Virus record (IMG/VR): IMGVR_UViG_3300042868_009989
Coordinates: 1 to 31,182 of that record
DNA: 31,182 bases
Source of the DNA: a virus
Strand: one strand, 5' to 3'
A program made the position numbers and the translations under genes. Below the pieces are notes generated by a model. That model was not told the origin of the DNA, did no database searches, and saw nothing but the letters and a program-made list of their open reading frames with translations. Within the stretch, counting starts at the first letter, position 1; each line of letters starts with the position of its first letter. This document shows positions 1 through 31,182 of this stretch, in pieces.

Positions 1-355
1 AATCTTTGATTCCGCCCGAAATCAAATGGTCTTTTTCGGTTCTTACTCCGTTGCGGTAAACCGCCCACTTTTCACCCTCAAGAAAAACGCCATTGGTTGT
101 GTTGCCGTAACTCGTGCCGCTCTTAGACAGCGTAGTGCCAAAGAAATTGATTGAGTCAGGAAGGTTCGCTGAATCGGCAGTCCATTGGTCAAATGTCGGA
201 TTGCCATTCTCATCGTTTCCAACCTCAACTGGGTAAGCAGGATAAGCAAGACATGAGGAGCAGCATTCGCAACTAACCTTGGTTTCGCTGCCGACAACCG
301 AAATGATCACCTTCTTGTTCCCCTGCTCGTCCTCGTTGTATTTGATCGTAGCCAT
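1..355 (-). CDS. Tail fibre, N-terminal part (runs off the left edge)
   Basis: The gene starts at an ATG at 353-355 and is open for 118 codons plus one base to the left edge. The N-terminus begins MATIKYNEDEQG, followed by a Cys cluster (CECCSSC, about residues 29-35) and a region rich in Gly, Asn and Trp. The ATG lies 3 nt after the stop of the 359-625 gene, so the two are probably co-transcribed. The left-over base T plus CA at the right edge makes a Ser codon and continues in the frame of the fibre gene at 29327-31182. I therefore read this as the first 118 residues of a 736-residue fibre. It has no domain I recognise. If the ends are not adjacent in reality, it is simply a gene cut by the window edge. 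Confidence 0.8.
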   Translation of the reverse strand, partial: MATIKYNEDEQGNKKVIISVVGSETKVSCECCSSCLAYPAYPVEVGNDENGNPTFDQWTADSANLPDSINFFGTTLSKSGTSYGNTTNGVFLEGEKWAVYRNGVRTEKDHLISGGIKD

Positions 356-358
356 AGA

Positions 359-625
359 TTAACAGGATTCCGTTCCGATCCATTGGATTTCACCGTCGAT
401 GCAGCCGAGCACATGCGTGCCGGATGTTGGGATTTCTGGAAGCTTCAATTTCCTTCCTTCATACATTCCTTCGGTTTTGTCCTCGATCCAACCCTCATTC
501 GCATCCAATGCTGCATATGAGAAATTCCTCATCAAATCAAATGCAGAAATTCGGTATGGGTAACCTTTGCCATTTGGGCTTGGCGGATTTGTTACCTTTT
601 CTTTGAAATCAATTGGAAGTTTCAT
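359..625 (-). CDS. Small hypothetical tail-region protein (88 aa)
   Basis: The product is 88 aa and starts MKLPIDFKEKV. It has no signal peptide, membrane segment or motif I recognise. The C-terminus (HVLGCIDGEIQWIGTESC) looks like a compact beta-rich ending. It lies one base downstream of the 241-aa gene and 3 nt upstream of the fibre start. The tight packing and intermediate base composition make it a real gene of the tail-tip/fibre operon. A role in attaching or chaperoning the fibre is possible from position only. Confidence 0.7.
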   Translation of the reverse strand: MKLPIDFKEKVTNPPSPNGKGYPYRISAFDLMRNFSYAALDANEGWIEDKTEGMYEGRKLKLPEIPTSGTHVLGCIDGEIQWIGTESC

Positions 626-626
626 T

Positions 627-1352
627 TTAACTAACTGAAATTTCTAATTCTTTAAATACTCCGAAATTTTGGCTATTGATTACTTTTATGACAGGACTTG
701 CCCAAGGAAAACTGTATGAAATTCCTGATCCCCATCGCGTGTTGTAAAAATTGATTTTGCTAAAATACCTAGTCCTTAAATCACCATTCCAATCAATGTA
801 ATTTAGACTCTTGTAATTAAATTGAGTGGATGTGATGACTATTTCATAATTATTATCTGCGTTAATAAGATTAAACGGAATAAATAATTGATCATCTAAA
901 CCAATATCTTCGACACTTAATGAGTCCCCATCTTTTATTGCAATAAATCCATTTATTACGTTTCGACTATAAAATAAGTTCGTTACATTGAACAGAATAT
1001 CACCAATAGTCCCCCCGGACGCAAATTGTGCCGTCCCACTAAATACCTGCTTTCGTATGTTTTGCAAAGTATCCGCAGTTCTACCATAACCCGATGCAAT
1101 CAATTCACTAAATCCATCACCCCTTCTGTTTTCTTGAACTTCCGGGTAAATATACAAACCATCAATTGCCGGTTCAGACCCACCGGGAAAATCTTCTTTA
1201 ATTTTTAAATTAGCCCGATGTGTTGCAATGTTAGGTGTAGAGCATATAAATGTTTGATCAACGCGAATGAGGCCGCTTGGAAATGTTGAAACTGACCGAC
1301 CACCTTGCGGGATCAATTCGCCTGCGTTTTTTTCATAAATGATTTGTGGCAT
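627..1352 (-). CDS. Hypothetical tail-tip protein (241 aa), AT-rich
   Basis: A 241-aa protein (MPQIIYEKNAGELIPQGG...) lying between the tape measure and the fibre, where siphophages encode distal tail or baseplate proteins. It is rich in Asn, Ile, Phe and Tyr and looks beta-rich, with no motif I can name. The DNA is clearly more AT-rich than the capsid and terminase genes, suggesting recent acquisition or exchange, as is usual for host-recognition modules. The leader before the ATG is C/A-rich (CACCACATCACCAA) with no SD. The start is well placed after the tape measure stop at 1371. Confidence 0.75.
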   Translation of the reverse strand: MPQIIYEKNAGELIPQGGRSVSTFPSGLIRVDQTFICSTPNIATHRANLKIKEDFPGGSEPAIDGLYIYPEVQENRRGDGFSELIASGYGRTADTLQNIRKQVFSGTAQFASGGTIGDILFNVTNLFYSRNVINGFIAIKDGDSLSVEDIGLDDQLFIPFNLINADNNYEIVITSTQFNYKSLNYIDWNGDLRTRYFSKINFYNTRWGSGISYSFPWASPVIKVINSQNFGVFKELEISVS

Positions 1353-1370
1353 TTGGTGATGTGGTGATTG

Positions 1371-3512
1371 TTAGTATCCGAGGGCTGACTGCGGGAGTTT
1401 GTTGCTGATGGCTTGAACGGTGTTCGCAATCGATTGCACCGCGCTTGCAAGTGACGCAATCGAATCCTTGCCTTGATCCTTCGGCGTGTCCTTTTTGCCT
1501 TCATTTCCCGGCTTCATTTCGTCGTTGCGTTTTTTTCCTTCATCGGCGGCTTTCTTTTCGGCTGCCTTCTTTTTCTCGTCCTCGCGCTTCTTCATGATCT
1601 CATCGCGGAGTTCTTTGTTGTTTTTGCGGAAGGTGTCGATGCCTTCGTCCTTGGCAATGTCTTTGACCGAGCGGTTGTCTTTGTCTTTGCCGACGCCGCG
1701 CATTTCTTGATCGCGCTCCTTGTTGGCGATTTTCTCGTTTTCTCGACGGGCTGCATCAAACTTTCCTTGATCGACTAGGTCGTCGATTTTCTCCTTCTTC
1801 TTCCCGCCCTTGTCGATGTCGTTCTCCTTCTCGGCCTTGTTGATGTCCTCGGTGATCTGCTGGGACATGGTGAGGGCTTCTTTGACTTTGGCTGCGGCTT
1901 GAGTCATTGCACCGGCGCCGTCTTCGAGATCGCCCTTGATGCCGGTCGTGTCGCTCTTAGCTCCACCGGTTGCTCCGGTGAGTTGCTCACGGAAGTTTTG
2001 CCCGGTCTTCTCGAGCTCGCCGAGCTTGTCTTTGACCCGTTGTGATGCTCCCTCGGCACCGAAAAAGTCGCGGGCTGAAAATTCAATATTGCCGGTGATC
2101 TTCTTCCATTCTTCGTCGATCCTGCCAGTGCCATCCTTGAGCTTTTGTCCGTACTCGTCGGAGACTGCGCCGAGGCCTTTGGACATGCGGTCAATCACGC
2201 TGCCGCTGGCGCTGTCGTAGGCATCCTTGAAGGTAAAGCTGCCGTCCTTGGTTGCAGCCGATAGGGCGGACCCGAGCTTGCCACGGATGAAGTCGACCGG
2301 GTTCTCCATCGCGTTCTTGAAGTCGTTCGCGAAGAAGTTGACGATCTTGTTGAAGGTGTTGCTGAAGAATGTGGCGATCGACTCGATGGCGCGCCCGAAA
2401 AACTCTTTGAAGTTGATGATGACCTGGCCGATGTTATCGACAAAGAACTTGAGGCCATCGGCAAAGCCTTTGATCAGCGCGCTGCCGAGTTGGCCGATGA
2501 GTAATTTCGGGAGGTCGGATGACCAAAATTCCTTGAGAAAGTTTGCGCCGTTGATGAGTGAGTTGATGTAAAGATTCCCCATCGTGGCGATGTGAGCATA
2601 CAGCGCTGAGCCAAGCGCATCGACCGCCGTCATCGGTGCTTTGAATGCGCCGATCAGTAAGTCTGAAATCTTGATGATCTGCTGCCCGAGTTGAGCACCC
2701 CAGCTTGCAGCGTCCACGCCGACGAGCATGTTGGTGAACTTTTCGAGCGCAGGGGTTAGTTTTTCCGCAAGTCCTACGGCGAACTCAAGTGACTTGTTTT
2801 TGATGGCCGCGAAATTGTCGCCTATCGCGTCGAAGGCGGCGGCGCTGCGGTCCATGATGCCTGGCAAGCTGCCGAGCTGACCTTTGGCGCCGTTGATCTC
2901 AGACGAAAAGTTGGACAGCATCGGCAGCAACTGGCCGCCGGACTTGCCGAAAATCTCCATCGCTGTCGCGGCCCGAACCGTGGGATCTTGAATGCCAGCA
3001 ATCTTGGTGGCAAAGACCTGCATTTGCTCAGTCGGCGTCTTGCCTTGCAAATCTTGCATCGAGATTCCAAGGCGAGCCATGACCTCTGCCTGCTTGCTCG
3101 ATTCATCGCCCGCAGTGGTGATGAACTTCTGCAAGCGGTTGATGGTCGATCCGACCTTGTCGGCTCCGACGCCTGTGTTGTCGAATGCGCGCTCGAGCAC
3201 CAGCAACTTGCCTGCGGTCTCGCCGGTGCGGCTGCTTAAATCATTGAGCCTGCCACCGAGCTCGAGAGCATCGCCGAAGCGATTGACCACCGCCCTCGCT
3301 GCATCCGTGGCAGCACCAATGACTTTCATGCCTGCGCCGATTGCAAGACCCGCTGCACCTCCGGCGATAGCCATTTTCTTGAATCCGCCATCGAAGCTGC
3401 CGCTGGCTTGCTGGGTGCTTTTTTCGAGATTGTTGAGACTGCCTTTGATTTTGACGATCGTCGATTCGACGCCATTGTCCTTTGCCCCGAATGTTACGGT
3501 CACATCACTCAT
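1371..3512 (-). CDS. Tail tape measure protein
   Basis: A 713-aa protein that would run through the tail tube and set tail length. It has an N-terminal alpha-helical region, a Gly/Ala hydrophobic stretch (about 48-75, AIAGGAAGLAIGAGMKVIGAA), long amphipathic and hydrophobic helices in the middle (about 270-390), and a highly charged Lys/Glu/Asp region (about 545-680) typical of tape measures. It is the longest gene of the tail block except the joined fibre, and it follows the frameshifting chaperone pair as in siphophages, here with one extra gene between. Its ATG overlaps the upstream stop (ATGA). By the rule of roughly 0.15 nm per residue, the tail would be about 105 nm (inference). Confidence 0.9.
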   Translation of the reverse strand: MSDVTVTFGAKDNGVESTIVKIKGSLNNLEKSTQQASGSFDGGFKKMAIAGGAAGLAIGAGMKVIGAATDAARAVVNRFGDALELGGRLNDLSSRTGETAGKLLVLERAFDNTGVGADKVGSTINRLQKFITTAGDESSKQAEVMARLGISMQDLQGKTPTEQMQVFATKIAGIQDPTVRAATAMEIFGKSGGQLLPMLSNFSSEINGAKGQLGSLPGIMDRSAAAFDAIGDNFAAIKNKSLEFAVGLAEKLTPALEKFTNMLVGVDAASWGAQLGQQIIKISDLLIGAFKAPMTAVDALGSALYAHIATMGNLYINSLINGANFLKEFWSSDLPKLLIGQLGSALIKGFADGLKFFVDNIGQVIINFKEFFGRAIESIATFFSNTFNKIVNFFANDFKNAMENPVDFIRGKLGSALSAATKDGSFTFKDAYDSASGSVIDRMSKGLGAVSDEYGQKLKDGTGRIDEEWKKITGNIEFSARDFFGAEGASQRVKDKLGELEKTGQNFREQLTGATGGAKSDTTGIKGDLEDGAGAMTQAAAKVKEALTMSQQITEDINKAEKENDIDKGGKKKEKIDDLVDQGKFDAARRENEKIANKERDQEMRGVGKDKDNRSVKDIAKDEGIDTFRKNNKELRDEIMKKREDEKKKAAEKKAADEGKKRNDEMKPGNEGKKDTPKDQGKDSIASLASAVQSIANTVQAISNKLPQSALGY

Positions 3513-4357
3513 TGCGCGTCTGCCACCTCCTTGGCGATTGATTTTTTGGCGGCAGATTCACCGCGCTTTGCTTCTTTGATTGCTCGTTGCATGGATTTGA
3601 TCATCTTGTCCCGTGCGATGCGCATGGCGTCTTTTTCATCATTGGCACTCAGCAGTCGGCGAATCCACGGGGTGGTGTTAGTCATGACGAAATTGGGGTT
3701 GTCGATGTTTGCCCCGTTGTCATCGACATTCCAGTTGTTGCCACGCTGGCGTTTAGCGAAAGACGGAATGCCGCGTGCGCCGTCACCACTGAGGCCACCT
3801 ATCCTGCGCGCGCATTCGGCCCAGCCGCTTTTGGTGTAGCCAATGCGCTTGATGACTTGCTGAATGTATGTAGAAAGACCGTTTTGGCTGATGTACTTTG
3901 CCCCGCGCGGCATGTATGTTCGACCCTTGTTGTCGCGATGCTTGATGTGCGTCTCCTTGTGTTGACTGTTTCCAGTGATTTGCTGGAGTTTGTCCTCGCT
4001 GGTGATCAGGCCGCAGTTGAACATGATCTTGGAGAGAATGTCGTATCTGTTATCCTTAGCGACTTTCAATAGGCGCTGTTTGATCTTGTCATCTTGAATA
4101 GCTCCGTGAATGTAGCTTTCAAAATCATCCTTAGCCTTGACCACCTTTTTCACATCTTTGGTGACGGTCTTTGAGACCTTAGCAAGCACATCTGGGCCTT
4201 TGCTGTTTTTGCTGGTCCAAGGTTGGGTTCGGTTAGCTAGTTCGACAGCACAAAGCCGAGCGTGAGCCCTTGTGATTTGAGCAAGACCTTTGCCAGTCAA
4301 AGCGCTGTACGCCTTGAGTATATCCTCAAGATTGGTGGCCTCGATGGTCATTGGCAT
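3509..4357 (-). CDS. Hypothetical tail protein between chaperone and tape measure (282 aa)
   Basis: A 282-aa basic protein starting MPMTIEATNLEDILKAYSALTG, with alternative start MTIEATN at 4351. It has an N-terminal helical part, a central Lys-rich stretch (KTVTKDVKKVVKAKDDF) and a Lys/Arg-rich C-terminus (about 245-280). The family is not recognised. It overlaps the frameshift-extended chaperone by about 10 nt at its start and the tape measure by 4 nt at its end, so it is translationally coupled to both. Siphophages usually have no gene between the frameshifted chaperone and the tape measure. It may be a minor tail or tail-completion protein; the function is open. Confidence 0.75.
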   Translation of the reverse strand: MPMTIEATNLEDILKAYSALTGKGLAQITRAHARLCAVELANRTQPWTSKNSKGPDVLAKVSKTVTKDVKKVVKAKDDFESYIHGAIQDDKIKQRLLKVAKDNRYDILSKIMFNCGLITSEDKLQQITGNSQHKETHIKHRDNKGRTYMPRGAKYISQNGLSTYIQQVIKRIGYTKSGWAECARRIGGLSGDGARGIPSFAKRQRGNNWNVDDNGANIDNPNFVMTNTTPWIRRLLSANDEKDAMRIARDKMIKSMQRAIKEAKRGESAAKKSIAKEVADAQ

Positions 4358-4575
4358 GGCTTCAATTTGTCGAATGCTTCGTCTATTAAGGACAGCGCGT
4401 CAAAATCTGGCCGAGTGTTCACATAGACTCGTTCGATGCCTTTTGAGTTGAGGTCGGCGTCGATGAGCTGAAGGCCTGCGGAAAATGGCAGTTCTTCCAT
4501 GATTTCTCGGAAGGCCCAGCCGGTCATGCCAGCGATGTGCTGGACATAGCTGGCAATCCAACTGGGCGAGGCTAG
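4348..4575 (-). CDS. Tail assembly chaperone, -1 frameshift extension
   Basis: This frame has no credible initiation site of its own at its 5' end. It overlaps the end of the 138-aa chaperone and is entered by a -1 shift at the heptamer A AAA AAC (4575-4581). It adds 75 residues (LASPSWIASYVQHIAG ... DEAFDKLKPCQ), giving a long form of about 213 aa. The content is protein-like (helical; FREIMEELPFSAG) and uninterrupted until TGA at 4348-4350, just past the start of the next gene. This matches the lambda G/G-T arrangement, where the long form links the tape measure to the tail tube subunit. An internal ATG (MTGWAFREIM) could also be used but would give a fragment. Confidence 0.82.
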   Translation of the reverse strand, partial: LASPSWIASYVQHIAGMTGWAFREIMEELPFSAGLQLIDADLNSKGIERVYVNTRPDFDALSLIDEAFDKLKPCQ

Positions 4576-4988
4576 TTTTTTGAGCCGCTCGATCCTGTGC
4601 CGGTGCTCGGGTGCGCTGCGGTGGTCGTGGCTGCCATGTAGGTCTCGAGCGCCGCGTTCATCTCCAGGGCGATCGGCTCGAGTTGCGAGTGGTGTGAGAT
4701 GTTCTCATCGATCCACTCGTCGACGGCATCGAGGAACTCGCGGGGGTCATTGACCACGCTGCGGATCGTCGCCTTGTCCTCGCAGTGCAGGTAGGCGTAG
4801 GCAGCAGTCTTCTGCATCATGTCGGAGAACTCACCATCGAAAACCTTGTTTCGTTGCAGCCACGACAGCGAAAGCGCTGTGACTGGTCGCATGGTGAATT
4901 TTGATACCTGCTTTGGGCCTTCGGTGAAGCCGATTTCGCGCAGGACTTCGTCGTCTTTTACTAGTTCGTTTTTTGTATTTTTTGGCAT
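4572..4988 (-). CDS. Tail assembly chaperone, short form
   Basis: A 138-aa zero-frame product starting MPKNTKNELVKDDEVLREIGF, mostly helical and acidic. It has a Ser/Gly/Thr-rich tail ending SSGSKN right at the slippery site, a flexible linker before the frameshift extension. Position (after the tail tube gene and before the tape measure) and the frameshift identify it as the G-like tail chaperone, although the sequence alone is not one I recognise. The leader (ACCACACCCCAAAAAAT) has no SD. The short form is expected in excess over the 213-aa long form. Confidence 0.8.
   Translation of the reverse strand: MPKNTKNELVKDDEVLREIGFTEGPKQVSKFTMRPVTALSLSWLQRNKVFDGEFSDMMQKTAAYAYLHCEDKATIRSVVNDPREFLDAVDEWIDENISHHSQLEPIALEMNAALETYMAATTTAAHPSTGTGSSGSKN
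4575..4581 (-). promoter_or_regulatory. Programmed -1 ribosomal frameshift site
   Basis: Read on the minus strand this is A AAA AAC in the chaperone frame (TCA AAA AAC), followed at once by the zero-frame stop TAG (4572-4574). A -1 slip lets translation continue as CTA GCC TCG. A possible 6-bp hairpin (GCCAGC / GCTGGC, 4528-4554) begins about 20 nt downstream, somewhat far for a classical stimulator, so the adjacent stop codon and the slippery site itself may carry most of the effect. Confidence 0.8.
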
Positions 4989-5005
4989 ATTTTTTGGGGT
5001 GTGGT

Positions 5006-5401
5006 TCAGAGAAGGGCTGCGAACTTCTTCTTCGTCTCTTCCGAGGCGGTTTCGCGGATCGCGATGCGGCGGCCATTGCGCTCGATGACGACATCGCGCG
5101 GCGTGTTGCGGATCAGATCGATGAACTCGTCGCGGTTCTGAAGGACCGCGCGCATGTAGTTGATCGGGTGCTCGGGATCGCTCTCGGCGAAAAACTCGGC
5201 ACGCTTGGTGAACTTCTGGAAAACATCGAAGGCGCTCTCTCCGTTGTGCGGGTGTGAAGCCTTGAACCAGAAGATGGTGGTCTCGTTGCCGTCGCTGCGG
5301 ACTTGTCGCGTGACGGGTGCTTCATGCGGATCAAAGCCAAGGGTGGCGAGCGTCGCAGCGAGCTTGAGGTTGCTAGTGTGGAATAGTTCTGTGTGGTCCA
5401 T
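5006..5401 (-). CDS. Hypothetical tail-region protein (131 aa)
   Basis: A 131-aa protein starting MDHTELFHTSNLKLAATLATLGF, with no membrane segment and no recognised domain. The N-terminal half looks alpha/beta (TTIFWFKASH) and the rest helical, ending in a Lys-rich stretch (EETKKKFAALL). It lies just downstream of the tail-tube terminator, with 17 nt to the chaperone gene. The start ATG at 5399-5401 follows directly after the terminator T-run, so its expression would depend on read-through or a promoter in that gap. Its role is probably tail assembly, by position. Confidence 0.7.
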   Translation of the reverse strand: MDHTELFHTSNLKLAATLATLGFDPHEAPVTRQVRSDGNETTIFWFKASHPHNGESAFDVFQKFTKRAEFFAESDPEHPINYMRAVLQNRDEFIDLIRNTPRDVVIERNGRRIAIRETASEETKKKFAALL

Positions 5402-5408
5402 AATCTGT

Positions 5409-5440
5409 AAAAAAAATTGGCTCCCATTAGCCGGGGAGCC
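5409..5440 (-). terminator. Intrinsic terminator after tail tube gene
   Basis: On the minus strand a 7-bp perfect stem GGCTCCC / GGGAGCC with an 8-nt loop is followed by AA and eight T residues (5409-5416). It lies 26 nt past the stop of the 5466-5837 gene. A partial terminator here would raise tail tube protein over downstream tail proteins. Confidence 0.85.
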
Positions 5441-5465
5441 GTCGGCGGGTAGAGGCGCGGGGCGC

Positions 5466-5837
5466 TTAGTCGGCCATCGATGCGCTGTACTGAGTGGCGC
5501 TAACCGAGATGGTCTTGAACTCCCCGGCGGTGGACTTCTCTTGGACCGAGTTGACGATCACGGTGCCGTCTGCGAGGCCGTACTTGTCGATATCGTTGGA
5601 CAGCGTGAGCAGGTTGCCGACTTGCATCGAGGCGCTGCCGTTCAAGGTTCCTTCGAGGGTGATCTCGGCTTGCTTACCGGTGATGGCGACGGCGACAACT
5701 TCACCTTCCGCGTCGCGAAGCTCCGACTTGTTGGCGGTGACATTGCGCGAAAACGAGCTGAGCAAGATGCCAGTCTCGTTGGTGATGCCGAACTCCACGG
5801 AAGAGACGGACGAAGCTTTGTAGATGGTGGCGGGCAT
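5466..5837 (-). CDS. Probable major tail (tube) protein
   Basis: A 123-aa product from ATG 5835-5837 (MPATIYKASSVSSVEFG). An upstream in-frame start at 5906 would overlap the previous gene and add an unlikely basic leader, so I prefer the shorter form. The protein is small, beta-rich and Ser/Thr/Val-rich (GILLSSFSRNVTANKSELRDAEGEVVAVAI), like siphophage tube or stabiliser proteins. It is followed by a strong terminator and then the frameshifting chaperones, the standard place for the tube gene. The sequence family itself is not recognised, so the call rests on fold-like composition and order. Confidence 0.65.
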   Translation of the reverse strand: MPATIYKASSVSSVEFGITNETGILLSSFSRNVTANKSELRDAEGEVVAVAITGKQAEITLEGTLNGSASMQVGNLLTLSNDIDKYGLADGTVIVNSVQEKSTAGEFKTISVSATQYSASMAD

Positions 5838-5886
5838 AGGATTGTGGGGGTCTCCCACTGCCTGCGTGTCAAATCGCGTTGCGCGC

Positions 5887-6288
5887 TTAGCTCTCCACCA
5901 TGCCAAGTGTGAGGTTCACTTGCGACATCCAGCGGTCATTGCTCTGCGACTCATTCCATGTGTTGATGGATGCGCCGGCGCAGTTGATGCCTTCGGGAAA
6001 AAAGCCTGCCATGGCCTCGGCGTCGTTGAGGGTGCCGCGCAGGCTCGCGACAAGGTTGCGGTGATCGGTGAGCGCATCGGCCATGACGGAGGGCGTGCTG
6101 ACGATCAGCCGCACGGTGGCGATGTAGAGCGTGGGCGCAGGTGTGTTGATGTCCTCGCAGGCGACCATGATGAGCGGCGCATCGTTGGGGATTTCTTCGT
6201 CACTCTGGCCGCAATGAATGGCGATGCCTTCGAAGGCCTCGAGGTCGGCGAGCCAGTCGCGCACGGATTGCTCAATCAAAAGGTTCAT
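5887..6288 (-). CDS. Probable tail terminator / minor tail protein (133 aa)
   Basis: A 133-aa protein starting MNLLIEQSVRDWLADLEAFEGIAIHCG. The layout of an N-terminal helix, a central strand pair (APLIMVACEDINTPAPTLYIATVRLIVST) and a C-terminal strand (RWMSQVNLTLGMVES) resembles the small tail-completion or tail-terminator proteins of siphophages. Gene order (capsid, head completion, this gene, tube) supports that. It begins by ATGA overlap with the upstream gene, indicating translational coupling. The family assignment is inferred from size and order. Confidence 0.6.
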   Translation of the reverse strand: MNLLIEQSVRDWLADLEAFEGIAIHCGQSDEEIPNDAPLIMVACEDINTPAPTLYIATVRLIVSTPSVMADALTDHRNLVASLRGTLNDAEAMAGFFPEGINCAGASINTWNESQSNDRWMSQVNLTLGMVES

Positions 6289-6614
6289 AGGTTGGAAATT
6301 GAGCCAGGGTGAATCGTCACGACATGCTCGCCCGGCGTGCTGATGGCATCGCGGACCTCGGTGATGGTGTACTTGCGACCACCAAAGGTGAGTTGCTCGC
6401 CGCGTGTGGGTGCGGTGGTGAGGGTGGAAACGAGAAAACGCACGGTGTACTCACCGCCCTGGGCATTGCCGCCAAGCTCGAGCGAGAGCGAAAGTCGCAC
6501 AGTGGAAATCACGACCTTGATGTCGGCATTGCGAAAACGAACCGTGACGCCGTGTGCCTCGTTTTGAACTGCCGCCGATTTGAGGCGGAAGGCGTTGATC
6601 GCGGCAGGGGTCAT
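6285..6614 (-). CDS. Probable head-tail joining (head completion) protein (109 aa)
   Basis: A 109-aa, beta-rich protein (MTPAAINAFRLKSAAVQNEAHG...; FGGRKYTITEVRDAISTPGEHVVTIHPG). The FGGxxYxIxEV segment followed by a pair of strands is like head-tail joining or stopper proteins (lambda FII-type size and position). It comes after the capsid terminator and ends with ATGA overlap into the 133-aa gene. A TTTTGACA element lies 16 nt before its ATG, and no SD is visible. The function is inferred mainly from order. Confidence 0.6.
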   Translation of the reverse strand: MTPAAINAFRLKSAAVQNEAHGVTVRFRNADIKVVISTVRLSLSLELGGNAQGGEYTVRFLVSTLTTAPTRGEQLTFGGRKYTITEVRDAISTPGEHVVTIHPGSISNL

Positions 6615-6633
6615 TCTGAATGCGTGTGCATGT

Positions 6634-6675
6634 CAAAAGAAGAACTCCCCACCGACGCTTGGCCGATGGGGAGTT
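6634..6675 (-). terminator. Intrinsic terminator after major capsid gene
   Basis: Minus-strand hairpin with an 8-bp perfect outer stem AACTCCCC / GGGGAGTT (6643-6650 and 6668-6675) and a partly paired inner part. It is followed by the T-rich CTTCTTTT. It lies 27-68 nt past the capsid stop, where phages commonly attenuate transcription after the most abundant protein. Confidence 0.75.
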
Positions 6676-6701
6676 GAACGCTACCGATGAGAATCCGAAC
6701 C

Positions 6702-7559
6702 TTAGGCGGACTTGATGATCGCCATGGTGCCGTCGGTGAGGCCTTTGGCTGCGCCGAACATGAGCTCGAGCGAAGCATTGACCTGACGGTTGGCGGTCGA
6801 GCCCCAGACATTGTATTGCACCGAGAGACCGAGTTGGTCGAGGGTGACAACATCGCTGACGGCGAACTGAGCGCGCACTGCGTCGTCGATCGCGGGAGCG
6901 GCAGCGGCCATCACAAGGGCTTCTGGCGAGCAGCCGAAACCGATCATGTTGGTTTCACCACCGAAGCTCGAGGCGTAGTGGACACCGTTGTCGAAGCCGT
7001 AAGCACCGGCGCCAAGGTTGATGGCGGTCGTGCTGGTCGGGATCAACTGCGAGTAGATCGTCGGGGAAACGACGAGGCCTTTGCGGGCGCTCTTGCTGAT
7101 CGCGGCCCATACCTTTGGCAGATCGCCAGAGGTGGCGGTGATGCCGGTGGCAGCCTTCGTCACAGCGGCTGCGCCGAAGTTGGCAACAGTAACCGGAGTG
7201 GTGGCGAGCGCCCAGATCTTGTCGGCGAGTGCGTCGAGCGAGATTTGGATCAAGCGCTCAAGGCGGTGGCCGTTTGCCAACTCAGCCGCGGTGATCGCGA
7301 AAGGTTGGAAGATGTGGTCGAGGGTGACGGTGCCTTTGCCCACGGTGGCGCTGCCGCCGGGCTCAAAGTTGGTCGGGTTAACAACAGTCGCGCCGGTCGC
7401 GGAAACGATCGGGACTTGGATGGTGTCCTTGGCCTTCTTGGCATCCGAGCTGAAGTCGGTGGCGAAAAGGTTAAGGGCGGCGAGACGGTTGCTGAGAACC
7501 GTCTGTGCTTGTTGCGCGATGGAATCGGCAACGAGGGAGGAGTCGAATGTGTTAGGCAT
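6702..7559 (-). CDS. Major capsid protein
   Basis: A 285-aa protein starting MPNTFDSSLVADSIAQQAQTVL. It has a helical N-arm, a beta-rich middle (IQVPIVSATGATVVNPTNFEPGG), a spine-helix-like stretch (ELANGHRLERLIQISLDALADKIW, about 95-118) and a beta-rich A-domain-like C-terminus (VVTLDQLGLSVQYNVWG). Length and layout fit an HK97-fold coat protein without a long N-terminal delta domain, consistent with scaffolding supplied by the protease-fusion gene just upstream. The gene has a C/A-rich leader (CCAACCCCAAACACACCCC) and no SD next to the ATG, and it ends in a terminator. This order identifies it well; the exact family is not recognised. Confidence 0.85.
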   Translation of the reverse strand: MPNTFDSSLVADSIAQQAQTVLSNRLAALNLFATDFSSDAKKAKDTIQVPIVSATGATVVNPTNFEPGGSATVGKGTVTLDHIFQPFAITAAELANGHRLERLIQISLDALADKIWALATTPVTVANFGAAAVTKAATGITATSGDLPKVWAAISKSARKGLVVSPTIYSQLIPTSTTAINLGAGAYGFDNGVHYASSFGGETNMIGFGCSPEALVMAAAAPAIDDAVRAQFAVSDVVTLDQLGLSVQYNVWGSTANRQVNASLELMFGAAKGLTDGTMAIIKSA

Positions 7560-7601
7560 TGCGGGGGTGTGTTTGGGGTTGGTTTCGTGGTTCTCTCCGG
7601 C

Positions 7602-8723
7602 TCACGCCTTCGAAAGGGATGCGCGGTGTTTCCAGATCGCGGCCTTGTGCGACTCGAAGAGCGCGGATGCGGCTTTGCGGTCGCCTGCCTCAACGGCGGC
7701 GAGGTACTCGGCGACTGGGTCGCTCACTTCTGGCGCGGAATTTTCGATCACCGGCACGACGCGTGCGGCGGCGAGGCCAAGCGAACGCTCGAGGCTCGCG
7801 AGTGCGCTGCGCTCTGCATCGAGCTCGGCTTTGACTGCGGTCAGATCGCTCTCGGCTTTTTCAGCGCGGGCGAGCACGGCGTTGTACTTGGCGAAGATCG
7901 CGTCGGCGTGTGGCACGGATGCGACCGGCGCGGCAGGTGCAGGTGCTTCTTCTTCTTGAACTTCTTCTTCGCTGCCTTCGCTTTCGATGACTGCGTCTTC
8001 GGTGATGGCGACGGGTGTTTCTTCGGCAGCGGCAGGCTCGACGATGGCCTCATCGGCGGGGGCGATGACGACTTCCTCTTCGGAGGGTTTGACTTCTTGG
8101 TCCATATCCACGGACCGGGCTGTCAAATCGGATGGTGCGTTTCGGAACTTTCCAAGGCGTGAGAACTTGTTGGCATTGGCAGCGATCGCGAGTGAGTCGG
8201 TGACTTCATCGACGAAGCCAGCGGCCTGCGCTTCTTCGGCGGAGAACCATGTCTCGGCATCCATCCACGCGGCGATCTGCTCTGGCTCTTGACCGCTCTT
8301 CGATGCGTAGGCGGCGATCATGCCTTCGCGGATCTTCTCGAGCAGTGCGGCTTGATCGCGCATCTCGTCGGCATCGCCCATCGCGACGCCCCAAGGGTTG
8401 TGGATCATGTAGAATCCATTCGCCGCCATCTTCACCGGAGCACCGGCGAGGCTGATGACGGTGGCCATCGAGGCTGCTAGACCTTCGATCTGGACGGTGA
8501 CGCCGCCGGGGTGACGCTTCAGCGCGTTGTAGATAGCGTTGCCATCGAAGACTTCGCCGCCGGGGCTGTGGATCTTGAGAACGATTTCGTGATCGGCAGG
8601 GACGCGCTTGAGGTCGCCGATGAACTGCTTGGCCGAGACGCCGTAATAACCGATCTCGTCGAAGATGGAGATTTCGGTTTGGCGAACTTCAGCGCGGGCA
8701 GATAGGGCATACCAGGTCTTCAC
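7602..8723 (-). CDS. ClpP-like prohead protease fused to scaffold domain
   Basis: A 373-aa protein starting at GTG 8721-8723 (MKTWYALSARAEV). Residues about 15-180 are a ClpP/S14-type protease domain: IHSPGGEV at 51-58, catalytic Ser85 in GLAASMA, His108 in MIHNPWG, and a candidate Asp155 before WFSAEEAQAAGFVDEV. Residues about 205-275 are very acidic and low-complexity (Glu/Ala/Pro). Residues about 275-315 form a predicted coiled coil (NAVLARAEKAESDLTAVKAELDAE), as in capsid scaffolds. The C-terminus is helical. In such fusions the protease cuts scaffold and sometimes coat protein during prohead maturation. It lies between portal and capsid, with a TTTTGACA element 13 nt before the start codon. 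Confidence 0.92.
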   Translation of the reverse strand: MKTWYALSARAEVRQTEISIFDEIGYYGVSAKQFIGDLKRVPADHEIVLKIHSPGGEVFDGNAIYNALKRHPGGVTVQIEGLAASMATVISLAGAPVKMAANGFYMIHNPWGVAMGDADEMRDQAALLEKIREGMIAAYASKSGQEPEQIAAWMDAETWFSAEEAQAAGFVDEVTDSLAIAANANKFSRLGKFRNAPSDLTARSVDMDQEVKPSEEEVVIAPADEAIVEPAAAEETPVAITEDAVIESEGSEEEVQEEEAPAPAAPVASVPHADAIFAKYNAVLARAEKAESDLTAVKAELDAERSALASLERSLGLAAARVVPVIENSAPEVSDPVAEYLAAVEAGDRKAASALFESHKAAIWKHRASLSKA

Positions 8724-8746
8724 GCCGCAGCGGGCGTGTCAAAATT

Positions 8747-10171
8747 TCAGACGGTGCCTTGGCTTGGGAAAACCTCGCCAACCTCTAGCCCGAGTTGATC
8801 GCACTTCGCTTTCCGGCGAAGGTAGGTTTGCAGGATGTCGTCCTCCTCGGCTTCGGCATCGAGGCCGTGGAGGTTGCAGTAGCGTTCCCAGCTCATGTAG
8901 CCCTTGTCCATCAAGTCGCTGTACAGGCGGCCATCGCGTCCGTTGTCGACCGTGATCTTTTTCGGCGGGATGAACTCACACCTCCACCAATCGTCGCCGG
9001 GGTATGGCAGGCGACCGGCTTGGATTTCTTGGTAAATCCAGAACTTCCAGAATGGTCGGCAGAATTGGTCGACCAGCATTTGTTGCAGGCGCTCGAGGAA
9101 ATTCTGCGCGACTTCGAGCAGACCGCGAAACTCGGTGCCACTCGCGCCGACGAAGATCATCAGTGCCTCGGGTGGCAGGCCGATGCCGCGCGCGACTTCG
9201 GAAATCACATAGCGGACGAACGGCTCGAACGATTGCCCTGGGTGTTCGTTTTTGAAACTTTGGATCGACTCGCCGGGCTTGAGCTTGGGGATCAAGGTGC
9301 CGTTGTAGAGGCGCTCGGTGCTGAGGTCTTCGCCTTCGCTGGTGGTGATCTTTGCGCCGAGGCCGATCTTGGCCGCTTCGTTGCTGGTGATCGAAAAGCC
9401 GATCTGCGCGCCTGCTTTGAATGCGCCCTTGGTGTAGGAGAGAATCTCTGAGAGGTCTTGCAGGTTGATCGCTGCGTTGTGCAGCCATGACGCGCCGCGT
9501 GGGTAGCCTGCCCGGCGGATGTGGCGGAAGTGGAGCATGTCCTGCGCTGGGACATCGGTGTACTTGCCATTCGCTCGGTCGGTGATGACGCGGTAGGATA
9601 AGGGTGCGCCGAACTGGTCGAGAAGCACGCCATCGAATGAGCGGTCGGATGAATCGGCGGTTGAGCCGACTGCCTCGCCGCCAATGAAGCGGACGCGTGC
9701 GCCGCCGGTCTGGGTGGTGAGGAACTGCGCGAAGAAGTCGCCATCGCAGGCGACTTGACGGAGGATGAGGCTTTGCGCGCCGTAGAAGTTGACTTGAGAT
9801 GACGCATCGAATGCCCATGCCTCAGCGCAGGCGCGATCCTCGAAAGCGCGCTCGGCAAGGCGGTTCCACTCGGCATTCGCGGTGCGGGCCTTGGGGACGA
9901 TGCCGGTGCCGACGGCACGCTGGGCAAGGTGCTCGATGAGGTATGCCGCGACGCCGACATTGTTGTACAGCCAGCGGGCTTTCTTGAGTAGCTCGAGGCG
10001 AGTCTGGGCGGGGAGCTCGCGGCGGGGTTCGACGGTGTTGAGGATGACGAGACCGCGATTGATGGAGTGCTCGGCTGCTTCAAAGGCAGCTGCCTTGGGC
10101 GTGGCGTTTTTCTTCGGGCGTCCGGCTCCGGCGCGCTTGCCGCCACGATTTGATTTTTTGATTTCGCTCAC
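8747..10171 (-). CDS. Portal protein (lambda family)
   Basis: A 474-aa product if translation starts at GTG 10169-10171 (MSEIKKSNRGGKRAG). The frame is open back to a TTG at 10276, but that start would overlap the previous gene by 83 nt. The body matches lambda-type portals: the YNNVGVAAYLIEHL helix, the long FIGGEAVG / DRSFDGVLLDQFGAPLSYRVI region, DMLHFRHIRRAGYPRGASWLHNA, and the stem region RGIGLPPEALMIFVGASGTEFRGLLEVAQNFLERLQQ. It forms the dodecameric DNA channel at the capsid vertex. The N-terminus carries an odd basic GGKRAGAGRPKK motif, also found in the small protein at 11558. No SD is seen, and TTTTGACA lies 14 nt before the start. Confidence 0.92.
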   Translation of the reverse strand: MSEIKKSNRGGKRAGAGRPKKNATPKAAAFEAAEHSINRGLVILNTVEPRRELPAQTRLELLKKARWLYNNVGVAAYLIEHLAQRAVGTGIVPKARTANAEWNRLAERAFEDRACAEAWAFDASSQVNFYGAQSLILRQVACDGDFFAQFLTTQTGGARVRFIGGEAVGSTADSSDRSFDGVLLDQFGAPLSYRVITDRANGKYTDVPAQDMLHFRHIRRAGYPRGASWLHNAAINLQDLSEILSYTKGAFKAGAQIGFSITSNEAAKIGLGAKITTSEGEDLSTERLYNGTLIPKLKPGESIQSFKNEHPGQSFEPFVRYVISEVARGIGLPPEALMIFVGASGTEFRGLLEVAQNFLERLQQMLVDQFCRPFWKFWIYQEIQAGRLPYPGDDWWRCEFIPPKKITVDNGRDGRLYSDLMDKGYMSWERYCNLHGLDAEAEEDDILQTYLRRKAKCDQLGLEVGEVFPSQGTV

Positions 10172-10193
10172 GATTGATTTCGGGGTGTCAAAA

Positions 10194-10469
10194 TCAAAGC
10201 GGTGACGAGTAGCGCGAGCGGTCGATGATCGCGGCAAGCTGACGCTCACGGCCTCCGTCGGTGAGTAATTCCTCAATCGCTTGGAGCAGCAGCCACTTGG
10301 GGAAACTCACCTGCCCGGACGAGCTTGAGCCCTCGGTGCCGATGCTGGTGATGACGACTTCCTCGGTGGCGCTAGAAAAGACGGTGTCGGCCAAGGCCTC
10401 GAGCTCTTCGTTGGTCTTGGTCCGGCGCAGGTAGGACTTCACGCCGCTAATTTTCATGGATTCGCTCAC
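10194..10469 (-). CDS. Possible gpW-like head-tail connector (91 aa)
   Basis: A 91-aa protein from GTG 10467-10469 (MSESMKISGVKSYLRR). It has helical ends and a Ser/Gly-rich middle (SIGTEGSSSSGQVSFPKWLLLQAIEELL). It sits between large terminase and portal, where lambda-like phages carry gpW, and gpW is similarly small. No sequence motif confirms this. It is the first minus-strand gene after the reversed ligase cassette, so it probably needs a promoter in 10470-10577 or read-through past that cassette. A TTTTGACA element lies 13 nt before the start. Confidence 0.55.
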   Translation of the reverse strand: MSESMKISGVKSYLRRTKTNEELEALADTVFSSATEEVVITSIGTEGSSSSGQVSFPKWLLLQAIEELLTDGGRERQLAAIIDRSRYSSPL

Positions 10470-10497
10470 GCCGACGGGCGGGTGTCAAAATGGCGGG

Positions 10498-10517
10498 TTT
10501 TTTGACCCCTCAAAAAA
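10498..10517. repeat. Perfect inverted repeat TTTTTTGA-CCCC-TCAAAAAA
   Basis: An 8-bp perfect inverted repeat with a 4-nt CCCC spacer, in the 108-nt gap between the divergent 91-aa gene and the ligase gene. It could be an operator, or a weak bidirectional terminator isolating the two transcripts. It has A/T runs on both sides but a stem with almost no GC. Confidence 0.5.
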
Positions 10518-10528
10518 ACTTCATCTTT

Positions 10529-10571
10529 CTTTGATTTCCCTGTTGACGGAATCAAAGTGCGGATTTAGTGT
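10529..10571 (+). promoter_or_regulatory. Candidate ligase promoter with inverted repeat
   Basis: TTGACG (10543-10548), a 17-nt spacer and TAGTGT (10566-10571) form a sigma70-like promoter aimed at the ligase ATG at 10578. The predicted transcription start would fall at about that ATG, so the mRNA may be nearly leaderless; no SD is present. An imperfect inverted repeat (CTTTGATTTCC / GGAATCAAAG, 10529-10557) spans the -35, a good place for a repressor, perhaps the ribbon-helix-helix protein of the same cassette. Confidence 0.5.
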
Positions 10572-10577
10572 CTTCCC

Positions 10578-11561
10578 ATGCAAGTCACCATCAGCGCCGA
10601 GGATCTGTTCTCAATCGTCGAGAGCATGAAGGCAGAGCTCAGCGCCCGTCCCGCGAAAGCGCCGGTCGTGTATCCTGCCGAGATCACCAAGCCGATGCTT
10701 GCCAGTCGCTGCGATGAACATGAGGAGTTGGCGTTTCCCGTGCTCGCCACGCCGAAGCTCGACGGCATCCGCTGCTTGAAGGTTGGCGGTCGCGCTCTGA
10801 CCCGTTCATTCCTCCCTATTCCCAATCGCTTTGTGCGCGAATGGATCGAGGCCAATCTGCCTGATGGCGTGGACGGCGAGTTGATGCTGCGCGGTGGCAC
10901 ATTCAGCGAGACGACCAGCGCGATCGGTTCCAGCGATGGCGAGCCCGATTTCGTTTTCCATGTCTTCGACTATGTGGAGACATCGACCGGCACGCCGTAC
11001 AGCGAGCGCATCAAGGCTCTGGCCGCTCTTCCAGATTCCGATCGAGTCGTGAAGGTGCTTCCTGTGGAAGTCCAAGGAACCGACGATCTCGCTGCCTATG
11101 TACAGACCTGCTTGGCCGAAGGCTATGAGGGCGTGATGGTTCGCACGCCTGATTCACCTTACAAGTGCGGGCGCTCGACCGTGAAGCAAGGATACCTTCT
11201 CAAGATCAAGCGCTTTGAGGATGCCGAGGCGGTGGTGGTCTCCACTTACGAAGGCATGACCAACCAAAACGCGGCAGTCCAAGACGCCTTTGGAAATACC
11301 AAGCGCGGACTTTCCAAGGCTGGCATGGTCGGACGCGGCGAACTCGGTGGCTTCGTGGTTCGCAACCTCACGACCGGCGTGAAGTTCCGGCTGGCATACA
11401 ATCACAACGCAGGCGGCATTGACCGCGTGGGCCTGTGGGAAAACCGCGACAGCCTTGTCGGCAAGATCGTAAAATTCAGCCATCAGCCGAGCGGCGCGAA
11501 ACAAGCCCCACGGTTTCCGGTGTTCATCGGATTCCGCGAGACCTGGGATATGAGCGCATGA
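10578..11561 (+). CDS. ATP-dependent DNA ligase
   Basis: A 327-aa protein starting MQVTISAEDLFSIVESMKAE. The adenylation site is in PKLDGIR with nucleophile Lys60. Further nucleotidyltransferase motifs follow: DGELML (about 98-103), FHVFDYVE (about 134-141), EGVMVR (about 194-199) and LLKIKRF (about 215-221). A C-terminal OB-fold-like part ends KFSHQPSGAKQAPRFPVFIGFR. The length matches compact T7-type ligases without a DNA-binding N-domain. It would seal nicks during phage replication or recombination. It is one of two plus-strand genes inside the minus-strand structural block and overlaps the next gene by ATGA, so the pair forms a self-contained cassette. Confidence 0.93.
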   Translation: MQVTISAEDLFSIVESMKAELSARPAKAPVVYPAEITKPMLASRCDEHEELAFPVLATPKLDGIRCLKVGGRALTRSFLPIPNRFVREWIEANLPDGVDGELMLRGGTFSETTSAIGSSDGEPDFVFHVFDYVETSTGTPYSERIKALAALPDSDRVVKVLPVEVQGTDDLAAYVQTCLAEGYEGVMVRTPDSPYKCGRSTVKQGYLLKIKRFEDAEAVVVSTYEGMTNQNAAVQDAFGNTKRGLSKAGMVGRGELGGFVVRNLTTGVKFRLAYNHNAGGIDRVGLWENRDSLVGKIVKFSHQPSGAKQAPRFPVFIGFRETWDMSA

Positions 11562-11746
11562 AATCTATGAAAAAGAAAGAAACCAGAGGCGGCGCTCGCG
11601 AAGGTGCAGGACGACCGGCAGGAAAAACGCGCGTGACGATCGCGCTGTCGATCTCTCATGAGGCGAACGCAAAACTTCGCAGCATAGCCAAAAAAAAATC
11701 CGCCAGCATTTCCAGCGTGGCGGATGAGTTGTTTCGGGACTTGTAA
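11558..11746 (+). CDS. Ribbon-helix-helix-like small protein (62 aa)
   Basis: A 62-aa product from the ATG at 11558-11560, which overlaps the ligase stop as ATGA; a longer reading frame upstream is not needed. The N-terminus is basic with GGAREGAGRPAGK. It is followed by a strand (RVTIALSIS), helix (HEANAKLRSIAKKK) and helix (ISSVADELFRDL), the layout of CopG/Arc-type ribbon-helix-helix DNA-binding proteins. It may autoregulate the ligase cassette. It ends 15 nt from the converging terminase gene. Confidence 0.75.
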   Translation: MKSMKKKETRGGAREGAGRPAGKTRVTIALSISHEANAKLRSIAKKKSASISSVADELFRDL

Positions 11747-11757
11747 GCGCTGCTTAC
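11743..11757. repeat. Inverted repeat between converging genes
   Basis: A perfect 6-bp inverted repeat GTAAGC-GCT-GCTTAC spans the stop region of the plus-strand cassette and the gap before the terminase stop. It could act as a weak two-way terminator, but there is no T-run on either side and the loop is only 3 nt. Confidence 0.35.
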
Positions 11758-11761
11758 CAGT

Positions 11762-13471
11762 TCAGGCGTTTTTCAAAATGTGCCATGCGATGTGGCACAG
11801 CTTGAGCGCGTCCATGAAGTGATCGTCGCGGACATCTTTCCAGACATAGACTTGGCCGCTCGGAGTCTTGCGCGGGACGAGCTTTTGCCCGCTCAGTCCC
11901 GCGATGAACTCGGTGGTGACTTTCTTCGGGATCTTGAGCTCGGGCTTTTGGTCCTTGATCCGATCGATGAAAAGCTCGGTCTTGATCGCGTGGTCGACAT
12001 AGGTGTACAAGACCACTCCGGGGAAGTTGTCGATCGTAGTGCGGCTGATCCGCGTGCCGAAGGTGACATTCGCGCCTTTTGCCGGGTGGAAGAATCCGCC
12101 CGACTCTTGGCAGGTGGCATAGACGCGGAAGGTCGCAAAGCCGGAGTCGATCAAACCGCACTCGGGTTTCACGATACCGCCGCTCGGTGTAGCATAGGAC
12201 CGCAGTGGCGGATCGCGGAGAAGATCCTCGACTGACAGCGTGGTGCCGTAGTCGAGGACATAGGATGATCCATCGGCAGCGAAGGCGGTGGTGACCCAGT
12301 GCTGCTTGTCTTGCCCGACATCGGCGCAGGTGACGACATGCGCTGGCTCGTCGATCGGGCAGGTGCCGACTTCGTAGCTGCCGGAAAGGCCGAGGATCTT
12401 GGCGTCGCCGATGCTGGTCTCGACCTGCTCCCACGGCAGGGCCATGGTGGAGTTCGTAAAATCTTGAAGGCCGTTGAGGGTTTCCGAGTCGCGGAGGAAC
12501 TTGACCGCCAGCGCGCCGAAGGTGCAGGACCGCCATGGGGCGTAAAGTGAATTGAGGTGGAATGAGCGGAAGCCTTTCTGCGCGGACTCATTGGTGCATT
12601 GCCATTTCCCCTGCTGGAGCATTTCCATTTTCTGCCCGTCGTTGATCGAGCCGTGGCAATGCTGGCATTCGTAGCGCGCGGATTCTTCGACCTGCGCCAT
12701 GTTCCACTTGCCGTCGGCCTTGGCCTCGCGATCCCACTTCACTTGCTCCCAGAGTAGCTCGATGCGTTCCGCGCAATGCGGGCATGGCAGCATGAATTTT
12801 TCCTGCGTGCCTTTGAGGTATTCCTTCCAGATCGGTCCCTCGGGCGTGGTCGGTGTGGAGGTCTTGACGCGGAGGGCGCCGACGAAACTCTTCGTGCGGT
12901 TTTCGGCAAGGTGCAGCGCGCTGGTTTCCTTGTCGGTCTCGGTGGCGAACTTGTCGACCTCGTCGAGCAAGAGCAGACCGGCGGGGCGGCTGGCGAGGTT
13001 GGCCGGTGAGTTGGACCCGACAAAGACGAGCGAGGATCGGCTGAAGTGCTGCTCGAGGGTCTTGAACTTGTGGCGATCGGCAGGCTTTTGAGCCGAGAGC
13101 GTGGCACTGTCATCGAAGAGCGGCATCCAGCGCGTTTCGGAAAATGATCGAGCAAGGCCTTCGGTCGGCATGACCCACACCATCGGCTGCGGCTTGTTGC
13201 AGATCCGCCATGCGGTCCCGGCTTGGATCATGGTGGTCTTTCCGGTTTGCGTTCCAAAGACGAGCACAACATCCGTGACATCGATGTCGCCGAAGCACTC
13301 GAGCGGCTCGCGCAGGTAAGGCGTCATCGAGACGGAAAAAGCGCCAGGCATTTGCGTCTGACGCTCGGAGAGAATCACTTCGTCACTGCACCAATCCACC
13401 ACCGACCGGCGATCGATCGGCGCGTAGATCGAGCGGATGTGCTCGCGCAGGGCTTCGGCGGCGGGGGTCAT
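11762..13471 (-). CDS. Terminase large subunit (GpA family)
   Basis: A 569-aa packaging motor and nuclease. The ATPase part has Walker A FGTQTGKTT (72-80) and Walker B LLLLDEVDK (166-173). A Cys4 zinc-finger-like insertion follows (C230, C233, C269, C272). The nuclease part has a catalytic-type Asp in TCADVGQDK (Asp384), then GLIDSGF and the terminal DDHFMDALKLCHIAW. This is the layout of lambda gpA-type terminases, usually linked to cos packaging. The start overlaps the small subunit stop (ATGA, 13468-13471). In transcription order it is separated from portal by the reversed ligase cassette. Confidence 0.95.
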   Translation of the reverse strand: MTPAAEALREHIRSIYAPIDRRSVVDWCSDEVILSERQTQMPGAFSVSMTPYLREPLECFGDIDVTDVVLVFGTQTGKTTMIQAGTAWRICNKPQPMVWVMPTEGLARSFSETRWMPLFDDSATLSAQKPADRHKFKTLEQHFSRSSLVFVGSNSPANLASRPAGLLLLDEVDKFATETDKETSALHLAENRTKSFVGALRVKTSTPTTPEGPIWKEYLKGTQEKFMLPCPHCAERIELLWEQVKWDREAKADGKWNMAQVEESARYECQHCHGSINDGQKMEMLQQGKWQCTNESAQKGFRSFHLNSLYAPWRSCTFGALAVKFLRDSETLNGLQDFTNSTMALPWEQVETSIGDAKILGLSGSYEVGTCPIDEPAHVVTCADVGQDKQHWVTTAFAADGSSYVLDYGTTLSVEDLLRDPPLRSYATPSGGIVKPECGLIDSGFATFRVYATCQESGGFFHPAKGANVTFGTRISRTTIDNFPGVVLYTYVDHAIKTELFIDRIKDQKPELKIPKKVTTEFIAGLSGQKLVPRKTPSGQVYVWKDVRDDHFMDALKLCHIAWHILKNA

Positions 13472-14085
13472 AGGGTTTTGCGAATGACTTCAGTCAGAGA
13501 ATCACACCACTCGGAAAGCGCGGCCTCGATGGCCTTTTGCGGTTGGCCGAACAAGCGAGGCGCGAGGCTTTTCGGCATCACCTCCAACATCTGCTTGGCA
13601 GCCACATGCGGACGACCGGCGATCTCCTTGGCCTCGTCGAAGTAGAGCAGAATCCCCTCCGCGCGTTGCCACTCCTTGAAGTCGCGCTCGGCTTTGTGGC
13701 GGTTGTTCCTGGCGGCGATGTAGATCGAGTTGGCCTTTCGAATGTCCTCGATCGATCCGCCGTTCCGTTTGCAGAGCACAAGCTCGTTGTAGCCGACCTT
13801 CTCTGCCAACCTCGCCCGGCGAAGCGACTGGCGCGGGGTGTTGTCATCGTCGTCAGGCTCGGGCGCGTCATGAGCTGGGGCTGTGACCGGCTGGGGCTTG
13901 GGTTCCTCAATCTTCGGCTTGGGCGGCGCCTCCCCTGCTTGGCCTTTCTTCGCCCTCGGCTTCGCGTTCACTTCACGCCACGCCTGCGCTGCTGACGCCG
14001 AGTTGACCGGCATCCCCTTCTTGACCAGCCGGGAAACGACCGACTTGTCGATCCCGAGCGCCTGCGCCAGTTCGCTTATGCCCAT
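13468..14085 (-). CDS. Terminase small subunit (Nu1-like)
   Basis: A 205-aa protein. The first 25 residues form a helix-turn-helix (ISELAQALGIDKSVVSRLVKKGMPV) like the DNA-binding end of Nu1-type small terminases. A Pro/Glu/Lys-rich linker (about 40-85) follows, then a helical C-terminal part (about 85-205: RRARLAEKVGYNELVLCKRNGGSIE...) that would oligomerise and bind the large subunit. It is directly upstream of and overlaps the large terminase gene, which settles the assignment. Confidence 0.85.
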   Translation of the reverse strand: MGISELAQALGIDKSVVSRLVKKGMPVNSASAAQAWREVNAKPRAKKGQAGEAPPKPKIEEPKPQPVTAPAHDAPEPDDDDNTPRQSLRRARLAEKVGYNELVLCKRNGGSIEDIRKANSIYIAARNNRHKAERDFKEWQRAEGILLYFDEAKEIAGRPHVAAKQMLEVMPKSLAPRLFGQPQKAIEAALSEWCDSLTEVIRKTL

Positions 14086-14200
14086 GGGTCAGTGCAACAA
14101 AGGCCGATTGTGCAACATTCGGACGACTGACGAGAGTGACCCAACACCAAATGAGCGCTCTCGCGTAGGAGACTCCCTAAATTTTTTCGGTCGATCGTTT
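14086..14200. other. Gap upstream of small terminase; candidate packaging site
   Basis: This 115-nt gap has a direct repeat GTGCAACA (14092-14099 and 14110-14117) just before the small terminase start, and further on a palindromic-looking TAGGAGACTCCCTA and an A/T run (AAATTTTTT). In lambda-type phages cos and the small-terminase binding repeats lie just upstream of the small terminase gene, so this is the best place for a cos site here. There is no direct proof. Confidence 0.3.
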
Positions 14201-14629
14201 TCATTTCCCGAGAAGTTCGCGGATGCGTTTCGCCTGCTGCTCCATCGGCTCGAGAAGATCCAACGCTCGTTTGAGTCGGTCGTCATCCCATGTCTCGACC
14301 TCGCCGCTCATCTTCCGCTGCCAGAGAACGAAGGACTGATGGACGCCTTCGATGGTGACGATCGCCTTCGACTTATCGGCAGGGTTGAGTGGCTCGGGCT
14401 TCGTGGGTTCGGGCAGGCCGAGGCCAAGCTCGAGCTGCACTTCGGTCTCTGCCACATAGTCGACGCCCCAGCGATCGGAGGCGAACGAGCGGGACTGGCT
14501 GAGCCACTTGGCTGCGGACTTCTTACAGATGAGTAAGTTGCGGTGGATCTCCTCCCATTGTGACTGGGTGGTGTCGGTTGGGATGCTCAGCTCCTTGAGG
14601 CCGAGCATGTTGGTGTCGATGATGTTCAT
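14201..14629 (-). CDS. Hypothetical protein upstream of terminase (142 aa)
   Basis: A 142-aa protein (MNIIDTNMLGLKELSIPTDTT). Residues about 25-50 (WEEIHRNLLICKKSAAKWLSQSRSFASDRWG) are helical. A Glu/Pro-rich linker follows, then a second helical region ending in RALDLLEPMEQQAKRIRELLGK. No family is recognised. It has a short C/A leader (AAACCACAC) and no SD. Proteins with a KSAxxWxxxSRxFA segment next to phage replication and packaging genes are commonly DNA-associated, but that is only a guess. Confidence 0.65.
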   Translation of the reverse strand: MNIIDTNMLGLKELSIPTDTTQSQWEEIHRNLLICKKSAAKWLSQSRSFASDRWGVDYVAETEVQLELGLGLPEPTKPEPLNPADKSKAIVTIEGVHQSFVLWQRKMSGEVETWDDDRLKRALDLLEPMEQQAKRIRELLGK

Positions 14630-14638
14630 GTGTGGTTT

Positions 14639-15118
14639 CTATTTTGTGGATGTGAGCCGGGCGCGGGCTGCGGCCTTGGCTTTGGTGAAAGGGTCTGTTG
14701 CTTTCGCTTTGTAGGTCTCGCGGGTTGAGTTCGCTTTGCGGTACTTGGTGCAGTCGAAGTTCGTGTCATTGCCGCTCAGGATGTCACGGATGCCCACGAC
14801 ATAGTGACTGATCAACGCGCGGGTGACGCCAAGCTCTCGGGCGATCTCGGCTTGGGATTTTTTCCCGTTGAGTTGATCGAGGCCGGATGCCAAGGCGAGG
14901 GCGTGAATGGTGGCGGGTAGGTTGTTGGACTGAAGCAGCAGGCCGATGACTCGAGCGAGGATGAGCGACTGGTTCCTGATGACAGCATCCTCCCGCATGC
15001 GGATGATCTTGCGGGCGGTGAATAGGCTGACGCCGAGGTCATCCGCGATGATCTCCTCCTCGGTATCGATGAGGGCGGCCATGTCGTGCGTGTAGCTCGC
15101 TTGATTCTCGTGCAGCAT
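14639..15118 (-). CDS. HTH DNA-binding protein (159 aa), possible late regulator
   Basis: A 159-aa protein starting MLHENQASYTHDMAALID. A helix-turn-helix is clear at about 88-112 (KSQAEIARELGVTRALISHYVVGIRDIL). The C-terminus is basic (RETYKAKATDPFTKAKAAARARL). It is the first gene left of the iteron-like repeats and upstream of the packaging genes, so it could regulate late transcription or bind the repeats. A small-terminase-like role is an alternative because many small terminases have the same HTH, but the 13468 gene fits that better. Confidence 0.7.
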   Translation of the reverse strand: MLHENQASYTHDMAALIDTEEEIIADDLGVSLFTARKIIRMREDAVIRNQSLILARVIGLLLQSNNLPATIHALALASGLDQLNGKKSQAEIARELGVTRALISHYVVGIRDILSGNDTNFDCTKYRKANSTRETYKAKATDPFTKAKAAARARLTSTK

Positions 15119-15230
15119 TCGGTTGCGTGGTCTGTCATCGATTTGATGTTGGGTTGATGTGTTCGCAATGTTAGTTGCCTCAAAATTTCATTTTAGCGCC
15201 GTGAGCGATGATTTTTCATTGTTCGAGGCC

Positions 15231-15368
15231 TACGGGGTCTACGGGGTTAAGTTTCCAACTTCTCCGTTTGGTTGTGGGTTTCCCTTTATATATTTTCTCG
15301 CGTGTAAAAGTAGAAAACATGACCCCGTAAGACCCCGTAAACCGCCACTTGTACGGGGTGTACGGGGT
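15231..15368. repeat. Iteron-like cluster of TACGGGGT repeats; candidate replication origin
   Basis: Six copies of an 8-mer occur as three close pairs. Direct TACGGGGT copies are at 15231-15238, 15240-15247, 15352-15359 and 15361-15368; inverted ACCCCGTA copies are at 15322-15329 and 15332-15339. Copies within pairs are 9-10 nt apart, about one helical turn. The outer pairs continue into a further shared stretch (TTAAGTTTCCAACTT versus CTAGTTTCTAACTT). Between them is an AT-rich stretch (TTTATATATTTTCT). The cluster lies right after the primase-helicase stop and upstream of the HTH gene, in a gap of about 257 nt without genes. This is the expected look of an origin, though regulator binding sites would look similar. 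Confidence 0.6.
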
Positions 15369-15375
15369 CTAGTTT

Positions 15376-17613
15376 CTAACTTTTTTCACCTGTGATGATG
15401 TAGCGGTTGATTTTCCTGTCGGTGTCCGGCCTCCCAAGTTTGACCTGTCCCCTGTCCATTTTTGCCAATCTCGATAGGGCAGAGCCACATGCGCCGTGCC
15501 ATGAGAAGAGCGCCTTCGCTTGGTCGCGCACCTTGCTGTGGGTGTTGGTGAGGCGTGCTTCGACATCGAGCGCGGTGAGTTCGGCAGGCAAGTCGTGCCA
15601 GAGTCCCATGTCCTCGATGGCGATCTCGAGCAGCTCCTCGAGGCGGCGTGCTGGCGAGTGGGAGTCGACCCAGTCGACGAGTTCGGGGTCACGCCATGCG
15701 ATGACACCGGAGCGGGTGTCGTGCAGGTGGGTTGGCACCTCCCACTGCATGAGGCGATCGGCGAGGGCCGGCAGTTCTTGGCGGATGGCGATCTGCAGTT
15801 GCTTCTTGCCTTCGGGGGTGCTGGTGTCGATCGGCAGGGCGATGCGATGGACATGCAGGATGGCTATCTTATCGGAGACATCGGCATCGAGCGGCGGGAT
15901 GATCTGGAGTGCCTCGGGGGTGTCGTTGCAGCAGAGCATGCAGCACCAGACTGGGCGCACGCTGATCGACGATGAGTGGCGCTTGCGGAGCTGGATCATG
16001 TGCGGGTAGATGGATCCCTTGAAGGCGGCCCCGAAGGCGCGTCGGGCGCGGATGTCGGTGTGGCCGGTGCAGTCGTCGATCAGGAGAAACTCGGACCCGA
16101 CAAGGTCGTCATTCCAAAGGATCCCTCCCGACCATGCCTCGTAGGGGTTGGCGGTGCGCCCACCGAGGAGTTGGGCGACTGTCCATGCGAGCAATGACTT
16201 GCCGGAGTTGATTTCACCGGCGAGCACCATCATCGGCGCGGGGATGTGGGTGTAGCTGCGGACGGCTTTGTAGCGGCCGGAGAGCCACGAGATGAAGACA
16301 TCCATCGCGGTGTCATTGGGGAATGCCTGGCTAATGATGCTATCGATGAGTGGCGTGTCGCCTTCTGCGGGTTGGGGCAAAATCGGTTCGCCAGTGATGA
16401 GGATCTGCTGCCCGTTGTTGTCGAGCATGATCCCTTGTCGGTGGCCGGCGATGACACCCGACCATTGGACCGCACCATCGATCTCGCGGTCGTCGATGGC
16501 TGCCTTGACGGCTGCTGTCAGCTCCTTGGCCGACTCATATTCGCCAGCGAGGTGGCGGGTGATACCAGTGACCACCGGACCTCGCTTGCTGTGGATCGCG
16601 TAGCCGTTGCCTTGTCGGATGAGGTACTTGCCCGATGGCGCGTCGTAGAAGACATCCTCGGGGGCGAATGACTTGCCAGTGGATCCTGCGGGTGGGTTGA
16701 GCATCGCGGCGACCCGCTGCTCGATCTGCCAGTCGGGATTGTTGAGTTGGGATGAGAAGACCGCGCGTGCGGCGTCGACGGCCTCGGTCGGTTGGAGGCT
16801 GCGGCGCAGGGTGCCATCATACGAGCGGAGGCGCTCGACGGTCTCGTGCTCGGTCATGTCGTTGAGTCGGCACCACCATGCGGCCTGCATGAGCCATGTG
16901 TGGATGCCGCTGTGGGGTGGTTCGGGGAATGGCCCGTGCTTGTCGCGCAGGATCAGTCTGCCAGGTGAATTTGATTGGACTGGCTTGAGCAGCGGTTGGC
17001 TTTCAGCCACCACCTCGCCGGGATCGAACATAGCGGTGCGGCTCAGGTCGACCCATGCCTCGGGATCCCAGCTCACGAAGCAAAGGCGGCCGGGGTCTTT
17101 GCATGCGGTGTCGATGGTGAGGTGGGCTTTGGCGTACTCGGTCTCTGCGAGAATGAAAGCGGCCTTGTGTTGCTCGGGCGTCTGGCATTGCGGGATCCGC
17201 GCCACGGCCTTGACGCCATCGCCACTTGGTGAGCGGAAGGCGGCGACCACTCGCGGGTCGGCTTGCAGGATTTCGCGGATCTCTTCGACCGTCCACCCGA
17301 CATTGTCTTTCGCGTCGAAGTCGAGTTGGAGGAAGCCGGAGTGGGCAAAGCGGCCTTCGGAGATTGCGGCCTTGCGTGCGCCACGGGTGACTTCGCCCGA
17401 GATGCTGACTGCTTGCAGCATGCGCTTGGCTTTCGCGTATCCATCCTCGTCATTGGCGGCGAGCATCGCCCGCAGCTCGAGTACTTGATTTTGGAACTCA
17501 TCCGAGCGGATGGCGTCGATGAGGTCTGCGAGGGTGAGTGATCCGGCTGGGCTGCGTGCCTCGGCTGAGTCATAAAGGTCGATCTTGGTAGGTGCTTCGG
17601 TAGTAGTGGTCAT
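15376..17613 (-). CDS. AEP-type primase fused to SF3-like helicase
   Basis: A 745-aa replication protein. The N-terminal domain (about 30-200) is a BT4734/VirE-N-like archaeo-eukaryotic primase. It has the metal-binding pair in LQLDFDAKDN (Asp98, Asp100), the nucleotide-binding loop SPSGDGVK (128-135) and DTACKDPGRLCF (168-179). A linker region (about 230-300) is helical, PriCT-like in position. The C-terminal ATPase has Walker A GEINSGKS (466-473) and Walker B FLLIDDC (509-515), with a later NDTPEALQIIPP sensor-like segment. It would prime and unwind at the origin. It begins by ATGA overlap with the upstream helicase gene and ends 8 nt from the repeat cluster. Confidence 0.88.
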   Translation of the reverse strand: MTTTTEAPTKIDLYDSAEARSPAGSLTLADLIDAIRSDEFQNQVLELRAMLAANDEDGYAKAKRMLQAVSISGEVTRGARKAAISEGRFAHSGFLQLDFDAKDNVGWTVEEIREILQADPRVVAAFRSPSGDGVKAVARIPQCQTPEQHKAAFILAETEYAKAHLTIDTACKDPGRLCFVSWDPEAWVDLSRTAMFDPGEVVAESQPLLKPVQSNSPGRLILRDKHGPFPEPPHSGIHTWLMQAAWWCRLNDMTEHETVERLRSYDGTLRRSLQPTEAVDAARAVFSSQLNNPDWQIEQRVAAMLNPPAGSTGKSFAPEDVFYDAPSGKYLIRQGNGYAIHSKRGPVVTGITRHLAGEYESAKELTAAVKAAIDDREIDGAVQWSGVIAGHRQGIMLDNNGQQILITGEPILPQPAEGDTPLIDSIISQAFPNDTAMDVFISWLSGRYKAVRSYTHIPAPMMVLAGEINSGKSLLAWTVAQLLGGRTANPYEAWSGGILWNDDLVGSEFLLIDDCTGHTDIRARRAFGAAFKGSIYPHMIQLRKRHSSSISVRPVWCCMLCCNDTPEALQIIPPLDADVSDKIAILHVHRIALPIDTSTPEGKKQLQIAIRQELPALADRLMQWEVPTHLHDTRSGVIAWRDPELVDWVDSHSPARRLEELLEIAIEDMGLWHDLPAELTALDVEARLTNTHSKVRDQAKALFSWHGACGSALSRLAKMDRGQVKLGRPDTDRKINRYIITGEKS

Positions 17614-18968
17614 GATTTGTTCAGTTGTTGGAGAGCGTTGATGGCGGCGAGCATGCCGCTTTGGGTGTCGGACTTGTCGCGAAGAGCTTCGGCGACTGCG
17701 TCATCGATCGTGCCAGGGCAGATCAGTCGGTAGATGAGCGTCTCGGCTGCCTGTCCGGTGCGGATCAGGCGCGCGTTGGTCTGGATGTAGGTCTCGTTGG
17801 AGTAGGTGAGCGAGACCCAGACGGCGATCCGGCAGGATGCCTGCATGCCGTCGATGCCGTGGGAAAGTGATCGCGGGTCCGCCACCCATGTCATGATCTC
17901 CCCGGCTTGCCATTGCGGTAAGTCCCGCTCGTCAAACATGCGAGCGCCGGCGATGGCCTTGAGCACGCGCTCGGACTCGTGTTTGAACGCGCAGAGCACG
18001 AGGATCGGTTCGCCATTGTGGCGGGATCGGATGCCACGAAGGGATTCGAGCTTTGCGCTGTGGACCTCATGCACGGCGCGGTGTTCGTCATAGACGGCAC
18101 CGGAGGTGAACTGGAGGAGCTTGTTGCAAAGGGTTGCGGCGGTCAGTGCCACCACCTCGCCGCGTTCGAGTTGAACGAGGAGGTCTTTCTGGAGCGCGCG
18201 GTACTTGGTCTTGACCGGCGGCGGGAGCACCACCGGCACATCGATGATGCTGGATGCTGGGAGCTCATGGCCGTCGCCCATCAGCACGAGGCAGAGGTCG
18301 GAGATCTTCGCGTCGATCTCATCCTTGCCGCCTTGCCTCAGCTTCCATGTGTAGCCCATGTAGTCGGCGGAGTAGAACCACTCGTCCTTGAATTTCGAGA
18401 ATGCAGTACCGAGGCGCTCGCCATCATCGAGGAGGCGGATCTGAGCAAACAGGTCGAGGTAGTTGTTGGGGACTGGCGTGCCGGTCAGACCGATGCGGCG
18501 CTTAAAATTCGGCAGATGCGCTCGCAGCGCCTTGAATCGCTTGCTGGTCGGGTTCTTGGCGAGGCTCAGCTCGTCGATCACCAGCGTGTCGACTGGGCAA
18601 TGGCGCGAGCCTTTCGGAAACATCTCTGGTAGGCGGGTCGGTAGCATCTCTGAGTTGATCAGGTAGATGTCGGCTGTGCCTTCATGCCAGGCGTCGAGCC
18701 CGTCCTTGGTGCGAAGGTTAGCCACGCGCATCCATGCTGAGTGCTTCCATCGGGCGACCTGCGTCGGCCATGTGATCGAGCAGACGCGCAGCGGGGCAAT
18801 GATGAGAGCGCCACGCATCTGACCGATGGTGGCGAGCTGGTCGAGAGCGGCCAGCGTCACCACCGTCTTGCCCTTGCCCGGCGGGACAAACAGGGCAGCA
18901 CGCTCGTTGTTGACGAGGTGCTCGACCATTGCTGGCTGGTAGGCGAAGGGCTTGAAGGTTTCGGTCAT
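17610..18968 (-). CDS. SNF2-family DNA helicase/ATPase
   Basis: A 452-aa protein from ATG 18966-18968 (MTETFKPFAYQPAMVEHL). This start overlaps the nuclease stop as ATGA and is preferred over an upstream start at 18998. Motif I is VPPGKGKT (28-35), motif Ia IIAPLRV, motif II VIDELS with Asp-Glu at 132-133, motif III LTGTPVPN (161-168), and motif VI-like NARLIRTGQ near residue 405. This is the compact phage type of SNF2 helicase, often found beside a VRR-NUC nuclease as here. It may remodel replication forks or assist recombination. Both flanking genes overlap it. Confidence 0.92.
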   Translation of the reverse strand: MTETFKPFAYQPAMVEHLVNNERAALFVPPGKGKTVVTLAALDQLATIGQMRGALIIAPLRVCSITWPTQVARWKHSAWMRVANLRTKDGLDAWHEGTADIYLINSEMLPTRLPEMFPKGSRHCPVDTLVIDELSLAKNPTSKRFKALRAHLPNFKRRIGLTGTPVPNNYLDLFAQIRLLDDGERLGTAFSKFKDEWFYSADYMGYTWKLRQGGKDEIDAKISDLCLVLMGDGHELPASSIIDVPVVLPPPVKTKYRALQKDLLVQLERGEVVALTAATLCNKLLQFTSGAVYDEHRAVHEVHSAKLESLRGIRSRHNGEPILVLCAFKHESERVLKAIAGARMFDERDLPQWQAGEIMTWVADPRSLSHGIDGMQASCRIAVWVSLTYSNETYIQTNARLIRTGQAAETLIYRLICPGTIDDAVAEALRDKSDTQSGMLAAINALQQLNKS

Positions 18969-19246
18969 TGAGTGAGAAAGATTTGATCGATGAGCCACTT
19001 GCCGTCGGTCGCGTCCTCACAGACCACGGCGATGAATTTCTGTGTTCGCAGGTCGCGCAGCCACCTCTCTTGGAGTGGTGTTGGCTTCCTGCCGGGTGCT
19101 TTGAACTCGATGAAGATGACTTTGCCTTTGTATAGGAACATCCGGTCGGGTTGGCCTTTCTGGTTCGGGCCTGCCAACTTCATGGCCATGACTCCATGCT
19201 TTCGCGCGTAGTCACAGACCGCGCGCTCGATTGTCGATTCCCTCAC
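18965..19246 (-). CDS. VRR-NUC domain nuclease
   Basis: A 93-aa product from GTG 19244-19246, which overlaps the previous stop as GTGA; a longer frame to 19453 is only an overlap shadow. The fold and motifs are those of the virus-type replication-repair nuclease: N-terminal Glu (STIERAVCDYARKHG), GQPDRMFLY with catalytic Asp, FIEFKAPGRKPT with the E-x-K pair, then a C-terminal helix (LQERWLRDLRTQ). It is predicted to be a structure-specific or Holliday-junction nuclease and works next to the SNF2 helicase. Confidence 0.9.
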   Translation of the reverse strand: MRESTIERAVCDYARKHGVMAMKLAGPNQKGQPDRMFLYKGKVIFIEFKAPGRKPTPLQERWLRDLRTQKFIAVVCEDATDGKWLIDQIFLTQ

Positions 19247-19524
19247 GACAGCACCTTTCCGAGCACATGGTTTATGATTGTCTGGCCGCGTAGGGTTGGG
19301 CGGTAGATGTTCGCCTTGTCCTTGCGCTCGACCACCTCGATGAGCTCCTTGTTGCGCAGCGAGATCAGGCGGTTGCGCACGACATAGCCGGGTTCCTTGG
19401 CCGCCTTGGCCACGCTGGTATTGGTGGCACCGCCGATGCAGAGGAAAAGGCATGTAGCTTCACGCACACCGACTCGATAGTTCGAGAGGCGAATGAATGA
19501 TTTTGCGAGATCGATGGGATTCAT
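19243..19524 (-). CDS. Small winged-helix-like protein (93 aa)
   Basis: A 93-aa protein (MNPIDLAKSFIRLSNYRVGVREATCLFLC). Residues about 15-75 look like a winged helix: helix VREATCLFLCIGG, helix NTSVAKAAKE, recognition helix YVVRNRLISLRNKELI, then wing VVERKDKANIYRPT. This resembles MarR/PadR-type single-domain regulators of phages. It overlaps the small gene upstream (ATGA) and the nuclease downstream (GTGA), so it is made with the replication block. Confidence 0.75.
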   Translation of the reverse strand: MNPIDLAKSFIRLSNYRVGVREATCLFLCIGGATNTSVAKAAKEPGYVVRNRLISLRNKELIEVVERKDKANIYRPTLRGQTIINHVLGKVLS

Positions 19525-19622
19525 TTGTTGAGTTTGTTTCTGAGCCAGTTGACGGCGGTGAAGTAGGCGAGGACGAGCCCGAGCGTGATGCTCTTGGGTG
19601 TGTGTTTGGGTTTATTGCTCAT
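19521..19622 (-). CDS. 33-aa hydrophobic small protein
   Basis: A 33-codon gene: MSNKPKHTPKSI, then a hydrophobic stretch LGLVLAYFTAVNWL, then LRNKLNK. Its ATG overlaps the upstream stop (ATGA, 19619-19622) and its TGA overlaps the next ATG (ATGA, 19521-19524). Exact coupling on both sides is strong evidence that it is translated. It would be a single-pass membrane or membrane-binding peptide with basic ends. The function is unknown. Confidence 0.7.
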   Translation of the reverse strand: MSNKPKHTPKSITLGLVLAYFTAVNWLRNKLNK

Positions 19623-19810
19623 GCGCGTTCTTTTCCGCAGTCGGGGCAGTAATCCCCCATCGGCTCAATTCGTGAGAAGAATGGATCTTTGTCGCTGCCG
19701 CAATGCGGGCAGACAATATCGTCGGCGTCTTTCCTGAAGATCTCGTCGTAATGGTCTCGGAACATCTCGCCATTGATCGGCCTTGGGCTGTCGCCTTTAC
19801 CTGCGCTCAC
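19619..19810 (-). CDS. Zinc-ribbon-like small phage protein (63 aa)
   Basis: A 63-aa product from GTG 19808-19810. It begins GKGDSPRPINGEMFRDHYDEIF, a signature seen in many small phage proteins of unknown role. It ends with two Cys pairs (CPHC about residues 34-37, CPDC about 55-58) that would bind one zinc. An SD (GGAGG) lies in the end of the upstream gene, and start and stop overlap both neighbours. Confidence 0.75.
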   Translation of the reverse strand: MSAGKGDSPRPINGEMFRDHYDEIFRKDADDIVCPHCGSDKDPFFSRIEPMGDYCPDCGKERA

Positions 19811-20007
19811 TGCGGGCCTCCTTTCACTTCCTCTACCGCTTTGCGTAGCGCAGCGTCTGTTAGTCTCCCCAGCTTTTCCATGGCCTCAATCGCTTCGTCG
19901 ATGGCCTGCCCGATTTCCCGTGGGTCTGGTTGATCCATGTCCTCATTGCCCTTGCGCCATAAGTTGAAATCACGCAGGGTTTGGATGGTTTTTTGATGAT
20001 CACTCAT
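19807..20007 (-). CDS. Small early protein (66 aa)
   Basis: A 66-aa product from ATG 20005-20007 (MSDHQKTIQTLRDFNLWRKGNEDM), chosen over the longer frame to 20064 because an SD (GGAGGGAG) sits just before it and it overlaps the upstream stop by 8 nt. It is helical and charged: EIGQAIDEAIEAMEKLGRLTDAALRKAVEEV. The C-terminal KGGPQ is encoded by the SD of the next gene. The function is unknown. Confidence 0.65.
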   Translation of the reverse strand: MSDHQKTIQTLRDFNLWRKGNEDMDQPDPREIGQAIDEAIEAMEKLGRLTDAALRKAVEEVKGGPQ

Positions 20008-20248
20008 CGCTCCCTCCTTCCATGCCGGCGAGGGCGGCTTCCGCTTCTTGATAAGATGCGTCATATGACTCCATTCTGTATCGCAATGAGTTAAACATTA
20101 AAGTTCTCAGGGCCTCCGCCAGCCTGTCGCGTTGCTCGCGGGCCTCCGTAAGCTCACGCTCCAGTTGTCGGGCAAACGACGCATAAACAATTGAGTCGCT
20201 CCCCATTGACTTTCCGGTTTCCTTATCAGTTCGTGGCGTATCACTCAT
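20000..20248 (-). CDS. Small coiled-coil early protein (82 aa), paralogue of the next gene upstream
   Basis: An 82-aa protein starting MSDTPRTDKETGKSMG. It has the ASFARQLERELTEAREQRDRLAEAL coiled coil and ends GGSDE. The same layout (MSDTPxTD, FARxLERE, coiled coil, GGSDE) appears in the 118-aa protein upstream, so the two are diverged tandem duplicates. An SD (GGAGGGAGCG) lies within the end of the upstream gene. It is typical of small phage proteins of unknown function. Confidence 0.7.
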   Translation of the reverse strand: MSDTPRTDKETGKSMGSDSIVYASFARQLERELTEAREQRDRLAEALRTLMFNSLRYRMESYDASYQEAEAALAGMEGGSDE

Positions 20249-20597
20249 CGCTCCCTCCTTTCACGGCGGCTAGGGCTTCGAGTGCTTCATCACGCTCTTC
20301 TCTTGTCTTTTTCCAAGTGGCAATAGCTTCGTTTGCAAGTGCGCGCTCGCGTTCCACCTCGCGTTTGAGTTGGATATTCTCCCGCTGCGTTGCGCTCGCG
20401 TAGTCCCAGATGGTTCCTGATGGGTCCATCATCTCGCATCCGAGATCCTTGTTTTGCTTGATGAATTTTGCCTTCCACTCGTCACGCTCGCGTTCGAGTC
20501 GGCGTGCGAAATCGGGGGTCACCACACCTCCAGTTGCTTTGAATGATTTATGCAGCGTGCAAATACACATTGCATCCGTTTCTGGTGTGTCACTCAT
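20241..20597 (-). CDS. Small coiled-coil early protein (118 aa)
   Basis: A 118-aa protein starting MSDTPETDAMCICTLHKSF. It has PDFARRLERERDEWKAKFIKQ, then a long coiled coil (QRENIQLKREVERERALANEAIATWKKTREERDEALEALA, in pieces) and ends VKGGSDE. It is the larger member of the MSDTPxTD pair. Overlaps at both ends tie it into the cassette. The function is unknown. Confidence 0.7.
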   Translation of the reverse strand: MSDTPETDAMCICTLHKSFKATGGVVTPDFARRLERERDEWKAKFIKQNKDLGCEMMDPSGTIWDYASATQRENIQLKREVERERALANEAIATWKKTREERDEALEALAAVKGGSDE

Positions 20598-20911
20598 GGC
20601 TCCCTCCCATCTACCGCTAGCGCGAGGTCGTGTCTGGTTTCTGGTTCAAGCTCGCCGCCTAGATCATACTGAGTAAGAGCCGCATCGATCAGCCTGAGCA
20701 GTTTGTTAACTTTGACGATCAGCGCCGACTCGCGCGCCTGTGATGCTCGCAGGAGCTCGCAGAGCGTGGTCACGCGCAGGTGCTCGGAGGCTTTGGCCTC
20801 GCAGGTGCCGCACTCGTAGTCGTGCTCCTCGGGCATCGGCCGCAGGCATGTCGGGCATTCCCATGCCTCGTCGAGGTCTTGGCATTGGTCTTCAAAGTCG
20901 GATGTGCTCAT
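20594..20911 (-). CDS. Zinc-ribbon plus helical early protein (105 aa)
   Basis: A 105-aa protein starting MSTSDFEDQCQDLDEAWECPTC. The Cys pairs CPTC (about 19-22) and CGTC (about 35-38) suggest a zinc ribbon. The rest is helical (LCELLRASQARESALIVKVNKLLRLIDAAL). It overlaps its neighbours at 20908-20911 and 20594-20597. It may bind nucleic acid; no family is recognised. Confidence 0.7.
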   Translation of the reverse strand: MSTSDFEDQCQDLDEAWECPTCLRPMPEEHDYECGTCEAKASEHLRVTTLCELLRASQARESALIVKVNKLLRLIDAALTQYDLGGELEPETRHDLALAVDGREP

Positions 20912-21114
20912 AATGTTTCGATTGAGTTTGTGTGTGGGTTGTAAGAAATCGGCATTTTCAGTCTGTCTCGTACGAATGTGATGTCTCTTTGGATCGTCTT
21001 CCGATCGACCTCGAAATGGGTCGCGAGTGTGCTCGCGTTCATCTTCTTTCCAGTCTTGAGCATTTTGATAATTTCAAAGATTCTCTCGATTGGTGCTCTG
21101 TGCTTTGGCGTCAC
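20908..21114 (-). CDS. DeoR/WYL-type HTH protein (68 aa)
   Basis: A 68-aa product from GTG 21112-21114, with SD GGAGGTG just upstream. A clear winged HTH of the HTH_11/DeoR type is present: IERIFEIIKMLKTGKKMNA, then STLATHFEVDRKTIQRDITFVRDRL. It then stops where a WYL effector domain would follow, so it is a stand-alone DNA-binding domain. It is likely an early phage regulator. Confidence 0.8.
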   Translation of the reverse strand: MTPKHRAPIERIFEIIKMLKTGKKMNASTLATHFEVDRKTIQRDITFVRDRLKMPISYNPHTNSIETL

Positions 21115-21344
21115 CTTGCACCTCCTTCATTCTTCCACGCCGCGATGTCCTTGGAGAACTGGTTACGCAGGGAGTTGAAGAGCGCCATGTCGACCATCAC
21201 GCCATCGATGGCTGCGTCGACCACGGTGGTCTCGTAGCAGGTCAGCATGTAGTCGACCTTGGCCTTGAGTGCGCGCGCGTCCTCTTGGGTGTCCGCGTCA
21301 GCTCGTTGGCGAATTGGTTCAGCAATGTCGTGTTCGAGTGTCAT
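21111..21344 (-). CDS. Hypothetical early protein (77 aa)
   Basis: A 77-aa protein starting MTLEHDIAEPIRQRADADTQ. It is entirely helical (ARALKAKVDYMLTCYETTVVDAAIDGVMVDMALFNSLRNQF) and ends NEGGAR, whose Gly codons contain the SD for the downstream HTH gene. It sits 4 nt after the coiled-coil protein gene. No family is recognised. Confidence 0.65.
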   Translation of the reverse strand: MTLEHDIAEPIRQRADADTQEDARALKAKVDYMLTCYETTVVDAAIDGVMVDMALFNSLRNQFSKDIAAWKNEGGAR

Positions 21345-21348
21345 AGTG

Positions 21349-22110
21349 TTAGCGGGTGGAGATGATGGGTTTCTTGAAGACGCGCAGGCCGAGGTCTGTG
21401 AAGGTCTCGATCAGCTTGTCGTCGGTGAGTCGCTCCGACCAAAGGTCGATCATCGTTTTGATCTCCTTGCGGCGGGGTGTGATCTCGACGCAGGCGCGTT
21501 GGCGTTTGGCGAGCAGGTCGATATCGACCACCTCGAAGTCCCAGGCGAACCTCACACCGGAGGCCTGCTGTGTGGTCGCCAGTTCCTCACTCGCTTGCAG
21601 GCGGGCATCGAGCGCGGCCTTGTTTGCCTCGGCAGCTTGCTTGGCTGCGAGCACATCTGCGATCGTGCGCGTCTCGGCAGCGGCTTGTTCGGCCTGCTCT
21701 TTTGCAAGTCGCGCAGCGCGAGCTTCCTCGAAGGCGCGGCGCTCTTCCTCTTCCTTGATCCGTTGCAGGCGTGCGACCTCTTCGGCGTGCTTGCCGATCA
21801 TGAGGCTCAGTCGCTTCTCTTCGGCATCGATGTCGGCAGTGAAGTCGGCAGCGGCCTTGTCGATTGCCTTGCCGACGAGTAGCACCGGTTCTTTCACGGC
21901 CTTGCGTGACTTCTCGATGAGGATCCGCATTTCAGCGCAGCGCCGCAGGTGGAATTGAGCGTTGCTGCTCTCTTCGATGCTCGTCACCTGCGTGACGGTG
22001 GACGCCTTGCTCAGCAGCTCGGCCTTCTTCTCATAGGCCTCGGGCGAGACCTTGAGGTGGTAGCCATCACCAGCGAGGATGAGGGCTTCGGTTGTGGTTG
22101 TAGCGTTCAT
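21349..22110 (-). CDS. Coiled-coil phage protein, DUF1351-like
   Basis: A 253-aa product from ATG 22108-22110 (MNATTTTEALILAGDGYHLK); the longer frame to 22239 overlaps the previous gene and is not used. Residues about 60-190 form a long coiled coil with a Glu/Ala/Arg-rich core (RIKEEEERRAFEEARAAR). The C-terminal domain has GVRFAWDFEVVDIDLL and a terminal LRVFKKPIISTR strand. This layout matches coiled-coil proteins found beside SSB or recombinase genes in many phages. It may act in recombination or DNA protection; not proven. The leader ACATACCAACCA is C/A-rich without an SD. Confidence 0.75.
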   Translation of the reverse strand: MNATTTTEALILAGDGYHLKVSPEAYEKKAELLSKASTVTQVTSIEESSNAQFHLRRCAEMRILIEKSRKAVKEPVLLVGKAIDKAAADFTADIDAEEKRLSLMIGKHAEEVARLQRIKEEEERRAFEEARAARLAKEQAEQAAAETRTIADVLAAKQAAEANKAALDARLQASEELATTQQASGVRFAWDFEVVDIDLLAKRQRACVEITPRRKEIKTMIDLWSERLTDDKLIETFTDLGLRVFKKPIISTR

Positions 22111-22343
22111 TGGTTGGTATGTCTTAGTGATGGGAGAATTGGGCGGCCGGTCTGGATGTCGCCGGTGCAGATGCAGCAGCCGATCAGCAGGATCCGGCAG
22201 TAGGAGTGGAAGCATCGCTCGCAGTGGCCTGCGGGGCATGGTTGGTCGCGTTTGGCGCGTGCTTCGGCCGCCAATCGCTCGGAGATGGTTAGAACGGCTC
22301 GTTCGGGTGCCGTGGTGTGTTCGGGTGGTCGTAGATGACCCAC
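22107..22343 (-). CDS. Cys-rich small protein with unusual start
   Basis: The frame is real at its 3' end: it has a Cys cluster (PCPAGHCERCFHSYC, then CCIC) and its TGA overlaps the next ATG (ATGA). The start is unclear. The given start is a GTG at 22341-22343, which overlaps the upstream gene by 55 nt. The segment LTISERLAAEARAKR is a clear relative of the N-terminus MLTIAEKIAAQQAAKQ of the upstream protein, which suggests initiation at the equivalent codon, here GTT (22293-22295), giving about 62 residues. The cluster may bind zinc. The function is unknown. Confidence 0.5.
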   Translation of the reverse strand: MGHLRPPEHTTAPERAVLTISERLAAEARAKRDQPCPAGHCERCFHSYCRILLIGCCICTGDIQTGRPILPSLRHTNQ

Positions 22344-22678
22344 GGCAGACGATGGATGAGGATCGGCGGCAGACTCGGTCGGTCGGCTCTCACTGCCAGC
22401 CACACCACCTCCGGCTCGTATGGATCCCGCATGAGGCACAGCATCGAGTCGTATGCGTTCAGTGCTTGGTGCCAGGTCGCTGTCTCCGCGTCGGCATTGG
22501 TCGGCGTCATGTCGATCGCCTCGCCGACGCTTGCGCTCAAAGATCGAGGCGACGGGAGTGAGCTTGGCGACGATGGCGGCGTATCCCTCTTGAGGATCAT
22601 CGAGGCGGCCGGCGGCCGCTGGGGCTTTCCCTGTTTCGCGGCCTGCTGTGCGGCAATCTTTTCGGCGATGGTGAGCAT
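22289..22678 (-). CDS. Hypothetical early protein (129 aa)
   Basis: A 129-aa product from ATG 22676-22678 (MLTIAEKIAAQQAAKQGKPQ), preferred over a longer frame to 22783. The leader is C/A-rich (CCCAATTACCCCCA) with no SD. A helical N-terminus is followed by a Ser/Pro-rich linker (TPPSSPSSLPSPRSL) and a compact C-terminal part (WHQALNAYDSMLCLMRDPYEPEVVWLAVRADRP). No family is recognised. The N-terminal motif is shared with the next gene. The gap between it and SSB (22679-22800) is GC-rich, and I see no clear signal in it. Confidence 0.6.
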   Translation of the reverse strand: MLTIAEKIAAQQAAKQGKPQRPPAASMILKRDTPPSSPSSLPSPRSLSASVGEAIDMTPTNADAETATWHQALNAYDSMLCLMRDPYEPEVVWLAVRADRPSLPPILIHRLPWVIYDHPNTPRHPNEPF

Positions 22679-22800
22679 TGGGGGTAATTGGGTGGGAAAT
22701 TGGCGGCCCGTTGACTTGGCGGTCGGATTTGGAATCCTCGCCATCCGCCGGATCGGTACGCGCGACGGGCCAAGCGCGCGCACCTACGGCTGAGAGACTT

Positions 22801-23511
22801 TTAGTAGTCGCTCGGGCTGAGCAGTGCCTGCACCTCGGTTAGTGCAGCGATCAGCAATGCGTCCTCGGACTTGTTCGACTTGAGCGCGCTCGGCAGCCAC
22901 TTCTGGATCAGCAGCTCGACGCCTTCCTCATCGACATCGCCCAGGGCTTTGCCTGTGTGTTTGCCGATGTGAACGATCACCTTCTGCCATGCAGCGCGCT
23001 CGTCCGCAGGTGCTTTAGCTGAGGCAGCCGGTGCGCTCTGTGGTGAGCTTTGGGTGTCGCGATCTTGGACGCGGGTGTACTGGCCAGTAGGCTTGAGTGG
23101 CTCGTTGTCCTTGTCTTTTTTATCAGCCCAAATTTTGCTGATATTTGAGAAGACTTTGCCGTCACGCTCATCTTGATCGACAAGAACTTTTACACCCATG
23201 CCGATCAAATCCTCAGCGTCGAATCCATCACGCTCTGCGGCCGTAAGTTTTCGGCCCAAAATGGACTCAAGATCTTTTCGGAAACTAGATTTTTCATGAA
23301 TCGAAGGTGTGTATGGTCTGCTCCAAATGAGGTATGGTGTTCCGTCATCCCTAAGCACTTCGCTTTCGTAAACGAGCTTGAAGACCTCGCGCTCGCCGTA
23401 CTGGCTTTGCTGTTTTTTCAGTGGCGTGACATCGACGATCACGGCCTTTACTTTTCCTTCGGTCTGCGGGTGCGGGGTAAAGTCCCCGCCTTTTTTTTCA
23501 CTTAGTTTCAT
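22801..23511 (-). CDS. Single-stranded DNA-binding protein-like (OB fold)
   Basis: A 236-aa protein starting MKLSEKKGGDFTPHPQTEGKV. The first ~130 residues look like the OB-fold phage SSB-like family: VKAVIVDVTPLKKQ, EVFKLVYESEV, YTPSIHEKSSFRKDLESILGRKLT and LIGMGVKVLVDQDERDGKVFSNISKIW. A Ser/Ala/Pro linker (about 145-170) leads to a helical C-terminal domain (about 170-236). It would protect ssDNA at replication forks. It lies upstream of the coiled-coil protein and replication genes in the same transcript. Confidence 0.75.
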   Translation of the reverse strand: MKLSEKKGGDFTPHPQTEGKVKAVIVDVTPLKKQQSQYGEREVFKLVYESEVLRDDGTPYLIWSRPYTPSIHEKSSFRKDLESILGRKLTAAERDGFDAEDLIGMGVKVLVDQDERDGKVFSNISKIWADKKDKDNEPLKPTGQYTRVQDRDTQSSPQSAPAASAKAPADERAAWQKVIVHIGKHTGKALGDVDEEGVELLIQKWLPSALKSNKSEDALLIAALTEVQALLSPSDY

Positions 23512-23582
23512 AGTATTTCAGTTGGTCAATGGTTTCGATTTGTCCGCGTGATCGTCGGGTGCGCGGCCCCCGTTACGTGCTG

Positions 23583-23834
23583 TCAAAATGATGTTGGTGC
23601 GTTGAGCTTGCGGTGAGCCTCCTGCGTGATGATCACGCCGTTGCCGGCCGCTGGGGCGAACTTGTCCACGCCGTGCTCGAGGAGTTGCAGTGCAAGCACT
23701 TCCTTCGAGTTGCTGGGTGAGACGCGCAGGCATGTGTCCTGGCGTTCGATGACTTTGTAAGTGTCCTCGCGCTGTGTGCGCTCTCGGATGATGACATGCG
23801 GCCGGAAGGTGCGTTGGTGGATTTGGAAGATCAT
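23583..23834 (-). CDS. Hypothetical early protein (83 aa)
   Basis: An 83-aa protein starting MIFQIHQRTFRPHVIIRERTQRED. It has a beta-rich N-terminal half (TYKVIERQDTCLRVSP) and a helical second half (SKEVLALQLLEHGVDKFA). No family is recognised. The leader AACACAACACACCA is C/A-rich. Its TGA stop forms part of a TTTTGACA element. The 71-nt gap to the SSB start contains no other feature I can support. Confidence 0.65.
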   Translation of the reverse strand: MIFQIHQRTFRPHVIIRERTQREDTYKVIERQDTCLRVSPSNSKEVLALQLLEHGVDKFAPAAGNGVIITQEAHRKLNAPTSF

Positions 23835-23853
23835 TGGTGTGTTGTGTTAGAGA

Positions 23854-24132
23854 TCAGATCCTCGGCCGGATCGCGCGGCGGGCTTCGGCGAACTCTTCTT
23901 CGACGCCGATGCGGTAGGAGCGCATGGCATTCGTCGCGGTTGCGAAGGCGGCGATGAGCCCTGCGCCGGTTGCGGCGATGAGGATCAGCAGCCAGATCGA
24001 GCTCGCGCCCTGCTGATTTGAGATGATTGCGCCAGGTATCCAGCAGGCGGCGGCAACGGCGGCCATGAACAAGGCGGCGGATTGGAATGCGCATGAGCGC
24101 GCTTGGGAGTAGTATTTTTCGGAGCGTTTCAT
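23854..24132 (-). CDS. Small membrane protein, two transmembrane helices (92 aa)
   Basis: A 92-aa protein starting MKRSEKYYSQARSC. Two hydrophobic segments (about 18-38, ALFMAAVAAACWIPGAII; about 46-66, IWLLILIAATGAGLIAAF) are separated by a short polar loop, with a basic/acidic C-terminal tail (EEEFAEARRAIRPRI). Both ends are probably cytoplasmic. An early membrane protein near the lysogeny switch could be a superinfection-exclusion factor; this is inference from position and topology only. Its leader AACCACAACCCAATCCAAAA lacks an SD. Confidence 0.7.
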   Translation of the reverse strand: MKRSEKYYSQARSCAFQSAALFMAAVAAACWIPGAIISNQQGASSIWLLILIAATGAGLIAAFATATNAMRSYRIGVEEEFAEARRAIRPRI

Positions 24133-24150
24133 TTTTGGATTGGGTTGTGG

Positions 24151-24360
24151 TTAGTAGGTGAGAGCAGTTGGAGATGGCGGCGCGGTGCGTGCGTCCTTGA
24201 GCTGAATGAGCACCTTCGCGAGGTCGTAGCGAACAAGGCTGTCGATGCGGAACTCGGGGCTGATGACTCCCTTGGATTCGAGATTGCGGACAGTCGGTGC
24301 AGAGACACCGAGCTCCTTGGCCAAGGCAGCGGCAGTGATGAGGCGAGGCTTGGTTTTCAC
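24151..24360 (-). CDS. MerR/excisionase-like HTH protein (69 aa)
   Basis: A 69-aa product from GTG 24358-24360, with a strong SD (AGGAGGTG) inside the end of the upstream gene. The HTH is LITAAALAKELGVSAPTVRNLESKGVISPEFRID, followed by VRYDLAKVLIQLKD, the layout of the MerR-like HTH_17 / excisionase group. As the second gene leaving the switch it is a good candidate for a Cro-like or excisionase (Xis) protein. Confidence 0.75.
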   Translation of the reverse strand: MKTKPRLITAAALAKELGVSAPTVRNLESKGVISPEFRIDSLVRYDLAKVLIQLKDARTAPPSPTALTY

Positions 24361-24545
24361 GCCGCACCTCCTTCGAGTTGCGCCTTAGCGGCGGCGGTGA
24401 GGATTTCGCGGATGGACTGCTGAACGGTCAGCCCGGTGGCCGAATACGCGATGATGTAGTCCTTGGTTTGCTCTGGAAGATCCTTGAGCGCGATTTGCGG
24501 AAGAGTGCTTGTTTCAAGCGGTTTTGAAAGCGTGTCTGCGTTCAT
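24357..24545 (-). CDS. First leftward early protein (62 aa)
   Basis: A 62-aa protein starting MNADTLSKPLETSTLPQIALKDLPEQ. The second half is helical (TVQQSIREILTAAAKAQLEGGAA) and ends in Gly-Gly, encoded by the SD of the next gene. It is the first gene of the leftward early transcript, next to the operators. It has the size of small antirepressors, but no motif supports that. Confidence 0.7.
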   Translation of the reverse strand: MNADTLSKPLETSTLPQIALKDLPEQTKDYIIAYSATGLTVQQSIREILTAAAKAQLEGGAA

Positions 24546-24554
24546 GTCAATGCC

Positions 24555-24582
24555 GTTTTAGCGTAATTTACGCCATTGCCAA
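24555..24582 (-). promoter_or_regulatory. Leftward early promoter
   Basis: On the minus strand, TTGGCA (24577-24582), a 16-nt spacer and TAAAAC (24555-24560) lie just upstream of the first leftward gene (ATG at 24545). The spacer holds operator 1 (24561-24573), so repressor bound there would block RNA polymerase. This promoter would drive the whole minus-strand programme. Confidence 0.6.
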
Positions 24583-24625
24583 GCGTAAAATTCGCTTTTT
24601 GTGAAAAAAATATCGTAGCTTACGC
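24561..24625. promoter_or_regulatory. Three operator-like palindromes of the lysogeny switch
   Basis: Three related 13-mers share the half-site GCGTAA. Operator 1 is GCGTAATTTACGC (24561-24573, perfect palindrome), operator 2 GCGTAAAATTCGC (24583-24595), and operator 3 TCGTAGCTTACGC (24613-24625; GCGTAA on the minus strand). The centres are 22 and 30 nt apart, about two and three helical turns, so repressors would sit on one face of DNA. They lie between the divergent repressor and early genes, as in lambdoid control regions. Confidence 0.75.
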
Positions 24626-24648
24626 CGAAACAGGGTTAAACTGGCCCC

Positions 24649-25056
24649 ATGATCCAATTTGAAGACATCGAGAAGCGCCTCAAGGGCATTGGAAAAGACC
24701 GAAAGTGGCTGGCTGATAATTCGGGGCGCAGCTACGATTCGATCCGCACTGCCCTGGCTAAAAGAGCAGCGCCGAAGTCCCGCAGCGCCCTGCTGCAAAA
24801 GGCTTTGACCGACGCCATTGAGCGCGAGGAATCCGAGCAGGCAAAGAAGCCGGAACTCACGAAGTCGATCTCGCTTGAACCTTCGATTGAGGAATACCGG
24901 CTCTGGTCGGAGGCTTTCAAATCGAGCCCGTACTCGACGATTGAGGAATGGGCGGTCGCTGCGCTGAATAGATCATCCGGTGCGCTGCATGCCCTCCCGA
25001 CATCCATGGTCGCCGAAGAGCCTGACGAGTATGGATCAAAGAGAAGGCCGAAGTGA
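24649..25056 (+). CDS. Phage repressor candidate (CI-like HTH)
   Basis: A 135-aa protein starting MIQFEDIEKRLKGIGKDRKWLAD. The N-terminal region is a lambda-repressor-like HTH: IEKRLKGIGKDRKWLADNSGRSYDSIRTALAKRA (about 7-41). It is followed by a helical linker (SALLQKALTDAIEREESE) and a C-terminal part without a LexA-type Ser-Lys protease, so induction would not be by self-cleavage. It is divergent from the early operon across three operator palindromes, which gives the role. Terminators follow 80-120 nt past its stop. Confidence 0.75.
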   Translation: MIQFEDIEKRLKGIGKDRKWLADNSGRSYDSIRTALAKRAAPKSRSALLQKALTDAIEREESEQAKKPELTKSISLEPSIEEYRLWSEAFKSSPYSTIEEWAVAALNRSSGALHALPTSMVAEEPDEYGSKRRPK

Positions 25057-25135
25057 TCGCCATGTATCCAGCGCGGAGGTATGCGAGCTGGGCGTCAATC
25101 GTCCACACTTTTACCGCATCGGTAATGCTCGCCGG

Positions 25136-25168
25136 ACCATTTTCCTGACGCTACGAAAATGGTTTTTT
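25136..25168 (+). terminator. Intrinsic terminator downstream of repressor
   Basis: A perfect 9-bp stem ACCATTTTC / GAAAATGGT (25136-25144 and 25155-25163) with a 10-nt loop is followed by five more T residues. It lies 80 nt past the repressor stop and would insulate the att site and integrase gene from repressor transcription. Confidence 0.75.
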
Positions 25169-25174
25169 GCGCGT

Positions 25175-25197
25175 ATGGTCCCTGAAGGGTCCATTTT
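25175..25197 (+). terminator. Second, weaker terminator-like hairpin
   Basis: TGGTCCC-TGAA-GGGTCCA (one T-T mismatch) is followed by TTTTT. It lies directly after the first terminator. Together they may form a tandem terminator, or the repeat may belong to the attP arm region. Confidence 0.5.
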
Positions 25198-25243
25198 TAA
25201 GACAAGGCCCGCAATCCTTTATGAATAGCGAGTCCTCCTGTTC

Positions 25244-25288
25244 TTCGTAATGAGCAGGTCGTCGGTTCAAATCCGACCAGCGGCTCCA
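25244..25288 (+). other. attP core: 3' half of tRNA-Thr(CGT)
   Basis: The stretch carries an anticodon loop TTCGTAA (anticodon CGT, Thr), the anticodon-stem 3' strand TGAGC, variable region, a T-arm with a perfect 5-bp stem (GTCGG-TTCAAAT-CCGAC), the acceptor 3' strand CAGCGGC, discriminator T and encoded CCA. The bases before it do not form the matching 5' half (no GCTCA stem strand, D-arm or GCCGCTG), so this is not a complete tRNA gene. Such a 3' fragment next to an integrase is the phage copy of a tRNA att site; after integration it restores the host tRNA. The whole gap from 25057 to 25368 holds only this, the terminators, and an A/G-rich run (25305-25330) before the integrase. Confidence 0.8.
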
Positions 25289-25368
25289 TTTTACTAGGGT
25301 TTTAGAGGGAAAAAAGGGAAAAAGAAGAAACTTGAGAAAGTACGAAAGGGCCATAAGGTGCAGGCAAG

Positions 25369-26454
25369 ATGCCGCGCGTAGCTGAGATCAAACCGTTCAA
25401 GACGCCTCAAGGGTGGCGGGTAAATATCCCGAAGAGCATGGCCGCCGATGGAAAGCGGCATAAAAAATACTTCCGCACGGAGTCCGAGGCGAATCGATAC
25501 GCGGGCAAGCTGAGGTCGCAATACGCCTCGGGTGTCCGGGGATCGGCGCTACCTCTTGCGATCGCTTTGCAGGCGACTGAGGCCATCAGCATCCTCGAAG
25601 GTACCGGCGTTGGACTGGTCGAGGCGGCGAAGATCGTGGCGAAGCAAATGGCGACCTCAGGCGCGCAGGAAACATTCAGCGAGCGGTACGATCGCGCCAT
25701 GCTCGATGGCGAAGGCAGGTGGTCGAAACGCTACCGGCAGGACATGGATCGTATGCTGCGGTGGTTACCAAAAGGTTTTTTGGCAAAGCCCTGCGGGGTG
25801 ATCGACCGGGGTGTCATTGAAAAAGCCCTGGTCGAAGATCGGAAACTCTCCCGTGCGACGATCGACATGCGGACGACGCGCATCCTCGCCATCCTTCACT
25901 ACCGCGAGCGGCACCGGAAAAGCTCGGAGATCAAGATCCTCACGCTGGCTGAGGTGGAGAAGGTGCTCGGGCATTGCCAGACGGTCGAGGAGCGGCGTGT
26001 GGTGGCTCTCCTCGCCTTTGCGGGCATCCGACCGGATGCTGAGTCGGGAGAGATCGCGCGGCTCGACTGGGAGGCTGTGGGAGCGAAGGAAATCTACATT
26101 GCGCCCACGACATCGAAGACCGGATCGGACCGGCATATTGAAATCACGCCGAGGCTGCGGGCGGAGCTGGTCGGTCATCCTACCGAGGGGCCGGTGTTGC
26201 CTGCGGGTTGGCGGCGAGCTTGGCAGCGGATACGGAAGGCGGCAGGCATCGCGGGCGAGCAAGACATTCTCCGGCATTCCTATGCGAGTCACATATTGGC
26301 GGCGACTTCGGAAGAGCACGCGAAACAATGCCTCGGGCATGCGGCTGGAAGTTCCACCCTCTTTCGACATTATAGAAGGGCGGTGACGCAGGCCGATGGG
26401 TTGGCCTATTTCGGACTGTGCCAGGATAAAAAGAAACGGACGAAAAGCGGGTGA
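25369..26454 (+). CDS. int: Tyrosine recombinase integrase
   Basis: A 361-aa protein starting MPRVAEIKPFKTPQGWRVNIP (an N-terminal AP2-like strand region), then a SAM-like core-binding domain (about 100-180). The catalytic domain has Arg221 in FAGIRPDAESGEIARLDW, Lys250 in TSKTGSDRHI, Arg302 in DILRHSYASHIL, His324 in LGHAAGSS and nucleophile Tyr335 in FRHYRR. The usual His three residues before the second Arg is Asp299 here. An SD-like AAGG lies upstream of the start. It lies 80 nt past the tRNA-Thr att core and would catalyse site-specific integration and excision. It converges with the minus-strand gene at 26483. Confidence 0.95.
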   Translation: MPRVAEIKPFKTPQGWRVNIPKSMAADGKRHKKYFRTESEANRYAGKLRSQYASGVRGSALPLAIALQATEAISILEGTGVGLVEAAKIVAKQMATSGAQETFSERYDRAMLDGEGRWSKRYRQDMDRMLRWLPKGFLAKPCGVIDRGVIEKALVEDRKLSRATIDMRTTRILAILHYRERHRKSSEIKILTLAEVEKVLGHCQTVEERRVVALLAFAGIRPDAESGEIARLDWEAVGAKEIYIAPTTSKTGSDRHIEITPRLRAELVGHPTEGPVLPAGWRRAWQRIRKAAGIAGEQDILRHSYASHILAATSEEHAKQCLGHAAGSSTLFRHYRRAVTQADGLAYFGLCQDKKKRTKSG

Positions 26455-26482
26455 AGCTGCATTCGATCGCGCGCTTTCGGCC

Positions 26483-26728
26483 TCAAGCCTTGCGAAAAAG
26501 GTTGATCGTTGTGCCGTTCCGGCGAATCCGCCTTTTGGTCAAAAGTCCATTTGTCTGCATGTTTTGGAGTCGGTTTCGAGCGATGTTAAGCGTCAAAGTC
26601 GAATTCTTCTTCCGGGCCTCGGCATAGAAATCATCGACGCTGAACTCATCCGCACGCTGGGGCTCATCGACGAGTTGCGAGAGCGCGAAATCGAGCGAGC
26701 TGATCACGTCGGTTGTTTTCTTTTTCAT
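26483..26728 (-). CDS. Winged-helix-like protein (81 aa)
   Basis: An 81-aa product from ATG 26726-26728 (MKKKTTDVISSLDFALSQLVDEPQ), overlapping the phosphoesterase stop as ATGA. Residues about 26-81 form a winged helix: FSVDDFYAEARKKNSTLTLNIARNRLQNMQTNGLL, then wing KRRIRRNGTTINLFRKA. It is a likely DNA-binding protein. It is the last gene of the leftward transcript after wrap-around, so it would be expressed late. Confidence 0.75.
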   Translation of the reverse strand: MKKKTTDVISSLDFALSQLVDEPQRADEFSVDDFYAEARKKNSTLTLNIARNRLQNMQTNGLLTKRRIRRNGTTINLFRKA

Positions 26729-27456
26729 AAAATGCCCATCGGCGAGATCCAAGTAGTTCCTTCCTTGATCACATGCCAAGCCTGCCATGCGCCGGTGCGA
26801 TCGTTGATGATGCCGTAGAGCCAACCGTTGCGCCATGCGAGCTTGGCGGGTGTGCGGTCGGCGTAGGACAGCGCATCGATGTCGGCAAGGCAACCGACAG
26901 AAAAGCTCGCCTCGCCATCGATGTGGCGGGCGGTGTAGACATCGGGCTTGTGGGTGTGGCCGTGCAGGCAGGCGCCCCAGTTCTCGAAATGCGCCTTAGC
27001 CGGGTACATGGTGGCGCGGAAGCCATGGATCAGCTTCGGTCCTCCCTCGGGCATGCGCAGGTACTTGCCGACATGATACGGCACCCATGCGATCTTGCGC
27101 TTTTTGAACTCATCCTCCGAGGCTTGAGCGAGCTTCGCACAATGTTCGCGGAGCATGCCGTCCGAGCACTTCGTCGAGTGCATCCAGATCCGATCGTCAT
27201 GGTTGCCGAGCGTGAGAAAGTTCGGGCGGAAGGCGTCGAGAAAATCGAGGCCGCATTGGTAGTCATCCGAGATGCCGTCGGCTTTTTCTTCGGGTGATGC
27301 ACCACGGCGCAGCGGCGAGAAATCCCACAGATCGCCGAGGTGGATGCGATGGTGCGGCTTCCAATCGTCGGCGAACGCGAGAAACTTTTTCTTCGCTGCC
27401 TCGCAGACCAGACCGCCGTGGTTATCGGCGGCGACTATGAACTTTTTGTAGGCCAT
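26725..27456 (-). CDS. Calcineurin-like metallophosphoesterase
   Basis: A 243-aa product from ATG 27454-27456 (MAYKKFIVAADNHGG); an alternative start at 27480 adds 8 residues. The metal-binding motifs are in order: AADNHG (D-x-H), HLGDLWDF (GD), TLGNHDDR (GNHD), IHGF and CLHGHTHKP (GHTH). This is a phosphodiesterase or phosphatase, perhaps acting on nucleotides, DNA or RNA ends. It overlaps genes on both sides. It sits past the lysis genes, in the region that often holds accessory functions, rather than with replication. Confidence 0.88.
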   Translation of the reverse strand: MAYKKFIVAADNHGGLVCEAAKKKFLAFADDWKPHHRIHLGDLWDFSPLRRGASPEEKADGISDDYQCGLDFLDAFRPNFLTLGNHDDRIWMHSTKCSDGMLREHCAKLAQASEDEFKKRKIAWVPYHVGKYLRMPEGGPKLIHGFRATMYPAKAHFENWGACLHGHTHKPDVYTARHIDGEASFSVGCLADIDALSYADRTPAKLAWRNGWLYGIINDRTGAWQAWHVIKEGTTWISPMGIL

Positions 27457-27743
27457 GAGCGTTTGTGGGTTGATTCCCATGCGGGAAAGAAAATGTTATC
27501 AAAGCACCTCACGATCGCTTCCTCGGGCAAGCGGTCGATGTAAGCGATTCCAGAGATCGAGAGGGCGGCGTGCATGAGCTCGTGGCGAAGTGTGACACGC
27601 ATGGTTTCGGCGTCGGCTTTCTTGAGTTGGATGGTGAGCGTGTCTTCGTGGAAGTTGCCGTACTCTTCGAGGTCTTCGACGATGGTGATCTTGACCTGTC
27701 GACCACCGATGCGAATCGACTTTGGAATGTCACCCATCGCCAT
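27435..27743 (-). CDS. HExxH metallopeptidase-like protein (102 aa)
   Basis: A 102-aa product from ATG 27741-27743 (MAMGDIPKSIRIGGRQVKI); a TTG at 27761 would add 6 residues. The zinc-site motif LRHELMHAALSISG gives HExxH. It is preceded by a strand-rich part (VKITIVEDLEEYGNFHEDTLTIQL), as in small minimal gluzincin/SprT-like or ImmA-like phage proteins, and it ends IVRCFDNIFFPAWE. It could cleave a repressor or another regulator, or process phage proteins. The substrate is unknown. Confidence 0.75.
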   Translation of the reverse strand: MAMGDIPKSIRIGGRQVKITIVEDLEEYGNFHEDTLTIQLKKADAETMRVTLRHELMHAALSISGIAYIDRLPEEAIVRCFDNIFFPAWESTHKRSWPTKSS

Positions 27744-27753
27744 GAGTTCCGAG

Positions 27754-28317
27754 TCAAACAATCGGGCCGTCGCAGAGGATGTACTCGAAACCCTTTTGGT
27801 TCGCCTTCTTCATCTCGCTGCGGGTGAGCAGATAGAATGCATTCCATTGATCCGGCGGGATGGTCTGGCAGCCGAGCGAGCTGGTCGTGGTGTAGCCGCC
27901 GCGATGAATGTTGATGGCTATCCCCTGCTTGATGCCGTCCATGCCGTCGCGCATGACCGGCAGGGCTTCGCCTTTGGTGTTGGGTCTGAACGCAGGATAG
28001 CCACCGCCGGGGCGACTGATGCCGTGGTTGCCGGGTCGATACGGATGGACACCGGAGATGAGCGAGGCGATGCCTGGGCGGTGGCGGCTCGGGTCGGTGT
28101 TGGCATTGAAGGCGGCAAAGGTTTCGGGGCCGACCACAAAGATCGCATCGTCATAGATGCCGCGATCGTTTGTTCCCTTCGCGCCCATCGTGTCGCGGTA
28201 GTAACCACGGATGCCGACCACGAACATTGGCGGCAGCAGCTCGTCGGGGTAGGCGCGAACCCACACCTTCACGGCGGCTGCCATGACCGCAAACTGTTTG
28301 GCTCGCGGCTTGTTCAT
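27754..28317 (-). CDS. Endolysin candidate with L,D-transpeptidase-like catalytic motif
   Basis: A 187-aa protein starting MNKPRAKQFAVMAAAVKVWVRAYP. The core motif INIHRGGYTTTSSLGCQTIP has His138 and Cys150 arranged like the YkuD H...S-x-G-C active site, followed by WNAFYLL. Related small phage proteins sit in lysis cassettes and are thought to cut or remodel peptidoglycan. The N-terminus has a mild hydrophobic helix (about 8-20) but no clear signal peptide, so export would need the holins. The gene directly follows the lipoprotein-like and holin-like genes. Confidence 0.7.
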   Translation of the reverse strand: MNKPRAKQFAVMAAAVKVWVRAYPDELLPPMFVVGIRGYYRDTMGAKGTNDRGIYDDAIFVVGPETFAAFNANTDPSRHRPGIASLISGVHPYRPGNHGISRPGGGYPAFRPNTKGEALPVMRDGMDGIKQGIAINIHRGGYTTTSSLGCQTIPPDQWNAFYLLTRSEMKKANQKGFEYILCDGPIV

Positions 28318-28324
28318 GGGTCAG

Positions 28325-28510
28325 TTATTTTTCGGCGATGATCTCCAGCACGCGAAGAGCGGCTGGAGCGTCGATGGTCGCATCTTTGCTCCCATCGGCG
28401 TTGACCCGTAGGGTGCAGGAGGTCATCACGGCGACGGCTGCCCAGATGAGAAGCGAGGCGATGAGCGCCCAGATGAGGCCGACTCGGTCGGAATTGGTTT
28501 CAGAGTTCAT
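28325..28510 (-). CDS. Small membrane/lipoprotein-like lysis protein (61 aa)
   Basis: A 61-aa protein with a short polar N-terminus, a hydrophobic helix (11-29, GLIWALIASLLIWAAVAVM) and then TSC with Cys32, a lipobox-like ending. The remaining 29 residues would be periplasmic (TLRVNADGSKDATIDAPAALRV). Size, topology and place in the lysis cassette suggest a spanin-type or Rz1-like lipoprotein. A simple membrane anchor is an alternative. It overlaps the holin gene by 11 nt. Confidence 0.6.
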   Translation of the reverse strand: MNSETNSDRVGLIWALIASLLIWAAVAVMTSCTLRVNADGSKDATIDAPAALRVLEIIAEK

Positions 28511-28706
28511 CGCGGTAGACTTGTTTTTCCGAGGTGTCGATGTAGCTGCGGGCGGTCGTCAGCGCGGTGCCGAGCAGGCCAAGCGCGAAGCCGATCACCT
28601 GCTTGGCGTCGGTGAAGTCGATCGTCGCGAGACCGGCAGATCCGGCGCTTACCACGGCGATGAGGACATAGAGGACGAGGCGGAGGGTGCTTTGTTCGGG
28701 TGTCAT
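28500..28706 (-). CDS. Holin-like protein (68 aa)
   Basis: A 68-aa protein with two hydrophobic segments (about 9-29, RLVLYVLIAVVSAGSAGLATI; about 37-52, VIGFALGLLGTALTTA) and a charged tail (RSYIDTSEKQVYRDEL). This fits a class II holin. The neighbouring endolysin and second membrane gene support the role. Confidence 0.65.
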   Translation of the reverse strand: MTPEQSTLRLVLYVLIAVVSAGSAGLATIDFTDAKQVIGFALGLLGTALTTARSYIDTSEKQVYRDEL

Positions 28707-28710
28707 GTTT

Positions 28711-29040
28711 TTATCGGGTCAGGTGTTCTTTCACTTCACGGAGGATGTCAGAATTTTGGGCAATCACTTGGTGGTTTTGCGCCGTGATCTCGACGAGTTT
28801 TTTGAAGTTCGCATCGCGTTCGAGATCGCGTTGCTCGAACTTGGATTCAGATTTGTCGAGCCTAGCGACGAGCCAGCGCAAAGCAAACAAGGCGGCACCA
28901 AGCGCACCGAGCGGCCCGGTGAGGATCTGCATCCATTCGGGCATTTCGAGCGACTCAGCGGTGATCGATGCCAGCTTTCCGCCCGCCACGCCCGAGAGCA
29001 TGACGGTCGCTGCGGAGAGGGTGTTGGAGGTGATGGTCAT
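28711..29040 (-). CDS. Membrane protein with coiled coil, second holin/antiholin candidate (109 aa)
   Basis: A 109-aa protein. An Ala/Ser-rich N-terminus (about 1-25) is weakly hydrophobic; a clear membrane segment lies at about 39-59 (ILTGPLGALGAALFALRWLVA). It is followed by a charged coiled coil (ARLDKSESKFEQRDLERDANF ... ILREVKEHL). The layout recalls XhlA-type holin-associated proteins. It starts by ATGA overlap with the 97-aa gene. Confidence 0.6.
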   Translation of the reverse strand: MTITSNTLSAATVMLSGVAGGKLASITAESLEMPEWMQILTGPLGALGAALFALRWLVARLDKSESKFEQRDLERDANFKKLVEITAQNHQVIAQNSDILREVKEHLTR

Positions 29041-29330
29041 GCCCAGAAAATGTTAGGTGTGGATTCGTCGGTAGGGCGTTGTTCGCCGGAGGTGGATGAC
29101 CAGAAAATAAACTGCTCCCCGCCTTCAGGAATCGGGATGCCGACGAGATCTCTGAACAGCACCCACCATTGCCCATCGCCGTTGTGCTCGCCGATGATGC
29201 AAAGCGCGTATTCGTGGGACGCAAGTGTGATTTGCTCGTTGCCCTCGTCGTCGATTACAGCGAAGCCGTTGGCTAGTCCGAACTGGACTGCTACTTCGCG
29301 TGAGGGGAATTTTAATAGGTAGTCGGTCAT
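29037..29330 (-). CDS. Small fibre-adjacent protein (97 aa)
   Basis: A 97-aa protein starting MTDYLLKFPSREVAVQFGLANGFAV. It is a compact alpha/beta protein with an EYALCIIGEHNGDGQWWVLFRDL core. It directly follows the fibre gene by ATGA overlap. Proteins with the FxSxExAxxFGxxNGF start are found next to phage tail fibre genes. They may assist fibre assembly or bind the fibre; no catalytic motif is seen. Confidence 0.65.
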   Translation of the reverse strand: MTDYLLKFPSREVAVQFGLANGFAVIDDEGNEQITLASHEYALCIIGEHNGDGQWWVLFRDLVGIPIPEGGEQFIFWSSTSGEQRPTDESTPNIFWA

Positions 29331-31182
29331 ACTGTAAGGGCTTGGAGTTTTGCGTCTGGGAGGCGTTTTTTGTAAAAGCGGACGGCGGCGATGTGGCCGT
29401 TCAGAACATCGACTCCATCATTTCCACCGATACGCATACTTGTTGGATTCGGCATAGTGACAGTTGTGTCAGTTCCAACGAGCACATTATTTACAGCGAA
29501 GGCGTTATCATTTAACTTGAATGCGTAAGCCGCCTTAACATTTGTAGTAGTGATATCCCCAGATGTGGTTATGACAGCTTCAATACCAGCATTAGTGGTA
29601 GTCAAACCTCTCCACCTTCTAGACCCAACTCCTGACTCATTGCTTCTGGCTATACGATGAGCTTGACTGTTGCCAGTGGTATTTACCATCAAGGGGTATG
29701 CTAGTTGCGACGGAAGCGGAGGGACTGCATTTAAAAACAAAGTTCCCTCACTCTGATTATAGAAGTTATTAAAATTACCCCCCGTAATACTACACACATC
29801 CGCGCTACGCACCACGGACGCTGTGGTGGTTGGGATGTAGGAGGTGGCGAAGGAGCCTGCTTCGAATTGGCACATTGCGAAAAGGAATTGGTTGGATGTG
29901 CTTCCAGCATAACTTGGCCCAGAAGTTGTCCCGTTCGTGTTGTTTATAAAATTAACTCCAAAGGTCGCAGTTGTAGATGTTGTTACTGTGGCATTACGGG
30001 TGACACTTATACGATACCATCCATTAGCATGCTCTTCAACCCTTGTGGTCAATCCAGATACGTTTCCAAACTGACCAGTTGTTAAATTGAAGTTCGCGTA
30101 TTGAGATCCAAAACCTCCAGTGCCAAGTAGAATTTGTATCCAGTCGATGTTTCCAGTTACTTTTTTTACGAAAGCCGAGGCAGTGTACGCGACTCCTGAT
30201 GTAACTGATGCCCCAAGAGTAACTGTATTGGTTCCGGTATTGTAAAGTCCATGTGGGGCAGTGGTAGCAGATTCAGAAATCAAATAAGATGTATTACTGT
30301 CTGGGCCAGTACCACTAGCTACGCTTGTCGCCCCAGTAGTACTAGAACTAACAACCCATCCTATATTATTAACAATAGCTCCGGACTGAAAAGCCGCATT
30401 CGTCCTCGACTCCTCGATCAGCAAGCCACGGCACACGCCAGCAGCCGTGTGGTCGAAGCGGGGGCCGCGATAGCCGACTCGCCATGAGGTGAATGTTCCC
30501 GTTCCGCTCGCGGTCGTCATGTTGCAAACCAGCGACTGCGTGGCGGCATTGTAACTGGTCACAGTCCCCGTCATGATGTTCGATCCATTCGACGCCTCGA
30601 CCGCATCGCCAGTGCGCCAGAATTGATCCTGTCCAGCGGTCGCATCTAGCACGAATGTTTTGCTCGCTGCGCTGATCGAGTTCGAGGTGGTCGAGGTATC
30701 GATGCCGTGGATCAGACCATCGCTGCCGATGTAGGTTGCGCCACTTCCTCGCGTAAAAGTCGGTGTCGGCCCACGCCGCGCGGTCAGCGTCTTGTCGGTG
30801 GCAAAGCGCAGATCGAGTGATGGCACGTTGTCAGGGTTGACGTAATCAACGCCGCCAGCGGATTTTCGGTAGATGTCGCCAGCAGAAATCAACGGATCGG
30901 CAATAGCCGCCTCCTCGTCGGTGTAGGTGAGCAGCTTGCCGCCGATGTATGGATACAGAGACGCTATTGGGGCTTTCAGCTCGTCATTGCCATTCAGTTT
31001 GCCGACCGCTTGAACCACCGTATCGGTTGCTGCGACCGTGCCAGCACCTGATACGTAGCCAGTGAGCAGGGCGGTAGCACCACTGCTGCCGGGCGGGCCT
31101 TGTGGGCCTTGGATACCTTGTGGGATGGTGAATGCAAGCGACTGGTTAGGCGCATCGCCGCTGATTGTAACAGATGCATTTG
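29327..31182 (-). CDS. Tail fibre / receptor-binding protein (start lies across the window edge)
   Basis: The frame is open to the right edge with no credible start. The first visible residues are NASVTISGDAPNQSLAF, then a collagen-like stretch (GIQGPQGPPG) and a helical shaft (VAATDTVVQAVGKLNGNDELK). Then come DLRFATDKTLTARRGPTPTFTRGSGATYIG and FDHTAAGVCRGLLIEESRTN, signatures of phage tail proteins, and a C-terminal lectin-like beta domain (about the last 150 residues, EGTLFLNAVPP ... GHIAAVRFYKKRLPD). Joined to the fragment at 1-355 it makes a 737-codon gene. The first part is GC-rich, and the DNA from about 30400 down to 29400 is AT-richer, so the receptor-binding end looks exchanged. Confidence 0.85.
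   Translation of the reverse strand, partial: NASVTISGDAPNQSLAFTIPQGIQGPQGPPGSSGATALLTGYVSGAGTVAATDTVVQAVGKLNGNDELKAPIASLYPYIGGKLLTYTDEEAAIADPLISAGDIYRKSAGGVDYVNPDNVPSLDLRFATDKTLTARRGPTPTFTRGSGATYIGSDGLIHGIDTSTTSNSISAASKTFVLDATAGQDQFWRTGDAVEASNGSNIMTGTVTSYNAATQSLVCNMTTASGTGTFTSWRVGYRGPRFDHTAAGVCRGLLIEESRTNAAFQSGAIVNNIGWVVSSSTTGATSVASGTGPDSNTSYLISESATTAPHGLYNTGTNTVTLGASVTSGVAYTASAFVKKVTGNIDWIQILLGTGGFGSQYANFNLTTGQFGNVSGLTTRVEEHANGWYRISVTRNATVTTSTTATFGVNFINNTNGTTSGPSYAGSTSNQFLFAMCQFEAGSFATSYIPTTTASVVRSADVCSITGGNFNNFYNQSEGTLFLNAVPPLPSQLAYPLMVNTTGNSQAHRIARSNESGVGSRRWRGLTTTNAGIEAVITTSGDITTTNVKAAYAFKLNDNAFAVNNVLVGTDTTVTMPNPTSMRIGGNDGVDVLNGHIAAVRFYKKRLPDAKLQALTV

Follow-up and report, generated by a model that had tools for sequence, protein, structure and literature searches.

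Origins of replication are rarely located in uncultured phages. The locus studied here raises the question of whether a compact group of short repeats, lying at the very end of a primase-helicase gene, is the site at which such a phage begins to replicate, and of what might recognize it. The sequence analyzed, hereafter the window, is the whole IMG/VR record of 31,182 bases, in which an initial annotation had placed a candidate origin at this position. In our reading, the segment at 15231–15382 is likely, with a probability of about 0.8, to be a replication origin whose TACGGGGT iterons are bound by the C-terminal winged helix of the primase-helicase, with the wing at residues 728–733, and Asp732 especially, contributing to recognition of the iteron's variable left part. 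The structure itself is real and conserved, and is most likely an origin of an already known kind; its interest lies in a natural, coupled change of the wing and the iterons.

Anatomy of the iteron cluster and its neighboring genes

A search of both strands of the 31-kb record finds six exact copies of TACGGGGT, all within 15231–15368, against 0.19 expected by chance per window; at least six copies occurred in 0 of 100 dinucleotide shuffles. The copies start at 15231 and 15240 on the plus strand, at 15322 and 15332 on the minus strand, and at 15352 and 15361 on the plus strand, and so form three doublets in the orientation +, −, + with start-to-start spacings of 9, 10, and 9 nt. Both the number of iterons and their arrangement as two direct pairs and one inverted pair, with copies 9–10 nt apart, had thus been described correctly, as had the contact with the primase-helicase gene, whose stop codon (15376–15378) falls inside the third iteron unit. 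Two other elements of the initial annotation need qualification. The longer repeat unit of about 30 nt is real, the outer copies (15231–15261 and 15352–15382) being 87% identical over 31 nt, but it is not confined to the outer pairs: each doublet heads a unit of ~31 nt, TACGGGGTnTACGGGGTnnAGTTTnnnACTT, of which the middle doublet has an inverted copy with 79–82% identity. Likewise, the core at 15262–15307 exceeds the window in AT content (59% versus 43%), but only modestly, as 6.4% of all 46-nt windows are equally AT-rich.

Unit 1 (15231–15261, plus strand) consists of TACGGGGT at 15231–15238 and 15240–15247 followed by TAAGTTTCCAACTT, and is separated from unit 2 by the core, which contains TTTATATATTTTC and is presumed to be the unwinding element; an AT-rich element is also seen in the alignment of relatives. 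The inverted unit 2 (15306–15339, minus strand) has TACGGGGT at 15332–15339 and 15322–15329, followed by CATGTTTTCTACTTTT, while unit 3 (15352–15382, plus strand) has it at 15352–15359 and 15361–15368, followed by CTAGTTTCTAACTT, and overlaps the primase-helicase stop codon.

The primase-helicase itself (15376–17613, minus strand; 745 residues) has a BT4734-like N-terminal domain (Pfam PF08800, E = 2.8e-18), a D5/SF3-like helicase core, and a C-terminal winged helix. The helicase core is recognized by Foldseek, which matches the full-length AlphaFold model, of moderate confidence, to the NrS-1 CTR, poxvirus D5/E5, SaPI5 PriRep1 (7pds), and SCCmec Cch, with E-values of 1e-5 to 1e-9 for the NrS-1 CTR and D5 and of ~1e-4 for PriRep1; the Pfam family DUF5906 stays below cut-off. 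The C-terminal domain (codons 654–740; 15394–15654, minus strand), which we propose to be the iteron-binding domain, is predicted by AlphaFold2 to be a winged helix with a mean pLDDT of 85.9, and structure searches return the winged helices of Zur, FurB, FoxO, and Cdt1 at moderate Z-scores of 5–6.4. Beyond the cluster lie, all in the same direction, the gene for a 159-residue HTH protein (14639–15118, minus strand; Pfam HTH_3 below cut-off), a gene for a 142-residue protein, and the terminase genes. The nearest counterpart of the large terminase is encoded by the Akkermansia phage Moulinsart (35%), a likeness that hints at a Verrucomicrobiota host.

Conservation among relatives and parallels in known systems

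Among the primase-helicase relatives that we fetched from viral contigs, many show the cluster at the matching position, immediately 3′ of the gene, down to ~50% protein identity, and in relatives at ~50–62% identity the three-doublet layout is kept while the repeat has changed. The repeat is still TACGGGGT in L179, and is TGCGGGGT in L011, L173, L178, and L181, CTTAGGGGT in L183 and L184, and TGGGGGGT in L249, L253, L256, L257, and L264; single relatives carry TGCGGGGA (L265), CTAGGGGT (L245), and TGCTGGGGT (L266). In some of the more distant relatives, among the carriers of CTTAGGGGT, TGGGGGGT, TGCGGGGA, CTAGGGGT, and TGCTGGGGT, the cluster lies 0.2–1.6 kb further 3′. Given that the cluster is kept 3′ of the gene over this range, and that its repeats change together with the wing, a replication origin recognized by the adjacent primase-helicase is the best-supported reading of these sequences. 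The available DNA 3′ of the gene holds no such cluster in L171, L174–L176, L182, L185, and several others, and the origin of these phages may therefore be elsewhere. L174–L176, which lack GGGGT iterons, instead have TAGCGCCGA repeats ~250–400 nt beyond the stop codon of the primase-helicase gene on its 3′ side. These repeats precede an HTH-like gene of convergent direction and could be operators or a replaced origin.

To look beyond the close relatives, we used a strict detector, which requires two doublets of one 8-mer to face each other in opposite orientation no more than 250 nt apart and gives no match in 6 Mb of Markov-simulated sequence. It flags the window and most relatives with clear iterons, as well as L020/L040, L050, L057, L061, and L126, whose primase-helicase genes have little or no detectable similarity, and Bordetella phage BPP-1. 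A DNA search of annotated phages gave no match, and a pattern search of a genome collection gave 74 matches, none of them in a relative, and so pointed to no host. Many TACGGGGT doublets in the collection appear to be coding, and are due to chance or unrelated.

The arrangement resembles several known systems. In SaPIs and in SCCmec Cch2 the origin, a putative one in the latter, lies directly downstream of the helicase gene and is bound by the C-terminal domain of the helicase, after which such initiators (SaPI Rep, SCCmec Cch2) load themselves as helicases (PMC7581432). As in the SaPI Rep/ori systems, including that of SaPI5 PriRep1, short iterons lie here directly downstream of an initiator helicase gene (PMC7581432), but the window is from a tailed phage with a different host rather than from a satellite, and it combines a BT4734-like N-terminal domain with tight doublets and a third doublet. 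SCCmec Cch2 likewise has a D5-type helicase, which binds direct repeats just downstream of its gene via its C-terminal domain, but its system has three 5-nt iterons and separate primase proteins and is not a phage (PMC7581432). In the crenarchaeal plasmid pRN1, the primase-helicase ORF904 also ends in a C-terminal winged helix, and the origin, ~100 nt with a long inverted repeat, lies just 3′ of the replication gene, although it has no iterons (PMC4234260).

Phage P4 offers a further parallel. According to literature cited in PMC4234260, its alpha protein has a winged-helix origin-binding domain. In the annotated P4 record, crr lies directly 3′ of alpha and consists of TGTTCACC 8-mers in mixed orientation, several with starts 9–11 nt apart. 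Common to both are 8-bp iterons, their spacing and mixed orientation, an AT-rich stretch between them, if only a mild one in the window, and a position 3′ of the primase-helicase gene. P4 differs in having two clusters (ori and crr) where this record, possibly a fragment, has one, in its Toprim-type primase where the window has the BT4734-like domain (PF08800), in its iteron TGTTCACC, and in a C-terminal domain that lacks detectable sequence homology to ours. The P4 alpha winged-helix structure is not among the structural matches listed, and P4 is not flagged by the detector, its opposing sites not both being doublets. When profiles were compared, the C-terminal domain showed no detectable homology to P4 alpha or to two distant primase families, L126 and L050.

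Covariation of the wing and the iterons

We compared near-identical phages with different iterons, namely those with TAC iterons (the window, L003, L004, L005, L008, and L014) and those with TGC iterons (L006, L007, and L009). Their primase-helicases are 98–100% identical to that of the window (98–99% for the TGC phages), and all three TGC phages share R728T, T731I, D732H, and R733K, together with S580A, relative to the TAC phages. As modeled by AlphaFold, residues 728–733 (R-P-D-T-D-R in the window; 15415–15432, minus strand) form the wing of the C-terminal winged helix. Over ~4.3 kb of aligned DNA, 31 sites perfectly separate the two groups, 27 of which fall into two patches, 7 in codons 728–733 and 20 in the iteron region, with 4 elsewhere. 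The 13 codons between the wing and the iterons contain no separating site, a pattern that speaks against a diverged block having simply hitch-hiked. The third doublet takes part in the change, with the same new repeat in all TGC phages. These near-identical phages thus differ near the origin in little but the iterons and one wing of their presumed reader.

The pattern extends to the wider family, where Asp732 is present in all relatives with clear TAC iterons and His732 in all with clear TGCGGGGT iterons; L266, with its variant iteron TGCTGGGGT, has Arg at this position. A second, independent switch separates L178 (His, TGC) from L179 (Asp, TAC), and in a tree of residues 1–640, which leaves out the C-terminal domain, both switches fall on strongly supported branches and run in the same direction. 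The later-found L210 (TAC, Asp) and L265 (TGC, His) agree with the pattern. Only two independent switches between Asp and His are firmly supported, a number with which a sign test cannot reach significance, and the wing and the iterons, lying <250 nt apart, could move jointly by recombination. For the distant families (L020, L050, L057, L061, L126, and L163), in which profile comparison gives the wing alignment no support, the wings were matched up visually with the last aromatic residue as anchor, and they are excluded from the evidence.

Chemically, Asp can act as the acceptor of a hydrogen bond from N6 of adenine, and His as a donor to O6 or N7 of guanine. This chemistry would fit a pairing of Asp with A and of His with G at iteron position 2. 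We regard it as a tentative possibility, at odds slightly short of even, that origin specificity in this family is largely set by a few wing residues, with Asp732 reading A and His732 reading G at iteron position 2, and that phage lineages have changed origin type time and again through joint alteration of the wing and every iteron. If so, the wing/iteron pairing would be a natural, legible code for origin recognition and incompatibility. Joint change of specificity in an initiator and its origin is a long-standing question, and natural pairs of near-identical phages that differ in wing and iterons make it directly testable.

Alternative functions, proposed mechanism, and similar clusters elsewhere

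Repeated sites between replication and late modules could also be bound by a regulator, and the cluster, in the sense of the genes, immediately precedes the HTH gene and is close to where the terminase and late genes take over. That it represents operators of the 159-residue HTH protein, or of another regulator controlling the genes between the two modules, is nevertheless very improbable. The HTH protein, which had been put forward earlier as an alternative iteron binder, was not found encoded 3′ of the primase-helicase gene in six iteron-bearing relatives (L006, L007, L014, L173, L178, and L179), and L014 (TAC) and L006/L007 (TGC) share the same replacement gene despite their different iterons. 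L009 (TGC) has an HTH gene 79% identical to that of the window and terminase genes that are nearly those of the window and of L008 (TAC). The iteron type does not track the HTH protein and follows the primase-helicase wing instead, and no sigma-70-like site within the cluster emerged from a promoter scan. The same kind of comparison bears on a possible pac or cos site for packaging, recognized by the small terminase that is encoded ~1.1 kb further on; the terminase genes do come next in the same direction, but we give this reading hardly any weight. The window (TAC) and L009 (TGC) have TerS and TerL proteins that are 97.6% and 98.4% identical, while the TerL of L014 (TAC) and of L006/L007 (TGC) is only 27–28% identical to that of the window, so that terminase identities cut across the TAC and TGC groups and the terminase does not track the iteron type. 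On this factorial comparison of the relatives, we rejected both the HTH protein and TerS as iteron readers.

Together, units 1 and 2 make up a long inverted repeat whose folding lies well below that of shuffles (z = −4.4), reminiscent of the stem-loop origin of pRN1 (PMC4234260), and the repeats might be no more than the arms of a conserved RNA or DNA hairpin, acting as a terminator or structural element. Such a stem does not need the third doublet, which nonetheless acquires the same new repeat in TGC phages, nor would it by itself force matching direct repeats or a concomitant change of the DNA-binding wing; moreover, the one terminator-like match in a terminator scan is on the strand opposite to the gene and no better than in shuffles. 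We therefore judge a mere hairpin to be highly unlikely. A role as an accessory control site of the primase-helicase, of the type of P4 crr or of a copy-control locus, which would leave the actual origin at another place, is unlikely as well, if less markedly so. It has a precedent in P4, where it is crr that follows alpha directly on the 3′ side, ~4.7 kb from the annotated origin; but the 31-kb record, which may be an incomplete fragment, contains no second cluster of these iterons, and the SaPI cluster 3′ of rep does serve as the origin (PMC7581432). Cumulative GC skew, proposed earlier as a check, shows no inflection at 15.2 kb, but is confounded by gene direction and uninformative here.

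Returning to the origin reading, it draws on the position, layout, and conservation of the cluster, the predicted fold of the C-terminal domain, and the covariation of wing and iterons, from which we infer binding, loading, melting, and initiation. The C-terminal winged helix of the primase-helicase would bind the iterons directly behind its own gene, with wing residues 728–733, Asp732 in particular, helping to read their variable left part. By analogy with SaPI Rep, SCCmec Cch2, pRN1, and P4, one helicase assembly would sit on either side of the core, on the doublets that oppose each other there, the seated assemblies would melt the AT-rich core, and the helicases would then load onto the exposed strands and prime synthesis.

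An origin predicted from its anatomy can be sought by the same anatomy in other phages, and candidate origins are obtained in this way for many, including Bordetella phage BPP-1 and Verrucomicrobia phage P8625. In BPP-1 (L225, 26607–26710), the interval from bbp28 to bbp27, on the 3′ side of the primase-helicase gene bbp29, contains inverted TTGCCTCG doublets with a 9-nt period that may be the real BPP-1 origin; a stem-loop origin was earlier proposed at the end of the primase-helicase gene, near 27,177 (PMC4234260). In P8625 (L226, 4774–4888; L302, 1–130), several CTATCGGCA copies directly 3′ of the DNA primase/helicase gene, at a record end that continues at the start, make up another candidate iteron origin. 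Two relatives of L126, L297 (64% identical) and L298 (54%), have differing repeats 3′ of the primase-helicase, TTCACGGGT and an AAGGGT/AAGGTAAT type, and their C-terminal ends differ from that of L126 too; differing repeats at the same place indicate that iterons diversify in the L126 family as well.

Other clusters were seen in less familiar surroundings. TACGGGGT/ACCCCGTA clusters without an adjoining primase-helicase gene end occur in L034 (71–321, just upstream of a terminase-small-subunit-like gene), L037 (826–1098), L042 (5238–5510), L195 (4906–5167), L212 (4117–4378), and L215 (4349–4603). The related contigs L202 (5898–6035), L208 (6416–6503), and L209 (2919–3056) each have a perfect 10-nt tandem array of ~9 to 14 copies of GTAGCACCCC that begins right after a stop codon. 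Finally, GTGCGGGG doublet clusters are found near the end of large ORFs ending in ...WLG... in L084, L087, L118, L129, L134, L144, L157, and L166; the encoded proteins belong to another family, but the repeats are laid out in much the same way.
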